From Tidjanibacter sp. (GTDB lineage: Bacteria; Bacteroidota; Bacteroidia; Bacteroidales; Rikenellaceae): a DNA stretch of 64,000 nt. Below the pieces are notes generated by a model, which was not told the origin of the DNA, made no database searches, and saw only the letters and a list, made by a program, of their open reading frames with translations. Position 1 is the first letter of the stretch, and each line of letters starts with the position of its first letter. The stretch is from NCBI GenBank assembly GCA_017936605.1, contig JAGBFH010000006.1, positions 62,001 to 126,000 of the forward strand, given 5' to 3'. Of this stretch, positions 1 through 64,000 are shown one piece after another. The translations under genes and the position numbers were made by a program.

Positions 1-1459
1 CCACCTCATCGCCCTGCCACGAGCCGAGTCGGGAGTGGAGAGTGTAGCGCCTCCTTGGTGCGAGGCCGCTCTGAGCAATGGCATAGGCGGCGGCAAAGTA
101 GCCCGCCGACGACCAGTCGGTCCAGAGTGTCACCTCCGAGGGCTCGAATGGCTCGGGCTCGATATCTATGGTGAGCGGCTCGTTGCCGCCAATGGTTACA
201 ATGCCCCCAAACTGCTCCATAATGGCCGAGGTGAGCCCTATGTAGGGGCGGCTTACGGCCTTGTGGAGCACTATGTGGGTCATCTCGTCGCGGTCAATAA
301 GCGCCGAGGATAACATAAGGCCCGAGATTATTTGCGAAGAGCCCGCGCTTGCGACCTCCATAGTGAGTGGTAGGGTAGCGGCTCGACGGATGGTTATGGG
401 CAGGTGGTAGTCGTTGTGGGCCACCTCGGCACCATAGCCCTCGAGCAGTTCGATGCTCTCCCGTAGGCTGCGGCCCAGAAGTGTCCCTTGGCCCTCAATG
501 CGCACCTCGCCTTGGCGGAGGAGCGTGGAGAGGATGGGGAGTAGGAGCCTTGCGAGTAGGGCCGACTCGCCCACATTGAGCAGTGTTATATCTTGGCCCA
601 AGCGCTCACTTATGGCCTCGTGGCCGAGGCCCTCAATGGTGAGCGTGGTGCCCGAATACTCTATCTTGGCGCCCAACGAGCGTGCCACCTCAAGGGCGGC
701 AAGTGTGTCGTCACACGCGTGCGCGTTATATATAATAGAGGTGCCCTTGGCGAGTGAGGCCGCCACAATGGCCCTCTGCGCCTCGCTCTTGGAGCAGGGA
801 ATCGTGACCTCTTTGGGCAGCGTGAGCCCCGAAAGGTCGAATCCCTCCTCTGAGAGTGCCTGAAGCTCGGCTTGGGTGGGCTGCCCCTCGGCTGTTGCAG
901 CGCCCTCGGTGGGGGCTACATAGGTGTAGGGTGCCCCAAGTAGGAGCGACAGACGGCGCGAAAAAGCCCCCTCGCGGCCCATCGCAAAGGCAATAAGCCT
1001 CTCGGCTGGCAGGTGATCATATAGTTGCAGAGGAACGATAGCCTCGGCAGTGGTGGTGGCGGTGGTGATGATTTTTGCGATGTCGGCGCGGTAGGTAAAG
1101 GCCCTCTCGGCCATCTCTTTTAGATGCTCAGGCGAGGGCGTGTGGTCGAAGTGGTGGGAGAGGATGACCCGTACACCTCTCTCGCGGGCAGCCTTCAGAA
1201 GTGGCAATAGCACAGCCTCGGGGGTGTCGAGCTCAATGTCTACGGCCCACGCGCCAGCCTCAATAGCGGCTAAGTAGATGTGCTCGGCCTCGGCGCTATG
1301 ACAGGTTACAATCTCACCATCTGCAAGGCCGATAAGCCACTTTAGCTCCTCTGCCGTGAGTCCCATAAGGTCGGCACGAAGTTCCACCAAAGGCTCGCCA
1401 CTAATCATCCGACTGGCCCTCTGGATATCGCGCTCGGCTATGCTCTTGCAGTACTCCAT
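1..1459 (-). CDS. AroD-AroA fusion: 3-dehydroquinate dehydratase (type I) + EPSP synthase, 3' end cut by window
   Basis: One open frame runs from the ATG at 1459 to the window edge (486 codons seen). Residues about 1-205 match type I dehydroquinate dehydratase: a VDIELD strand near residue 73, the catalytic His in SHHFDH (H102/H103), and the Schiff-base Lys in ADIAK (K129). From about residue 212 the chain becomes EPSP synthase, with the PCSKSEAQRA phosphate/PEP-binding motif (K224) in place of the usual PGSKS. A normal EPSP synthase has about 430 residues, so roughly 150 are missing beyond base 1. The protein would carry out shikimate pathway steps 3 and 6 in the cytoplasm. It abuts the DAHP synthase-chorismate mutase gene with no gap, so the two are surely co-transcribed. 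The fusion is seen directly; activity of both halves is inferred from conserved motifs. Confidence 0.9.
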   Translation of the reverse strand, partial: MEYCKSIAERDIQRASRMISGEPLVELRADLMGLTAEELKWLIGLADGEIVTCHSAEAEHIYLAAIEAGAWAVDIELDTPEAVLLPLLKAARERGVRVILSHHFDHTPSPEHLKEMAERAFTYRADIAKIITTATTTAEAIVPLQLYDHLPAERLIAFAMGREGAFSRRLSLLLGAPYTYVAPTEGAATAEGQPTQAELQALSEEGFDLSGLTLPKEVTIPCSKSEAQRAIVAASLAKGTSIIYNAHACDDTLAALEVARSLGAKIEYSGTTLTIEGLGHEAISERLGQDITLLNVGESALLARLLLPILSTLLRQGEVRIEGQGTLLGRSLRESIELLEGYGAEVAHNDYHLPITIRRAATLPLTMEVASAGSSQIISGLMLSSALIDRDEMTHIVLHKAVSRPYIGLTSAIMEQFGGIVTIGGNEPLTIDIEPEPFEPSEVTLWTDWSSAGYFAAAYAIAQSGLAPRRRYTLHSRLGSWQGDEV

Positions 1460-2500
1460 TTAGTGCATTATCTTGTTTTGTCTTTCGATACTTTCGATGT
1501 GGATGGCCTCCAGAATCTGCTCCACACAGCCGCGACCCAATCCGAGTGAGTCGGTGCGCTCAAGGACCCTCTCCACAACCTCCTGCCAACGGCCCGACTG
1601 GAGGATGGTGAGGTTGTCGCGCAGTTTGAGGCGGCCAATCTCCTCCGAGATGTCCATCCTCTTGGCAAGGAGCGTGAAAATCTCCTCGTCGAGGCGGTCG
1701 ATGGTGGCGCGGAGTTGCTCCAGCTCCTCTTTGCAGCCCGTGGCCTCACCCTCGGCCTTGCGCCAAATAATCTGCCCAAGCAATTGCTCGAGCGCATGAG
1801 GGGTTATCTGCTGGTCGGCATCGCTCAGAGCCTCTTCGGGCGAGGGGTGGCACTCTATCATAAGGCCCGCATAGTCCAGGTCGGCGGCTCGTTGTGCCAC
1901 CTCCAGTAGAGCTGTGCGGTTGCCACAGATGTGCGAAGGGTCACAAATCATTGGTAGGTGGGGCATACGGCGTTTCATCTCGAGGGCCAACTGCCAGAGT
2001 GGGGTGTTGCGGTAGCCCGAGGCACTATCGTAGCCCGAAAAACCGCGATGCACAAGCCCTATCTGCTCCACGCCGCAATTCGCCAGACGCTCCACAGCAC
2101 CGACCCACAGTTCAATGTCGGCACTCGTGGGGTTCTTCACCCACACGGGGCCCTTGTGACCTCTGAGGGCCTCGGCTATCTCCTGCACACTGAAGGGGTT
2201 GGAGGCGGTGCGGGCACCAATCCAAAGCACATCCACTCCCGCCCCGATGGCCTTCTCGGCGTGGGCGGCGGTGGCCACCTCGGTGGCTATTCTGAGCCCC
2301 GTGAGCCTCTTGGCCTCGGCGAGCCACTCGAGCGCAATGTCACCCACACCCTCAAATGAGCCGGGCTTGGTGCGAGGTTTCCACACCCCTGCACGCATAG
2401 TGCCTACGCCCATACGGCCAAGAGCAGTGGCGACCGAGAGCACCTGCTCGCGGCTCTCGGCACTGCAAGGACCTGCAATGATGATTTTCTCTTTCGACAT
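1460..2500 (-). CDS. Bifunctional 3-deoxy-7-phosphoheptulonate synthase / chorismate mutase
   Basis: This 346-residue protein joins a type I-beta DAHP synthase (residues about 1-255; IIAGPCSAES at the start, WKPRTKPGSFEG, WVKNPTSADI, ICDPSHICGNR) to an AroQ-type chorismate mutase helix bundle (about 262-346; LRATIDRLDEEIFTLLAKRM). The first domain condenses PEP with erythrose 4-phosphate to open the shikimate pathway; the second converts chorismate to prephenate for Phe/Tyr synthesis. In such fusions the mutase domain often mediates feedback control of the synthase by prephenate or chorismate; that is family knowledge, not visible here. The stop abuts the start of the AroD-AroA gene, and mltG ends 8 bases upstream, so mltG, this gene and the AroD-AroA gene form one minus-strand operon. 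Confidence 0.95.
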   Translation of the reverse strand: MSKEKIIIAGPCSAESREQVLSVATALGRMGVGTMRAGVWKPRTKPGSFEGVGDIALEWLAEAKRLTGLRIATEVATAAHAEKAIGAGVDVLWIGARTASNPFSVQEIAEALRGHKGPVWVKNPTSADIELWVGAVERLANCGVEQIGLVHRGFSGYDSASGYRNTPLWQLALEMKRRMPHLPMICDPSHICGNRTALLEVAQRAADLDYAGLMIECHPSPEEALSDADQQITPHALEQLLGQIIWRKAEGEATGCKEELEQLRATIDRLDEEIFTLLAKRMDISEEIGRLKLRDNLTILQSGRWQEVVERVLERTDSLGLGRGCVEQILEAIHIESIERQNKIMH

Positions 2501-2508
2501 CCGCTTCG

Positions 2509-3528
2509 TTATTTTATGCCCCTCTTGTTTAGGGCCTCCTGATAGCGCCTTGCGTTGGCCGAGTGCTCGGCGTTGGTGGTGGCAAAGTTGTGGGTGCCCG
2601 AGAAGTCCTCCTTGGCGCAGAAGAAGATGTAGTTGTGCTCGGTGTAGTTGAGCACAGCATCAATGGCTGCAATCGAGGGGATGCAGATGGGGCCAGGAGG
2701 CAGACCCTGGTTGAGGTAGGTGTTATAGGGCGACTCAAACTGTATGTGTTTGTTGAGAATCCTCCTGAGGGAGAAGTCGCCAACGGCATACTTGGCCGTG
2801 GGGCAGGCCTGAAGTGGTATGCCACGACGCAGACGATTCATATATACGCCGGCAATCTTGGGCATCTCGCCCTTGTTCTTGGTCTCCTCGTAGACGATGG
2901 AGGCGAGGGTTACGACATCAATCTTGTCCAGACCGGTGCGCTGGAGCATTGCTGTGCGGCTCTCGTTCCAAAAGTTGTTCCACTCACGATTCATACGGTC
3001 CGTAAGTGCCTCGGGAGTGGTGGTCCACCACACTTCGTAGGTGTTGGCCACGAAGATGCCTATGAGTTCCTCGGTCGTGAGGCCATACTTCTTGGCCGTG
3101 GCGGGAGCAGTTAGGTGGGCATAGAGCGATGCGCTGTCGGCCTCAATCTGCCCTGCGAGTTTTGAGGCGAGCTGCTCGAGGGTGCGGGTGTTGTTGATCA
3201 CAAGTTTCACGGGCCTCTGTGCGCCGCTCTTGAGCAGGGCCACAATACCCATAGCATTGGCTCCCTTGCCTATGACATAGTGGCCGGGCTTGATGTTTTT
3301 CTCGAGCTCCTTGTACTGGCCCACCATCTTTATGAGCCCCATCTTCTTCACGCCTGCCGACTCAAGTGAGTCAAGTACAGTGGAATAGGGGGTCCCGCTG
3401 GGAATGAAAAGTTCCACGGGTTCGCTCACGCAAGAGCCCTTGAGGATTGCCACAGCCGCAATACCCGCTACGCCTATGAGCACAACCACGAGGAGTGCTA
3501 CACGCCTAAAAAGTGATTTCTTTGCCAT
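2509..3528 (-). CDS. mltG: Endolytic murein transglycosylase MltG
   Basis: A 339-residue membrane-anchored protein: a short basic N-terminus, one transmembrane helix (about residues 9-28, rich in V/L/A), then a YceG/MltG domain. The signature stretch SIVYEETKNKGEMPKIAGVY contains the expected catalytic Glu, followed by NRLRRGIPLQ and an LPPGPICIPS motif. MltG cleaves nascent glycan strands near the inner membrane and may set glycan length. The frame is open upstream to 3801, but that stretch reads through the SRP RNA gene on the other strand and contains no family sequence. A minus-strand -7 element at 3546-3554 lies only 18 bases ahead of the ATG at 3528 (MAKKSLFRR), which fixes the start. 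It is the first gene of the operon with the two aromatic pathway fusions. Confidence 0.93.
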   Translation of the reverse strand: MAKKSLFRRVALLVVVLIGVAGIAAVAILKGSCVSEPVELFIPSGTPYSTVLDSLESAGVKKMGLIKMVGQYKELEKNIKPGHYVIGKGANAMGIVALLKSGAQRPVKLVINNTRTLEQLASKLAGQIEADSASLYAHLTAPATAKKYGLTTEELIGIFVANTYEVWWTTTPEALTDRMNREWNNFWNESRTAMLQRTGLDKIDVVTLASIVYEETKNKGEMPKIAGVYMNRLRRGIPLQACPTAKYAVGDFSLRRILNKHIQFESPYNTYLNQGLPPGPICIPSIAAIDAVLNYTEHNYIFFCAKEDFSGTHNFATTNAEHSANARRYQEALNKRGIK

Positions 3529-3543
3529 AAAATTCCAAATTTT

Positions 3544-3576
3544 TTGCAAAAATAATAAAAAATATCGTACATTTGC
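3544..3576 (+). promoter_or_regulatory. Promoter of the SRP RNA gene
   Basis: A TTG (3544-3546) and a TACATTTGC -7 element (3568-3576) are separated by 21 bases, a good Bacteroidetes sigma-ABfr promoter. Transcription would start about 6 bases later, at the GGGTAAG that opens the SRP RNA helix. Confidence 0.75.
3546..3554 (-). promoter_or_regulatory. Probable -7 promoter element of the mltG operon
   Basis: On the minus strand this reads TATTTTTGC, matching the Bacteroidetes -7 consensus TAnnTTTG. It lies 18 bases before the mltG start, implying a very short leader. No clear TTG -33 box was seen at the right distance. The element overlaps the upstream part of the SRP RNA promoter, so the two transcripts diverge from about 30 bases of DNA. 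Confidence 0.55.
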
Positions 3577-3581
3577 ACCTC

Positions 3582-3685
3582 GGGTAAGTCTTATACGACC
3601 AGCTCCTGCTGAATCCCCCAGGCTTGGAAGAGAGCAAGGGTAGGTGGTTGTAGCGGTGCGATATAAGTAGCTTACCCATTTTTTT
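3582..3685 (+). ncRNA. ffs: Bacterial small signal recognition particle RNA (4.5S-like)
   Basis: About 96 bases fold end to end: GGGTAAG at 3582-3588 pairs with CTTACCC at 3671-3677. The apical part contains CCCCCAGG, then a GGAAG tetraloop region and AGAGCAAGGGTAGG, the hallmark of SRP domain IV (loop plus symmetric internal loop that binds Ffh). The closing helix followed by ATTTTTTT acts as its own terminator, and a strong promoter sits directly upstream. The RNA pairs with Ffh to deliver membrane proteins to the translocon. Exact ends are estimated from the promoter and T-run. Confidence 0.9.
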
Positions 3686-3721
3686 ATATATGCCGACCCC
3701 AAAGGCGGCATATATAAAAAA
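3680..3721. repeat. Perfect symmetric hairpin after ffs
   Basis: A 10-base arm atatatgccg (3686-3695) and its exact complement (3706-3715) are flanked by T6 on the left and A6 on the right, extending the stem to 16 pairs around a 10-base loop. The T-run precedes the stem on both strands, so it is not a textbook terminator for either. It may protect the ffs 3' end or be a cruciform-type element. A degenerate run of attgaaaattgac units follows at 3724-3762. Confidence 0.6.
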
Positions 3722-3784
3722 GTAATTGAAAATTGACAATTGAAAATTGACAATTTGAAATTAATTATATCACTTCCTAAACCT

Positions 3785-4393
3785 ATGGCAAAACTTGTCA
3801 AAATCTATCCGCAGAACCCCTCGGAGCGCGAAATCGAAAAAGTGGTGAAGGTGCTCGAAAACGACGGCCTTATAATCTATCCCACCGACGGTGTCTACGC
3901 CTTTGGCTGCTCGCTCCGTAGCCCGAAGGCTATCGAGAGGCTCCGCGCACTCTCGGGCAAAGATGAGAAACTCCTCTCGATTGTCTGCTCGGATATCTCG
4001 ATGGTCGACAAGTTCGCCCGCATAGACAACAATCTTTTCAAAATCCTCAAGCGCAACACCCCCGGTGAGTTCACCTTCATCCTCGAGGCCTCGAGCAAGG
4101 TGCCCGATAAGGCGCTGGGTGGCAGAAAGAGTGTGGGTGTGAGGATACCGGACAATAATATCCCGCTCACTATCGTTGAGAGGTTGGACTTCCCGCTGGC
4201 GACCGCCTCGGTGAAGGACGACGACGAGGTCGTGGAGTACACTACCGACCCCGAACTGATTGCCGAGCGCTATGATAGTGATGTAGATATGGTCATCGAC
4301 GGTGGCTATGGTGGTCTTGTGCCCACAACGCTTGTGGACCTCACAGGCGATGAGCCCGAGATTCTGCGCGAAGGGGGAGGTGAGCTCAAGTAG
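3785..4393 (+). CDS. tsaC: L-threonylcarbamoyladenylate synthase (Sua5/YrdC/TsaC family)
   Basis: A 202-residue single-domain YrdC protein. It makes threonylcarbamoyl-AMP from threonine, bicarbonate and ATP, the first step toward the t6A37 modification of ANN-decoding tRNAs. Visible motifs are IIYPTDGVYAFGC near residue 31, KLLSIVCSD near 60, a GEFTFILEASSKVP stretch, and SVGVRIPD. The length fits TsaC without the C-terminal Sua5 domain. The frame is open from 3740, but ATG 3785 (MAKLVKIYPQNP) begins the conserved domain, and the earlier codons fall in the AT-rich attgaaaattgac repeats. It is a cytoplasmic housekeeping gene, followed after 38 bases by a DUF4199 gene. Confidence 0.92.
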   Translation: MAKLVKIYPQNPSEREIEKVVKVLENDGLIIYPTDGVYAFGCSLRSPKAIERLRALSGKDEKLLSIVCSDISMVDKFARIDNNLFKILKRNTPGEFTFILEASSKVPDKALGGRKSVGVRIPDNNIPLTIVERLDFPLATASVKDDDEVVEYTTDPELIAERYDSDVDMVIDGGYGGLVPTTLVDLTGDEPEILREGGGELK

Positions 4394-4431
4394 TAGTGAG
4401 TTGCATACGAATACAAATTTAAGTTAGCTAT

Positions 4432-4983
4432 ATGAACAAAAATTTCTGGTTGGAGGCCCTCAAGGGCGGAACCATTATTGGTCTTGTGAGCGTGGGCTTT
4501 GCGATTCTCACCCAGACCATCGGGGAGGATAGCACAACCCTGCTGAAGGTCGTAAACTTCCTCTCGAGCTTCATTATGATTATGTTGGCCTTTGCCTTCA
4601 CTCGCAAATTCTCGGCTGGTCATAGCGCCGAGGTGGGCTTCTCGTTTGGCCGAGGCTTGGGCTTTGTGGTGGCAATGATGCTCTTTGCGGGCTTCATTCA
4701 GGGCCTCTACTCGGCAATTATGGCCAAGTTCTTCATCGGCGGAGAGCTTTTGCAGGCTGTCGATGAGGTGATGGCACAGATGCAGGATGTTCTGCCCGCC
4801 GACCAGTTCGACCAGACCTATCAGATGATGCAGAAATCGGTGACCAGCCCCCTGCTGCTCACCATCTCTTCGGTATTTTCCAACGCCCTCTATGGCGTTT
4901 TCTTGGGCCTGATTATCTCGATTTTCACTCGCCGCAGGGCAGATATTTTTGCCGATAGTGGCAATCAGCAGCAGATGCAGTAA
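4432..4983 (+). CDS. DUF4199 family membrane protein
   Basis: A 183-residue protein with about four hydrophobic segments (roughly residues 12-30, 42-58, 76-96 and 146-165), characteristic of the DUF4199 family of Bacteroidetes. Its function is not known. It sits 12 bases upstream of a GT2 glycosyltransferase gene, a pairing common in this phylum, so a role linked to lipid-linked sugar transfer or envelope building is possible but only inferred. A hydrophilic central stretch (about 100-140) probably lies on one face of the membrane. Confidence 0.85.
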   Translation: MNKNFWLEALKGGTIIGLVSVGFAILTQTIGEDSTTLLKVVNFLSSFIMIMLAFAFTRKFSAGHSAEVGFSFGRGLGFVVAMMLFAGFIQGLYSAIMAKFFIGGELLQAVDEVMAQMQDVLPADQFDQTYQMMQKSVTSPLLLTISSVFSNALYGVFLGLIISIFTRRRADIFADSGNQQQMQ

Positions 4984-4995
4984 GATAGTGAGAGT

Positions 4996-5940
4996 ATGGA
5001 TGTAAGCATTGTAATACCGCTCCTTAATGAGGAGGAGTCGCTCGTGGAACTCTACGGGTGGATTGAGCGCGTAATGGGCGAGCACTCGCTCTCCTATGAG
5101 GTCATCTTCATTGATGACGGCAGCACCGACTCGTCGTGGAGCATTATCGAGAATCTCGCCCAAAATAACGAGAGTGTGAAGGCTGTGCGCTTCCGCACCA
5201 ACTATGGAAAGAGTGCCGCACTCTACTGTGGCTTCGAGCGAGCCGAGGGCGATGTGGTCATCACTATGGATGCCGACCTTCAGGACTCGCCCGACGAGAT
5301 TCCTGCTCTATATAAGATGATTACCGAGGAGGGCTACGATATGGTGTCGGGCTGGAAGCGCCGCCGCCACGACCCCAAGGCCAAGACCCTGCCCAGCAAG
5401 CTCTTCAATGCCACTTGTCGTGCGGCCTCGGGCATTAAACTCCACGACTTCAACTGTGGCCTAAAGGCCTACAGGCGTAAGGTCGTCAAGAGTATCGAGG
5501 TCTATGGCGAGATGCACCGCTATATCCCCATTCTTGCCAAGAAGGCTGGCTTTGGCCGCATCGGCGAGAAGGAGGTGACCCACTACGCGCGCCGCTATGG
5601 GCACTCCAAGTATGGTTGGGAGCGCCTGCTGAAGGGCTACCTCGACCTCATAACCGTGATGTTCGTGTCGAAGTATGGCCGCTCGCCTATGTACTTCTTC
5701 GGAGGTGCAGGTACGCTTATGTTCCTGGTGGGCTTGGTGGCCATCGTGTGGATTGTGGTGGAGAAGTTCACCCTTGCAAGGCCGCTGACTAATCAGCCAC
5801 TGTTCTATATGAGCCTTGTGGCCATCCTGCTTGGCGTTATTCTCTTCTTGGCGGGCTTCCTTGGCGAGATGATAAACCGCAACGCCCCCGAGAGAAACCA
5901 CTACTACATCGACCAGGAGATAAAGCAGACGAGGAGATAA
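4996..5940 (+). CDS. Glycosyltransferase family 2 (polyprenyl-phosphate sugar transferase type)
   Basis: A 314-residue protein whose N-terminal GT-A domain carries SIVIPLLNEEESL, FIDDGSTDSSW and a DxD-like ITMDADLQD. Two transmembrane helices follow (about 230-255 and 268-292). This layout is that of GtrB/DPM1-like enzymes that load a sugar from a nucleotide donor onto undecaprenyl phosphate at the inner face of the cytoplasmic membrane. The donor cannot be read from sequence. It lies between DUF4199 and DUF4293 genes with short gaps, in a likely four-gene operon starting at tsaC. Confidence 0.9.
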   Translation: MDVSIVIPLLNEEESLVELYGWIERVMGEHSLSYEVIFIDDGSTDSSWSIIENLAQNNESVKAVRFRTNYGKSAALYCGFERAEGDVVITMDADLQDSPDEIPALYKMITEEGYDMVSGWKRRRHDPKAKTLPSKLFNATCRAASGIKLHDFNCGLKAYRRKVVKSIEVYGEMHRYIPILAKKAGFGRIGEKEVTHYARRYGHSKYGWERLLKGYLDLITVMFVSKYGRSPMYFFGGAGTLMFLVGLVAIVWIVVEKFTLARPLTNQPLFYMSLVAILLGVILFLAGFLGEMINRNAPERNHYYIDQEIKQTRR

Positions 5941-5978
5941 AGAAATAGAGAGTTATAAACCAACTAAATAGACAAAAA

Positions 5979-6413
5979 ATGTTACAGCGTATTCAGACAG
6001 TATATCTTCTTATTATGACGGCCCTTATGACCGCGCTCTGCTTTGTGCCTATGGCGACCTATAGCTCCAATGGCGTGGAGGGGGCACTTGTGGCCTTTGA
6101 TTTTTGGTGGGTGGGGGCGCTGTTTGCCCTCTGCGCTCTGGTGGCCTTTGTTGTCATCTGGCTCTATAAGAACCGACTGTTGCAGGTAAGGCTCCTTGTT
6201 GCGGAGATTGTGCTGCTCGTGGGCGCACAGATTTTCTCGTTGTGGTATGCTATTGGTATCACCAAAGAGGTGGCCGCAGCGGGTGGCGCCAATATGTCCT
6301 CGATTGCAACCCCCACATTCTTCCCCCTGGTCTGCATCATCTTAGCTTGGCTGGCCATCAGGGGCATCCTCAAGGATGAGAGGCTTGTGCGCTCGCTCGA
6401 CCGCATCCGATAG
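5979..6413 (+). CDS. DUF4293 family membrane protein
   Basis: A 144-residue protein with four predicted transmembrane helices, beginning MLQRIQTVYLLIMTALMTAL, the usual opening of DUF4293 proteins in Bacteroidetes. The family is small, conserved and uncharacterised. A basic C-terminal tail (about residues 130-144) should lie in the cytoplasm. It ends the operon, with a strong hairpin terminator 30 bases downstream. Confidence 0.88.
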   Translation: MLQRIQTVYLLIMTALMTALCFVPMATYSSNGVEGALVAFDFWWVGALFALCALVAFVVIWLYKNRLLQVRLLVAEIVLLVGAQIFSLWYAIGITKEVAAAGGANMSSIATPTFFPLVCIILAWLAIRGILKDERLVRSLDRIR

Positions 6414-6444
6414 CGTCACAGAGAATTACGACTCTTAATAGTAT

Positions 6445-6479
6445 AAAAGCACCTTCTGCCCGAGGCAGAAGGTGCTTTT
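6445..6479. terminator. Bidirectional hairpin terminator
   Basis: A 16-base perfect stem (AAAAGCACCTTCTGCC and its complement) closes a 3-base loop and ends in TTTT. It closes the tsaC-DUF4293 operon. Confidence 0.85.
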
Positions 6480-6534
6480 ATATGTCCAGATGTTCAAAAT
6501 TGCATCTATTATGTTTAACTGCGGAATTTTTTAC

Positions 6535-6542
6535 TATATTTG
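6535..6542 (+). promoter_or_regulatory. Probable -7 element for the small-protein/lipoprotein pair
   Basis: TATATTTG matches the Bacteroidetes -7 box; no TTG at the expected spacing was found. It would give a leader of about 155 bases before the small gene at 6704. The leader contains GCTCC (6614-6618) and GGAGC (6654-6658) arms. Confidence 0.5.
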
Positions 6543-6703
6543 TAGCGTTGCGAGGATTCATTATGGCGATGTGATATGGTTATAATGAGGGTGTTTCGCC
6601 TTTAACGATAGATAGCTCCACACTCTCTTGTCTAACAATTATTCAACCCCCAAGGAGCTATGTGGCCTTGAGCAGAAATTACTAACTCAAAACATATTCG
6701 CGT

Positions 6704-6871
6704 ATGAAAAAGCAAGGAAGATGTGGTTACCGCGCACCCGAAATCGCCGAGAGCGAGGTGCGTGTGGAACAGGGAATTGCGGCATCGGAGTCGATTTACG
6801 AACTGAACTATTCGGATACTCAAGGTGCTGCCGGTGATATTGAAGAAGTAATTGATGGAGGAACATTCTAA
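6704..6871 (+). CDS. Small protein (55 aa) upstream of a fimbrillin-like lipoprotein
   Basis: The ATG at 6704 opens a 55-codon frame with no signal peptide: MKKQGRCGYRAPEIAE, then SEVRVEQGIAASESIYEL, then an acidic tail ending DGGTF. Its stop overlaps the next start (TAATG at 6869-6873), so the two genes should be translationally coupled. A second small gene on the other strand at 36407-36532 has the same layout, with YxEPAIY near the start, VVVENGIAQSQS in the middle, an acidic end, and a secreted lipoprotein gene just downstream. The shared core YxxPxI...VxVExGIAxSxS supports a real protein family. Its function is unknown; a regulatory, chaperone or leader-peptide role for the lipoprotein is only a guess. 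Confidence 0.75.
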   Translation: MKKQGRCGYRAPEIAESEVRVEQGIAASESIYELNYSDTQGAAGDIEEVIDGGTF

Positions 6872-8658
6872 TGAAAAGTAAACTTTTTTTCGTGATGTTG
6901 CTGTCGGCGACGGTTGCATTCACGGGTTGTCAAAACGACGAGATTGACACTCCTAAAGAGGAAATAACCAGCAAAAAACATACTATCAAAATCCACGCGA
7001 GCAAGGGGGTAAATACCAAGACCACCGTCAGTGCAGAGGATGGAGCGTATGTTACCGCGTGGGAGAAAGGCGACCAGATATCTATTTTAGAGATGGTTAC
7101 GGGTGTGTCCACCGATTCCGAATTGGACCGATTGGAAGATATGCAAGGTTTCTACGCCTCCGCGCCTTTGGAGGAGGGTGGCCCAACGGCTACATTCGAG
7201 GCCACTTTCGATGATTACTATTGGTCCAATGACGACCTCTCGACCTATACTTTCAACTACTCCTATGTAGCAGCGACCACTCCTAACTATATGTTGGTTA
7301 CAATGTTGGACGAGAACAATGACTTATACCTCCCAGTCTACTTCCCAAGCCGACAGATCATTGGCAAGGATAGTTTCAGTACGGAGTGCGACCTTATGGT
7401 TTCCAATTTCAGCAGCGGCTATAGTTGTCGCCCCGAGGAGGTTGAGTTCCATTTTGCTCGACTTGGTTCCATTGTGAAGATAACCGTTGGCGGCCTGCAA
7501 GCGGGTGATGTTATCGATAATGGTGCTTGGTACACGGGAGATAAGTTCCTGCCAGCATTCGATATGGAGGCAGTTCTCTTCTACTATCCCGAAAAGGGCG
7601 AGTATAAATATGAGCTTCCCGAATATCTGGTGGAGATGATTACGGCCGAGAGCCACCGTGTGGAGTTTGAAGTTGATACGGAGAATCCTATTGTTGTGGG
7701 TGCAGACGGAACTGCCGACATCTATCTGAGGGCACTGCCTGGCCAAATCTCCGATTGGTTTATGTTGAGTTGTAACATTACTCGCGATGGCGAGCAGCTC
7801 ACCTACTCGAAGTATGTTTCGCTGGCCGATTTGGGTAGGTCGCTCACTTTCAAGGATAGTGGCCTGACTAAATTCTCGGTTGAGCTCAAGGAGGCAACTG
7901 TGTCCAACCCCGAGGATATTATCTATACGGTACCCAGTACGCGCGATAGCTTTATGGCCGTTTGGGAGAAGCAGGAGGGCGTGGCCAAATATGAGTGCTT
8001 CTACTCTTATGATAATTATGAAGAGGGAGAAGGCAGAGAGATAGTCGAGTTGGATTGCATTGAGCAGGATGGTATGGTATTCGTTCAGGCCGAGAACTTG
8101 AAGCCGGGTCGCTACTATCTCGGTGTGCTCGCTGTGCCCGATTCGCAGCACGGACCTATTAGCATCGGCTATAGCACGGTGGAAATCTATGTTGGTGTTC
8201 CTATGACCCTTATGTGGTACAGAGTGGAATATAACGACGGAGTGGAGTTCACCCAACTCTCAGATAGTCTATGGATGCTTGTCGAGGAGGGAAGTATGTT
8301 CCCCTGGGTCTTCGAGGTGTCGAATGTCAGGACCGAATGGGGCTGGCTTATTGGAGAGGGTCAGTGGAGCTTTGCCACCTCTTTGGAGATGCAGCATATC
8401 GGACAGCTGCAAAGTATAACGATAAATCTTTCCACCTCTGCTAATGTTCCCACTGTCTATGGCCTAACTCCAGAGGGTACAATGACAGAGATTACCAATC
8501 CCGAAGTGGTACCATCGGATGAGTACAACAACTGGTACACTTTTGACTTTGAGTCAGCTGGCTATTTCAATGGATTCAAGATTAGCGGCAGTGAAGGTGC
8601 TTCTATAACAACTTTCAATCTAAGCTACTACGCTCCCACGGGAGAAGAGGAGTATTAG
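6871..8658 (+). CDS. Fimbrillin-like secreted lipoprotein
   Basis: A 595-residue lipoprotein. The signal peptide ends in a lipobox, VAFTGC (Cys about 20). Early on it has the stretch TKTTVSAEDGAYVTAWEKGD, resembling the N-terminal strand of Bacteroidetes fimbrillin/Mfa-type proteins (T-K-T, then W..GD). Residues about 350-450 look like a fibronectin-type module, and the C-terminal region is beta-rich. It is probably exported to the outer membrane and perhaps surface exposed as a pilus component or adhesin; no enzyme motif was seen. It overlaps the upstream small-protein gene by one base. The region is more AT-rich than its housekeeping neighbours, as is common for laterally mobile surface genes. 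Confidence 0.75.
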   Translation: MKSKLFFVMLLSATVAFTGCQNDEIDTPKEEITSKKHTIKIHASKGVNTKTTVSAEDGAYVTAWEKGDQISILEMVTGVSTDSELDRLEDMQGFYASAPLEEGGPTATFEATFDDYYWSNDDLSTYTFNYSYVAATTPNYMLVTMLDENNDLYLPVYFPSRQIIGKDSFSTECDLMVSNFSSGYSCRPEEVEFHFARLGSIVKITVGGLQAGDVIDNGAWYTGDKFLPAFDMEAVLFYYPEKGEYKYELPEYLVEMITAESHRVEFEVDTENPIVVGADGTADIYLRALPGQISDWFMLSCNITRDGEQLTYSKYVSLADLGRSLTFKDSGLTKFSVELKEATVSNPEDIIYTVPSTRDSFMAVWEKQEGVAKYECFYSYDNYEEGEGREIVELDCIEQDGMVFVQAENLKPGRYYLGVLAVPDSQHGPISIGYSTVEIYVGVPMTLMWYRVEYNDGVEFTQLSDSLWMLVEEGSMFPWVFEVSNVRTEWGWLIGEGQWSFATSLEMQHIGQLQSITINLSTSANVPTVYGLTPEGTMTEITNPEVVPSDEYNNWYTFDFESAGYFNGFKISGSEGASITTFNLSYYAPTGEEEY

Positions 8659-8676
8659 TGGCTCCTAATGGAGAAG

Positions 8677-8715
8677 AAAACAACTGCTCTACCAAACGGG
8701 TAGAGCAGTTGTTTT
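8677..8715. terminator. Bidirectional hairpin terminator
   Basis: A 17-base perfect stem (AAAACAACTGCTCTACC and complement) with a 5-base loop ends in a T-run. It lies between the converging lipoprotein gene and the WG-repeat gene and can serve both. Confidence 0.85.
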
Positions 8716-8721
8716 TTGTGT

Positions 8722-10140
8722 CTATTCCACGATTCGGTGGAAGGAGGTGTCGATGTGGAAGTAGGGGCCGCCCTTGCGTCTAACGAGCGCTCGGCCGCCC
8801 GAGAAGGAGAAGGCCTCGTCGTAGAGGAAGTCGGTGTGGCGCTCGCCGTCGGTGGAGTAGTAGCCGAAGCGGCCACCGCGCCTTGCCACCACAAAGCCCT
8901 CACTCGCATCGCCCATCCAGTCGCACGCCACAGCCGAGAGTTGTCGGCCCATACGGTCGTAGAGGTGCCAACGCCCCGTGTCGTCGGCCGCCACGGCCAC
9001 ATTCTCCCCGCCATACCAGCAGAGCTGTTCCCACACATCGTTCATCACAAGGCGGCCCGAGGTGTCCACCAGACCGTAGCCGCGTGGGGTGCGGATGACG
9101 GCTCTTCCCTCCTCGAAATCGTAGGCGGCAATCACCTCGCGCTCAATCCTTAGAATCTCTCCGTCTTGGTGGGCATAGCCCCACTGGTCGCCACGCAGGT
9201 AGCGCACCATCTGGTCGCCCGCAGGCTCTACTCGCTCACAGAGCGCGAAATCCAACCTAACAAGTTCCTCCTCTTCAAGCGTAGGGGTGCCCTCGAGGTG
9301 GTAGAACTGGTGGGGCTGACGGCTTGTGAGCAGTGGGTAGAGTAGCCCGAGAGGGGCGAAACGCTCGTGGGCGAGGTGGGCTACGGCAGAGGTAATCTCG
9401 TGGTGTGAGGCTCCCGCAAGTAGGGCAGAGCAGAGGGCCGCAAGGCGCGTGGAGCCGTGGTGTTCGGCCGCCGATAGCAGGCAGCGCAGTCGCCTTTGCT
9501 CCTCGCAGGGGGAGTTGTGAGGTGAGTCGATAAGTGCCCTGTAGCCCTTCAGGTCAGAGGCCGCCACGAAGAGCAGAAGCGCCGCCCTGCCGAGGGCCGA
9601 GTGGTCGCTGCGACGGAGGGTATCCACTATCGGATAGTCCATAAGCCTAAGGTTGCAGTGTGCATCGAAGCAGATGCGAAACCTATCCAGCGAGCCGTGG
9701 TTGATGGGCTTTGCGATTGCGGCAGCGATGCTCTCAATAGCCATACGAAGGTGGGAACGATGACGGGCTGAGCAGTTGAGCCTCACAAACTCCTCGAGGG
9801 GCGTGTGGGCCTCCTGCAAGAGAGCATCGCAAGAGTGGGCTCTTGAGAGATTGTCGAAAACGATGAGTGCCTCGGGTAGGTACTCAGCCTCGGCAAAAAG
9901 AGTGTCGGAGGTGGCAATGGTACGGCAGCGCAGGGCTATCTCGCTCTTCCGGAGCGCAAAACGATTGCCGCGCGGAAGAGAGAGTGTCCAACGCTTATCT
10001 TGCCCAACAAGAGGGATGATTATCACTCCGTTGCGGCTGCAAACCCCTCTGCTTGGGTCCAGGTGGAACCCCTGGAGCCGAGTCGAAAGTTGCAGCGGGT
10101 TGCCTATGGCATCGGTGTAGGCGGTAATTGGCAGCATCAT
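8722..10140 (-). CDS. Pseudokinase-like domain fused to WG repeats
   Basis: A 472-residue cytoplasmic-type protein with no signal or membrane helix. The C-terminal third (about 315-472) holds WG-type repeats (QWGYAHQDG, RGYGLVDTSGRLV, GRFGYYSTDG). The middle part resembles a kinase C-lobe: NHGSLDRFRICF (H148-G149-S150) and LRLMDYP (D168) line up with HGDLKSENIIV and LIDCD of the kinase encoded at 10956. The catalytic Asp is Ser here, so it is probably a pseudokinase. I read this homology by eye from the adjacent genes; it is an inference. It is the last gene of a three-gene operon, starting 15 bases after the vWA gene. A role as substrate receptor or scaffold of the kinase is plausible but untested. 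Confidence 0.72.
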   Translation of the reverse strand: MMLPITAYTDAIGNPLQLSTRLQGFHLDPSRGVCSRNGVIIIPLVGQDKRWTLSLPRGNRFALRKSEIALRCRTIATSDTLFAEAEYLPEALIVFDNLSRAHSCDALLQEAHTPLEEFVRLNCSARHRSHLRMAIESIAAAIAKPINHGSLDRFRICFDAHCNLRLMDYPIVDTLRRSDHSALGRAALLLFVAASDLKGYRALIDSPHNSPCEEQRRLRCLLSAAEHHGSTRLAALCSALLAGASHHEITSAVAHLAHERFAPLGLLYPLLTSRQPHQFYHLEGTPTLEEEELVRLDFALCERVEPAGDQMVRYLRGDQWGYAHQDGEILRIEREVIAAYDFEEGRAVIRTPRGYGLVDTSGRLVMNDVWEQLCWYGGENVAVAADDTGRWHLYDRMGRQLSAVACDWMGDASEGFVVARRGGRFGYYSTDGERHTDFLYDEAFSFSGGRALVRRKGGPYFHIDTSFHRIVE

Positions 10141-10155
10141 CTCTGGGGAATTGGG

Positions 10156-11001
10156 TTAAACCATCATATCCGTACTGAGGGTGCCAATTGCAAGTAGGCT
10201 CACCAACTCACTGACGGAGGCATTTACACACATACCCCTGAATGGGGCCTCGCCGCCACGAAAATCAATTATCTCCTGATTGAAGAGTTCGGGCAGGGTG
10301 CTCGAGATGTTGTAGAGGAGTCGTGCGTGGCGATTGGTGGCCACGGGCTCACTCTCCGAGGGGAAACATATATGGGGTAGGCGGGTGGAACCCTCGGTGG
10401 CGAGCAAAATATTTATTAGGAGTGTGTTGCCGTCATTGGTATGGCAGGCTTTGAGTCTGTCTGCCAGACGGATAATCTCCTCCGCTGGAGCATCGGTGGC
10501 CTCGCCATCGGAGATGTTGATGACGATGGGTGGGAAACTCTCGGGGTGATTCTTGCACCACGAGCGACACATACGGGTGGCCATACCGAGAGCCTCGCCC
10601 ATAGGCGTGCGTCCCTTGGCCACAGGGGCTATCCAGCAGCGCCTCTCGACGATGGTCTGAAAGCTCTCGCCCGAGGGCAGAGTGCGCGATAGGATTTGGT
10701 GTTTTACGGGGGTGTCTATGGTGTTGATTTTGGCCACACTTACAAAGCCTTTGCCCAGCAGATTGCGGGCCTCTGTGCCCGAGTAGCCGATGATGCCTAT
10801 GTCGAAGTAGTCGCCCACGAAACCCTCTCTGTGGCAGTGGTTTATAATCTCCTCCAAAAGGCCGTTCAGAACATCGCAAAGAGCCTCGGCCTTGGTCGTT
10901 GTGTGACCCTCAAATGGTGCCTCCTCGGCCATCGAACCCGACTGGTCCAAGAGTATCAGAAAGGCCCCTTTGTGGGCGCGAGTAATTTGTGAATGATACA
11001 T
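10156..11001 (-). CDS. vWA domain protein (TerY-like)
   Basis: A 281-residue protein that is nearly all one von Willebrand A domain. The MIDAS metal site is complete: DQSGSM (D19, S21, S23), the Thr of GRTPMGEA (T132), and NISDGEATD (D165). There is no signal peptide, so it acts in the cytoplasm. Its start lies inside the last 46 bases of the kinase gene, indicating tight coupling. Similar vWA proteins partner kinases and PP2C phosphatases in the TerY-P triads described in work on Ter stress systems; here a kinase is present but no PP2C is encoded next door. The role is probably protein-protein contact controlled by metal binding. Confidence 0.88.
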   Translation of the reverse strand: MYHSQITRAHKGAFLILLDQSGSMAEEAPFEGHTTTKAEALCDVLNGLLEEIINHCHREGFVGDYFDIGIIGYSGTEARNLLGKGFVSVAKINTIDTPVKHQILSRTLPSGESFQTIVERRCWIAPVAKGRTPMGEALGMATRMCRSWCKNHPESFPPIVINISDGEATDAPAEEIIRLADRLKACHTNDGNTLLINILLATEGSTRLPHICFPSESEPVATNRHARLLYNISSTLPELFNQEIIDFRGGEAPFRGMCVNASVSELVSLLAIGTLSTDMMV

Positions 11002-11822
11002 AGCAGTAATTCTTCAAGATTGTCTATTCTATAGTCGTTGAGGTATAGCGAATCAAGGAGCCTCAGGAGCGCAGGCGAGGGGCCAAAAAGGGCGGCTATC
11101 TCGCCCCGCTTGTGCTCGCTTGGTAGTGCTACCATCCCTTCGCCCGTGGCGAGCGAGGGGCTCAGGTGGAGTGCTGCAAGAGAGCAGGTTATCAGTGCTA
11201 TGGCGTAGTCGTCTATGTGGCTGTCGTAGGCATCGCCACGCTCGGGGTGCATAAAGAGCGGAGTGCCCACCTCGCCGCGCCACTCGAGCCCGGGGGAGTA
11301 GAGCGCGTCGCAGTCAATGAGCGCCATTGTGCCGTCGGGCCTCACGATAATGTTCTCCGACTTCAAATCGCCGTGGCGCCACTCGCTGCTGAGAATTGCA
11401 AGTGCCAGTCGGCAGAACTCCTCGAGCAGCTGACCGAAAGCCTCACGGTCGCGGTTGTGGATGGCGCGTCGAATCTCCCTGTCGAGCGAGTGGCCCTCGA
11501 CCCACGGATAGAGCACAACATCCACATACCTGTCGCCCACCCACAGCTCCTGGGCGTAGGGTGTGGGGCGGATGATGAACTCTTGGGGCAGCAGGGAGAG
11601 GGTGTCGCACACCTCGGCCAGAAGGGGTTGTGGCCAGGTGTAACACTTGATGCCGTAGTGTCCGCCTTCCCAGAGGGCCTCAAAGACAACGGAGTGGCGC
11701 CCGCTTGTAAGGCGGAATCTGCCATCGGACTTCCTAAGGGGTTCTATTCCCTTGAGGGTACGGAACATACGGTCGTCAAAGTGGAGCGACTCAATGATGG
11801 TGTTGGTTGTAAGTCGTTTCAC
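10956..11822 (-). CDS. Protein kinase (Ser/Thr-type fold)
   Basis: A 288-residue protein kinase domain without membrane anchor or extra domains. The VAIK-type Lys appears in GIKC (K59), the catalytic loop is HGDLKSEN (D152, N157), the metal-binding DFG equivalent is LIDCD (D170), and an APE-like VGTPLFMHPE segment follows. These features imply an active enzyme, although the glycine loop near GRHSVVFE is reduced. It is the first gene of the minus-strand operon with the vWA and pseudokinase-WG genes, whose products are the likeliest partners or substrates. A possible -7 element, TACTTTCG on the minus strand near 11869, lies about 50 bases upstream but deviates from consensus. Confidence 0.85.
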   Translation of the reverse strand: MKRLTTNTIIESLHFDDRMFRTLKGIEPLRKSDGRFRLTSGRHSVVFEALWEGGHYGIKCYTWPQPLLAEVCDTLSLLPQEFIIRPTPYAQELWVGDRYVDVVLYPWVEGHSLDREIRRAIHNRDREAFGQLLEEFCRLALAILSSEWRHGDLKSENIIVRPDGTMALIDCDALYSPGLEWRGEVGTPLFMHPERGDAYDSHIDDYAIALITCSLAALHLSPSLATGEGMVALPSEHKRGEIAALFGPSPALLRLLDSLYLNDYRIDNLEELLLCIIHKLLAPTKGPF

Positions 11823-12081
11823 CTTTGGGTTGGTTTTTGTTTGTATTCTGTTTTTTGGGTATGCGAAAGTATAAAAAATCGGAATAAATACCTATATTTG
11901 CCCGATAAATATATTATAATATATTTAAGTGGGTGATTTCTGTGTTAGATAATAGATGAAATAATTAAATACAAGGCGATAGGAGTGGGGTTTTTGGGCC
12001 TTTTGTTGATAAATTAATAGGGGCTCGGCCGATAGTCAAAAGTAGGTATTGAGAGCATTGAAAAATACACTAAAGGCAGTA
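11823..12081. other. AT-rich divergent intergenic region with a perfect 20-bp palindrome
   Basis: No protein gene was seen. A plus-strand -7-like TATATTTGC (11893-11901) precedes a perfect 20-base AT palindrome at 11907-11926. A transcript starting there would run about 230 bases before the dipeptidyl peptidase start, or could be a short RNA. No TTG at proper spacing supports this element. Confidence 0.4.
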
Positions 12082-12112
12082 TTGCGCACTCTTTTGCTAA
12101 CCGATAATTTTG
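12082..12112 (+). promoter_or_regulatory. Promoter of the dipeptidyl peptidase IV operon
   Basis: TTG (12082-12084), 20 bases, TAATTTTG (12105-12112). The predicted start of transcription near 12119 lies after an upstream in-frame ATG at 12110, which rules that start out and supports 12137. Confidence 0.75.
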
Positions 12113-12136
12113 CAACCTGAAAACAAAGTGATAACG

Positions 12137-14275
12137 ATGAAGAGATTTGGAGTATTAGTGGCAGCTCTGTTGTTGGGCATTTCGGCATCCAACGCACAAG
12201 CAAAGTTTAGCTATGGCGACATTGCCGCAGGACGCTTTGCGCAGAAGAGCGTCTGGGGCTTGCGCTCGATGAATGATGGCGCACACTACACAACCCTCGA
12301 GGGTGGTGTGGTTTGTCGCTACAACTACGAGGGCGACCAAGAGCGCGTGGAACTGTGCAATACCCGCGAGATTGACCTCGGGGGTAGGGTGGCCGATTAC
12401 ACCTTCTCGCCCGACGAGCGAAAGATTATGTTCCGCCTGGACTCCAAACCCCTCTATCGCCGCTCCCATTTCTCGAAATATGTGGTCTATGACCTGGAGC
12501 AGAAGAGGCTCACCGATGTTGACGAGAGTAGCGAGGTGCGCTATGCAATGTTCTCGCCCGCAGGCGACAAGGTGGCCTATGTCAAGGATAACAACCTCTT
12601 TGTGAGGAATCTCGCAGGTGGTGAGTGTGTGCGTGTGACCGAGGACGGCGAGTGGAACCACATCATCAACGGTATGCCCGACTGGGTCTATGAGGAGGAG
12701 TGGGGTATCGACCACGCCTTCTGCTTCTCGCCCGACGGCAAGCAGATTGCCTTCCTCAAGAGCGACGAGAGCAGGGTGAAGGAGTTTGGCTTTATGAAGT
12801 TTCTCACCGGCACCTCCTATCCCGAGCTCTTCAAATATAAGTATCCCAAGGCTGGCGAGGACAACTCGGTAGTTTCGCTTCACCTCTACTCGCTCACCGA
12901 TGGCACCACCACAAGGGTCGATAGGAAGGGCAACGAGGATATCTACATCCCCTTCTTCGATTGGACCCCCGATGGCAGACTCTATTACTTCCAGATAAAC
13001 AGGCTTCAGAACAATCTTGAGGTCATTATGCAGCAGGGTCAGGAGCAGCAGGTTATCTACGCCGAGCAGAATCCCAAGTATATTGACGGCATCTCCAATG
13101 GTACCATCACCTTCCTTGCCGACTCGGATAGGTTTCTGGTGCTGAGCGAGCGCGACGGCTACAACCACCTCTACCTCTCCTCGGTATCCAAGGGCGGCCT
13201 CAGGGCTGTGACCTCGGGTCGGTGGAATGTGACACAGGTTGTGTGTGCCACCGATGAGCGCATCTGGTACCTCTCGACCGAGGGTTCGCCCCTGAGGAGG
13301 GAGTTCTATAGCATAGGCATTGATGGTCGCGACAAGAAGCGACTCTCGACTCTTGAGGGTACCTATAGCATCTCGCCCAGCGCGGGTTGTCGCTACTATA
13401 TCTCCTACTTCTCCAACTCCTCGACCCCCAATACGGTGACTCTCCACAGGGGTGATGGCGAGCTTATTGCTACGCTCGAGGATAACGCCGAACTGAAGGA
13501 GTATCTGGCTGAGATTCAGCTCCCCGAGAAGGAGTTTTTCACCTTCACCACTCCCCGTGGCGATGTGCTTAACGCCTATATCAAGAAGCCTGCCGACTTC
13601 GACCCCAATAAGAAATACCCTGTGCTGATTACCCAGTATAGCGGCCCCGGCTCGCAGGATGTGAGGGACCGCTGGACTATCGACTGGGAGGATGTGCTCG
13701 TTCAGCACGGCTACATCGTGGCCGACTGCGACCCCCGCGGTACGGGCTTCCGCTCGGCAGAGTTCAAGAAGAGCACCTATGGCATTATGGGTCGCCTCGA
13801 AACCGAGGACCAGATTGCCTTTGCCGAGTATCTCAAGACGCTCTCCTATGTGGACGGCGAGAGGGTAGGTATCTACGGCTGGAGCTATGGCGGCTTTATG
13901 GCACTGAACTGCATCCTCAAGGGTGCCGACACCTTCAAGATGGCCATCTCGGTTGCCCCCGTAACCTCGTGGCGCTACTACGACTCGGTCTACACCGAGA
14001 GGGTGAACGGTCTGCCCCAGACAAACGCCGAGGGCTACGACGAGCCTTCGCCCATCGGATATGCCAAGAATCTCAAGGGCAAACTGCTGCTGATGCACGG
14101 TACGGCAGACGATAATGTTCACATACAGAACGCCTACGCTATGGTGCACGAGTTCGTCGAGGCGGGCAAGCAGATAGATATGATGATCTACACCGACGAC
14201 AACCACTCGATGATGCCCTACGGCAGAGTGAATGTGAGGGAGAAGATGGTGGAGTACTGTCTGGAGAATCTGTAA
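12137..14275 (+). CDS. Dipeptidyl peptidase IV (S9B prolyl peptidase)
   Basis: A 712-residue secreted serine peptidase. A signal peptide (MKRFGVLVAALLLGISASNA) precedes a DPPIV-type beta-propeller, and the C-terminal alpha/beta hydrolase has the nucleophile GWSYGGF (Ser about 583), Asp in HGTADDNVH (about 658) and His in DDNHSM (about 692). The propeller has the DWVYEEEW stretch that binds the substrate amino terminus in DPPIV. The enzyme cuts X-Pro dipeptides from peptides in the periplasm or at the surface, feeding asaccharolytic growth. Start 12137 is chosen over 12110 because the signal peptide begins there and the promoter -7 box overlaps 12110. A TonB receptor gene follows after 27 bases. 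Confidence 0.95.
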   Translation: MKRFGVLVAALLLGISASNAQAKFSYGDIAAGRFAQKSVWGLRSMNDGAHYTTLEGGVVCRYNYEGDQERVELCNTREIDLGGRVADYTFSPDERKIMFRLDSKPLYRRSHFSKYVVYDLEQKRLTDVDESSEVRYAMFSPAGDKVAYVKDNNLFVRNLAGGECVRVTEDGEWNHIINGMPDWVYEEEWGIDHAFCFSPDGKQIAFLKSDESRVKEFGFMKFLTGTSYPELFKYKYPKAGEDNSVVSLHLYSLTDGTTTRVDRKGNEDIYIPFFDWTPDGRLYYFQINRLQNNLEVIMQQGQEQQVIYAEQNPKYIDGISNGTITFLADSDRFLVLSERDGYNHLYLSSVSKGGLRAVTSGRWNVTQVVCATDERIWYLSTEGSPLRREFYSIGIDGRDKKRLSTLEGTYSISPSAGCRYYISYFSNSSTPNTVTLHRGDGELIATLEDNAELKEYLAEIQLPEKEFFTFTTPRGDVLNAYIKKPADFDPNKKYPVLITQYSGPGSQDVRDRWTIDWEDVLVQHGYIVADCDPRGTGFRSAEFKKSTYGIMGRLETEDQIAFAEYLKTLSYVDGERVGIYGWSYGGFMALNCILKGADTFKMAISVAPVTSWRYYDSVYTERVNGLPQTNAEGYDEPSPIGYAKNLKGKLLLMHGTADDNVHIQNAYAMVHEFVEAGKQIDMMIYTDDNHSMMPYGRVNVREKMVEYCLENL

Positions 14276-14302
14276 AAGAATAATGCACAACTTAATAATA
14301 TT

Positions 14303-16588
14303 ATGAGGAATAGAATTTTGATACTTTTGCTGGCGCTTTTGGGGTGTGGGGCTGTGGCCTCGGCCCAGAATGTGCGTGGCGTTGTAAGGGATACCAATGG
14401 CGAGCCTCTGATTGGCGCAAGCGTCTATTGGGATGGTACGACGGTGGGTGTGGCTACCTCGGTGGATGGTAGCTATGAACTCTACCGCGTCAAGGGCTAC
14501 ACGAAACTCGTGGCCGCCTATGTGGGCTATGTGGATAGCATCGTGGAGGTTACCGACCAGGAGGTTGTGGACTTCACTCTCTCGGATGGCGTGGGCATTG
14601 AGGCCGTGGTTGTTGAGGGTGTCTCGACGGGCAAAATCCGCCAGAGCAGTATGATGGTGGGTGAGAATATCAGCTTCGCAGGTCTGTGTAAGATGGCTTG
14701 CTGCAACCTGGCCGAGAGCTTCGAGAACTCGGCAGCCGTTACGGTGGGCTATAGCGACGCTGTGAGTGGCAGCCGCCAAATCAAGATGCTCGGCTTGGCA
14801 GGTACCTACACCCAGATTCTCGACGAGAATAGGCCCATTATGCGCGGTATCGGCTCCCCCTACGGCCTGAATTATACGCCCGGTATGTGGCTCAACTCAA
14901 TTCAGGTGTCGAAGGGTATCGCCTCCGTAACCGCCGGTCACGAGGCTATGACGGGTCAGATTAACCTCGAGTATCGCAAGCCCACCGACGAGGAAAAATT
15001 CTTCCTGAACCTCTACTTCGATAATGAGCTCAAGCCCGAGGTTAATATCGCAATGCCTTTTGCTTTCGATAAGGATAAGAGGCTCACTACCAACATCCTG
15101 CTCCACTACTCGGGCGACACGCAGCCTATGGACCACAATGGTGACGGCTTCCGCGACCTGCCTATGGCACAGCAGATTAACTTCGCCAACCGCTGGCTCT
15201 ATCAGGCCAATGACGGTACCCAGTGGCGTTGGGGTTGGAGGTTTGTGAATGAGAACCGTGTGGGTGGCGATATGGAGTACACTCCCGAGCGCTACGACCA
15301 GATGGTGAGCGAGAAACAAATCTACGGCTCGGAGATTAAGAATATGGGGCTGAATATGTATCTGAAGGTGGGTAAACCCATTGGTGCAGCCGTTTGGGAT
15401 GCCGAGAACGAGGAGGAGAAACGCTCCAGCCTCGCCTTTGTGATGGATATTGATAACTTCAAAATGGATAGCTACTTCGGCCTTAATACCTACAATGGTG
15501 TCGATCAGTCCTTCTGGGGCAACCTCTCCTATCTGCACTACTTCTCGGGTCGCTCGTCGCTGACAGCCGGTGCTTCGTTCTGGGCACGCAACATCGAAGA
15601 GAGCGTCTTGCAGATGGGCCACGACCTCACGGGTGGTGGCGAGATGGTAGAGCCCGGTCTGTTTGCCGAGTACACCTACGCCATTAAGGATAAGTTCTCC
15701 ATTGTGGCAGGTGTGAGAGGCGACCTTGTAAGTGCCCCCATTGACGATGTCGCAATGAAGACCGACATTCTGGTAACTCCCCGTATGCACCTGCGCTACA
15801 ACTTCACCGAGCAGACCGTTCTGAGGGCTTCGGCAGGTCTGGGCTCAAGGAAAGTTATGCCCTTTACGGACAATATCTGGATGCTCGCAACGGGCCGCCA
15901 GATTGTCAACAACATTGAGGCTGGCAATGACTTGGAGCAGGCCGCAACCTTTGGCGGTAGCTTGAGCCATACCACAAGTCTTGTGGGATATAACGACTTG
16001 ACGGTGAGTGTGGATTTCTTCCGCACGCAGTTCAGCAACTCGGTCTATGCCGACCAGGAGTGGGCCGATGGCACCATCCGCCTCTACAACACCGACGCCC
16101 CCTCGTGGGCCAATAACTATCAGCTCGATGTGCAGTGGACCCCCGCCGAGGGCCTCGATATCTTCACCACCTTCCGCTACACCGACTCGCGCGTGACACT
16201 CGAGCGCGGCGGTGAGCAGATGTTGGTGGACAGACCTCTGGTTGGCAAGTTCAAAGGTCTTGTCAATGTGCAGTATGCCACTAAGTTCCGTCGTTGGGTC
16301 TTCGACTTTACGGCTCAGCTCAATGGCCCGATGCGCTTGCCCGCACTGGATGGCAACATTGCCGCTGCGGAGTATTCGCCCATCTACCCGATGTTCTACG
16401 GTCAGGTGAGCCACCGCGTGGGGCAGTGGGATATCTATGTGGGTTGTGAGAATATCCTCAATTTCATCCAGCAGAACCCCATCATCGGCATAGATGCCCC
16501 CTTCTCGCCCGACTTCAACTCGTCGGTGGTTTGGGGTCCCCTGATGGGTCGCAAAATCTACATCGGCGCAAGGTTCAACCTCTACTAA
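14303..16588 (+). CDS. TonB-dependent outer-membrane receptor, probably metal related
   Basis: A 761-residue outer-membrane receptor. After a signal peptide (about 1-21) comes a carboxypeptidase-D-like regulatory domain (RGVVRDTNGEPLIGASVYWD), then a plug domain containing CKMACCNLAESFENS and IKMLGLAGTYTQILDENRP, and a beta-barrel ending ARFNLY. The Cys cluster in the plug and the downstream gene for a heavy-metal-associated protein suggest transport of a metal such as copper; the substrate is inferred from context. The 27-base gaps on both sides point to one operon with dipeptidyl peptidase and the metal-binding protein. Confidence 0.9.
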   Translation: MRNRILILLLALLGCGAVASAQNVRGVVRDTNGEPLIGASVYWDGTTVGVATSVDGSYELYRVKGYTKLVAAYVGYVDSIVEVTDQEVVDFTLSDGVGIEAVVVEGVSTGKIRQSSMMVGENISFAGLCKMACCNLAESFENSAAVTVGYSDAVSGSRQIKMLGLAGTYTQILDENRPIMRGIGSPYGLNYTPGMWLNSIQVSKGIASVTAGHEAMTGQINLEYRKPTDEEKFFLNLYFDNELKPEVNIAMPFAFDKDKRLTTNILLHYSGDTQPMDHNGDGFRDLPMAQQINFANRWLYQANDGTQWRWGWRFVNENRVGGDMEYTPERYDQMVSEKQIYGSEIKNMGLNMYLKVGKPIGAAVWDAENEEEKRSSLAFVMDIDNFKMDSYFGLNTYNGVDQSFWGNLSYLHYFSGRSSLTAGASFWARNIEESVLQMGHDLTGGGEMVEPGLFAEYTYAIKDKFSIVAGVRGDLVSAPIDDVAMKTDILVTPRMHLRYNFTEQTVLRASAGLGSRKVMPFTDNIWMLATGRQIVNNIEAGNDLEQAATFGGSLSHTTSLVGYNDLTVSVDFFRTQFSNSVYADQEWADGTIRLYNTDAPSWANNYQLDVQWTPAEGLDIFTTFRYTDSRVTLERGGEQMLVDRPLVGKFKGLVNVQYATKFRRWVFDFTAQLNGPMRLPALDGNIAAAEYSPIYPMFYGQVSHRVGQWDIYVGCENILNFIQQNPIIGIDAPFSPDFNSSVVWGPLMGRKIYIGARFNLY

Positions 16589-16615
16589 TCCGCAATCAAT
16601 AAACACAAAAGCAAT

Positions 16616-17023
16616 ATGAAAAAACTACTTATTATTTTGATGGCTCTCACCCTCGGTATGGGTGTGACCGTAGCCCAGGACAAGAAGGTCAAGAAGGTCG
16701 AGACCGTGAAGTTCGTAACCAACCTCGATTGCGAGAACTGCGCAAAGAAGGTCCTCAATGTGATTCCTTTCAAGAAAGGTGTGAAGGATTGCGTTGTAGA
16801 TGTTCCCGCAAAGACCGTTGAGGTGACTTTCGATACCCGCAAGACCAACCGCGAGAGACTCGTTGAGGAGTTGGCAAAGATTGATGTGCTGGTTGTTGAG
16901 CACAATGCAGAGTGCAACGGCAACTGCGATGGCCAAACAGCAGGTAAAATCGTGGGCGAGCACTCCAAACAGGACGCTTGCTGCGACGGCCACGACCACA
17001 GCGGCCACAACCACTCTCATTAG
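16616..17023 (+). CDS. Secreted heavy-metal-associated (HMA) domain protein with His/Cys tail
   Basis: A 135-residue protein with a signal peptide (cleavage near AQD, about 21), then a ferredoxin-like HMA domain with the metal-binding CxxC in LDCENCAKK (C39, C42). The C-terminal tail adds CNGNC, DACCDGHDHSGHNHSH, a likely extra metal-binding stretch. It is probably a periplasmic copper or other soft-metal chaperone that works with the TonB receptor encoded just upstream. A hairpin terminator directly follows the gene. Metal identity is not readable from sequence. Confidence 0.9.
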   Translation: MKKLLIILMALTLGMGVTVAQDKKVKKVETVKFVTNLDCENCAKKVLNVIPFKKGVKDCVVDVPAKTVEVTFDTRKTNRERLVEELAKIDVLVVEHNAECNGNCDGQTAGKIVGEHSKQDACCDGHDHSGHNHSH

Positions 17024-17031
17024 TAACCCAT

Positions 17032-17062
17032 AGACCTCTGCCCTTTGGCGGAGGTCTTTTTT
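17032..17062 (+). terminator. Hairpin terminator after the HMA gene
   Basis: AGACCTCTGCC pairs (one G-U) with GGCGGAGGTCT across a 4-base loop and runs into TTTTTT. Confidence 0.85.
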
Positions 17063-17079
17063 AATTTATTTAATAAGGT

Positions 17080-18048
17080 ATGAGGAGTTTTGTAAAAATT
17101 TTAGTAATAGCAGCAGCCTCGGTGATTGTTGTTGCTTGTGGCCCGAAGGAGGCCGAAGTGCCCACCGTTTATATGACAACCGACATTTCGCCCGAGGGTT
17201 TGGTGAAGGTCTATGAGGCTCTGGGTGTGGACTTTGAGGGCAAAGCGGCTGTGAAAATATCCACCGGTGAGCGTGGCGGTCATAACTTCCTCCGTGCCGA
17301 CCTCATCAAAGACCTCGTGCAGAAGGTTGAGGGTACCATCGTGGAGTGCAATGTTGCCTACCCGGGTGCCCGCTACTCCACAGAGGAGCACTGGAACACC
17401 ATCAAGCTCCACGGCTTCTACGACATAGCCCCCTGCGACATTATGGACGAGGAGGGCGAGGTGAGGATTCCTGTGCAGGATACCACCCACATCAAGTTCA
17501 ACATCGTGGGCGACCACATCGCCAACTACGACTGGATGATTAACCTCGCGCACTTCAAGGGTCACACGATGGGTGGCTTCGGTGGCGTGCTCAAGAATCA
17601 ATCCATAGGCGTGGCCTCCTCCAACGGCAAGGCCTACATCCACTCGGCAGGCAAGGTGCTGACCAAAGAGGAACTCTGGGGCGGCATCGACAAGACCGAG
17701 CAGGACCACTTCCTCGAGGCTATGGCCTCAGCCGCACAGTCCGTTCACGAGTATTATGGCGGCAAGATGGTCTATATCAATGTGATGAACAACCTCTCTG
17801 TGGATTGCGACTGCAATGCCCACCCCGCAGACCCCGAGATGAATGATATAGGTATCCTCGCATCTCTCGACCCCGTGGCCCTCGATCAGGCTTGCGTGGA
17901 CCTGGTGTTCGAGTACCCCTCGACTGAGGGTGACGACGCCTCGGCACTCATCGAGCGCATAAACTCGCGCCACGGCATCCACATCATCGAGCACGCCGAA
18001 AAAATCGGCCTCGGTAGCCGCGCCTACGAACTGGTCTGCATTGACTAA
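17080..18048 (+). CDS. DUF362 domain lipoprotein
   Basis: A 322-residue protein with a lipoprotein signal ending VVACG (Cys about 20). The rest matches the DUF362 family: GERGGHNFLRADLIKDLV, the INLAHFKGHTMGGFGGVLKN motif, and a C-terminal PVALDQACVDLV stretch. The family is uncharacterised; some members carry ferredoxin domains, but none is visible here. A Cys pair, CDCN (about 246-249), may bind metal. It lies 18 bases after the terminator of the metal-related operon, so it may be expressed separately. A likely terminator is at 18152-18191. Confidence 0.88.
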   Translation: MRSFVKILVIAAASVIVVACGPKEAEVPTVYMTTDISPEGLVKVYEALGVDFEGKAAVKISTGERGGHNFLRADLIKDLVQKVEGTIVECNVAYPGARYSTEEHWNTIKLHGFYDIAPCDIMDEEGEVRIPVQDTTHIKFNIVGDHIANYDWMINLAHFKGHTMGGFGGVLKNQSIGVASSNGKAYIHSAGKVLTKEELWGGIDKTEQDHFLEAMASAAQSVHEYYGGKMVYINVMNNLSVDCDCNAHPADPEMNDIGILASLDPVALDQACVDLVFEYPSTEGDDASALIERINSRHGIHIIEHAEKIGLGSRAYELVCID

Positions 18049-18151
18049 TGATTTTTGCGCCTTTTTGTAAAAATGTGCCCGAAATACTTTTAGTGTAGCC
18101 TTTGCGCGGATAGCGGATGTGGCTGCTCCAAAAGCAGTACTTAAAATAGCT

Positions 18152-18191
18152 CGACACAGCCACTCAAACTTGTTTGAAAGTGGTTGTGTCG
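18152..18191 (+). terminator. Hairpin, likely terminator of the DUF362 gene
   Basis: CGACACAGCCACT pairs with AGTGGTTGTGTCG (one G-U pair) around a 14-base loop that can pair further, followed by TTCTATTTTATG. It sits about 100 bases after the stop. Confidence 0.6.
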
Positions 18192-18275
18192 TTCTATTTT
18201 ATGCTCTTTTTGCGAAGAGCCCACACATCCCCTCTCCCCGAAAACGCAATACGAAAAGCCTCATTTATTTACTAT

Positions 18276-18377
18276 AAGTCCCTAAGGTCATTAAGGTCAT
18301 TAAGGTCATTAAGGTCATTAAGGTCATTAAGGTCCCTAAGGTCCCTAAGGTCCTTAAATTCCCTAATCTCCCTCTAA
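18276..18377. repeat. 9-bp-period tandem array (taaggtcat units)
   Basis: About eight to ten copies of a 9-base unit, TAAGGTCAT drifting to TAAGGTCCC and TTAAATTCCC. Because 9 is divisible by 3, it makes a spurious frame of LRS repeats. Related arrays occur at 32408-32496, 36885-36920 and 54185-54235. Confidence 0.85.
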
Positions 18378-18458
18378 GATATGGCGGTGCCCCAGCTCCA
18401 CAAAAAACGAGGACCGTTTGGGTGGGGTTATTATCAAAGAGCTGTGCTCTTTGACCAA

Positions 18459-18490
18459 GTCCCCCTTTCTCAAAGGGGGATTTAGGGGGA
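18459..18490. repeat. REP-like palindrome (copy 1, divergent)
   Basis: TCCCCCTTTCTCAAAGGGGGATTTAGGGGGA forms a G/C-rich hairpin. It resembles, less closely, the elements at 19032, 36803, 54135 and 54254. Confidence 0.6.
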
Positions 18491-18514
18491 ATGTAAAAAT
18501 AGGAGCTGATTATT

Positions 18515-18566
18515 CAGCTCCACAAAAAAAGAGAGAACATTGGTTCTCTCTTTTTTTGTGGAGCTG
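18515..18566 (-). terminator. 24-bp perfect inverted repeat: tmRNA terminator overlapping its 3' end
   Basis: The arms 18515-18538 and 18543-18566 are exact complements around a 4-base loop, including A7/T7 runs. The inner part (18521-18560) is a standard bidirectional terminator; the outer part copies the last bases of tmRNA. A further GGAGCTG at 18502-18508 can pair with CAGCTCC at 18515-18521 instead, so two hairpins compete. Confidence 0.85.
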
Positions 18567-18961
18567 GGGGGAGTCGAACCCCCGTCCAAACAGTCTGCCT
18601 GAAGGCTTTCTACACGCTTATCCATCGCTTAATCCTCCTACTGCGGCCCGGTGAATGGCGACCAAACCGTAGTCCCAGTTCCTTAGTTTTCGCCCAGGCG
18701 GTCGGAACGCCCCGCGGGCTATCTTCTCATTGATGATACTCCGTATGCAGAGGCGACAAGAAGCGGGTCACTACTGCGGAGTACTCGTCCTCACACCAGC
18801 CTTGGGCGCGTGGATTAAGCCAATTAACTCGGTTAATTAAGCAGCGAGTGCGTAGCTATTATTGCCATTTAATTGTTTGAGCGTTGAGATTAACGAGCCC
18901 CCACACAAAGCTCGGCGTGCTTACCGACCTGCATGTCCTGCTGTCAAAACCGGTCAACCCC
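18559..18961 (-). ncRNA. ssrA: Transfer-messenger RNA (tmRNA)
   Basis: About 403 bases. The 5' end GGGGTTGACCGG (from 18961) pairs with the 3' end CAGCTCC(A) (at 18559) as the acceptor stem, and GGGGGTTCGACTCCCCC forms the T arm. The tag frame at 18837-18866 reads GNNSYALAA then TAA, of the usual ...YALAA type. CCA is not fully encoded (GCTCCAC follows), as often in Bacteroidetes. With SmpB it rescues stalled ribosomes and marks the product for proteolysis. A -7 element lies at 18979-18987, so a short 5' leader would be removed by RNase P. Confidence 0.96.
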
Positions 18962-18978
18962 AAGTCTGATAAGTGACT

Positions 18979-18987
18979 GCAAAGATA
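18979..18987 (-). promoter_or_regulatory. -7 element of the tmRNA promoter
   Basis: Minus strand reads TATCTTTGC, matching TAnnTTTG, 18 bases upstream of the mature 5' end. No clear -33 TTG at the right spacing. Confidence 0.6.
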
Positions 18988-19031
18988 ATGCAAAAAGATG
19001 AAATTGGAAAGTTATAAAGGGATATTAATAT

Positions 19032-19079
19032 TCCCTCCCCTAAGTTATGGTAGGGAGCCGGAGGGGTGGGAGAGTTCTG
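19032..19079. repeat. REP-like palindrome (copy 2)
   Basis: CCCTCCCCTAAGTTATGGTAGGG followed by GGAGGGGTGGGAGAGTTCTG. It shares the order CCCTCC-CTAAGTTA-GGGAGG-GGGGAGAGGTCTG with the copies at 36803 and 54135. Confidence 0.7.
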
Positions 19080-19096
19080 TTGGTGGGTGAAAAGTT

Positions 19097-20272
19097 CTAT
19101 CCGCGACGCAGAGTGATGACCACAACTTGCGGTTTGGCGCCAATGCGGAAGGGGATGCCGCCACCTATGCCGTCGCTCACAAAGAGTCTGCAATCCCCCT
19201 TCTCATAGAGGCCGCTCCAATAGTTATAAACAAGTGCTGCGGGCGACCATCCGCGAGGACCGACGGGCAGGCGCAGCTGCATAGCGTGCACGTGGCCCGA
19301 GAGAGTTAGTTCGGCCTCGGTGGCCGCCACAATGCTCTCCCACATCGTGGGTGTGTGGGCCAGCACGATATTGAAAGCACCCTCGGGGAGCGGGGCAAAG
19401 TGGGAGGAGTAGTCCTCGGTGACGGTAACGCCGTGGGAGCCCTTCTCGACTGACGAAGGGTAGTTTATGGCTGTGAGGTAGAGCGAGTCGCCACCCACGG
19501 GGAGTGCTACGCTCTGGTCGGTGATGTTCTGCCAGCCCATCTCTCTTTGGCGCTCAACGAGCAGGGCGCGGTGCTCCTCGCGGGGCAGAGTGAGGGTGTC
19601 GGTGATGTAGTCGCCGCGGTCGTGGTTGCCCAGTACGGTGTAGACCCCCAGAGGGGCTGTTATGCGGCCGAGGATGGCCATTGCGGCGGAATCCAGCTCA
19701 TTGTACTTGGCATTGACCATATCGCCGCAATCCACAACTAGGTCGGGATGGTGGCTCATAACCTCCCGCTGAACTCTCTCCAACAGCCTCTTTGTCGCCT
19801 GTCGTCTGCCGATGTGGAGGTCGGTTACCTGAACTATTTTGAGTCCGTCGGCCCCCTCGGGTAGGTTGTCGTAGTGGAGCGTAAGGTGGGTGGTGCGCAC
19901 TTGGTGGCGCTCCCAAAGTGTGCCGTAGGCAATCAGCACCGTAGCAAGTAGCGAAAAAACAGCTGCTACCCTAAGCGGCCACCTGCGTCGCTCCGAGGAG
20001 CAGAGTAGGGCGAGAGTGAGCGGCAACTTCCAGAAAAAATGGAGCAAGAAGAGGATGAAAATCGCGGAACTGAACGCGGAGAAGAGTGCCGACTCATCGT
20101 TGGTCCATTGGGATAGAATGAGTAAAATTGCATAGGGTATGACGCAAAGTCCCGTGAGGGTGTAGTAGAGGGTTTTGCGTGCCTTGTTTTGCCCTTTGAT
20201 TACCCTTTTGTGGAGGTAAAACTCCAGAGCGAAGGATATTGCAAAGAGCAGAATTACTATCTTGAGAAACAT
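19097..20272 (-). CDS. Membrane-anchored metallophosphoesterase (YaeI/YkuE type)
   Basis: A 391-residue protein. About four hydrophobic helices occupy residues 1-120; the rest is a calcineurin-like phosphoesterase with VTDLHIGRR (Asp, His), VVDCGDMVN (Asp), LGNHDRG (Asn-His-Asp) and the C-terminal SGHVHAMQ (His). These residues bind two metal ions. Related enzymes hydrolyse UDP-2,3-diacylglucosamine or other phosphoesters; the substrate here is unknown. It is divergent from ftsE, and a minus-strand TATCTTTGC (20305-20313) may be its -7 element. Confidence 0.9.
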   Translation of the reverse strand: MFLKIVILLFAISFALEFYLHKRVIKGQNKARKTLYYTLTGLCVIPYAILLILSQWTNDESALFSAFSSAIFILFLLHFFWKLPLTLALLCSSERRRWPLRVAAVFSLLATVLIAYGTLWERHQVRTTHLTLHYDNLPEGADGLKIVQVTDLHIGRRQATKRLLERVQREVMSHHPDLVVDCGDMVNAKYNELDSAAMAILGRITAPLGVYTVLGNHDRGDYITDTLTLPREEHRALLVERQREMGWQNITDQSVALPVGGDSLYLTAINYPSSVEKGSHGVTVTEDYSSHFAPLPEGAFNIVLAHTPTMWESIVAATEAELTLSGHVHAMQLRLPVGPRGWSPAALVYNYWSGLYEKGDCRLFVSDGIGGGIPFRIGAKPQVVVITLRRG

Positions 20273-20364
20273 TAGTAATCAGGTGTTTGGAGATTGATTA
20301 TGGCGCAAAGATAAGAAAAAATGTTTTTGAGGAGTAAAAAACTCAAAATATGTGCCTCGGGGGC

Positions 20365-20395
20365 TTTGAATTTTCGGCAAAAAACCCTATCTTTG
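20365..20395 (+). promoter_or_regulatory. Promoter of ftsE
   Basis: TTTG (20365-20368), 19 bases, TATCTTTG (20388-20395), an almost ideal Bacteroidetes promoter. The start of transcription near 20402 falls 18 bases before ATG 20420 and excludes the longer frame from 20321. Confidence 0.85.
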
Positions 20396-20419
20396 TTTGT
20401 TTTTAGAACGCGCTTTACG

Positions 20420-21148
20420 ATGAGTCGAAATACACTAATAGAATTGACGGATGTGGCTGTCTATCAGCCCGATGATGAGTTTTCGAAGTTTAGCTACGAT
20501 AACTCCACCCAGGTGCTTTCGGATGTGAACCTGTCGGTGGGCAGTGGCGAGATGGTCTATTTTATCGGTAAGGTTGGTAGTGGCAAGTCGTCGCTTCTGA
20601 AACTTCTTTATGCCGAGCTCCCACTTGTTGAGGGCAAGGCTCGTGTGCTTGGCTTCGATTTGGCCGCTTTGCGCCGCAAAGATATCCCCGCGCTTCGCCG
20701 TAAGATGGGCATCGTTTTTCAGGATTATCAACTCTTGCGCGATAGGAGTGTTTTTGAGAATCTGCGCTTTGTGATGAGGGCTACGGGCTGGAAGGATGAA
20801 CTGAAGATTAAATCGCGTGCCGAGGAGTTGCTGGTGCTCGTTGGTCTTGAGGGTAGGGGTGCGAAGATGCCCTATGAGCTCTCGGGAGGTGAGCAGCAGA
20901 GGCTTGTGATTGCCCGTGCGCTCATAAATGAGCCCGAGGTGATTATTGCCGATGAGCCCACAGGTAACCTGGACCCCAAGTCGGCAGACGACATTATGAA
21001 ACTCTTTCAGTCCATCGTTGAGCGCGGCTGCTCGGTCATTATGGCAACGCACAATGTGCAGCTCATAGGTCGCTATCCCGCGCGCACATATATGTTCCGC
21101 AAGGGGCGTATGGTGCTGGTGGAGAGTGATAAACTGGCAAATCTTTAG
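20420..21148 (+). CDS. ftsE: Cell division ABC transporter ATP-binding protein FtsE
   Basis: A 242-residue ABC ATPase. Walker A is GKVGSGKSS, the Q loop FQDYQLL, the signature LSGGEQQR, Walker [13 protein letters not shown], and the switch His MATHN. The DEPTGNLDP form and short length place it with FtsE/LolD-type ATPases, and the lack of a permease gene next door is usual for FtsE in Bacteroidetes. With FtsX it controls septal peptidoglycan hydrolases. The start at 20420 (MSRNTLIEL) follows from the promoter. gyrB begins 42 bases downstream and is probably co-transcribed. Confidence 0.88.
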
Positions 21149-21184
21149 AGAGGGAAAAATATAGAAAAATAAGATATAAACTAA

Positions 21185-23152
<1,968 letters not shown>

Positions 23153-23188
23153 GAAAGAAATATAGGCGGCAAATTCCGCGTTACGCTC

Positions 23189-23235
23189 GAGGAGAAAATA
23201 CTCATTTACCTCAAGTAAACTCCGCTTTTCTCCTC
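23189..23235 (+). terminator. Hairpin after gyrB
   Basis: GAGGAGAAAA (23189-23198) and TTTTCTCCTC (23226-23235) pair, and the enclosed TTTAC...GTAAA can pair inside. No T-run follows directly, so termination is only likely. Confidence 0.5.
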
Positions 23236-23242
23236 TTCGCGA

Positions 23243-23430
23243 GCCTTGAATTTTCTCGCCTCTATTCCTTTCTGGGATGGCTCTGGTGCCAAACTAAAAC
23301 CAAGCCTTGAAATCCCTCCGTTCTATCCATTTGCGAGAGAAAGGTGGGTAGGGTAAAGAGGTGTTAGGGCAGAGGCCTTGAATTTTCTCGCCTCTATTCC
23401 TTTCTGGGATGTTTGGGACCACGCTAAAAC
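23243..23430. repeat. 37-bp direct repeats before udk
   Basis: An identical 37-base sequence beginning GCCTTGAATTTTCTCGCC occurs at 23243-23279 and 23375-23411, 132 bases apart. A looser copy begins at 23303 (GCCTTGAAATCCCTCC). After each exact copy similar sequence continues (CCAnnCTAAAAC), so the unit is about 70 bases. The region 23153-23506 otherwise holds only the gyrB hairpin and the udk leader. Confidence 0.85.
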
Positions 23431-23506
23431 GGTGTGTGTGAAGCAGGCCCCTGAAGGACAACTACTAAATAAGGTCGTTAGACTTTTGACTTTAGACGAA
23501 AATAAT

Positions 23507-24127
23507 ATGAATGTAACCATTATTGGCGTTGCAGGCGGTACCGGTAGCGGTAAGAGTACGCTTGTAAAGCGATTGCAGGAGGCTTTCGCAGGTGATGCAG
23601 TGGCAACCCTTTGCCACGACTATTACTACAAGTCGTTCCCCAATTTGACCTATGAGGAGCGCTGCAAACTCAACTATGACCATCCGCAGGCTTTCGATAC
23701 GGATATGATGGTTGAGCACATCAAGGCGCTCAAGAGCGGCGTGGCTATTGAGCACCCCGTTTACTCCTTCGTGGAGCACAATCGTACGGATGAGAAGGTG
23801 CCCGTCAAACCCTCCAAGGTCATCATCGTAGATGGTATCCTCATCTTCGAGAACAAGGAGCTGCGCGACTTGATGGACATCAAGGTCTTTGTGGATACCG
23901 ATGCCGACATTCGCCTCTCGCGTAGGATTCTGAGGGATGTGCAGGAGAGGGGCCGTTCGATGGAGTCGGTCATCACACAGTACACCACCACCGTGAAGCC
24001 TATGCACGAGGAGTTCGTGGAGCCCTCGAAGAAGTATGCCGATGTAATCATCCCCGAGGGTGGTTTCAACTCGGTGGCCGTATCGATGCTCATTGAGAAT
24101 ATCAAGTCCCTGATTAATAGGGAGTAG
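23507..24127 (+). CDS. udk: Uridine kinase
   Basis: A 206-residue nucleoside kinase that phosphorylates uridine and cytidine in pyrimidine salvage. P-loop GGTGSGKSTL begins near residue 10, followed by CHDYYYKS, the LNYDHPQAFD nucleoside site and YTTTVKPMHEEFVEPSKKYAD. The length is normal. The frame is open from 23378, but those 43 codons are encoded by the 37-bp repeat; ATG 23507 (MNVTIIGVAGG) matches the family start. Confidence 0.95.
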   Translation: MNVTIIGVAGGTGSGKSTLVKRLQEAFAGDAVATLCHDYYYKSFPNLTYEERCKLNYDHPQAFDTDMMVEHIKALKSGVAIEHPVYSFVEHNRTDEKVPVKPSKVIIVDGILIFENKELRDLMDIKVFVDTDADIRLSRRILRDVQERGRSMESVITQYTTTVKPMHEEFVEPSKKYADVIIPEGGFNSVAVSMLIENIKSLINRE

Positions 24128-24224
24128 AGAACCGATTTTTTGCGTTTGGCTGTTGTGTGTGAGAGAGTGTGTGAGAAAAAAAAGTGACAACAGTACCCAA
24201 ATGTATAACCAAAAATAGAACAAT

Positions 24225-25346
24225 ATGTTAGTAGTAAGGGAGATAAGTAGCAAGCGAGATAAGAGGCGTTTCTTTAAGTTCCCCGTTGAACTCTATAAGG
24301 ACTGCCCCTACTTTGTGCCTGCACTTTATATGGACGAGAAGAGTGAGTTTGACCCCAAGCAGAATGGTGCCTTCGCCTATGCCGAGTGCCGTATGTGGCT
24401 CGCTGAGCGCGACGGTAAGGTTGTGGGGCGTGCCGCCGGTGTCCTCAATAAGGCCTACAACGAGAAGATGGGCGTCAAGCAGATGCGCTTCACCCGCTTC
24501 GACTTTGTTGACGATGCCGAGGTGGTGGATGCACTCTTCGAGAAGGTTAAGGAGTACGCCGCCGAGAAGGGTATGAACGAGATTATCGGCCCCATCGGTT
24601 TCTCCGACCTCGACAAACAGGGCCTTGTTATTGAGGGTTTCGAGGAGGAGGATATGTATGTGACCCCCTATAACTATCCCTACTATGTTGGCCACTTCGA
24701 GCGCCTGGGCCTTACAAAGAAGGTCGACTGGCTGGAGTTCCAGATTACCATCCCCGAGCAGATGAACGAAAGGCTCGAGAGGATTTCGGAGATGGCTATT
24801 CAGCGCTACGGCTATAAGGTCCTGAGGTTCAATAAGATTTCGGACATTAAGCCCTATATTGTGCCTGCGCTCCAAATTCTTAATGAGGCCTTCGAGAAGC
24901 TCTTTGGTACCGTATGGCTCAGCGACAAACAGCTCTTGGACTTCTCCAAACTGATTATGTTGGTGGGTAACCCCGACTATGTTTCGGTGGTGCAGAATAA
25001 GGAGGGCAACATCATCGGCTATAGCTTTATGGCCCCCTCGATTAGCAAGGCCGTAAGGGAGTCCAAGGGTAAACTCTTCCCCTTCGGTGTCTTCCGCATC
25101 TTCAGGGACCTGAAGAAGAGCAAGACGCTCGACTTCTATAGCATAGGTGTGAAGCCCGAGTATCAGAATAAGGGTGTCAACGCTATTCTCCTGAGGGAGG
25201 GTCTGCGTGGCGCCATCAAGAATGGAATGAAAATCGCGGAGACGGGTCCCGAGCTCGAGACCAACATTGAGGTGCAGAGCCAGTGGAAAGCCTACGAACA
25301 TCGCAATCACAAACGCCGCAGATGTTATACCTACTCCTTGCAATAG
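24225..25346 (+). CDS. GNAT-fold N-acetyltransferase-like protein (YghO type)
   Basis: A 373-residue cytoplasmic protein. The C-terminal part has a GNAT-like motif A, FYSIGVKPEYQNKGVNAILL (about 303-322), and an ending rich in basic and aromatic residues (QWKAYEHRNHKRRRCY). The N-terminal domain begins VREISSKRDKRRFFKFP. Members are widespread in Bacteroidetes and annotated only as acyltransferase-like; the substrate is unknown. Its last 25 bases overlap the start of the EamA exporter gene, so the two are coupled. Confidence 0.8.
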   Translation: MLVVREISSKRDKRRFFKFPVELYKDCPYFVPALYMDEKSEFDPKQNGAFAYAECRMWLAERDGKVVGRAAGVLNKAYNEKMGVKQMRFTRFDFVDDAEVVDALFEKVKEYAAEKGMNEIIGPIGFSDLDKQGLVIEGFEEEDMYVTPYNYPYYVGHFERLGLTKKVDWLEFQITIPEQMNERLERISEMAIQRYGYKVLRFNKISDIKPYIVPALQILNEAFEKLFGTVWLSDKQLLDFSKLIMLVGNPDYVSVVQNKEGNIIGYSFMAPSISKAVRESKGKLFPFGVFRIFRDLKKSKTLDFYSIGVKPEYQNKGVNAILLREGLRGAIKNGMKIAETGPELETNIEVQSQWKAYEHRNHKRRRCYTYSLQ

Positions 25347-26185
25347 TTTGCGCCGCAACCTATTCGGTGCTCTTTAAGTTGTTCGCTTGCAGAGATGTCG
25401 ATTCTCTGCAAGCGATTGCTTTTAACTACCTGACGGCAACCATCCTGGGCGTAGTCTTGAGCCTTGGCGGTGGAGTAGAGGGCGGTCTGGTGCTCGGAGT
25501 GGGTGAGTGGTGCCTTGCGGCCGTTATGGGTGTGATGTTTATGGCCGCCTTTGTGCTTATGGCCCGCAGTACGGCCCTCTCGGGTGTGGCCGTGACGACG
25601 GTGGCGGCGAGGGTGTCGCTCATCATCCCCGTGGTGTGTAGCTACCTCTTCCTGCCCAATCAGATGGAGCCTCGCTGGGTGGCCATAGGGGTCATTATCC
25701 TGGCCCTCATTATGGTCATCTGGACTCCCGCAAAGGGGGATGCGAAAGATAGAAAGGGTGGGGCAGGCGGAGTGCTGCTGCCATTGGGCGTTTTTCTGCT
25801 CTTTGGTGCCAACAACTTCTGTTTGAAGTGGGCGCAGAGTGGCCTTAGTGCCGAGGGGGCGGCCGCACAACTCTCGGCTGCCATCTTCCTCTTTGCTGCC
25901 GTGGCGAGTGGTGGCTACTACCTTTGGAGTCGTCGTGAGCGCCGCTTCTCGTGGCAGGCTCTTGGCGGCGGTGTGGTGCTCGGAGCCTCAAACTTCTTCA
26001 CGACCTACTTTATGTTTCTGGGCCTCGAGAGCCTGCCGAGTGGTCTGTTTTTCCCCATCTATCACATTGGCATTGTGGCACTTGTTACGACTGTCGGTCT
26101 GCTGCTCTTTGGGGAGCGATTGGTGGCGCGTCAGGTGCTGGGCTTAGTTGTGGCTGCCGCCGGCATAGTTGCATTTTTCGTGTAG
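25322..26185 (+). CDS. EamA/DMT-family transporter
   Basis: A 287-residue membrane protein with about ten hydrophobic helices in two halves, the DMT (drug/metabolite) layout. The ATG at 25322 (MLYLLLAIVCAATYS) lies inside the acetyltransferase gene; longer in-frame starts would add only a hydrophilic tail from that gene. The family exports metabolites or amino acids; no substrate can be inferred. Coupling to the acetyltransferase may mean that it exports that enzyme's product, which is speculation. Confidence 0.85.
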   Translation: MLYLLLAIVCAATYSVLFKLFACRDVDSLQAIAFNYLTATILGVVLSLGGGVEGGLVLGVGEWCLAAVMGVMFMAAFVLMARSTALSGVAVTTVAARVSLIIPVVCSYLFLPNQMEPRWVAIGVIILALIMVIWTPAKGDAKDRKGGAGGVLLPLGVFLLFGANNFCLKWAQSGLSAEGAAAQLSAAIFLFAAVASGGYYLWSRRERRFSWQALGGGVVLGASNFFTTYFMFLGLESLPSGLFFPIYHIGIVALVTTVGLLLFGERLVARQVLGLVVAAAGIVAFFV

Positions 26186-26199
26186 AATCATTATATTTG
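26169..26199 (+). promoter_or_regulatory. Promoter of hydE
   Basis: TTG (26169-26171), 20 bases, TATATTTG (26192-26199); the -33 part lies within the end of the EamA gene. Transcription would start near 26205, about 16 bases before ATG. Confidence 0.75.
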
Positions 26200-26220
26200 T
26201 AAAATCCATATTGTGCCCCT

Positions 26221-27291
26221 ATGACTCAGTATCGTGACATACTCGACCGCTTGGCGCGTGGGCGAGAGGTTTCGCAAGAGGAACTTGCGGAGCTTGTGAC
26301 GCTCTCGGGTGAGCCTCGCGTGCTTGATTACGCACGAGGACTTGCGAGGGAGGTGCGCCAGGAGTGGTACGGACACAAGGTCTACCTGAGGGGCCTGGTG
26401 GAGATTTCGAGCCACTGCTCGGGTGGATGCTACTATTGTGGCCTAAGGGCCGAGAATCGCTCGCTGGAGCGCTACTCGCTCTCCGAGGAGCAGATTATGG
26501 AGGCCTGCCGCGAGGGCTACGCTCTGGGCCTAAGGAGCTTTGTGCTTCAGGGTGGCCAGATGATGGACCTCGAGGAGCGAATTGCCAACTTGGTTGTGGC
26601 GCTTAAGAGCGCGATGCCCGATGCGGCTGTGACCCTCTCGCTTGGCGAGCAGCCAAGCTCGACATACGAGGCTTGGCGCAAGGCGGGAGCCGATCGCTAC
26701 CTGCTGCGCCACGAGACCGCCTCGGCCGAGCACTACGCCCAGCTTCACCCCGCGAGGATGAGTTTTGCCGAGAGGTTGGCCTGCCTTGAGGAACTTCATA
26801 GGCTCGGCTATCAGCGAGGTGCGGGCTTTATGGTGGGCACGCCCGGGCAGACGAACGAAATGTTGGCCCACGAGGTGGAGTTTTTGAAGGACCTAAGCCC
26901 CGAGATGGTGGGCATAGGGCCATTTATACCCCAGAAAGATACCCCTCTGGGCGGAATGGCGAGGGGTGATGTGGCGACAACGCTTATGATGTTGTCACTT
27001 GTGAGAGCAGTTCTTCCGAAGGCGCTGATGCCTGCAACAACGGCCCTTGCCACTACCGCGGGCAATGGAACGCTACTTGGGGTGCTGTCGGGAGCCAATG
27101 TGGTGATGCCCAATATCACGCCACGGCAATATAGGGGCTCCTATGCTATCTACGACGGCAAAAAGAGTTCGGGTACCGAGTCGGCCGAGGGAATCGAAAG
27201 ATTGGCCGAGGAACTCCACTCGATTGGCTATGAGGCCACAATGACCCGTGGTGACCACCCCGACTTTCCAGGCTCCGAAGTAAAGCAGTAG
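26221..27291 (+). CDS. hydE: [FeFe]-hydrogenase maturase HydE (radical SAM)
   Basis: A 356-residue radical SAM enzyme. The cluster motif is CSGGCYYC (CxxxCxxC, about residue 65), preceded by VYLRGLVEISSHC as in HydE. Further stretches typical of the family are FVLQGGQM, RHETASAEHYAQLHP and NITPRQYRGSYAIYDGK. HydE helps build the organometallic part of the H-cluster, probably acting on HydG's Fe(CO)2(CN)-cysteine product. It has its own promoter and is followed by hydG and hydF in the same direction. No hydrogenase structural gene lies in the window. Confidence 0.95.
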   Translation: MTQYRDILDRLARGREVSQEELAELVTLSGEPRVLDYARGLAREVRQEWYGHKVYLRGLVEISSHCSGGCYYCGLRAENRSLERYSLSEEQIMEACREGYALGLRSFVLQGGQMMDLEERIANLVVALKSAMPDAAVTLSLGEQPSSTYEAWRKAGADRYLLRHETASAEHYAQLHPARMSFAERLACLEELHRLGYQRGAGFMVGTPGQTNEMLAHEVEFLKDLSPEMVGIGPFIPQKDTPLGGMARGDVATTLMMLSLVRAVLPKALMPATTALATTAGNGTLLGVLSGANVVMPNITPRQYRGSYAIYDGKKSSGTESAEGIERLAEELHSIGYEATMTRGDHPDFPGSEVKQ

Positions 27292-27308
27292 GTAGAACTA
27301 CGCCATAC

Positions 27309-27446
27309 GGTTACACTAAAAGTTTTTGGCGGCAACGGGGCTCAACGGTGCCAGCGAAATTAGGTATTCCGAAGCAAGGCGGTAGGTAAAGTTGTGACTT
27401 CTGGTTACACTAAAAGTTTTTGGTGCAGCTTTTTACAAAAAGCTGC
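27309..27446. repeat. 21-bp direct repeat and palindrome in the hydE-hydG gap
   Basis: GGTTACACTAAAAGTTTTTGG occurs at 27309-27329 and 27403-27423, within a diverged duplication of about 94 bases. A perfect hairpin GCAGCTTTTT-AC-AAAAAGCTGC follows at 27425-27446. A related inverted sequence is at 18084-18100. The 202-base gap may hold attenuator-like control of hydG. Confidence 0.75.
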
Positions 27447-27493
27447 GAAAAAAGCTGCAAAAAACAAGACACTTAAAATATAGAAAGAAGATT

Positions 27494-28915
27494 ATGTATA
27501 ACCCAAAATCAAAAGTTGCCGAGGAGTTCATCTCCCACGATGAGATACTCGCAACGCTGGAGTGGGCGCGCGAGAATAGGAGCAATCGCCCGCTCATAGA
27601 GAGCCTCATTGAGAGGGCTGCCGACTGCAAGGGCCTCTCGCACCGCGAGGCGGCTCTGCTGCTGGAGTGCGACCAGCAGGATTTGAACGAGAGAATGTGT
27701 GCCCTTGCCAAGCAGATAAAGCAGAGGGTCTATGGCAATAGGATTGTGATGTTCGCCCCATTGTACCTGTCGAACTACTGCGTCAATAGCTGCACCTACT
27801 GCCCCTATCATATTGCAAATAAGACCATTCCGCGCAAGAAACTCACGCAGGAGGAGATTCGTGCAGAGGTCATCGCCCTTCAGGATATGGGCCACAAGAG
27901 GCTCGCTCTGGAGGCGGGCGAGCACCCGCTCCAAAACCCCATTGAGTACATCTTGGAGAGTATCCGCACAATCTACTCGGTGAAACATAAGAACGGCGCC
28001 ATTCGTAGAGTAAATGTAAACATTGCTGCCACCACCGTGGAGAACTACCGCCTACTAAAGGAGGCTGGCATTGGAACCTACATCCTCTTCCAGGAGACCT
28101 ACCACAAGGAGCGCTACGAACTCTTGCACCCCCGCGGCCCCAAGAGCAACTACGCCTACCATACGGAGGCTATGGATAGGGCTATGGAGGCAGGCATCGA
28201 CGATGTGGGCATAGGTGTGCTCTTCGGCTTGGATGGCTATAGGTATGATTTTGTGGGCCTTATGATGCACGCCGAGCACTTGGAGGCGGCCTTTGGTGTA
28301 GGTCCCCATACGATTAGTGTGCCGAGGATTTGCCCCGCCGATGATATCGATGTGGCCGACTTCAAGGATGCAGTGCCCGATGAGGTGTTCCACAAGATTG
28401 TGGCCATCATCCGCATTGCAGTGCCCTATACGGGAATGATTATCTCCACCCGCGAGAGCGCAACCTCAAGGGCGAGGGTGCTCGAGTTGGGTGTGTCGCA
28501 GATTAGTGGCGGCTCCAATACGGGTGTGGGTGGCTATGTTGCAGGCAAGGAGGCCGAGGGCGATGCTACCGCGCAGTTCGATGTGAGTGACCGCCGCACG
28601 CTCGATGAGATTGTAGGTTGGCTCCTGAAGTTGGGCTATGTGCCGAGCTTCTGCACCGCCTGCTACCGCGAGGGCCGCACGGGCGATAGGTTTATGTCGC
28701 TTGCCAAGAGCGGCCAGATAGCCAACTGCTGCCAGCCCAACGCGCTGATGACACTCAAGGAGTACCTTATGGATTACGCCTCGCCCGAGGTGCTGCGACT
28801 TGGTCTAAAGGTTATCGCCGAGGAACTCGAGAGGGTGCCCCACCAGAAGGTGCGCCGCATAGCTGCCGAAAACCTCGCAAAGATTGAGGCCGGCGAGAGG
28901 GATTTTCGTTTCTAA
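27494..28915 (+). CDS. hydG: [FeFe]-hydrogenase maturase HydG (radical SAM tyrosine lyase)
   Basis: A 473-residue radical SAM protein. The SAM-cluster motif is CVNSCTYC (about 98), and the C-terminal cluster Cys residues lie in FCTACYREGRTGDRFM (about 385). HydG splits tyrosine into p-cresol, CO and cyanide to form the Fe(CO)2(CN) unit of the H-cluster; ThiH is related, but the two-cluster layout and length fit HydG. It lies between hydE and hydF. Confidence 0.95.
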   Translation: MYNPKSKVAEEFISHDEILATLEWARENRSNRPLIESLIERAADCKGLSHREAALLLECDQQDLNERMCALAKQIKQRVYGNRIVMFAPLYLSNYCVNSCTYCPYHIANKTIPRKKLTQEEIRAEVIALQDMGHKRLALEAGEHPLQNPIEYILESIRTIYSVKHKNGAIRRVNVNIAATTVENYRLLKEAGIGTYILFQETYHKERYELLHPRGPKSNYAYHTEAMDRAMEAGIDDVGIGVLFGLDGYRYDFVGLMMHAEHLEAAFGVGPHTISVPRICPADDIDVADFKDAVPDEVFHKIVAIIRIAVPYTGMIISTRESATSRARVLELGVSQISGGSNTGVGGYVAGKEAEGDATAQFDVSDRRTLDEIVGWLLKLGYVPSFCTACYREGRTGDRFMSLAKSGQIANCCQPNALMTLKEYLMDYASPEVLRLGLKVIAEELERVPHQKVRRIAAENLAKIEAGERDFRF

Positions 28916-28951
28916 GGAGTTGATTGTAAGAGAATAAACGGATATAAAACT

Positions 28952-30142
28952 ATGAACTCGACACCCCAATCTATGCGCCTTCATATAGGCATTTTTGGCC
29001 GTTGCAATGTGGGCAAGTCGTCGCTTGTCAATAGGCTCACGGGCCAGTCGTTGGCGATTGTGAGCGATGTGGCAGGCACCACTACCGATGCGGTCGTAAA
29101 GAGCATAGAGATAGGCCCTCTGGGCCCTTGTGTGCTGATTGATACCGCGGGCATCGACGATAGCTCGCCACTCGGCCCTCAGCGCAAGGAGCAGACCCTG
29201 CGTGCGGCCGACAAGTGCGATATGGCCATCTTGGTCTGTGGCGCAACCGTGGACTATGAGATGGAGCGGGAGTGGAAGGAGATGTTTTCCAAAAGGGGAG
29301 TACCTGTGCTCGTGGTGCTCGGCAAGGCCGATAGGATTATCGACCCCGAGGAGCACAAGCTGATGATTGAGGCTACTTTGGGCGTGAGCCCTCTGCTGTG
29401 GAGCCACGACTCCGAGCGCGAGGTGCTAATCCAAGCTCTTGTTGCGCTGCGCCCCGAGGGTGGTGCCCGAAGGAGCATTGTGGGCAATCTGGTCGAGGCG
29501 GGCGACAAGGTGGTGCTCGTTATGCCTCAGGATGCGAGCGCCCCTAAGGGTAGGCTCATCCTGCCACAGGTACAGACCATCCGCGAACTATTGGACCGCC
29601 ACTGCATACCTATGTGCTGCCTGCCCGAGGAGTTGGAAAGCACACTCTCGGCTCTTTCGGCGCCCCCAAAACTGATAATCACCGATTCACAGGTCTTTGG
29701 CTATGTGGCCGAGAGGACCCCTAAGGGCACAATGCTCACCTCTTTCTCGGTGCTGATGGCTGCCTATAAGGGTGATGTTCAGGCCTTTGTGGAGGGTGCC
29801 AAGGCGATTGGTGGCCTCACTGAGCAGTCGCGTGTGCTCATTGCCGAGGCTTGCACCCACGCCCCCGCAACGGAGGATATTGGCCGTGTGAAACTGCCCG
29901 CAATGTTGCGCCGCAGGGTGGGTGAGGACTTGAGGGTGGATGTTGTTGGTGGAGCCGACTTCCCCGACGATTTGACCCCCTATGACCTTGTGATTCATTG
30001 CGGAGCGTGTATGTTCACCCGCGCCCACGTTCTCTCAAGGCTCTCGGCGGCCTCGGCCCAAAAGGTCCCTATGACCAACTATGGCATAGCCATCGCCTAC
30101 CTGACGGGCATCCTCGGTAGGGTGGTGATGCCCACCGAGTGA
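28952..30142 (+). CDS. hydF: [FeFe]-hydrogenase maturation GTPase HydF
   Basis: A 396-residue GTPase and H-cluster scaffold. The N-terminal Era-like G domain has GRCNVGKSSL, the switch VAGTTTDAV, DTAGIDD and a GKAD base motif. The C-terminal cluster-binding domain shows C-terminal Cys/His ligands in CTHAP (about 310) and HCGACMF (about 352). HydF receives the 2Fe unit from HydE/HydG and delivers it to the hydrogenase. It ends the maturation cluster. Confidence 0.95.
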   Translation: MNSTPQSMRLHIGIFGRCNVGKSSLVNRLTGQSLAIVSDVAGTTTDAVVKSIEIGPLGPCVLIDTAGIDDSSPLGPQRKEQTLRAADKCDMAILVCGATVDYEMEREWKEMFSKRGVPVLVVLGKADRIIDPEEHKLMIEATLGVSPLLWSHDSEREVLIQALVALRPEGGARRSIVGNLVEAGDKVVLVMPQDASAPKGRLILPQVQTIRELLDRHCIPMCCLPEELESTLSALSAPPKLIITDSQVFGYVAERTPKGTMLTSFSVLMAAYKGDVQAFVEGAKAIGGLTEQSRVLIAEACTHAPATEDIGRVKLPAMLRRRVGEDLRVDVVGGADFPDDLTPYDLVIHCGACMFTRAHVLSRLSAASAQKVPMTNYGIAIAYLTGILGRVVMPTE

Positions 30143-30235
30143 CGAATTGTCACAGAGTAACGACAGAATTTAACACCGAAAGTGCCAAGAGTGGTATATT
30201 TTTGCAGCATTAACACACCTAATTATATATAAACT

Positions 30236-32398
30236 ATGAGGAGGCTTGGATTCTATTGTGCGCTCATTTTGGGTGCATTGTTGGTTGGTTGTGGCGAGGA
30301 GCCGGAGCCTACCCCCATCAAGTTGGACGCTCCTGCAGAGCTCAAAGCAGGGGAGATTACCACCACGACTATTGCCATAAGTTGGGAGGCGGTTGAGAAT
30401 GCGGAGGGTTACACCTGGCGTTGCAAAACGGCTGATAGCTACACCTCGGGCGATACGACGGAGTGCGCCGTGACGCTCACCGACCTGCTGCCCGCAACCG
30501 AGTATCAGATTGCAGTGAGGGCCACAAAGGGCGATTCGATGAGTGATTTCTCGGAGTATATCACCGTCACTACCGCTGAGGAGGGTGGCGAGGAGCCCGA
30601 GCCTAATCCCGACCCTGAACCCGAGCCCGAGAATCCTCCCGTAGTTGGTAGCGTACCTCTGGATAAGCTCGTGGGCTATGGTGAGAATACCACAGGTGGC
30701 CAGGGTGGTAAGGTTTACCACTTCAATCAGGGTACGGCCTTCCGCGATTGGCTCAAGTTGCGCGAGAAAAACAAGAGCACCGAGCCCGCAATCGTATGGC
30801 TAAGCGGCACCTTCACGGCTGCCGATGGACGCGATACGGGTAGCCCCTGGTTTGACATCAAGCGCACCTCCAACATCACCATCTACGGCACCGACTCGTT
30901 CCGTATGGATAAGGTGGGTTTCTTCCTCAATGAGGCCTCGAATATCATCATTCGCAATGTCTATATCGTTCAGCCCAAGGCAGATAACGGTGCCGATGGT
31001 ATATCTATGCAGGAGAGTCAAAATGTCTGGGTGGACCACTGCACCTTCGAGAGTGTCAACCAGACCAAGGACTACGAGGACGGCTCGTGTGATGTAACCC
31101 ACGAGACCAATGGTGTGACCATCTCGTGGTGCCACTACATCAAGACGCAGAAGAGTACTCTCGTGGGCCACTCCAATAGCGCCTCGGCCGATGAGAAGAT
31201 TACCATCACTATGCACCACAACTGGTTTGACGGCTCCTCGTCGCGTCACCCGAGGGTGAGGTTTGGCAGGGCCCATGTCTACAACAACTTCTACGACAAT
31301 GTGACCACCTACGGTGTGGGCAGTGCCTATGGCGCCAAGGTGCTGGTGGAGAACAACGCCTTCGATGGCGTAAGGCTCCCCACCGACATCTGCACCTTCC
31401 CCGCCAAGAAGAGCGGCAGCAGCTGGGTTTCCAACCTGACGGGTAGTGTTGCAGGCTACCTCTATGCGGCCAATAATGAGTATACCAATAAGCCCGCCGA
31501 CGCATCGGACCCCTATCCCTTCACCAATGTGGAGTATGTGAAATATAACGGCGAGAAGCTCGCTACACCTCTCACCTACAACGACTTCAAGCCCTCCTAT
31601 GACTATGTTGTCGACGACCAGACAAGGGTTGCCGAGATTGTCAAGAGTGGTGCGGGTGTAGGTCGCCTTACGGGCTTCTCTTCGGCCCCCATCGAGGCCG
31701 ACAATGGAGGTTTGGGCACCGAAGGTGGTGGCTCGGGCGACAGCGGCTCGGAGGGTGGCGACGATAGCGGCACGACCGACCCCGAGCAGCCCTCGGAGCC
31801 TACGGGCAGCGATATTGGTGGCGGCTGGACGCTGACGGCTGTGAATGGCTCGGAGGTGAGCGCCTCGGTGAGCGCCGAGGGCGTGTTGAGCCTCTCGGCT
31901 ACGGGCAAGTTCGAGAGTGGCGCACAGAAGTTCGGCTATGTGTGGAGGAAACTTTCGGGCGACTTCACCCTGACGGTGGCGCTCGACGGCTACACAACCG
32001 CCAAGGGCGGCAACCAGAGTGCTGCGGGCCTTATGATTTGCTCCGACCCTGCGGCGAGCGCTACGGATATGCTCTATATGACCTCGGGAGTGATAGATAC
32101 GGACTACTATAGCCACTACCGTTTGACCTCGGGTGCGAAGGCCAGCAAGAAGTCTATGGGCACACGCGCGGCCGGCGACGATGTGGTGCTCCGACTCACC
32201 CGCTCGGGCAGCAGTGTGGAGGCTGCCTACTCGACGGATGGCGGTGCGACCTTCACCGTGGGCAAGAGCGACAGCTTTGCGGCCCTCGCGGATGAGGTCT
32301 ATGTGGGCCTTGTGGTGAGCAGCGGCGACAATAGCACAAGCGCTACGGCGCAGTTCAGCGATATGCGCATCGACGGCGCGGAATATGGGTTTAATTAG
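30236..32398 (+). CDS. Secreted lipoprotein with FN3 and pectate-lyase-like (PL1) domains
   Basis: A 720-residue lipoprotein (lipobox LVGC, Cys about 18). A fibronectin III module (about 30-115) is followed by a Pro/Glu linker and a PL1-type right-handed beta-helix (about 135-480) with WVDHCTFE and RHPRVRFGRAHVYNNFYDN, the hallmarks of pectate lyase family 1. A Gly/Ser-rich linker leads to a C-terminal beta-sandwich domain (about 525-720). It probably cleaves polygalacturonate by beta-elimination at the cell surface. Standing alone, without SusCD genes, it is not a classical polysaccharide utilisation locus. A -7 element, TATTTTTG, lies at 30197-30204. Confidence 0.9.
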   Translation: MRRLGFYCALILGALLVGCGEEPEPTPIKLDAPAELKAGEITTTTIAISWEAVENAEGYTWRCKTADSYTSGDTTECAVTLTDLLPATEYQIAVRATKGDSMSDFSEYITVTTAEEGGEEPEPNPDPEPEPENPPVVGSVPLDKLVGYGENTTGGQGGKVYHFNQGTAFRDWLKLREKNKSTEPAIVWLSGTFTAADGRDTGSPWFDIKRTSNITIYGTDSFRMDKVGFFLNEASNIIIRNVYIVQPKADNGADGISMQESQNVWVDHCTFESVNQTKDYEDGSCDVTHETNGVTISWCHYIKTQKSTLVGHSNSASADEKITITMHHNWFDGSSSRHPRVRFGRAHVYNNFYDNVTTYGVGSAYGAKVLVENNAFDGVRLPTDICTFPAKKSGSSWVSNLTGSVAGYLYAANNEYTNKPADASDPYPFTNVEYVKYNGEKLATPLTYNDFKPSYDYVVDDQTRVAEIVKSGAGVGRLTGFSSAPIEADNGGLGTEGGGSGDSGSEGGDDSGTTDPEQPSEPTGSDIGGGWTLTAVNGSEVSASVSAEGVLSLSATGKFESGAQKFGYVWRKLSGDFTLTVALDGYTTAKGGNQSAAGLMICSDPAASATDMLYMTSGVIDTDYYSHYRLTSGAKASKKSMGTRAAGDDVVLRLTRSGSSVEAAYSTDGGATFTVGKSDSFAALADEVYVGLVVSSGDNSTSATAQFSDMRIDGAEYGFN

Positions 32399-32407
32399 TG
32401 AGTGGCC

Positions 32408-32496
32408 AAAAGGGCGAAAAGGGCGAAAAGGGCGAAAATGTCCTTAAAGTCCTTAAACTCCTTAAACTCCCTAAACTCCTTAAACTCCCTAAACAA
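32408..32496. repeat. Tandem arrays: agggcgaaaa (10-bp) then gtccttaaa (9-bp)
   Basis: Three to four copies of AAGGGCGAAA run into about six 9-base units of the type GTCCTTAAA/CTCCCTAAA. The same two-part design, in the same order, appears at 54181-54235. Confidence 0.85.
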
Positions 32497-32503
32497 CGGC
32501 CAC

Positions 32504-32540
32504 AAAAAAAGACTACCTCGTTTCCGAGGTAGTCTTTTTT
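32504..32540. terminator. Bidirectional terminator between converging genes
   Basis: AAAAAAGACTACCTCG and its perfect complement around a 4-base loop, ending in TTTTTT, serve both the pectate-lyase gene and the endonuclease region. Confidence 0.9.
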
Positions 32541-32568
32541 GTTTTTTAGTCATCGGGTGAGGTGTTGC

Positions 32569-32618
32569 CCTGCAATCCTGCAACCCTGCAACTCTGCAAT
32601 CCTGCAATCCTGCAACCT
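32569..32618. repeat. 10-bp tandem array (ctgcaatcct units)
   Basis: About five units of CTGCAATCCT/CTGCAACCCT lie just after the terminator and before the endonuclease stop codon. Confidence 0.85.
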
Positions 32619-32626
32619 TGCCTTGA

Positions 32627-33748
32627 TTAGAACGCCTGGAAGGTAGTCCAACTGCTGTTGCTCTCGGCGGCGTTCTCGAGGTTGTCGGCGAGGTTTACGA
32701 AGAAATCCAAGCCCGTCAGTGCCTCAATCTCATCCACGCTCTTTGCGTAGGAGGAGTAGGTTGTCGAGCTGTAGGCCTTGTTCTCAAACCAGAAGCCGAT
32801 GGCCGAAGCGGAGGTCACCGTCGAGCCGCTCTTGTTCACCTTGAGCACTACTTTGTAGAAGTAGTTGGGCACAGGCACCTGCTTGGTGTCATTCTTGGCG
32901 GTGGTGTAGGAGATGGTCTCGTTGCCACCGACGGTTTGGAGTGTGGTGCCGGTCACGATGTAGATCTCCTCGCTCTGGGCTATGTTCTGGAGCGCCCCTT
33001 CGAGGCTGCTCCAGATGCCTTCGTTGAAGGAGGTGTGAATCTGAGGCGCCGAGTTTGTGACATAGAATGTCTGGAGTTGCATTGTCTGGTTACCGTTACG
33101 CGAAGCGTTGGGTATGAGGTGACCGCGGGAGTGTCCTTCTCCGTTGTTGTAGGAGGAGTAGGAGGCATTTCGGAGGTCCACCTGATAGCTCGAGGCGAGA
33201 TTGGGGTCATAGCTCCAATTGTCGGGCCTCGAGAGGCTGCCCATATGCGTGCTGTTGAGCGCATAGGCCACCCAGTAGGTGGTGTAGAGGCTCTTGTCGT
33301 AGGCTATGGTGTAGTTGCGCGTGGAGCCGTCGTAGAGGGTGTTGACATAGAGGTTGTCGTACTCCTCCATTTTGGCGGGCAACTCGAGCCACGACTGTGC
33401 CACTATGGGCTCAATGGGCTTGTCGAGCGTCTTGAACGAAGCCACCTCGGAGGTGAAAGTCTTACCGTTCACTACGGCGTAGAGCGCGTAGTAGTAGGTA
33501 GTGCTTTCGGTGAGATTGTCGATTGTGGCCTCGAACGAGCCTGCGGCATTGGGCGTAGCGGTTGCAGTGTTGGTGAGCGCGTTGGCGGCTGTGCCGTAAC
33601 GGAAACCCACCTCGGAGGGCGTGTGGGAGGCTGCGGAGTACCCGCCCGACAGGGTTGCCCCTGTCGAGCCGATCTCCGAAGTTCCTTCGTGATAAAGAGT
33701 TATGCTTGCTGTTGGCTCTTCACCACCGGCGCCTCCGCCGGATGTATT
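32627..33748 (-). pseudogene. 3' part of the split secreted DNA/RNA non-specific endonuclease (nuclease domain)
   Basis: This 373-codon frame follows directly, in the same frame, after the TGA at 33749-33751 that ends the upstream gene. It has no start codon, signal peptide or ATG near its beginning; the first GTG is at 33610, inside the first domain. It opens with a Gly-rich linker (NTSGGGAGGEEPTAS), then a fibronectin-like module (about 15-95), then a NUC1/EndoG-type domain with GHSRGHLIPNASRN (catalytic His, with Ser in place of the usual Asp of DRGH) and TFYVTNSAPQ (metal-binding Asn). The natural reading is a single protein of about 1,254 residues interrupted by one nonsense codon. It may be a recent mutation, a sequencing error, or stop-codon read-through. 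Confidence 0.75.
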
Positions 33749-36391
33749 TCACTCAAAAGTTACAACTACTTTTTGGATGCGCACATGCTTAGTTCCGCCA
33801 GCGGTAAATACTACGGAGTTACTGCTACCAGTCCAAGTTCCTTCTTTGTACGAGGCAGTATCCCAAGCATAGTCGAATGTGCCAGTATCTGCGGTAAATG
33901 TCGAAGCGGTATTGTTTTTCTGACCCGTAATAACAATGCTGGTGATATTTTTACCACTGGGTGCGGAAACGGTCATTTTGGCTCCATTGTAGATTCGAAC
34001 GGCAGTTCCCGTGGTGTAGTATTGTGTGGCAGTGCCTGCACTTCCTTTTGCAAAAGCGATAGAAACACCGTTGATGGTGAGGGTTGTTCCATCAAGCTGC
34101 TGCTGCTTTGTATAGTTTTGTGCAGTCAAATCAAGTGTAACAGTTGTTGCAGAGTCATCGCCACCACCAGTGCTTGCAGCAGCTACTGTAAGAGTATAGC
34201 TTGCGGTTGCAGATTTGTACTCTGTTGTTTCCTCTGCTGTTGCAGTGATGGTAGTTTCACCAGCACCTACAAGGGTAACAGCACCTGTGTTGGCATCAAC
34301 GGTAGCAACAGCAGCATTGCTCGAAGTGTAGGTAACAGTGGTCATTGCACCGCTCAAGGTAGGCTCGGTGAAATCCTGGCCAACGGTTGCAGATGCAGTA
34401 GTCTGGCTGAAACTCAAAGTCTGCTCTGCTGCCTCGGGAGTATCGGTGCCACCCTCGCCGCTAACCTCATAAGTGATAGTAATTTTAGAGGTCTGAAGCT
34501 GGCTGCCGCCACTACCTGTACCGTTAGTGATGATGATTTCTTTAGCAGAACCTGTCCAAGTAATTGTACAACCGCTTGTTTTGGGGTTATTGAGAGTACC
34601 TACATTGACAGTTGCAGTCTTACCATAGTTTGTACTCTTAGAAACCATCTCAATTTTGGTAATGTTAGAGGAGCTGGAGAAAGTAAGAGTGTGGCCCTGA
34701 TAAAGACGCATAGTGCTTGAAGTTGTGTACGAGCTATTAACGGCTGAAGTACCTTTGCCTTGCGCCTGCACAATGGTTACTCCGTTCTCTACCCAAGTAA
34801 TAGAGCTGTTGGCGTATGTACCGGTAACCGACAAGTCGAAAGTTTTAGTTACAACATCCGCACTTGCAACATTGATTGTGTAGGTAGCACTTACGCCACT
34901 GTAGGTAACGGTTACGGTGTACTCACCAGCGGTTGCCATATTAACTGTGGAGCTGTCTACGGAGTAGTCGGTTATTTCCTCAATAACACCATTCTCATAA
35001 ACTGCTTTTACGGTGCCACCGAACACAAACTCATCACCCTCGGTGAAAGTAATAGTCTGGCCCTCAATTGTAAGAGAAGTGATAGTGGGTGCTGCCTCGG
35101 TCAGTACGATATCATCAACACGAGCGTTGTCGCTGCTTGTATTCTCCAAAGTCAGTTTGAAAGTCTCAACACCATCTGCAAGAGCTACGGTGTAGCCGGT
35201 GTTGGTAAGTTTGGTGATGGTTACACCCTCAGTAGCGGATGTGAGAACAACAACACCTTTATTGCTCTTGAACCAGAAGTTGAGAGTCTTGGCAGTACCA
35301 TCCGATACGAAAGTTGCGGACATCGAACCACCTTCTTTACCGATAAGAATCTCGCCGGCCTCACCACCTGCAAGCGTATCATCGGGATATACCTTAGTGT
35401 CGCTGCTGCCATTAACAATGTTGTATTTGCTCAAATCCTCGCTGTCGAAGTTCTCGCTCCAAGGCAACTCAATAGCCACATCCTCTATGGGAGTGCAAGC
35501 TGCCATAGTTACCTTGAAAGAGCTAACCTGGCCCTTGTTGAACGCAAGGTCATCGGCAGTTGCGATGGTCTTCTTGTAGATATCGCCATTGGTAGCAACA
35601 ACCTCAATCTCCATATCGCCCTCAAGTACGCCGGTAGGAAGAATACCAAACCAGTATACGCCGTCTACGACATTGGTAGGAATAAGGGTGATATCTTTTT
35701 TGTCTGCGTGCGAGTAGTCGCCAATAGCGTAAGTGTCTTTAACCTCATAGTAGCGCCTAATGTTGTTACCTGCAACATCCTGAGTGAAGTGGAGAATAAC
35801 CTGCGAAGCCTCTACGCCCTCGGGGAGGGTAAGTTTCATCTTACCATAGGCAAGAGCGTGTTTGAATGACATACCTACAGTGCCGGTGGGGAAAGCGCCC
35901 TCGTAGTTGTGCTCTGCAATGAGAATGTGTGCATCCTCATCAACCGAATTTGCAAGAGGAGTCTGAGTGGTAGGAACGGTCAAATAGGTGTAGCTATAAA
36001 TAGTGTGGCTACCCCAACCGCCAATGCCAGCACTAAAGTTGCCAATGGGCGTCAGTGCAAAGATAACACCATTCTCAATATCGGTACCACCAGTGAAAGT
36101 TACATTGAAGTGGGTAGTTGCACCTGCCTCGGTAGGTTTGGTCTCAACCTGAGCACCCTCAATGGTTTTGTCGTTGGCAATGAAACGAACAGTCTCGTCA
36201 CCAGTCCAGGTGGAAGGATAAGCACCATCGACCTTCTCGCCAAAAGTGCTACGGGTTGCCATATCGGCAACAATCTCAAGAGTTACACCCTCGTTGTTTG
36301 CGTTTACCTGCTCATCAATCTCGTTCTGGCAAGCGGTGAGGCTCATTACAGCTACTGCAATGAAGCCAAAAAATTTCATCATCTTCTTCAT
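33749..36391 (-). CDS. Large secreted lipoprotein, N-terminal part of the split endonuclease
   Basis: An 880-residue lipoprotein (lipobox SLTAC, Cys about 21). The N-terminal fimbrillin-like region (about 35-300) has ADMATRSTFGEK and WTGDETVRF; then come a jelly-roll-type module (about 310-440), a bacterial Ig-like module (about 440-510), a beta-rich unit (about 510-650), another Ig-like module and a second copy of the unit. The first unit ends TITYEVSGEGGTDTP and the second VVVTFE, followed by TGA and NTSGGGAGG, so the linker pattern continues beyond the stop. The region is clearly more AT-rich than the flanking genes, suggesting transfer. A 41-residue small-protein gene lies 15 bases upstream. 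Confidence 0.8.
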   Translation of the reverse strand: MKKMMKFFGFIAVAVMSLTACQNEIDEQVNANNEGVTLEIVADMATRSTFGEKVDGAYPSTWTGDETVRFIANDKTIEGAQVETKPTEAGATTHFNVTFTGGTDIENGVIFALTPIGNFSAGIGGWGSHTIYSYTYLTVPTTQTPLANSVDEDAHILIAEHNYEGAFPTGTVGMSFKHALAYGKMKLTLPEGVEASQVILHFTQDVAGNNIRRYYEVKDTYAIGDYSHADKKDITLIPTNVVDGVYWFGILPTGVLEGDMEIEVVATNGDIYKKTIATADDLAFNKGQVSSFKVTMAACTPIEDVAIELPWSENFDSEDLSKYNIVNGSSDTKVYPDDTLAGGEAGEILIGKEGGSMSATFVSDGTAKTLNFWFKSNKGVVVLTSATEGVTITKLTNTGYTVALADGVETFKLTLENTSSDNARVDDIVLTEAAPTITSLTIEGQTITFTEGDEFVFGGTVKAVYENGVIEEITDYSVDSSTVNMATAGEYTVTVTYSGVSATYTINVASADVVTKTFDLSVTGTYANSSITWVENGVTIVQAQGKGTSAVNSSYTTSSTMRLYQGHTLTFSSSSNITKIEMVSKSTNYGKTATVNVGTLNNPKTSGCTITWTGSAKEIIITNGTGSGGSQLQTSKITITYEVSGEGGTDTPEAAEQTLSFSQTTASATVGQDFTEPTLSGAMTTVTYTSSNAAVATVDANTGAVTLVGAGETTITATAEETTEYKSATASYTLTVAAASTGGGDDSATTVTLDLTAQNYTKQQQLDGTTLTINGVSIAFAKGSAGTATQYYTTGTAVRIYNGAKMTVSAPSGKNITSIVITGQKNNTASTFTADTGTFDYAWDTASYKEGTWTGSSNSVVFTAGGTKHVRIQKVVVTFE

Positions 36392-36406
36392 AGTTGCAAT
36401 AGTTGT

Positions 36407-36532
36407 TTAGAATTCATCTTCCCACTCGTTCTCGGGAGCAAGCTCAATGTAGCTCTGCGACTGGGCAATACCATTCTCCACAACTACATCCTCGATGTAG
36501 ATTGCGGGCTCTGTGTAAGTTTTTTTGAACAT
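36407..36532 (-). CDS. Small protein (41 aa) upstream of the large lipoprotein
   Basis: ATG at 36532 opens a 41-codon frame: MFKKTYTEPAIYIEDVVVEN, then GIAQSQSYIELAPENE, ending WEDEF. It shares with the 55-residue protein at 6704 a basic start, a YxxP motif, the core VxVExGIAxSxS followed by EL, an acidic end with terminal Phe, and a secreted lipoprotein gene immediately downstream (15 bases). No signal peptide is present. Two independent cases of the same sequence pattern and context argue that this is a translated family. Function unknown. Confidence 0.72.
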   Translation of the reverse strand: MFKKTYTEPAIYIEDVVVENGIAQSQSYIELAPENEWEDEF

Positions 36533-36666
36533 AAATGTGAATTAATAAAAAAAGTTGAATATTGTGTTGTATATCGTTTTGTCTATCAGTGTGTTATGGG
36601 GTGCGCTACGCTTGTGTGTGCGCTCGCGCGAGGAAAACCCAACTCCACAATGTGTAAAAAATCGCC

Positions 36667-36675
36667 GCAAAAGTA
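36667..36675 (-). promoter_or_regulatory. -7 element for the small protein and large lipoprotein
   Basis: Minus strand TACTTTTGC matches TAnnTTTG. Transcription would start near 36660, giving a leader of about 125 bases with a GC-rich section (CGCGCGAGCGCAC) that may fold. Confidence 0.6.
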
Positions 36676-36802
36676 GCTAAAATTTCCTTATTTGAAAGCA
36701 TTTGGCACACAAAAATTCCTAAAAATCAAAAAATTAACATAGGCTTAAAGATGGTCGAAAGTTGAGAGTAGAAAATGGGCAAAGGATAATTGGCAAAAAC
36801 CA

Positions 36803-36851
36803 TACCCTCCACTAAGTTAGGGGAGGGTCCGCGAAGCGGGGGAGAGGTCTG
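36803..36851. repeat. REP-like palindrome (copy 3)
   Basis: ACCCTCCACTAAGTTAGGGG, then AGGGTCCGCGAAGCGGGGGA, then GAGGTCTG: two short hairpins in tandem. Nearly the same sequence, inverted, is at 54135. Confidence 0.8.
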
Positions 36852-36884
36852 TGAGCAGTTGAGAATTGAGGATTCGGGGCTTAT

Positions 36885-36920
36885 AAGTCTTATGGGTCTT
36901 ATAGGTCTTATAGATAACTG
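36885..36920. repeat. 9-bp tandem array (cttataggt units)
   Basis: Four units: CTTATAAGT, CTTATGGGT, CTTATAGGT, CTTATAGAT, about 35 bases after a REP-like palindrome. Confidence 0.8.
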
Positions 36921-36931
36921 CCCATCCAAAC

Positions 36932-36962
36932 AAAAACGCCACCGTTGGGCGGTGGCGTTTTT
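36932..36962 (-). terminator. Terminator of the acidic small-protein gene
   Basis: AAAAACGCCACC and GGTGGCGTTTTT pair around a 7-base loop, 4 bases from the stop of the gene at 36967. It is bidirectional. Confidence 0.85.
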
Positions 36963-36966
36963 GCTA

Positions 36967-37293
36967 TTATATCTCGTCGCGGAGGTTGTCGATATCCTCG
37001 TCCTCTTCGGCGTGGTCGGCGAACTCGTCGGCACCCTTCAGATCGTCGCTGTAGTAGTCCTTATCCTCCTCATCCTCAAGGTGATCGTCAATCTTGACCA
37101 CAACCTTCACAAGGTAGCTCACCTCCTCGGTCTCGAAGGGTACAGCATAGAAAAAGTCACCGTTGGGTTTCTCGATGCGCATCATTGCGTCGTTGTAGCC
37201 ATAGGGGTACAACTTCTTGACCTCCTCCTGAAGCTCCTCGGGGAGGTTGGCAAAGCTCACTACGGAGCGTCGTTTTACTACTTTTGTTGTCAT
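36967..37293 (-). CDS. Conserved Bacteroidales hypothetical protein with acidic tail
   Basis: A 108-residue soluble protein. The N-terminal half has a basic start (MTTKVVKRRSVVSFANLP) and an aromatic stretch, LYPYGYNDAMM; residues about 72-108 are almost all Asp/Glu. I recall close relatives in many Bacteroidales, always unnamed. The strongly acidic tail might mimic nucleic acid or bind basic proteins, but this is a guess. It is a single gene divergent from ligA, with its own terminator. Confidence 0.75.
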   Translation of the reverse strand: MTTKVVKRRSVVSFANLPEELQEEVKKLYPYGYNDAMMRIEKPNGDFFYAVPFETEEVSYLVKVVVKIDDHLEDEEDKDYYSDDLKGADEFADHAEEDEDIDNLRDEI

Positions 37294-37443
37294 ATCTATT
37301 TTCTGGTTTTCTCAAAAATTTCTGCAATTATAAGGCAAAATTCCTTATTCGCTACGGTTGTTAATAACTTTTTTTGTTTTTTTCGGGAAAAACCGCCCGA
37401 GGATTGGTTTTCTCGCGCCAAAATCACTACCTTTACATTGTAG

Positions 37444-39549
<2,106 letters not shown>

Positions 39550-39560
39550 AGGAAATATTA

Positions 39561-39568
39561 TATTTTTG
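39561..39568 (+). promoter_or_regulatory. -7 element of dapA
   Basis: TATTTTTG, 26 bases before the ATG; no TTG was found at the expected spacing. Confidence 0.5.
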
Positions 39569-39594
39569 TAGGATTTTTAGTAAAACGGCATATT

Positions 39595-40491
39595 ATGCAG
39601 AGTGTTTTATCCAAACTTAAAGGACTGGGAGTTGCACTGGTGACTCCTTTCAACGAGGTGGGCGAGGTGGATTATGCCGCGCTCGAAAGATTGGTTGATT
39701 ATGTGATTGCGGGAGGTGTGGACTACCTTGTTGTGATGGGCACAACGGGTGAGACTCCCACGCTCTCTATGCCCGAGAGGGTGGCCGTTCTGAGGGCCGT
39801 CAAGAGCCGCAATGCGGGCCGATTGCCTATTGTGGTGGGCGTTGGCGGCAACGATACGGCAAGGGTTGTGGAACTCATCGACCAGACCAACCTCGATGGC
39901 GTAGATGCTATTTTGAGCGTTACACCTTTCTATAATAAACCTTCGCAAAGAGGTCTGTTTGAGCACTATAAGTATATCTCGGAGCGCTCGCCCAGGCCCA
40001 TTATTCTCTACAATGTCCCCGGTCGTACGGGTGTGAATATGGAGGCCGAAACCACACTGCGCATTGCTCGCGAGTGTCCCAATGTGGTGGCAATCAAGGA
40101 GGCGAGCGGTAATATGCAGCAGATACAGAGGGTGATTGACGGTAGCCCCGAGGGCTTCATCGTAATCTCGGGTGACGACTCGCTTGCTCTGCCCGTGATG
40201 AAGAGCGGCGGTGTGGGTGTCATCTCTGTGGCTGCCAACTCATTCCCCGAATATTTCGCCTCGCTGATAGGCGCTCAGGCCGAGGGAGGCAGTGAGGATA
40301 ATGATGCCAAGTTTGAGGCCATACGCCCCGCTGTAAAGATGCTTTTCGCCGAGGGAAACCCCTCGGGTGTAAAGGCGGCACTTGCCGTCAAGGGCGTGAT
40401 TAAGAACTATTTACGACTGCCTTTGGTGCCCGTTAGTGACGAACTCTATGGCTCTATTGAGGCAGAAATCTTAGCACACGAACTCAGGTAA
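39595..40491 (+). CDS. dapA: 4-hydroxy-tetrahydrodipicolinate synthase
   Basis: A 298-residue TIM-barrel lyase of the DHDPS/NAL family. It condenses pyruvate with aspartate semialdehyde, the first committed step to diaminopimelate and lysine. Key parts are GTTGETPTL, the Tyr in LYNVPGRTG and the Schiff-base Lys in VAIKEASG. Its stop overlaps the next start (TAATG). Confidence 0.95.
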   Translation: MQSVLSKLKGLGVALVTPFNEVGEVDYAALERLVDYVIAGGVDYLVVMGTTGETPTLSMPERVAVLRAVKSRNAGRLPIVVGVGGNDTARVVELIDQTNLDGVDAILSVTPFYNKPSQRGLFEHYKYISERSPRPIILYNVPGRTGVNMEAETTLRIARECPNVVAIKEASGNMQQIQRVIDGSPEGFIVISGDDSLALPVMKSGGVGVISVAANSFPEYFASLIGAQAEGGSEDNDAKFEAIRPAVKMLFAEGNPSGVKAALAVKGVIKNYLRLPLVPVSDELYGSIEAEILAHELR

Positions 40492-41252
40492 TGCAGCGAG
40501 CAAGGAGATTGTTTTGTGGCTTATGTGCCGTGGTGCTGTGGGCTCTTATGATGCCCACCCAGCTCTCGGCGCAGGAGTATATTGTGCCCGATGAGGAGGA
40601 GATTCTGAGCCGTACGGTGGATGTTGACTCCCCCTACTATCTGGAGCGCCTGCTGGGCAAGTTTTTTGCCTACGATGAGCCGCTTACAGACGAGGAGTTT
40701 TTCTACCTCTACTATGGCTATGCCTATAGTGAGCACTATCGCCCTTTGGACCCCATTGCGGCCGAGGATAGGGTGCTTGCGGCTGTGGAGAAGATTATGG
40801 GTGAGCCCACCGAGGAGTTGATGAGGGAGCTCGTTGCTGCCGCCTCGGAGGTTATGGAGAGGGATCCCTTTAGCCCCAAGAATCTCAACCTGTTGGCCTT
40901 TGCCTACGGCTCGTTGGGAGATAGGGAAAATGAGCGTAAGTGTTTCGAGCGAATGGAGGGTGTGTTGCGCACCATCGAGCGCTCGGGCTCGGGTCGCAGG
41001 GAGGGTAGTCCTATGCATGTGCTGATGTTCACTCACGCCTCCGACTTGCTCTATTCCAAGGGGTTGGAGATTAAGGCAAGGGAGATTATCTCGCGCACTT
41101 GTGAGTATATTTTCCTCACCGAAAGGGAGGCAGATGGCAACATTGGCTACTATTTCGATTTTTCGCGAATCTATATGGTGCGCCCCGAGAATCAGACCGA
41201 GATGGAGACCCAAAAGCGAGGGTGGACAATAAATAATATGCCGCTAAAGTAG
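40491..41252 (+). CDS. DUF4919 secreted protein
   Basis: A 253-residue protein with a signal peptide (cleavage near LSAQE, about 28) and then a helical domain matching DUF4919 (DEEFFYLYYGYAY, FAYGSLGDRENERKC). The function is unknown; the helical repeats resemble TPR-type modules. It is probably periplasmic. It overlaps dapA by one base but shows no link to lysine synthesis. A C11 protease gene follows after 27 bases. Confidence 0.85.
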   Translation: MQRARRLFCGLCAVVLWALMMPTQLSAQEYIVPDEEEILSRTVDVDSPYYLERLLGKFFAYDEPLTDEEFFYLYYGYAYSEHYRPLDPIAAEDRVLAAVEKIMGEPTEELMRELVAAASEVMERDPFSPKNLNLLAFAYGSLGDRENERKCFERMEGVLRTIERSGSGRREGSPMHVLMFTHASDLLYSKGLEIKAREIISRTCEYIFLTEREADGNIGYYFDFSRIYMVRPENQTEMETQKRGWTINNMPLK

Positions 41253-41279
41253 TAGGGTGGGCGAGTAGACTTTTTGGAG

Positions 41280-42620
41280 ATGGGAAGAGTTGCTGCATAT
41301 ATAATAAAGGTATGGCTTGTGATGGCCGCGATTTGCTCCTGTGCGGGTGTCGCAGATACAGGTCAGGATAGTGTGGCGCTTGCTCCCAATGAGTGTGAGC
41401 ACACCATCGTGATGTACCTTATGGCCGACAATAACCTCGCGTCGAGCATCTATCAGAATGCACTTGATGCCGAGAAGGGGATGTTGGAGGCCTACCCATC
41501 TGTGAGGCTGGTGATTTATCTCGACAAGGCAGACAAAACCGAACTCTACGAGGTGCGCTATCTTCCCTATGGGTCGGGCGATGAGCACATCCGCCACTGC
41601 CGCACTCTGAAGAGCTACCCCAGACAGACATCCACCAATCCGAGCGTTATGCGTCAGGTGCTCGAGGATGTCAAGGCGTTGGCCCCGAGCAAGAGCTACG
41701 GACTTGTTATGACAGGTCACGGCTCGGGATGGTTTCCTGCTCCTTCGGCCGGCACATCCTATGATAGTCAGAAGGTTGCGCCCTCTGGCGGTGCGGAACA
41801 CCTCTTCCATCAGCCACTGCTTGAGGAGCCTCTTACACGATATATGGGCTACGACCAAGACATTAACGAAAATGGCACCTCGGTGAGGAGTTTTATTACT
41901 ACCGAGGAGATAGTCGAGGGATTGCAACCCATTCATTTTGACTATATTATCTTTGACGCTTGCTTTATGTCGTCGGTGGAGTTCCTCTATGCTTTGCGTC
42001 ACTCGGCCGACTACCTTGTAGCCTCCCCCGTGGAGGTTATGGCGTGCGGTTTGCCCTATCGTGAGATTGTGGGCGTGCTGGGCACCGACAAGCACAATCT
42101 GAGCCGCATTTGCGATGAGGCGATGCAGGTCTATATGCGCGACGATGATTTCTCGCGCGAAAAGTCGCTGGCACTGACCGTTGTGGATTGTTCGAGACTC
42201 GAAGCATTGGCCGAGGCCGCAAAGGCTGTCTATCAGGCAACGGGCGGAGTGGACCACCTCGCCCTTATCAAGGAGAGAGTGGATAGGAGCAAGGTGCAAC
42301 ATCTTGATAGGATGTCGCCTGCGGCCTTCTATGACCTGAGGGATTTCGTTGTGGAGTTGGCGGGTGATAATGTGGAGGAGAGGCAGAGGTTCCTCTCGGC
42401 ACTTGATGATGCTATTGTCTACTCGCTCCATACGGAGCAGATTTTTGCTCTTGGCTACTCGTCGATGTATGGCTACAACTACGACTATATTGACCCTATC
42501 GAGGAGTCGGACCTGTCGCTTTGTGGTATTAATACCTACATCCCTTTTGCCGAGGCTCCTCTCACTGCCTCGCTCTATATGCAGACCGAGTGGGGGCGAA
42601 AAATATACTCTGCGGAATAA
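41280..42620 (+). CDS. Clostripain-related (C11) cysteine protease, lipoprotein
   Basis: A 446-residue secreted protease. The signal peptide ends at a Cys near ICSCAG, probably a lipobox. The C11 fold shows MYLMADNNL, the catalytic His in MTGHGSGW (about 147) and the catalytic Cys in FDACFMSSVEF (about 228). Enzymes of this family cut after Arg or Lys and are common secreted proteases in gut Bacteroidales. ATG 41280 is preferred to a TTG two codons upstream. A small hairpin (AAAGCTCC...GGGGGCTTTT) follows at about 42646-42667. Confidence 0.9.
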   Translation: MGRVAAYIIKVWLVMAAICSCAGVADTGQDSVALAPNECEHTIVMYLMADNNLASSIYQNALDAEKGMLEAYPSVRLVIYLDKADKTELYEVRYLPYGSGDEHIRHCRTLKSYPRQTSTNPSVMRQVLEDVKALAPSKSYGLVMTGHGSGWFPAPSAGTSYDSQKVAPSGGAEHLFHQPLLEEPLTRYMGYDQDINENGTSVRSFITTEEIVEGLQPIHFDYIIFDACFMSSVEFLYALRHSADYLVASPVEVMACGLPYREIVGVLGTDKHNLSRICDEAMQVYMRDDDFSREKSLALTVVDCSRLEALAEAAKAVYQATGGVDHLALIKERVDRSKVQHLDRMSPAAFYDLRDFVVELAGDNVEERQRFLSALDDAIVYSLHTEQIFALGYSSMYGYNYDYIDPIEESDLSLCGINTYIPFAEAPLTASLYMQTEWGRKIYSAE

Positions 42621-42771
42621 ACAAAAACTCTACAATACCTCTACAAAGCTCCTTTTTGGGGGCTTTTGTTTTTGTGCGCAAGTGTGTGGTAATTAGGTGA
42701 TTGGGGATTTTTGAGGCTGTCGAGCGAAACTATACACATTTTGTGGGTTACTCTACAATGAAAAATATTTG

Positions 42772-42779
42772 TATATTTG
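42772..42779 (+). promoter_or_regulatory. -7 element for the DUF47-led cluster
   Basis: TATATTTG; transcription would start near 42786, about 32 bases before ATG 42818. This excludes the longer frame from 42701. Confidence 0.5.
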
Positions 42780-42817
42780 TAGTGATACGCGTATGTGTGA
42801 AACGAACCCAAAACGAA

Positions 42818-43465
42818 ATGTTTAGACCTAAAAAAGCCGATATTCTCATCGAGAATATAGACAAATATTTCAATCTGATTGATAGCTCTCTGCTCGTCTT
42901 CAAGGATGGCGTGAGGAACTACCTCTACTCCTCGACCGAGGGGTTCAATGATAACCTTCAGAATATGTCGCAGCTCGAAACGGAGTCGACGCTTTTGCGT
43001 CGCGAAATCGAGAATGCGCTCTATACTCAGACTGCTCTGGTGCGCTCCAGGGGCGACATTATGCGTCTGCTGGAGAAACTTGGTCATATTGCTAATCTGT
43101 TGAATGATAGCCTGTTGCAATTTGAAATAGAAAATCCTTTTGTGCCCACCGAGCTCAATAATGAGTTTGTCAAGCTGACCGAGTTTGCAACTCTTGCAGT
43201 GGAGTCGGCTCTGCCCGCTGCCAAGGCCTATTTCCGTGAGCCCGAGATTATTGCCGATAAGATTTCGAGGGTCTATTTCTATAAGAAAGAGACCAAGAAA
43301 TATGCCCAGGCCATCAAGCGCAAGGTTTTCCACGAGATGATGAACCTCAAGTTGAGTGAGAAGTTCCACCTCCGTTACTTCGCCCTTCATATCGAAAACC
43401 TTTCGGATGCGGCCGAGCAGGTGGCTGACCAGCTCTCGGTGATGGCCATTAAGCGCACATTCTAA
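42818..43465 (+). CDS. DUF47 (PhoU-like) protein
   Basis: A 215-residue, all-helical protein of the DUF47/TIGR00153 type, related to PhoU. It begins MFRPKKADILIENIDKYFNL. Such proteins are usually encoded with Pit-type phosphate transporters and are thought to regulate them; none is next door here. The SLC13 transporter and porin O/P genes downstream may be its functional context. Start 42818 is chosen because the -7 box at 42772 lies inside the longer frame. A regulator gene follows after 28 bases. Confidence 0.85.
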   Translation: MFRPKKADILIENIDKYFNLIDSSLLVFKDGVRNYLYSSTEGFNDNLQNMSQLETESTLLRREIENALYTQTALVRSRGDIMRLLEKLGHIANLLNDSLLQFEIENPFVPTELNNEFVKLTEFATLAVESALPAAKAYFREPEIIADKISRVYFYKKETKKYAQAIKRKVFHEMMNLKLSEKFHLRYFALHIENLSDAAEQVADQLSVMAIKRTF

Positions 43466-43493
43466 CCCACTGCTATTTTTCCCCTAAAACACG

Positions 43494-45119
43494 ATGACCT
43501 ACGCATTTACGATATTGCTTATGGCGCTGATTCTCTGGCGAATGATTGTCAGAGAACTGCCCGTCGCCTTTGGCCTTATCGTACCTACGAGTGCTGTGCG
43601 TAGGAGCATCTTTGCTGCTCACATCCTTGTACTCGGTGTGGTGGCCCTGCTGTTGCCCCTAACGGGTGGCTTGGCCGATGGGTTGCTGGAGAACTATGGC
43701 GAAGGAGTGAAGATGGCCGGCGTGTCGCTCGTGCTGCTTTCGGCCATTGTGTCGCTTCTTCTGCTCGAGCATTTCGACGCTATGCCCTCCATAGCGCTGG
43801 CTCTGCTGGGTGCTCTCGAGGGATATAGGGTATTCTCGCAGGGTGATGCTCTGGGGTGGAATATGATTGGCAGTTGGTTGGTGGCCCCCGTTGTGGCAGT
43901 CGCTATTGCTGCTCTCCTGTATCTATTCTTCCGCAAGGTCATCTGCCGTCCTCCCGTACACCTTATTAGGCTCTCGGGCTATATGCGCTATGTGGTAATT
44001 GTCGGTTTGGCTCTGCTTGTGTTGGCAGTTGGCATCAACAACGGCTCACTGCTGGTGTTTGCAGGTAAGGTGCTACTCGGAGGCGATAGTTTGATAGGCG
44101 TTGCGCTGGCCGTAGTGATGTTCGCAGGCGGATTGTTGCTCTTTGGTCGCACGCTCCATAGCCGTATGGATGTGGAGGCCGAACGCTACGCCGAGGCCAC
44201 CACGCAGACCATCGTGTCGGTATGCTATGCGGTGGTTCTCACGCTGTTGCTCTTCTCGTCGTCACTGGTCCAGAGGGTGGGGTTGGCAGCCACACCGCTG
44301 TCGCTGTTGTCGTTGATTTTGGGCGGATTCCTGGGTGTCGGCCTTGTGCAGCGCAGCCAGATGCCCGAATTGGTGAGGGTGGGCCGCAGTATGGCCGGAT
44401 TGGTGCTCACGCCCATTGCAGCGATAATCATCTACTACCTGCTCTTTTCGCTCTTGACGGGCGGCGAGTCGGTCAGCGAGGAGCTGAATATCACGCTGTT
44501 GCTGTTTGCACTGATGCTCCTGATGTTGGTTTTCTTCGGCCGCTATGTCCGCAAGCAGGAGCGACTCCACGAGGCCTCGCGCAAGCTTATCCAGAATCAA
44601 CAGCAGGAACTCTTTGAAAACCAGAAAGCACTCAATGCGATGGAACTCAACGCCATACTGGCTGAGAATCATAGCCTTCACGGCACGCTCGAACTCAAAC
44701 GCAAGGAGATTATAAATGTGGCACTCGGCATCAGCGAGCAGAAGGAGTTTCTGGAGATGCTCGCCGAGAAGGTGCATAGGGCTGCCAAGTCCTCGGGCGA
44801 GGAGAAAGATAAAATCATTGCCGAGATTGAGCACGAACTGGGACAGCGCACGAGCTTTTCGGGTGAGATTGATGAGTTCTACACCCAGGCCGAGGTGCTG
44901 CATAAGGATTTTAGCGTGAAACTTACCGAGGAGTTCCCCAATCTGACCACCTCGGAGCGCCGATTGGCCACCCTGCTGCGCTTGGGATTCTCGTCGAAGT
45001 ATATCGCCACCCTCATGAATATTTCGCCCAAGAGTGTGGAGATAAGTCGTTATCGTCTGCGCCAAAAGTTGGGTCTCAAGAAGGGCGATAACTTGATAAA
45101 TTTCATTAAATCAATTTGA
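43494..45119 (+). CDS. Multi-pass membrane protein with C-terminal LuxR-type HTH
   Basis: A 541-residue protein. About ten to twelve hydrophobic helices fill residues 1-340, a coiled coil follows (about 345-450; QQQELFENQKALNAMELNAI), and the end is a helix-turn-helix of LuxR type (LTTSERRLATLLRLGFSSKY, SPKSVEISRYRLRQKLG). Thus a DNA-binding domain is tethered to the membrane by a long coiled coil. It could sense an envelope or ion signal and control the porin gene 46 bases downstream. The HTH family is well known in Bacteroidetes; the target is inferred from position. Confidence 0.85.
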   Translation: MTYAFTILLMALILWRMIVRELPVAFGLIVPTSAVRRSIFAAHILVLGVVALLLPLTGGLADGLLENYGEGVKMAGVSLVLLSAIVSLLLLEHFDAMPSIALALLGALEGYRVFSQGDALGWNMIGSWLVAPVVAVAIAALLYLFFRKVICRPPVHLIRLSGYMRYVVIVGLALLVLAVGINNGSLLVFAGKVLLGGDSLIGVALAVVMFAGGLLLFGRTLHSRMDVEAERYAEATTQTIVSVCYAVVLTLLLFSSSLVQRVGLAATPLSLLSLILGGFLGVGLVQRSQMPELVRVGRSMAGLVLTPIAAIIIYYLLFSLLTGGESVSEELNITLLLFALMLLMLVFFGRYVRKQERLHEASRKLIQNQQQELFENQKALNAMELNAILAENHSLHGTLELKRKEIINVALGISEQKEFLEMLAEKVHRAAKSSGEEKDKIIAEIEHELGQRTSFSGEIDEFYTQAEVLHKDFSVKLTEEFPNLTTSERRLATLLRLGFSSKYIATLMNISPKSVEISRYRLRQKLGLKKGDNLINFIKSI

Positions 45120-45165
45120 TATAAAACCAAACAAACAACCAATTACAAACCAAACAAACAAAACT

Positions 45166-46566
45166 ATGAAAAAACTTTTACTTATTGCCGCTGTGGCTCT
45201 TGCATCGATTTGCTCGGCCCAGGCACAGACCGCTGAGGTGAATCAGTATGGTCAGAAGGTATCTTCGCTGCCCATCAACGCAAGCGTGCAGGACGGTATC
45301 TTGGTATTCCAGAACAAGGACGCAGGCTACAAGATGTGGTTTGATGTTCGCGTGCAGGGCGACGCTGCCGTTTACTTCGGCTATGACAAAAACCTCACCC
45401 AGATTGGTAACGGTATGAGCTTCCGCCGTACCCGTTTCGCTGTGAAGACCCAGATTAACAAAGATTGGTATGCAGAGTTGGATACCGACTGGTCGAGCGG
45501 TATCGTTGAGCTGAAAGATGCTATTCTTCAGTACGACGGTATTGAGAACCTCCAGATTAAGATGGGTAACTTCAAGGAGAACTTCTCGATTCAGCGTAAC
45601 TCCACCAGCCGCTACCTCCTCTTTATGGAGCGCGCAATGGTAACCTATTTGGCTCCTTCGCGCCATATGGGTGTGAACTTCCGCTATGCTACTCCCGCTC
45701 TGTGGGCTTCGTTTGGCGTGTTCGGTCCCGAGATTAAGGGTGCCGAGGAGCAGACCGCAATGGAGGATGGCAACAAAGACTACGGTCTGGATGCAGGTTT
45801 GAGCTACACCGGTAAACTCGTATGGCGTCCTCTGCACAAGATGACCAACGGTTCGCTCCACATCGGTGCTGCCGTATCGTATCGCGAGCCCAAGGTAACC
45901 TCGACCGATGGTTACAACGCTATCCGCTATAGCACTCGTAACTCTACGAGCATCAACCGTAAGAAATTCCTCGATACCGATGCTATTCCTTACCTCGACC
46001 ACGAATTGTTGTGGACTGTTGAGCTCGCAGGTCACTATGAGGCTCTCCGCTATGAGGCTGCCTACATTTCGCGTCAGGCATTCATTGATGTAGAGAAGAA
46101 CCCTCAGGGCGAAGGCCTTAGACCCGCAAGCGGTTGGTATGCTCAGGCTGGTTATATGCTCTTTGGTGGCAAGCAGAACTACGATGCAGGTGGTGCTAAA
46201 TACACCCGTTGCACCCGTGGTAAAGATTGGGGTGACTTGGAGTTGGCTGTTCGTGTAGACCAGATTAACCTCAATCTGAACAAATACTATATGGGTGGTT
46301 CGGCTATGCAGTATGCTCTTGGTTTGAACTACTATCCCATCGAGAATGTTAAGTTTATGATCAACTACCAGTTTGCAGACAACGATATCTTTGCAAATGG
46401 TAAAGGTGCGCAAGATGGTACCGACAAGACCGCTAAAGGTCCCTACCGCACCGGTTACGATGCAGACGGCAATGTTACCTATTTCCCTGCAGATGTTGAT
46501 AAAACCAAAGGTGCAAATGGCGTTGATTTCCATATGATTTCGTGCCGCTTCCAGGTTGCATTCTAA
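45166..46566 (+). CDS. Outer-membrane porin, phosphate-selective O/P family
   Basis: A 466-residue beta-barrel. The signal peptide (cleavage near AQAQT, about 22) is followed by a Porin_O_P-like chain: RRTRFAVKTQINKDWYAELD, then ENLQIKMGNFKENFS and MERAMVTYLAPSRHMG. It ends in SCRFQVAF, with the terminal Phe required for BAM assembly. The family forms anion-selective channels. Codons shift to the set seen in highly expressed genes, suggesting abundance. The gene sits directly after the membrane-bound regulator. Confidence 0.9.
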   Translation: MKKLLLIAAVALASICSAQAQTAEVNQYGQKVSSLPINASVQDGILVFQNKDAGYKMWFDVRVQGDAAVYFGYDKNLTQIGNGMSFRRTRFAVKTQINKDWYAELDTDWSSGIVELKDAILQYDGIENLQIKMGNFKENFSIQRNSTSRYLLFMERAMVTYLAPSRHMGVNFRYATPALWASFGVFGPEIKGAEEQTAMEDGNKDYGLDAGLSYTGKLVWRPLHKMTNGSLHIGAAVSYREPKVTSTDGYNAIRYSTRNSTSINRKKFLDTDAIPYLDHELLWTVELAGHYEALRYEAAYISRQAFIDVEKNPQGEGLRPASGWYAQAGYMLFGGKQNYDAGGAKYTRCTRGKDWGDLELAVRVDQINLNLNKYYMGGSAMQYALGLNYYPIENVKFMINYQFADNDIFANGKGAQDGTDKTAKGPYRTGYDADGNVTYFPADVDKTKGANGVDFHMISCRFQVAF

Positions 46567-46638
46567 TCCGAGAAACTCACAAAACAAACAAAATCAATAC
46601 ACACTTTTTTATTAACTAATTAAAACACAAAAAAAACT

Positions 46639-47262
46639 ATGAAAAAACTTTTTGTATTTGCAGCTATGGCTGCTATGGCTCTCACTTCGTGTGACAATAC
46701 CGATGATTTTGGTGTAGAGAGTGGTGACGACTACAATGTAGGCGTTAAAGGTATCGTTTTGAACGAGCTTTCGGGTGCAGACAAATTCATCGAGCTCTAC
46801 AACACTACCGACGCAGAGGTTTCGCTCAGGGAGGTTTATCTCGTTAAGTACGACAGCAGCAAAGATGGTGGCAAGAGCACCACTTGGACCGGCGCTAAGG
46901 ATATGGTTATCCCCGCTAAAGGTTATGTAGTTCTCGAGAGCTCCGATCTGGCTGACGAGGCTGAGGGTGGCGATCCCGCTTATGCTTACGAGAGCCAGAA
47001 CCACATCTTCAAAGGTGGTCTTTCGGGCAAGAAGAATGTATTCATTGAGCTCTACAATGCTAAGGATGAGAAGTTGAGCGAGTTCAAACGCGGCGAAGAG
47101 GGCGCAGGTTGGAACCAGGTAAGCGGCTTCAACAACGACAAGAAGCACACCTTCTCGCGTGTACCCGATGGCACCGGTGAGTTCGTTTATGCAGATCCTA
47201 CCAAGGGCGCAGCTAACGGCGCAAAGGTTGCTGACATCGAGCAGACCCCCGTTGCAGAGTAA
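46639..47262 (+). CDS. Lamin-tail-domain lipoprotein
   Basis: A 207-residue lipoprotein (lipobox ALTSC, Cys about 18). Most of it is one lamin-tail (LTD) Ig-like domain: GIVLNELSGADKFIELYN, then VSLREVYLV, PAKGYVVLESSDL and ELYNAKDEKLSEF. LTD domains occur in secreted nucleases and surface proteins of Bacteroidetes, but no enzyme motif is seen here. It follows the porin after 72 bases and shares its codon style. Confidence 0.85.
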   Translation: MKKLFVFAAMAAMALTSCDNTDDFGVESGDDYNVGVKGIVLNELSGADKFIELYNTTDAEVSLREVYLVKYDSSKDGGKSTTWTGAKDMVIPAKGYVVLESSDLADEAEGGDPAYAYESQNHIFKGGLSGKKNVFIELYNAKDEKLSEFKRGEEGAGWNQVSGFNNDKKHTFSRVPDGTGEFVYADPTKGAANGAKVADIEQTPVAE

Positions 47263-47307
47263 TTCCGGTTTGGGATAATTTTTGCATTAACATTTTCTTG
47301 ACGGATG

Positions 47308-47336
47308 GGCTCTGCCTGCAAAGGTCGGGCAGAGCC
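47308..47336 (+). terminator. Hairpin between LTD and CYTH-like genes
   Basis: GGCTCTGCC and GGCAGAGCC pair perfectly around an 11-base loop; no T-run follows directly, so it may be an attenuator or mRNA-stabilising stem. Confidence 0.5.
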
Positions 47337-47375
47337 AATATCCGCCTTTTACCACACACATAAAAATCAAGAAAA

Positions 47376-48020
47376 ATGTCGAAAGAGAAAATGGAGATTG
47401 GAGCAATCTCGAAACCCCGTTTTGAGTTCCGCTCCTTCGGTCAGAACTTCGAGGCTGCACACGCCCGTATGGCTCGCCTGTCGGTGCCCGTGCCCGAGAA
47501 AGTATGGCGTCGTACAAGCGACGAGATTTACATCATCTCGCGTGCCAACGACATCAACAACACCAAAATCCGTGACGGTAAGATGGATATCAAAACCTAT
47601 GTTCAGACCGTTGACGGCCTGGAGCAGTGGAACCCTCTGATGAAGGGTGAGTTCCCCATCTCGCGTGAGGTTTTGGAGCAGGAGGTATTCCCCGCATTTA
47701 TGGTGGAGATGCCCGCGCTGACCAAAGATACCTACACCTTCGAGGAGTTCCTCGCTATGGTGGAGGCAAACAAAGACCTCGCTGCCGTAAGGGTACACAA
47801 GGAGAGGTTTGGTTATATGGTCAATGACACCATCTGTGAGGTTGGTAATGTACTTATCAACGGTGCAAAGGTTGTGACCATCAACTCCGAGTCGACCGAG
47901 ATTGAGGACATCAAGAAGACCATCGCCGACTGCGGTCTTGAGGGCGTAGAGAATATCAACTACCTCCAGGCCATCAAGCGCGTGATTGGTATGACCAAGA
48001 AACCTCTTGCTAACGAGTAA
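47376..48020 (+). CDS. Uncharacterised protein, possibly a divergent CYTH-like/VTC-like domain
   Basis: A 214-residue soluble protein without signal peptide. The region RPNDxN-type stretch SRANDINNTKIRDGKMDIKT, then GLEQWNPLMKGEFPI, resembles the K-x-R/K tunnel strands of CYTH or VTC polyphosphate enzymes, and the N-terminal FEFRSF could be a degraded ExExK. A true CYTH gene follows after 14 bases. I infer possible triphosphate or polyphosphate chemistry; a structure prediction would decide. It could equally be unrelated. Confidence 0.55.
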   Translation: MSKEKMEIGAISKPRFEFRSFGQNFEAAHARMARLSVPVPEKVWRRTSDEIYIISRANDINNTKIRDGKMDIKTYVQTVDGLEQWNPLMKGEFPISREVLEQEVFPAFMVEMPALTKDTYTFEEFLAMVEANKDLAAVRVHKERFGYMVNDTICEVGNVLINGAKVVTINSESTEIEDIKKTIADCGLEGVENINYLQAIKRVIGMTKKPLANE

Positions 48021-48034
48021 ACACAGCTACGACT

Positions 48035-48502
48035 ATGGCACAGGAAATTGAGAGAAAATTCTTGGTAGCAGGTGAGTTCAAATCGCTCGCAAAGAAGGCT
48101 ACCCGCATCACTCAGGGCTACCTCTCGTCCGTACCCGAGCGCACCGTACGCGTGAGGATTAAAGGCGAGAAGGGCTTTATTACCATCAAAGGTATCGGCT
48201 CGGCCAGTGGCGCAAGTCGTTATGAGTGGGAGAAGGAGATTCCTACCGCTGAGGTGGAGGAGCTCCTGAAAATCTGTGAGCCCGGTGTTATCGACAAGAC
48301 CCGCTATCTCGTGGAGGCTGGTGAGCACACCTACGAGGTAGACGAGTTCTACGGCGACAACGAGGGCCTTATCGTGGCAGAGGTTGAGCTCGCATCGGAG
48401 GATGAGAACTTCGTAAAACCCGAGTGGTTGGGCGAGGAGGTCACCGGCGATGTGAAGTACTACAACTCGATGCTTATGAAAAACCCCTACAAAAACTGGT
48501 AG
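48035..48502 (+). CDS. CYTH domain protein (inorganic triphosphatase type)
   Basis: A 155-residue CYTH protein beginning MAQEIERKFLV, with the ExExK signature, then RVRIKGEKGFITIKG, YEWEKEIP, TRYLVEAGEHTYEVDEF and VAEVELASEDE. Charged strands form the triphosphate tunnel. Stand-alone bacterial CYTH proteins of this size are often inorganic triphosphatases acting in the cytoplasm. Its place next to a possible second CYTH-like gene and an anion transport cluster suggests phosphate metabolism. Confidence 0.92.
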   Translation: MAQEIERKFLVAGEFKSLAKKATRITQGYLSSVPERTVRVRIKGEKGFITIKGIGSASGASRYEWEKEIPTAEVEELLKICEPGVIDKTRYLVEAGEHTYEVDEFYGDNEGLIVAEVELASEDENFVKPEWLGEEVTGDVKYYNSMLMKNPYKNW

Positions 48503-48545
48503 AAACAGGTGTGATTATTCATCAAAAAAAGAGTTAGTTAGAACT

Positions 48546-49451
48546 ATGAAAAAAATATTTATCTGCTGCTTGTTGGCACTCGGTATGCTGGCTTGTGGCG
48601 ACCCCGATAACGGTGGTGATGATACCCAGAAACCCAATGTAGAGGACCCCTCGACCAAACCCGAGGAGAAGCCCGAACCAAAGCCCGAGCCCGAGCCCGC
48701 TCCTGCACCCGACATTACGAAGGATGTACCCGCGTGCTCGATTGCAGAGTTCACCAACTGGCAGACCAATTTTGCCAGCGGTGATATCATTGGCGATTTC
48801 TCGGGCCTGTGCTTCAATAAGGATAAGAGCGGTCTGGTTGGTGTGAGCAACTACAACGGTAGGCTCTACAACATCAACTTCGACGGCACCAGGGACGAGA
48901 AGGAGTTTGTGCGTACCGGTAAGGATATGGAGGGTGTTACTCTCGACCCCGAAACAGGCATCTACTACCTGAGCGAGGAGGGTGGCAACTTCATCTGGAC
49001 CGTTACCGAGGAGGTTACCGAGGAGGGCTCCAAGTGGAACTACAAACGCTTTGTCCACATCGACACCACCGGCACCGAGTCTAATGGCGGTCTGGAGGGT
49101 ATCACCTACCATGATGGCTATCTCTATGTTGCCAACCAGTCGCCCGCCGAGCTTATTATCTACTCCTTGGAGCACCAGGGTGTAGCCCTGAGCTATATGG
49201 CCGACTTCATCACCGAGTGTTTCTCGGACCTCTGGTTCGATACCACCAACAACACCCTCTGGGCTGTTGATGCTTGGAGTAGCAACAAGGAGATTGTGAA
49301 CTTCACCATTTGGGGCGAACTGATTGCTCGCTTCAAGAGTCCTGTACCCTGGATTGAGGGTATCTGCATCGACTTCGAGAACAACAAGGCGTGGTTTGCT
49401 TGCGATAGCACCGGCCAGCTCTATAGCGCAGACATTGTACGCAATAACTAA
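48546..49451 (+). CDS. SdiA-regulated/phytase-like beta-propeller lipoprotein
   Basis: A 301-residue lipoprotein (lipobox MLACG, Cys about 17) with a Pro/Glu-rich spacer (about 30-60) and then a six-bladed propeller-like domain: DFSGLCFNKDKSGLVGVSNY, DMEGVTLDPETGIYYLSEEG, GGLEGITYHDGYLYVANQ, IEGICIDFENNKAWFACD. This resembles the SdiA-regulated and esterase-like phytase families. A phytase-like activity would fit the nearby anion genes but is not shown. It is probably anchored in the outer membrane. Confidence 0.82.
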   Translation: MKKIFICCLLALGMLACGDPDNGGDDTQKPNVEDPSTKPEEKPEPKPEPEPAPAPDITKDVPACSIAEFTNWQTNFASGDIIGDFSGLCFNKDKSGLVGVSNYNGRLYNINFDGTRDEKEFVRTGKDMEGVTLDPETGIYYLSEEGGNFIWTVTEEVTEEGSKWNYKRFVHIDTTGTESNGGLEGITYHDGYLYVANQSPAELIIYSLEHQGVALSYMADFITECFSDLWFDTTNNTLWAVDAWSSNKEIVNFTIWGELIARFKSPVPWIEGICIDFENNKAWFACDSTGQLYSADIVRNN

Positions 49452-49463
49452 CTTGCTTTTTTG

Positions 49464-49490
49464 TGCCACACCGCCGAGTGCTGTGTGGCC
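49464..49490 (+). terminator. Weak hairpin after the propeller gene
   Basis: GCCACAC and GTGTGGC pair around an 11-base loop; no T-run follows. The 258-base gap to 49710 shows nothing else definite. Confidence 0.35.
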
Positions 49491-49709
49491 ACAATGAAAG
49501 ATTATTGATGAGAAAGAGGATATGACCTTTGGGGTGGGTGAGAGCCCGCCCCGAGGGGAGTATCACCGCTCCGAGGAGAAGAGGGAGAGAGGTGTCGACC
49601 CTGCCGAGGAGCAAACATATTATACTAAGGTATAGAAAGCGACACCCTGCGGCCCCAGACGGGCTGCACACCAAAATCGGAAATAACGAACAAAATAATA
49701 TATAGAACT

Positions 49710-51335
49710 ATGGCAGAAACTACTAATTTGAATCCCGAAGAGGAGAAGGTGTTCGATCCGCTGGATATGAACAACTATAAGGTCGAGAAGCTGCCCAAGA
49801 TGCAGAAGAGCGGCTTTGAGAAGTGGATGGCCCGACTTGGTGGCCCTATTGCGGTGCTGGTCTTTGTGCTCATCTACTGGGTGTTGAAGATTGGCTTTTT
49901 GGATAATATCACAGCCGAGAGTCTCAACCCCGACACTTGTGCCAAAGCCGTCAAAAGGCTTGGTGAGGTGGGTTTGGCCGACTTCATCCGCACCAACTAT
50001 GCTATGCTCGCCATCTTTGCCGCAGCCATTGTGCTGTGGGTTACGGAGGCCATTCCCAACTACCTCACCTCGCTGCTGGTGATTCTGGGCGTGGTGCTCA
50101 CGGGTGTTGCTCCCCAGAAGGAGGCCTTTGCACAGCTCGGCCACCCCGTAATGTGGCTCAATATCCTCTCGTTTGTGTTGGCAAGTATGCTCGTTAAGAC
50201 CCGCGTGGCCAAACGCTTTGCACTGTGGTTTGTGCTGAAGTTTGGTAAGAACGCCAGTGGAGTGTTCTTCAGCTTCATCATCATCAACCTTGTGCTGTCG
50301 ATGTTCATCTCGGCAACAACGGTGAAGGCGACCATCCTGCTGCCCATCTTTATGGTGGTGGCTGCAATCTATGGCGCAAGCAACGGTAACCGCAATAATG
50401 TGGGCCGAAATTTAGTGTTGCAGAACCTCTTTGCAGTGAACATTGGTGCGAGTGGCTTTATGACCGGCTCGGGTGCCAATCTGCTGGCCGTGTCGCTCAT
50501 TGCAGGCGCGGTTGGTGGCTACGAGATTTCCTACTCCGATTGGCTCTATGCGGCTCTGCCCTTGGCGCTCATCCTGCTCTTCCTGGGCTGGTTTATAGGC
50601 GCAAAGGTTATCTTCCCTGTGAGCAAGGCGGAGGCTAAACCCCAGATTGAGGGTGGTATGGAGCGTCTGCGCAAGGAGCTCGAGAGTATGGGCAAGGTGA
50701 CCTTCGAGGAGATTAAGGCGGTGCTGATTTTCGTTGGCGTGCTTGTTCTGTGGGTTACCAAGGAGTATCACGGCATTGACGAAACTACGGTTGCCTTCAT
50801 TGGTGCCATTGTGGCACTGATGCCCGGTATTGGTATCGTGAAGTGGAACGATGTGGATATTCCCTGGCACCTGATGCTCTTCTCGGCCGGTGCCTATGTG
50901 CTCGGTACGGGTCTGAACGCTACGGCTCTGCATGTGACCCTCGTGGATACCGCATTCGACGCTATGGGCATCTCGGAGAATACCCCCTACTGGGTGTTCT
51001 ACATTGTGCTGACGGGCCTTATGCTGCTTAGTGCACTGGTCTTCTCGAGCAAGAATATGCGTACGATGATATTCGTGCCCATCGCTATCGCTACGGCACA
51101 GAGTTTCGGCTATCCCGTGATGAGCCTTGCTTTCCCCGTGGCTCTGTTGATTGAGCATGTCTATGTGCTGCCCTTCAATAGTAAGCCCGCGGCGCTGCTC
51201 TACACGACCAACCACTACAGCTGGAGCGATACTTTCAAGTATGGTATCACGATGATGGGTATTGCCTGGGTGCTGATTATCCTCTGGGGCGAGACGGTGC
51301 TCCGTTGGCTCGGACATACTCCCGGCTTGTTCTAA
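49710..51335 (+). CDS. SLC13/DASS-family anion:sodium symporter
   Basis: A 541-residue transporter with about eleven hydrophobic helices. VTEAIPNYLTSLLVILGVVL, NIGASGFMTGSGANLLAV and HVYVLPFNSKPAALLY fit the divalent anion:Na+ symporter family, whose substrates are dicarboxylates, phosphate or sulfate. The C-terminal motif PF(N/T) is conserved. A long hydrophilic loop (about 295-330) separates the halves. With the porin O/P and DUF47 genes upstream, phosphate is one candidate substrate; C4-dicarboxylates are equally possible. Confidence 0.88.
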   Translation: MAETTNLNPEEEKVFDPLDMNNYKVEKLPKMQKSGFEKWMARLGGPIAVLVFVLIYWVLKIGFLDNITAESLNPDTCAKAVKRLGEVGLADFIRTNYAMLAIFAAAIVLWVTEAIPNYLTSLLVILGVVLTGVAPQKEAFAQLGHPVMWLNILSFVLASMLVKTRVAKRFALWFVLKFGKNASGVFFSFIIINLVLSMFISATTVKATILLPIFMVVAAIYGASNGNRNNVGRNLVLQNLFAVNIGASGFMTGSGANLLAVSLIAGAVGGYEISYSDWLYAALPLALILLFLGWFIGAKVIFPVSKAEAKPQIEGGMERLRKELESMGKVTFEEIKAVLIFVGVLVLWVTKEYHGIDETTVAFIGAIVALMPGIGIVKWNDVDIPWHLMLFSAGAYVLGTGLNATALHVTLVDTAFDAMGISENTPYWVFYIVLTGLMLLSALVFSSKNMRTMIFVPIAIATAQSFGYPVMSLAFPVALLIEHVYVLPFNSKPAALLYTTNHYSWSDTFKYGITMMGIAWVLIILWGETVLRWLGHTPGLF

Positions 51336-51539
51336 ACTAAGATACATAATACGATTGCAGACGATTAAATAGGCGAGTGGAGGGAAATACGAAGAGCCTC
51401 GAGGAGATATAATCGGAAGAAAGCACTACACATACGCCGAATCAAAAAAAGTGCGTTTTTAGTAGATTTATCCCGGCCCTTCGCCCTCTGGCTCGACTAT
51501 TTTGTCGCTTGCGATATTATACCCCAAAACAGACAATAG

Positions 51540-53000
51540 ATGATTACTATTCAAGCCAAAAAACACGACAACTTCTCCGTAGAGTTCAAGTTCGGCTTCG
51601 AGGGCAACCCCGAGGTCGAGCATAGTGAGTTTGTGGTCAATTCGTGGATTTTTGTGCCGAATAGCCTCGATATTAACCCACAGACCTACGGCAAAGACCA
51701 ATTCTACCGCGACATAAAGTCCAATGTGAGGATGATTACGCCCGTCTATCTGCTGCGCGAGTTGGCCGACCCTGAGTCGCTGCCATTTGCGGAGCTCAGG
51801 AGGGCTTTCTCGGAGGTCGCCTCCTCGCCCACAAAGAGCGCTGTGGAGAACTACGAGTCGGAGATAAAGATGTTTGCCGCCATCTTCAAGAGTGCATTGA
51901 GGAACCATTCGGTGCATACGAGTAGGTGTGACGCCATCAATGAGGTTGCCTATCTGTCGGAGAGTTTCGCGGAGGGCGTAAGGAGGATTGTCGATGAGTA
52001 TCGCCGTCTTTATCAGCTCATCAATGTACCCACGGTGGAGGATAAACTCCGCAACTACTTCCTCTTTGGCGACGAGATGATGAGCCACATCATTGATGTG
52101 CAGACGCTGCGTATAGTGAAGAAAATCGACCGCCTCGCAAGCCCCGAACTTGCAGCCCCCAGAGCCAAACTTGTGGAGCTTATGAGGCACGAGAAGAGCT
52201 ATAAGGTGTCGCAGGGCTACGAGATTGTCGAGCCCGAGGAGATGGAGAGCAATCGCCAACTCGTCTTCCGCTATGGCCTTCTGAAGAAGTATATTGAGAG
52301 CGACCTCTACATCAAACTCGACAAGAAACGCGACGGCTTTGCCATTGAGCAGATTTATTATAGCCTTGCGGCGGGTCTGGCGATGATTTTCGCTACGGGC
52401 GTGGCTTGGTTTGCACAGCTCAAGTATGGCAATATTACGGGCCCGCTGTTTGTGGTCCTGGTGGTGAGCTATATGCTCAAGGACCGCATCAAGGAGCTTA
52501 TGCGCTACTACTTCGCCCACCGCTTGGGCAATAAGTATTACGACAATAAGGCCGAGGTGAGGGTGCACGAACAGAAGGTCGGACTCTTCAAGGAGGGAGT
52601 GGATTTCATCAGCGAAAACAAGGCCCCGAGGGAGGTGATGGATATTCGTGGCCGCTCGTCACTGGTGGAGGCCGAGAATCAGATTTTCGAGGAGAAGATT
52701 CTGCTCTATCGCAAACGCCTGATGCTTGATAATGTGCAACTTGCGGCGGGCAGCACCTATCCCGTGAAGGGTATCAATGAGATTCTGCGCTTCCATATGC
52801 ACCGCTTCATCCAGAAGATGGACAACCCCGAGGTGCCTGTCGATACGCTCGATGGCGAGGGCAATGTGGCAACTGTGAGGGTGCAGAAGATTTACTATAT
52901 CAACTTTGTTATGCAGCTCGTTGAGGGCGAGCAGACCTCCTACCGCCGCTTCAGGGTCGTTATGACCCGCAATGGAATCCTCTCCGTTGAGGTGATGTAA
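51540..53000 (+). CDS. Conserved membrane protein of unknown function
   Basis: A 486-residue protein that I do not recognise by family name. It begins MITIQAKKHDNFSVEFKFGF, has a helical, charged N-terminal half, two adjacent transmembrane helices (about 270-315), and a soluble C-terminal half with RGRSSLVEAENQIFEEKILL and a beta-rich end. Both termini should be cytoplasmic. It stands alone after the SLC13 gene, with a perfect 19-bp inverted repeat downstream. Its long conserved-looking frame with no rare features makes it a real gene. Confidence 0.8.
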   Translation: MITIQAKKHDNFSVEFKFGFEGNPEVEHSEFVVNSWIFVPNSLDINPQTYGKDQFYRDIKSNVRMITPVYLLRELADPESLPFAELRRAFSEVASSPTKSAVENYESEIKMFAAIFKSALRNHSVHTSRCDAINEVAYLSESFAEGVRRIVDEYRRLYQLINVPTVEDKLRNYFLFGDEMMSHIIDVQTLRIVKKIDRLASPELAAPRAKLVELMRHEKSYKVSQGYEIVEPEEMESNRQLVFRYGLLKKYIESDLYIKLDKKRDGFAIEQIYYSLAAGLAMIFATGVAWFAQLKYGNITGPLFVVLVVSYMLKDRIKELMRYYFAHRLGNKYYDNKAEVRVHEQKVGLFKEGVDFISENKAPREVMDIRGRSSLVEAENQIFEEKILLYRKRLMLDNVQLAAGSTYPVKGINEILRFHMHRFIQKMDNPEVPVDTLDGEGNVATVRVQKIYYINFVMQLVEGEQTSYRRFRVVMTRNGILSVEVM

Positions 53001-53060
53001 GCGGCAGGCGGCAGACGACCGGCAACCGACAACCGTCAACCGTCAATATTCAATTCATAA

Positions 53061-53100
53061 AACAGCTCTCGGGTATTAATTTTAATACCCGAGAGCTGTT
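53061..53100. terminator. 19-bp perfect inverted repeat between converging genes
   Basis: AACAGCTCTCGGGTATTAA and its complement around TT. There is no T-run, but the position between converging genes suggests transcript termination or 3'-end protection. Upstream (53012-53046) CAACCGACAACCGTCAACCG is a short imperfect tandem repeat. Confidence 0.6.
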
Positions 53101-53164
53101 AGTATGGGGCTTATGGGGCCTATATTCTATTATTATACTTGCTACGCCTTTGAGCGGGGCGTGG

Positions 53165-54052
53165 CTATTTTTTGCGAGAGAGTTGCCAGCTGTTTATGAG
53201 GTTTTGCCAGACGATGTATGCAGCGGGGGCGACCGACGAGAGGGGGTGGAGGTAGCTCTGGGCAAGCAGAATGGCAAGCAGGGTATTCTTCTGGCCCACC
53301 GACTGACCGCCCGCAATCTTGTCACCACAGCGTTTGCCCCACCAGCGGCCAATGGCAAATTGACCCACGCAAAGCACGCCCGCAAGAAGAGCCATCCACA
53401 CCTCCAGACCGACACTCTCACTGGGTTGCGAGAGGATGAACGAGGTGGTCGAGGCCATCAGAATCGTGAGCGAGGCGAGCCACAGATAGAACGACCACGA
53501 CTGGTGATTTTTCACATAGTCGCGCGCCTTGGGGGCGCACTTTCCGAGCAGTTGAGAGGCTACGAAGGGCAGCACAACAAGCAGCAGAAGGCGGCGGAAA
53601 ACAAGCCAAAAAGAGGTCAGGAATGGTAGCTCCGTATGGGTGCCTATGAATGCAAAAACGATGGGTGCCACAAGAGCCACAGACATATTCGACAGGAGCG
53701 TGAAAGTGGTCATTGTGGTGACATTTGCACCCAACATTCCACCCACCACAACAGAGGCCATAGCGGTGGGAATAAAGACGCAAATCATCGCTCCCTGACA
53801 GATGATTTCGTTCACTCCAAATAGCCTCAAGCAAAGGTAGAGCCCGATGGAGCCAACTAATTGAATAAGAATCTGCCCAAGGTGTATGCGCTCAAGTTTT
53901 AGTTCAGATGCTTTTACTCTTGTGAAGGTGACAAAAAGCATAGCCGCAATGAGGTAGGGTGAGAGCACATCCAACGGGGCGATTTGGGTGTGGAAAAGGG
54001 CTCCCACAACCATCGCTACGGGCATCGAATAGGTCCTCACTTTTGGGCTCAT
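53165..54052 (-). CDS. BASS-family (bile acid:Na+ symporter-like) transporter
   Basis: A 295-residue protein with about nine hydrophobic helices and the BASS pattern: FTRVKASELKL after the second helix, FIPTAMASVVVGGMLGANVT in the middle, and QKNTLLAILLAQSYL near the C-terminus. The family moves organic anions such as bile acids, pantoate or pyruvate with sodium. Real bile-acid uptake cannot be claimed from sequence. Confidence 0.88.
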   Translation of the reverse strand: MSPKVRTYSMPVAMVVGALFHTQIAPLDVLSPYLIAAMLFVTFTRVKASELKLERIHLGQILIQLVGSIGLYLCLRLFGVNEIICQGAMICVFIPTAMASVVVGGMLGANVTTMTTFTLLSNMSVALVAPIVFAFIGTHTELPFLTSFWLVFRRLLLLVVLPFVASQLLGKCAPKARDYVKNHQSWSFYLWLASLTILMASTTSFILSQPSESVGLEVWMALLAGVLCVGQFAIGRWWGKRCGDKIAGGQSVGQKNTLLAILLAQSYLHPLSSVAPAAYIVWQNLINSWQLSRKK

Positions 54053-54134
54053 AGAAAATCTCTTTTGGCAATTAGTACCGCAAAGGTAGCAATAATTTCA
54101 CAAAACTATCCACCCTCGGAGATTTGCGAGTTTT

Positions 54135-54184
54135 CAGACCTCTCCCCGCTACGCGCCCCCCTAACTTAAGGGGAGGGTAGTGGG
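54135..54184. repeat. REP-like palindrome (copy 4, inverted)
   Basis: CAGACCTCTCCCCGCTACGC, then GCCCCCCTAACTTAAGGGGA, then GGGTAG: the reverse complement of the copy at 36803. Confidence 0.8.
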
Positions 54185-54235
54185 CTAAAAGGGCTAAAAT
54201 GACCTTAATGACTTTAAGGGCCTTAATAACCTTAG
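54185..54235. repeat. Tandem array (gggctaaaa then tgaccttaa units)
   Basis: Two units of AAGGGCTAAA lead into 9-base units TGACCTTAA, TGACTTTAA, GGGCCTTAA, TAACCTTA. TGACCTTAA is the exact reverse complement of the unit TTAAGGTCA at 18276. Confidence 0.85.
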
Positions 54236-54253
54236 AGGATAGGCCCAATGAAA

Positions 54254-54296
54254 ATCCCCCTCTAAGTTAGAGAGGGGCTTTAGTGCAGGGGGGCGT
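54254..54296. repeat. REP-like palindrome (copy 5)
   Basis: TCCCCCTCTAAGTTAGAGAG, then GGGCTTTAGTGCAGGGGGGC; shares the CTAAGTTAG core. Confidence 0.75.
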
Positions 54297-54342
54297 GTGT
54301 TTCCCTATCTCCTAATACCCTCAAAATTCCCATACCCAAATA

Positions 54343-54373
54343 TTGTGCAATCAAAAAACTTTCTCTAATTTTG
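54343..54373 (+). promoter_or_regulatory. Promoter of the 54671 lipoprotein gene
   Basis: TTG (54343-54345), 20 bases, TAATTTTG (54366-54373). Transcription from about 54380 gives an unusually long leader of about 290 bases. Confidence 0.75.
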
Positions 54374-54379
54374 TGGTGT

Positions 54380-54670
54380 CAAGGATTGACTTGGCAGACA
54401 TATTTTTGATGAAAGTGTTTTAGCTTTTATCCTTGAATGGAAATCTGGAAAATTTCAATTATCGCAAGGAAAGCATCACACTCGTCACTCCGTATTGCAT
54501 TGTTTTTGGGGTGTTCTACCCCATACTCATTCGATACGAGTGTGGGGTATGTTTATTTGCGATAAGGTATTCCAGAACCTCCATTCAGATAAACTAATAG
54601 GCTCCACACTTTCTTTTTGCCCAATATTAACCCGATTGTTTGGAGCACAATCACGAAATTTTTATGAATT
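54380..54670 (+). promoter_or_regulatory. Long structured 5' leader
   Basis: The leader has an outer inverted pair (TTATCGCAA at about 54460 and TTGCGATAA at 54557-54565) enclosing a hairpin, CCCCATACTC...GAGTGTGGGG. Near its end, GCTCCACACTTTCTT and, 25 bases on, GGAGC resemble GCTCCACACTCTCTT...GGAGC in the leader at 6614-6658. It may be an RNA control element; no known riboswitch was recognised. A 42-codon frame (54437-54565) lies within it but is not convincing. Confidence 0.45.
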
Positions 54671-55282
54671 ATGAGAGTGAGAAGAACTTTCTGTTTGGTG
54701 GCGCTCCTTGCCACTACCATTGCATTTGTTGGTTGTGAGGCGGAGGAAGAACCTTATGTTTCGCCCTCTGGGCAGGAGGTGGCACCCGGAGAGGTGGTTG
54801 ATACACCTTCGGATGCAGTAACCGTCAATCTGCTTATCGACGATGAGTTGTATGGTTATGCTTTGGATAATGCCTTCAACTGGGATGCAAGAGGAGGAAA
54901 TTATGATGGAAGCATAATCGATGGACGCTACATCTACAATGGTGTTGAGTACTACATTACTTTTCAACAATATATTTGCGACCTGGGCGCAATGAATGGT
55001 TTAGGAAATATCACGACATTTTCTACTCCTAATCCGGCAAGCGAATGTGCTGTCATAAAGGGTCACGGTTATGTTTTCTATAACGAGTTGATGCCCGAGA
55101 GTATTTGCATAAGAAATCCATACTACGAAGAGGTTTCAGCAGATGTGCAGCAGGCGGTGTTAAATGACTATTACAGCAAAAACCGTGTAGAGTACTATTG
55201 CGTTTGGGTTAAGGATGTCTTCGAGAGTGGCATAACTGTCCAATATGTAGTCCGCAATATTTTTTTCGCAACTAACTCCTAA
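54671..55282 (+). CDS. Hypothetical lipoprotein
   Basis: A 203-residue lipoprotein (lipobox AFVGC, Cys about 22). An acidic stretch follows, then a beta-rich domain with many Tyr and Asn residues (YGYALDNAFNWDARGGNYDG, GHGYVFYNELMPESICIRNP). No family was recognised. The DNA is more AT-rich than neighbouring housekeeping genes. It is followed after 13 bases by a beta-barrel-like gene and probably forms a two-gene operon with it; the pair may work together in the outer membrane. Confidence 0.7.
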   Translation: MRVRRTFCLVALLATTIAFVGCEAEEEPYVSPSGQEVAPGEVVDTPSDAVTVNLLIDDELYGYALDNAFNWDARGGNYDGSIIDGRYIYNGVEYYITFQQYICDLGAMNGLGNITTFSTPNPASECAVIKGHGYVFYNELMPESICIRNPYYEEVSADVQQAVLNDYYSKNRVEYYCVWVKDVFESGITVQYVVRNIFFATNS

Positions 55283-55295
55283 ACAACTATAGACT

Positions 55296-56087
55296 ATGAA
55301 ACGATTTTACCTCTTATTGTTAGGCGCCTTGCTGTTTGGAACAACAGCCCTAATGGCGCAAGATGTGATTGTGCGCAAGGATGGTACAACCATACTCGCC
55401 AAAGTTGAGAAGGTGGGTGAAACCACTGTTGAATACCGCAAATGGGGCAACCAGGAAGGTGCCCTTTACACACTTTCCATTGCCAATATTCTCTCCATAA
55501 ACTACGAGAATGGCACACGAGATAGTTTTGAAAGTGATGCAAGTAAGGATGCGCCCATAGCCATATCTGGTGATGGTATAAATGCGCCCAATGGCAGTAA
55601 ATCGGCTGCCACAACTCCCGCCACGCAGGTCCAAACAACGACCACAGCCAAAAAATCAAACTGGTATAGAGATGAAAAGTGGTTTGTGATGAACCAGGAT
55701 CTTATAGGTTTGTGTTTCGACCCAGATAAGGGTTTGATTGGTACCCACACTTCGATTTTGTATGCTCGCAACCTGGGACGCTATTTCTCTGCTGGTGTAG
55801 GCTTTGAGATTTTTACCGACACCTACTACCAATACTACGACAACAACAGCCTTTATAGCCTTTATGCAGATTTACAGTGGTATATTTTGGGCAAGAAAAA
55901 GATTACCCCTTACTACGAATTAAGATTTGGATTTTGCATTGAAGATGGCGGCATTTATGCTGGCGGAAGGCTTGGACTTGCAATTCACAACTTTAGAGTT
56001 TCGTTTGGTCCGACCGAACGCTGCGATGTTTATCCTGGAATTTGGCCATCGTTGGATGTTAGCGTAGGCTGGGCAATCCGCTTCTAA
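55296..56087 (+). CDS. Secreted/outer-membrane protein with C-terminal barrel-like domain
   Basis: A 263-residue protein with a signal peptide (cleavage near LMAQD, about 22). The N-terminal module, DVIVRKDGTTILAKVEKVGE and VEYRKWGNQEG, is a short beta domain often found in Bacteroidetes envelope proteins. A Thr/Gln linker follows (about 95-120), then a region of alternating hydrophobic strands ending SVGWAIRF, as in outer-membrane barrels. Function unknown. It shares the AT-rich composition of the gene before it. Confidence 0.72.
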   Translation: MKRFYLLLLGALLFGTTALMAQDVIVRKDGTTILAKVEKVGETTVEYRKWGNQEGALYTLSIANILSINYENGTRDSFESDASKDAPIAISGDGINAPNGSKSAATTPATQVQTTTTAKKSNWYRDEKWFVMNQDLIGLCFDPDKGLIGTHTSILYARNLGRYFSAGVGFEIFTDTYYQYYDNNSLYSLYADLQWYILGKKKITPYYELRFGFCIEDGGIYAGGRLGLAIHNFRVSFGPTERCDVYPGIWPSLDVSVGWAIRF

Positions 56088-56124
56088 AACACAGTGGTTT
56101 AGAGAGGTGATTCTATTCCAAAAG

Positions 56125-56173
56125 AGAGAGCGACACCGGGGTTTGCTTGACGCAAATGAGGGTGTCGCTCTCT
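56125..56173. terminator. Long hairpin terminator
   Basis: AGAGAGCGACACC and GGTGTCGCTCTCT pair, with an inner TTTGC...GCAAA hairpin, followed by GATTTTTGG. It lies between the converging barrel gene and der. Confidence 0.75.
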
Positions 56174-56214
56174 GATTTTTGGTGCACAAAGCACCGACAA
56201 GATGCGCCTGTGTG

Positions 56215-57516
56215 CTATTTTTGGCGGAAATAGATCTGCATCGGTACACCCGAGAAGTCCCAGTGTTCGCGAATCTTATTCTCCAGGAATCGGCGATAGT
56301 GGTCGCGGATATACTGGGGCAGGTTCACGAAGAATGCAAACGAAGGAGTGACCGTGGGGAGCTGGGTCACATACTTGATGCGGATGTATTTGCCCTTGGT
56401 CATTGGGGGAGGGGTCTCTTCAATGATGGGGAGCAGATAGTCGTTCAGCTCGCTGGTGGAGATGCGCTGACGGCGCGACTCGTAGACCTTGATGGCCGTC
56501 TGCAACACATCCATAATGCGCTGCTTGTTGATTACGGAGGTGAAGATGATGGGCACATCGCTAAAGGGGGCGAGTTTTGCGAGCAGGGCCTCTTTCCACT
56601 CCTTCATAGTGTTGTTGCCCTTCTCGATGAGGTCCCACTTGTTGACCACAATCACACAACCCTTCTTGTTGCGAACGATGAGCGAAAAGATGTTCATATC
56701 CTGCGACTCGATACCCTGACGAGCGTCCAACATCAAGACGCACACATCGGAGTTCTCAATGGCCCTAATGGAGCGCATAACCGAGTAGAACTCAAGGTCT
56801 TCGGTCACTTTGCCCTTCTTGCGCAGACCCGCCGTATCGACCAGATAGAAGTCCAGGCCGAACTTGTTGTAACGAGTGTTGATGCTGTCGCGAGTGGTGC
56901 CTGCAATGTTGGTCACAATGTTCCTCTCCGTTCCCAGCAGGGCGTTGGTGAGCGACGACTTGCCCACATTGGGACGGCCCACAATGGTGATGCGGGGGAG
57001 CTCCTCCTCAACCTCGGGTTTGTCCTCGGGCAACATCTCCACGATTTTGTCCATCAAATCGCCGGTGCCGCTACCGCTCATCGAGCTGATGCAGTAGGGG
57101 TCGCCAAGACCGAGCGCATAGAACTCGTTGGAGCCGTAGATGAGTTCGTAGTTGTCAACCTTGTTGACTACCAGCAGGCTGGGCTTTTTGCTACGACGCA
57201 ATACATCGGCCACCATCTGGTCGAGGTCGGTGATGCCGGTGGATACCTCCACCATAAAGAGAATCAGGTCGGCCTCGTCGATGGCCAGGTGGACCTGTTT
57301 GCGAATCTCCTCCTCGAAGGCATCGTCACTACCTACCGAGTAACCGCCCGTGTCGATGAGCGAAAACTCCCTGCCGTTCCAATCGGTTTTGCCGTAGTGG
57401 CGGTCGCGTGTGGTGCCTGCCGTGGAATCGACAATCGCCTGACGCATACCTACCAAACGGTTGAAAAATGTACTCTTACCCACATTGGGGCGACCTACTA
57501 TTGCGACTAAACTCAT
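56215..57516 (-). CDS. der: Ribosome biogenesis GTPase Der (EngA)
   Basis: A 433-residue double-G-domain GTPase needed for 50S subunit assembly. [10 protein letters not shown] (about 8) and [10 protein letters not shown] (about 181) are the two P-loops; DTGGYSV and DTAGLRKKG are the G3 motifs, NKVD and NKWD the G4 motifs. The C-terminal KH-like domain follows. A minus-strand TATCTTTGC at 57541-57549 is a probable -7 element, 25 bases before the start. Confidence 0.97.
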
Positions 57517-57540
57517 ACTCGTTTTTTGATTAATTTGAGT

Positions 57541-57549
57541 GCAAAGATA
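57541..57549 (-). promoter_or_regulatory. -7 element of der
   Basis: Minus strand TATCTTTGC; spacing to the start codon fits a short leader. No -33 TTG was seen. Confidence 0.5.
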
Positions 57550-57601
57550 AAGAACTTTGAGAAAAAAAATGCCTTTTGCATCATTTTTGAATATATATCA
57601 T

Positions 57602-57609
57602 TATATTTG
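57602..57609 (+). promoter_or_regulatory. -7 element for the 57655 gene
   Basis: TATATTTG, 45 bases before the ATG; the nearest TTG is 23 bases away, slightly long. Confidence 0.5.
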
Positions 57610-57654
57610 CGCCATATAATTATGGTATTCACCGTCTGAAAACAAACTATTAAG

Positions 57655-58284
57655 ATGAAAAAAATTGTACTTTCTTGCCTCGTTTTGCTGTCTGTAAGCC
57701 TTACGGCAGGGGCTAACAACATTCTCGGCATCCTCAATATAGGTGGCCGAGTAGGTATCATCTCGTCGAGCGAGGTCATCCCCACCACTCAGGAGGAGAT
57801 AACCAATGCAATCAAGGCCGATGGTACGGGTTGGACCGGTACTGTGTTTGCACGCCTGAACATCCCCAGCCTCCCCCTCTACATTCAGCCCGAGTTGCAG
57901 TATACCAACACCACCATCACCATCCCTATGGTGACCGACAATAGCGCCTCCACAGAGAAGCACACCTACATCGACCTTCCCGTGCTCCTTGGTGCAGAGT
58001 TCGGACTGGGCAGTCTGGTGAGCGTGAGGGTAAATGCAGGTCCCGTGTTTGCCATCACCTCCGAGAAGGGTTTTGGCGACCTCGTTGAGGAGGACTTCAT
58101 TGCTGCCTACAATGAGCCCAAGATGACTTGGACCGCAGGTCTGGGTGTGAAGGTGCTTGCGATTATCGCAGAGGTGCGCTACAATGGCAACTTCACCGAT
58201 GGCAAAATCGACACCGAGAATATCGCCGGCAGTATCGACACCAACCGCACAAGCTGGAACCTGAGCTTAGGTGTGATGTTCTAA
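57655..58284 (+). CDS. Outer-membrane beta-barrel protein (paralogue 1)
   Basis: A 209-residue protein with a signal peptide (cleavage near TAGAN, about 21) and an OmpA/PorT-like eight-strand barrel: LNIGGRVGIIS, YIQPELQYTNT, YIDLPVLLGAEFGLGSLVSV, then WTAGLGVKV and a final WNLSLGVMF. The terminal Phe marks an outer-membrane barrel. It is similar in order and length to the gene at 58434, so the two are tandem paralogues. The role is unknown. Confidence 0.85.
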   Translation: MKKIVLSCLVLLSVSLTAGANNILGILNIGGRVGIISSSEVIPTTQEEITNAIKADGTGWTGTVFARLNIPSLPLYIQPELQYTNTTITIPMVTDNSASTEKHTYIDLPVLLGAEFGLGSLVSVRVNAGPVFAITSEKGFGDLVEEDFIAAYNEPKMTWTAGLGVKVLAIIAEVRYNGNFTDGKIDTENIAGSIDTNRTSWNLSLGVMF

Positions 58285-58358
58285 TGATTAATCCTACGCA
58301 GTAGGCGAGATTTGAGGTATAAATGGCGGCCTTGAGAGCCAAAGTCGCAAAATAATAC

Positions 58359-58366
58359 TATCTTTG
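58359..58366 (+). promoter_or_regulatory. -7 element for the 58434 gene
   Basis: TATCTTTG, 67 bases before the ATG; the nearest TTG is 24 bases upstream. Confidence 0.5.
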
Positions 58367-58433
58367 GGCGCTCGATTTGAGAGCGTAAGAGAAAACAAAC
58401 AAAACAAAACTATAACACAAGAAAAAAGAAGTT

Positions 58434-59075
58434 ATGAAGAGAGTTATCTTGATGGTGGCCGTTGCTCTTATGGCAATCTCCACTGTAAATGCACAGAGCC
58501 ACGGTTGGTTCTGGATGGGTGCAAAGGCAGGTCTGACCTCCAATGCTACTGATGTGACTATGGATGGCGAGAGCCTCCAGGGTGTTTTCGATGGCGCTAT
58601 GGGCTACAATGCTGGCCTTATGTTCCGTCTGAATGTGCCTATTTCGATTCTGTCCGTACACCTTCAGCCCGAGCTGATGTACAACTGGCAGAAAGGTGAT
58701 CTGAAGAATCCCGAGACCGGTAAGGTGGAGATTAAGGATGTTACCCTCAATGAGTTCAGCATTCCCGTGCTGGCAGGTGTGGGTCTGGACCTGGGCCTTT
58801 TCAACGCTCGCGTACAGGCTGGTCCTGTAGTTAAGTTCAACTCCAATACTCCCGTTGCAGGTGAGAACGCTGCCCCCATCAACTGGCAGGATGTAAGCTA
58901 CACCTGGGCTGCTGGTGCCGGTATCGACCTCTTCAACTTCATTATGGTAGACTTCCGCTACCTGGGTGGTTGGAACGAGGGTATGGAGCCCAAGTCGTTC
59001 GGTGAGTTGTTCAACTTCGACAACATCAACAAAGAGACCGACACTTGGTATGTGTCGCTCGGTGTGCTGTTCTAA
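58434..59075 (+). CDS. Outer-membrane beta-barrel protein (paralogue 2)
   Basis: A 213-residue protein with a signal peptide (cleavage near VNAQS, about 21) and an eight-strand barrel: FWMGAKAGLTSNATDVTMDG, HLQPELMYNWQKG, EFSIPVLAGVGLDLGLFNAR, YTWAAGAGIDL, ending WYVSLGVLF. It aligns segment by segment with the product of the gene 150 bases upstream. It has its own -7 element and codons typical of well-expressed genes. phoH follows after 30 bases, without obvious functional link. Confidence 0.86.
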   Translation: MKRVILMVAVALMAISTVNAQSHGWFWMGAKAGLTSNATDVTMDGESLQGVFDGAMGYNAGLMFRLNVPISILSVHLQPELMYNWQKGDLKNPETGKVEIKDVTLNEFSIPVLAGVGLDLGLFNARVQAGPVVKFNSNTPVAGENAAPINWQDVSYTWAAGAGIDLFNFIMVDFRYLGGWNEGMEPKSFGELFNFDNINKETDTWYVSLGVLF

Positions 59076-59105
59076 AAAAGGATTACGACCAGCAAGGTTT
59101 ACTAA

Positions 59106-60080
59106 ATGACAGAGAAGGTTATATCGATTGACGGTATAGAGCTTCTCGACTTCTATGGGGTCGCAAATTCTCATTTCAACAGGATTTGCGACCTTTTTCC
59201 TAAACTCAAACTCGTGGCCCGAGGAGATGCCATCAAGGCCATCGGCAACGAGGAGGAGATAGGACGACTGGAGGAGAGGATGGAGGCTCTGGAGCTGTAC
59301 TACACCAAGTATGGCCACATCTCCGTGAGCGTCATCAATCAGATATTTCAGGGCGGCCTGCCGCAGGCCGAGAGAGAGGCAGCCGATGCGGATGTCATCG
59401 TCTATGGCAATAACGGTTTAATCGTTAAGGCACGCACTAAAAACCAACAAAAGCTCGTTGAACTCTATAGGAACAACGACCTGCTGTTTGCCGTAGGCCC
59501 CGCGGGTAGCGGTAAGACCTACACGGCAATCGCTCTGGCGGTGGGCGCGCTCAAAAACCGCGAGGTGAAACGCATCATCCTCACCCGCCCCGCAGTCGAG
59601 GCGGGCGAGAGGTTGGGCTTCCTGCCGGGCGACCTGAAGGAGAAACTCGACCCCTATCTGCAACCCCTCTACGACGCGCTGAACGATATGATTCTGCCCG
59701 CCAAGTTGCAGAAGTTTATGGAGGAGGGCGTTGTGCAGATTGCCCCGCTGGCCTATATGAGGGGCCGCACGCTCGATAACGCTTTTGTGATTCTCGACGA
59801 GGCGCAAAATACGACACTGCCACAGATAAAGATGTTCCTGACGCGTATGGGCCGCAATGCCAAGTTTATCGTGACGGGCGATTTGACCCAGATAGACCTC
59901 CCTAAAAAGAGCGATTCGGGCCTCGAGAGGGCTGTGGGGATGCTCCGCGAGATTGATGGCATAGGAGTTGTCGAGTTCGACAATAAGGACATCATCCGTC
60001 ACGCCCTTGTGAGCCGCATCGTGGGCGCATTTGAGGGCAAAGAGGCCACCGAGAAGAGCGAGGCCAAAACAGAAGAGTAG
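59106..60080 (+). CDS. phoH: PhoH-family ATPase
   Basis: A 324-residue cytoplasmic P-loop ATPase. An N-terminal KH-like region (about 1-100) leads to the PhoH domain with Walker A GPAGSGKTYTAIAL (about 130), TRPAVEAGERLGFLPGDL, Walker B FVILDEAQNTTLPQIKMFLT and TGDLTQIDLP. In other bacteria PhoH proteins act with the RNase YbeY in RNA metabolism. The gene name is by family; control by phosphate is not implied. Confidence 0.93.
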   Translation: MTEKVISIDGIELLDFYGVANSHFNRICDLFPKLKLVARGDAIKAIGNEEEIGRLEERMEALELYYTKYGHISVSVINQIFQGGLPQAEREAADADVIVYGNNGLIVKARTKNQQKLVELYRNNDLLFAVGPAGSGKTYTAIALAVGALKNREVKRIILTRPAVEAGERLGFLPGDLKEKLDPYLQPLYDALNDMILPAKLQKFMEEGVVQIAPLAYMRGRTLDNAFVILDEAQNTTLPQIKMFLTRMGRNAKFIVTGDLTQIDLPKKSDSGLERAVGMLREIDGIGVVEFDNKDIIRHALVSRIVGAFEGKEATEKSEAKTEE

Positions 60081-60121
60081 AGAAACATACACAATACACT
60101 AAACTAAAAGAGAATAACACT

Positions 60122-61585
60122 ATGGACAAAAATTTGTCGAAACTTGCCCCTCAGGCAGTTTGGAAAAACTTTCAGGGCCTGACCCAGTGCCCCCGCCCCT
60201 CACACAATGAGGAGGCTGCTCGCAACTACATCATCGAGTTTGTGAAAGGCTTGGGTCTGGAGTATACTATGGACGAGGCTACCAACATCCTCGTAAGGAA
60301 ACCCGCCACCCCCGGTATGGAGAATCGCAAGACTATCGTTCTTCAGGCCCACGTGGATATGGTCCCCCAGAAGAACTCGGACAAAGAGTTCAACTTCGAT
60401 ACCGACGCTATCGAGGCCTATATTGATGGCGATTGGGTAACCGCCAATGGTACTACTCTGGGTGCCGACAACGGCATCGGTGTGGCTGCTATGATGGCCA
60501 TCCTTGAGGACAAGAGCCTCAAACACGGCCCTATCGAGGCGCTCTTCACCGCAACTGAGGAGACCGGTATGGATGGCGCTTTCGGCCTGAAACCCGGTAT
60601 GCTCAAGGGCGAGATTCTGCTGAACCTCGACTCCGAGACCGAGGGTGAGCTCTATGTTGGTTGTGCCGGTGGTATGGACTTCAACGCCACTATGCGCTAC
60701 GGCACCGGCCGCATCATCAAGAGCGACTTCAGCGGCTACCGTCTGGAGATTAAAGGCCTCAAAGGTGGTCACTCGGGTATGGAGATTATCCTCCAGAGGG
60801 CCAACTCCAATAAGCTGATGTGTCGCTTCCTGAAGACCTTTATGGATAAGTTCGGCATCCTCTTGTGCGACATCGACGGCGGTGGCCTGAGGAACGCTAT
60901 CCCCAGGGAGGCTTTCGCAACCGTTGCTGTGCTGAAACAGTATGAAAAGAAGTTCCTTGCAGCCGTTAAACGCTACGAGAAACTCTACCAGGCCGAGTTC
61001 AAGGGTATCGAGGACAGCATCTCGTTCAAGGCTGTTCCCGTTAAGTGCCCCTCGAAGTGCATCGACATCTTCGACACTCAGGACCTGATTGACGCAGTAG
61101 TTGCTCTGCCCAACGGTATCGCCAAGATGAGCACCACTATGCCCGGCCTTGTGCAGACCTCCACTAACCTCGCAAGGGTCGTTTCGGAGAAGGGTAAGTT
61201 CAATATCCTCTGCCTGTTGCGTAGCTCCGTACGCAGCGAGAAAGAGGCTCTGGCACAGCAGATGAAGACTGTCTGCGAGCTCGCAGGTGCAAGCGTGAAA
61301 CTCTCGGGCGCATACGACGGCTGGAACCCCAATCCCGACTCGCCCATCCTCCACACTATGAAGGAGGGCTACAAAGCTCTCTATGGTAAGGAGCCCGCGA
61401 TTATGGCTATCCACGCAGGTCTGGAGTGTGGCATCATCGGTGGCGTTTATCCCAAGATGGATATGATCTCCTGCGGTCCCACCATCTGCTATCCCCACTC
61501 GCCCGACGAGAAGGTGAATATCGCTTCGGTGGAGAAGTTCTACAACTACCTCTGCTACACCCTCGAGCACGCTCCCGAGAAATAA
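60122..61585 (+). CDS. pepD: Aminoacyl-histidine dipeptidase (PepD)
   Basis: A 487-residue M20C metallopeptidase that hydrolyses Xaa-His dipeptides such as carnosine. Metal ligands appear in VLQAHVDMVPQ (H, D), LGADNGIG (D), ATEETGMDGA (catalytic and metal Glu), NLDSETEG (D) and near the C-terminus PTICYPHSPDE (H). The lid/dimerisation domain carries KGGHSGMEI. It is cytoplasmic and complements the periplasmic dipeptidyl peptidase IV in peptide use. Confidence 0.95.
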   Translation: MDKNLSKLAPQAVWKNFQGLTQCPRPSHNEEAARNYIIEFVKGLGLEYTMDEATNILVRKPATPGMENRKTIVLQAHVDMVPQKNSDKEFNFDTDAIEAYIDGDWVTANGTTLGADNGIGVAAMMAILEDKSLKHGPIEALFTATEETGMDGAFGLKPGMLKGEILLNLDSETEGELYVGCAGGMDFNATMRYGTGRIIKSDFSGYRLEIKGLKGGHSGMEIILQRANSNKLMCRFLKTFMDKFGILLCDIDGGGLRNAIPREAFATVAVLKQYEKKFLAAVKRYEKLYQAEFKGIEDSISFKAVPVKCPSKCIDIFDTQDLIDAVVALPNGIAKMSTTMPGLVQTSTNLARVVSEKGKFNILCLLRSSVRSEKEALAQQMKTVCELAGASVKLSGAYDGWNPNPDSPILHTMKEGYKALYGKEPAIMAIHAGLECGIIGGVYPKMDMISCGPTICYPHSPDEKVNIASVEKFYNYLCYTLEHAPEK

Positions 61586-61635
61586 GTAGAGTAGGGGAGT
61601 AACAGCCCCACAGAGGAACCCAAATATAATCTTTG

Positions 61636-61675
61636 CTCGGCGACATCCTAATAATAAAAGGAGGATGTCGCCGAG
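61636..61675 (+). promoter_or_regulatory. Hairpin directly before the lipid-kinase gene
   Basis: CTCGGCGACATCCT (61636-61649) and its exact complement (61662-61675) enclose a 12-base AT-rich loop. The arm ends 3 bases before the ATG at 61679. There is no T-run. It could end pepD transcripts weakly or restrict translation start. Confidence 0.6.
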
Positions 61676-61702
61676 ATTATGGTTAGGATAAATAGAGGAA
61701 GA

Positions 61703-62641
61703 ATGAGTAAGAATAATAGATGGCTTGCCATTGTGAATCTGCTCTCGGGCAGCGGTCGTTGTGGCCGCGACTGGGAGCATATCGCTCGTATGCTCTACGC
61801 CGCAGGCATAGACTTCGACACGGTATTCACGGGTCACCGCTGCCACGCCATTGAACTGGCCGAGAGGGGTATTGTTGAGGACGGCTACCGTAACCTTATA
61901 GCAATTGGTGGCGACGGAACAGTGCACGAGGTCGCCAACGGTATTCTGCGCCAAACGGCTGTGCCGTCGGAGCAGATAAAGATGGGCGTAGTGCCCGTGG
62001 GTACGGGGAACGACTGGATTCGCACCTACGGTATCCCCAAGGAGTATGAACAGGCTGTGAGGGTTATTGCCGCGGGTAAAGAGTTCGTGCAGGATGTCGC
62101 CAAGGTGGAGTATACGGGACGCGACGGAGAGAGGGCCGAACGCTACTGCGTGAATATCTGCGGTATGGGTCTGGACGCTGCTGTGAACCTTAGGGTGTGC
62201 CAGATGAAGGATAAGGGCCGCAATGGTAAGGCTGCCTATATGACCCAACTCGTCAAGTCGGTGCTCTCGTATCGCTCGTGTAGGATGACGGTCAATGTCG
62301 ATGGCGTGAATGAGGCTAAGGGGTCCATTATGAGCATCGCTGTGGGCATAGGCCAGTATAACGGTAGCGGTATGTGGCAACTGCCCGGCTCGGTGGCCGA
62401 CGACGGAGAGCTGGATGTGACCGTGATTGAAACAATGTCGGTGCCCCATATCGCAATGGTTGTGGGCCGACTTTTTGATGGCAAACTCTATAACCTCAAA
62501 AGAGTGCATAACTACCGCGGCCGCAATATCTCGGTGAGCTCCGACGAGGTGCGCGAGGTTGAGATCGACGGCGAGGCCCTCGGCACCACCCCCGTCACCC
62601 TCACCACCGAACCCCACCGCCTCCGCATCATCGTGCCATAG
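61703..62641 (+). CDS. Diacylglycerol kinase-family lipid kinase
   Basis: A 312-residue lipid/diacylglycerol kinase of the YegS/DgkB type. The nucleotide-binding motifs are IGGDGTVHEVANG and VPVGTGNDW, with WLAIVNLLSGSGR at the N-terminus; the C-terminal beta-sandwich includes VEIDGEALG. It phosphorylates a membrane lipid, probably diacylglycerol, for phospholipid recycling. ATG 61703 (MSKNNRWLAIVNL) starts at the domain; an in-frame ATG at 61679 would add eight residues but lies 3 bases after a strong hairpin. Confidence 0.88.
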   Translation: MSKNNRWLAIVNLLSGSGRCGRDWEHIARMLYAAGIDFDTVFTGHRCHAIELAERGIVEDGYRNLIAIGGDGTVHEVANGILRQTAVPSEQIKMGVVPVGTGNDWIRTYGIPKEYEQAVRVIAAGKEFVQDVAKVEYTGRDGERAERYCVNICGMGLDAAVNLRVCQMKDKGRNGKAAYMTQLVKSVLSYRSCRMTVNVDGVNEAKGSIMSIAVGIGQYNGSGMWQLPGSVADDGELDVTVIETMSVPHIAMVVGRLFDGKLYNLKRVHNYRGRNISVSSDEVREVEIDGEALGTTPVTLTTEPHRLRIIVP

Positions 62642-62682
62642 ATATAATTTGGCAGCCAAGCATTTTCCAATTGTTAATAGAT

Positions 62683-62719
62683 AACAAAAAAGGTGACCAA
62701 CTCGGTCACCTTTTTTGTT
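62683..62719. terminator. Bidirectional terminator between the lipid kinase gene and typA
   Basis: AACAAAAAAGGTGACC and its complement form a perfect 16-base stem with a 5-base loop and T-runs on both strands. Confidence 0.9.
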
Positions 62720-64000
62720 CTATTGCTGCTGGGCCTTTTCGGCTCGTTTGCGGTCAATCTCGCTCAGGAGAATCTTACGCATTCGCATAAACTTGGGCGT
62801 AATCTCCACATACTCGTCCTCGCGGATATACTCCAGAGCCTCCTCAAGGGAGAACTTCACTGCGGGCGCGAGGATGACCTTATCGTCGGAGCCGCTCGCG
62901 CGCATATTCGTGAGTTTCTTACTCTTGGTGAGGTTCAGGCAGATGTCGTTGTCGCGGGTATTCTCGCCCACCACCTGGCCGCAGTAGATCTCATCGCCGG
63001 GCTCCACAAAGAAGCGACCCCTATCCTGCACCTTGCCGAGTGCGTAGGCGTAGGCGGTACCGGTCTCCATAGCCACCAGCGAGCCCACCGAGCGCATCTC
63101 AATCTCACCCTTGTAGGGCTCAAAGCCCTTCAGGCGGTGTGCCATAATTGCCTCACCCGCAGTGGCCGTAAGAAGGTTGCTCCTCAGACCAATGATACCC
63201 CTCGAGGGGATGTCGAACTCCAGGCGGGTGCGCTCGTTGCGCGACTCCATATTCTTGAGTGTGCCTTTACGCTTGGTTGTGAGCTCAATAGCCTTGCCCG
63301 CGTAGTCGTCGGGTACATCAATGGTGAGCTCCTCCACGGGCTCGCACTTGACGCCGTCAATCTCCTTGAAGATGACCTTGGGCTGGCCCACCTGCAACTC
63401 GTAGCCCTCGCGGCGCATAGTCTCAATCAGTACCGAGAGGTGCAGTACACCACGGCCATAGACGATGAACTTATCGGCGCTGTCGCCCTGCACCACGCGG
63501 AGGGCGAGGTTCTTCTCGAGCTCCTTGTCCAGACGCTCCTTGATGTGGCGGCTGGTCACATATTTACCATCCTTGCCGTAGAAGGGCGAGTCGTTAATCG
63601 TGAAGAGCATACTCATCGTGGGCTCATCAATGCTGATGGGGGGCAGGGGCTCGGGGTTCTCGTAGTCACATACGGTGTCGCCAATCTCGAAGCCGTCGAT
63701 GCCCACCAGTGCGCAAATCTCGCCGCACTCAACCTGCTCGACCTTGGTTTTGCCGAGGCCCTCAAAGACCATAAGGTCTTTGATTTTGCTCTTGCTGAGG
63801 GTGCCGTCGCGCTTGGCGAGGGTCACATTCATACCCGAACGGAGCGTGCCGCGAGTGAGTTTACCCACAGCGATACGGCCCAGATAGGGCGAATACTCGA
63901 GCGAGGTGATGAGCATCTGAGGGGTGCCCTCCACCTTCTCGGGCTCGGGAATCTCGTCGATGATGGTATCGAGCAGAGGGGTGATGGTGTTGGTCTTCTC
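62720..64000 (-). CDS. typA: Translational GTPase TypA/BipA, 5' part cut by window
   Basis: The open frame enters at the window edge and ends at 62720: 426 codons of the C-terminal two-thirds of TypA. Seen are the end of the G domain (TITPLLDTIIDEIPEPEKV), the beta-barrel domain II (LGRIAVGKLTRGTLRSGMNV), domain III (KDGKYVTSRHIKERLDKELE), domain V (VEELTIDVPDDYAGKAIELT) and the TypA-specific end (LTKSKKLTNMRASGSDDKVI). It binds ribosomes and acts in 50S assembly and stress adaptation. The start and P-loop lie outside the window. Confidence 0.96.
   Translation of the reverse strand, partial: EKTNTITPLLDTIIDEIPEPEKVEGTPQMLITSLEYSPYLGRIAVGKLTRGTLRSGMNVTLAKRDGTLSKSKIKDLMVFEGLGKTKVEQVECGEICALVGIDGFEIGDTVCDYENPEPLPPISIDEPTMSMLFTINDSPFYGKDGKYVTSRHIKERLDKELEKNLALRVVQGDSADKFIVYGRGVLHLSVLIETMRREGYELQVGQPKVIFKEIDGVKCEPVEELTIDVPDDYAGKAIELTTKRKGTLKNMESRNERTRLEFDIPSRGIIGLRSNLLTATAGEAIMAHRLKGFEPYKGEIEMRSVGSLVAMETGTAYAYALGKVQDRGRFFVEPGDEIYCGQVVGENTRDNDICLNLTKSKKLTNMRASGSDDKVILAPAVKFSLEEALEYIREDEYVEITPKFMRMRKILLSEIDRKRAEKAQQQ

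Follow-up and report, generated by a model that had tools for sequence, protein, structure and literature searches.

A kinase, a TerY-like vWA protein and a predicted pseudokinase with WG repeats: a candidate signalling module of the Rikenellaceae

The window, meaning the whole stretch of DNA that was analysed, comprises 64,000 nucleotides of a 1.88 Mb Tidjanibacter sp. genome (G000:C17:62001-126000). Three genes lie head-to-tail on its minus strand, in the order of a protein kinase (K1), a vWA protein and a predicted pseudokinase that continues into WG repeats (PK-WG, or PK):

10956..11822, minus strand: K1, a kinase of TerY-P/STK_OB stock; GTG start, 288 aa; HGDLKSEN at H150-N157, LIDCD from residue 168, D170, K59
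10156..11001, minus strand: TerY-like vWA protein, 281 aa; MIDAS D19-S21-S23 (DQSGS from residue 19), T132, D165; PADLOC TerY match at E 3e-51
8722..10140, minus strand: PK-WG, 472 aa; predicted pseudokinase (about residues 18-261) and WG repeats (about residues 300-472)
9358..10089, minus strand: predicted pseudokinase domain of PK-WG, residues 18-261; HGS148-150 replaces HGD and Ser54 replaces the beta3 Lys
8725..9243, minus strand: WG-repeat domain of PK-WG, residues 300-472, beta-propeller-like; PF14903 at E 4.9e-11, with propeller structure matches

This arrangement agrees with a preliminary description that had placed three minus-strand ORFs here, with the vWA start inside the kinase gene. 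The vWA ATG lies 46 nt within K1 in a different frame, and the start of this gene is conserved among homologues; PK-WG begins 15 nt downstream of the vWA stop. Because homologues occur in dozens of genomes and close homologues differ mostly at third codon positions, we do not regard the three ORFs as chance reading frames. The K1 side is flanked by a DPP-IV-type peptidase gene (12110-14275), and the PK side by an ORF with no Pfam match (6871-8658), followed by genes for a DUF4293 protein and a glycosyltransferase. Pfam detected the WG repeats in PK-WG and gave only weak matches for the kinase and the vWA protein. K1 matched the PADLOC STK_OB model at E 2.6e-11 over residues 98-224, the kinase part only, and its kinase domain reaches the C-terminus with no tail beyond; its matches to PADLOC PD-T4-6 and MkoA were judged to be generic kinase matches. 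The MIDAS of the vWA protein is complete, as previously read: S21, S23, T132 and D165 are invariant among 27 homologues, and D19 is present in at least 90%. A vWA profile returned no match among PDB sequences at E 0.01.

K1 had been described as an active-looking kinase on the strength of HGDLKSEN and LIDCD, and both its relatives and its AF2 model, a kinase fold with Z 19.5 to PKR, agree with that reading. The AF2 model of PK (pLDDT 92.6) shows a full two-lobed kinase domain at residues 18-261, and its residues 20-261 align to the kinase fold (VIA Z 12.6, 229 residues, 3.9 A), with known pseudokinases among the matches listed. The earlier proposal that the WG protein contains a pseudokinase with HGS for HGD thus came through structure prediction of the 472-residue protein, although its limits did not: in place of a C-lobe alone at residues 50-210, both lobes are modelled. 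Profile comparisons point the same way: a profile built from K1 kinases reached E 2e-37 at best against the PK proteins of relatives and 7e-4 against the window PK, where HGS occupies the position of HGD, and the PK profile matched kinases of solved structure, StkP among them (E 1.5e-5).

The two proteins differ sharply in their catalytic residues. Counting non-identical sequences only, 74/76 K1 proteins and 0/74 PK proteins keep the catalytic Asp; the two groups had been told apart by profile score and not by the counted residues, two properties that are partly dependent, and gene position agrees with the assignment in the loci inspected by eye. A DFG-type Asp is present in 76/76 K1 sequences. 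Exceptional K1 motifs occur at L227 (HND) and L087 (HGN), making K1 activity uncertain in some members. The beta3 Lys is found in only 10/86 aligned PK sequences, and the glycine-loop region is lost (G41 in 13/79). Differences between close PK homologues at the three codon positions (0.24/0.18/0.44) fall mostly at third positions, indicating purifying selection and not a decaying gene. On these three lines, namely sequence, structural model and a loss of catalytic residues that is conserved across homologues, PK is a predicted pseudokinase.

Some kinase-fold proteins have atypical activities, such as the AMPylation or glutamylation seen in SelO and SidJ, and PK might likewise not be dead. Its high-confidence kinase-fold model would accommodate such an activity, as would the Asn157-type residue kept in 56/74 PK sequences and the DFG-type Asp (D168) that the window PK retains. 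The near-complete loss of the beta3 Lys, the catalytic Asp and G41 argues otherwise, however, as does a PK body that diverges fast and is shortened in some genomes, and we consider an atypical activity very improbable. The families of bacterial Ser/Thr pseudokinases reviewed in PMC12599244 similarly combine a kinase fold with lost catalytic residues; the terms Bacteroid-, vWA, TerY, WG repeat and propeller are absent from the text of that review. We found no description of the K1-vWA-PK trio in the open-access papers searched.

A survey of genomes supported the proposed conservation of the trio. The vWA gene was found in 35/36 Rikenellaceae genomes and in 0/24 genomes from other families of Bacteroidales, and K1, scored as present at E below 1e-50, occurred in the same 35 Rikenellaceae genomes. 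PK adjoins the vWA gene in 32 of these and K1 in the remaining three. The sole exception among the 36, G014 (99% complete), is without all three genes. In vWA loci from named genomes, K1, vWA and PK lie within 7 kb of one another at 63/80, several of the other 17 being interrupted by contig ends, and trio-type loci from named genomes are nearly all from Rikenellaceae (Tidjanibacter, Alistipes, Rikenella). A phylum-wide draw recovered such a vWA gene in 18/395 genomes. The neighbourhood is also maintained: the DPP-IV gene stays close to K1 in loci of the window genus, and the glycosyltransferase and DUF4293 genes stay close to PK in several loci, including some from other genera. K1 is separated from vWA and PK in several genera. 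At the Alistipes loci examined, a gene for a DUF4954/DUF6819 left-handed beta-helix protein stands between K1 and vWA (L132:5274-7001, L136:5174-6976 and others). At L053:6961-8459 (G030, a one-contig genome; matching the position of L162, Alistipes sp. dk3624), PK is divided close to the junction of its kinase and WG parts into two frames that overlap, which may reflect a frameshift or a natural split.

The preliminary description had raised the possibility of a distinct defence module, and a family-specific, undescribed defence system with the trio as sensor and effector has precedents nearby: protection against T7-like phages is described for TerY-P relatives (PMC7699616, PMC11090510), and anti-phage activity for the KKP kinase pair (PMC11341870). 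A patchy defence island would nevertheless look different: this locus is syntenic, is carried by almost all sampled members of one family and was not found in the other families sampled from the order. Nor does the trio include a gene for a nuclease, a toxin or another effector. The defence proposal is therefore not supported, and we regard it as improbable; a mobile defence island in particular is set back by the stable synteny and near-universal family presence. The same distribution speaks for a core signalling unit.

The TerY-P triad is described in PMC11090510 (citing Anantharaman 2012 and Gao 2020) as a vWA protein, a PP2C phosphatase and a Ser/Thr kinase with a C-terminal Zn ribbon or OB fold. 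The trio shares with it a TerY-family vWA protein with a MIDAS, an adjacent gene arrangement and a homologous kinase, assigned by profile and AF2 fold, with a similar N-terminal extension. It differs in having no PP2C, no TerD in the genomes searched and no OB or Zn-ribbon tail on K1, which simply ends at a point where relatives carry WG repeats, and in having WG repeats, a second kinase predicted from its sequence to be catalytically dead, and a core syntenic locus. Lacking both PP2C and the tail, the trio falls outside the TerY-P triads, although its kinase and vWA protein come from the same stock. The KKP module (kinase-kinase-phosphatase, PfkA/PfkB/PfpC; PMC11341870) is an anti-phage kinase pair and offers a second comparison, as it too has two kinase-fold proteins, both of them required together. 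Both KKP kinases, unlike PK, have HRD and DFG, and the module is prophage-borne and includes a phosphatase and a cold-shock-domain fusion; in our trio PK is without the catalytic Asp and no PP2C lies in the locus.

The trio might yet be an ordinary triad of the TerY-P type, directed against phages or stress, with a PP2C gene that lies elsewhere or escaped notice, given its PADLOC TerY and STK_OB matches and a single PP2C_2 protein on another contig (C4) of the window genome. Since the general PP2C_2 profile misses the TerY-type PP2Cs of two outside loci (L203 and L178), proteins that have no Pfam match, we retested the absence with a profile (A5) built from TerY-type PP2Cs and tested with positive controls. 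It matched 7/7 control genomes, among them G308, which had contributed to the profile, and 0/36 Rikenellaceae genomes, with none in the family neighbourhoods; in vWA loci from named genomes it found a TerY-type PP2C at L178 only, which by its title is non-Rikenellaceae. PP2C_2 proteins of any kind occur in 4/36 family genomes (G000, G002, G019, G024), and the one on C4 is not of TerY-P type. The observation that no PP2C is adjacent holds, and the proposed kinship to TerY-P without its phosphatase is supported. Together with the syntenic core locus, these results largely refute the ordinary triad, which we now think quite improbable. The PADLOC PP2C model found nothing over 60 genomes, and as the controls were silent too, it was not used as evidence. 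TerD, which would tie the trio to the ter stress genes, was found in 0/36 genomes searched (22 of the window genus), with matches in 2/14 controls. The PP2C_2 gene on C4 belongs to a row of genes (L099:1979-6445) that also encodes a lipoprotein-like ORF, a KptA/Tpt1 RNA 2'-phosphotransferase, a further ORF and another WG-repeat protein.

Outside Rikenellaceae, most of the ten loci examined consist of vWA, PP2C and kinase genes, and the kinases of these relatives keep HGD. As these TerY-P-like loci are the nearest outside relatives, we view the trio as a TerY-P-derived module without PP2C. At L203 and L178 (record named Runella) the resemblance is closer, the kinase having WG repeats beside a vWA gene, but PP2C is retained and no pseudokinase was found. 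The PK profile detected no pseudokinase body beyond the K1 and WG proteins in G308 and G062, and in G447 it gave nothing beyond weak matches to the kinase region; no locus examined contained both PP2C and PK. In a 63-row tree, whose PK branches are long and whose root is not fixed, PK formed one lineage (100/100) and the outside TerY-P-like kinases were separate (98/86), with K1 weakly supported as a single group (73/52). These sequence relationships would fit one kinase duplication before the Rikenellaceae radiation; how that duplication and the loss of PP2C were ordered we can only infer. PLD-like genes are a recurrent partner at the outside loci: at L178:5270-6451 a gene of this kind (PLDc_2) separates PP2C from vWA, and L204:6735-12225 contains a vWA gene, a TerY-type PP2C and two kinases with a PLD-like protein between them.

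Natural variants within the family bear on what PK does. In three genomes (G005, G007, G011), K1 is followed by a 298-aa pseudokinase without WG repeats, the genes overlapping by 11 nt, and the vWA gene stands alone elsewhere; both WG tails are absent and the kinase-pseudokinase pair is retained, with 78% identity in PK and 68% in K1 between two genomes compared. These pairs offer the clearest hint of an effect of the pseudokinase on K1, beyond the carrying of WG repeats. PK could instead be mainly a WG scaffold or substrate receptor, its dead body docking K1 or vWA passively while the WG propeller brings targets and K1 activity is unchanged. Within PK, conservation is higher in the WG repeats (84% identity between the window and L034) than in the kinase part (62%), so binding by WG may be the chief function of the protein, and PK in 3/35 genomes (L052, L087, L088) has lost the kinase C-lobe and consists of the N-lobe and WG repeats only, showing that the full pseudokinase body is not always required. 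The occurrence of K1 proteins with their own WG tail in other genera (43/64 loci with K1) may be read in the same way. The genomes that keep the kinase body and lose WG run counter to a passive scaffold, and we rate this account as rather unlikely. Because K1-WG is common elsewhere, the ancestral Rikenellaceae form was likely kinase-WG / vWA / pseudokinase-WG, with the window lineage having lost the K1 tail. A segment before the N-lobe is common to K1, PK and outside kinases and is a possible docking element.

Our preferred explanation, about which we are evenly poised, is a three-part signalling module from a TerY-P-like ancestor, made up of K1, a vWA adaptor and PK, a dead WG-carrying kinase duplicate that sets K1 activity. 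Its direct support comes from the gene order, the family-wide conservation, the modelled kinase folds, the kept versus lost catalytic residues, the single PK lineage and the lack of a TerY-type PP2C. In mechanistic terms, K1 would phosphorylate a protein target and PK would bind K1 through its kinase-like body. PK may then set K1 activity allosterically, either by activation, as in STRAD-LKB1, or by restraint, as exerted by JAK JH2 on JH1, thereby assuming the control that PP2C supplies in TerY-P. The vWA protein may couple the partners in a metal-dependent manner, and the WG repeats may bind a ligand and so gate the K1-PK pair. The idea that the pseudokinase could hold or activate the kinase, as the preliminary description supposed, is strengthened by the WG-less pairs; its suggestion that the WG repeats read a peptide we would keep as conjecture. 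More tentatively, the two may be a paralogous kinase-pseudokinase pair, fixed as a core unit throughout a single gut family, whose inactive member assumed the control exerted by PP2C in ancestral TerY-P; this would be a bacterial parallel, through gene duplication, to STRAD-LKB1 or JAK JH2-JH1. Natural variants by the dozens are available, with or without WG tails, with or without the C-lobe, and with vWA together or apart; with the PP2C-bearing outgroups, and in a family with cultured members, they make it directly testable whether a dead duplicate can replace a phosphatase in controlling a kinase.

Kinases and WG repeats also occur elsewhere in the window genome. A second kinase, with the motif HNDLKPEN, adjoins another WG-repeat protein on contig C7 (L100:5002-7505), and two long open frames (1245 and 1303 aa) rich in WG repeats lie at G000:C19:30521-34081 and G000:C25:15132-18362. 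Such WG-repeat giants, of 1218-1416 aa, are present in many same-genus genomes.
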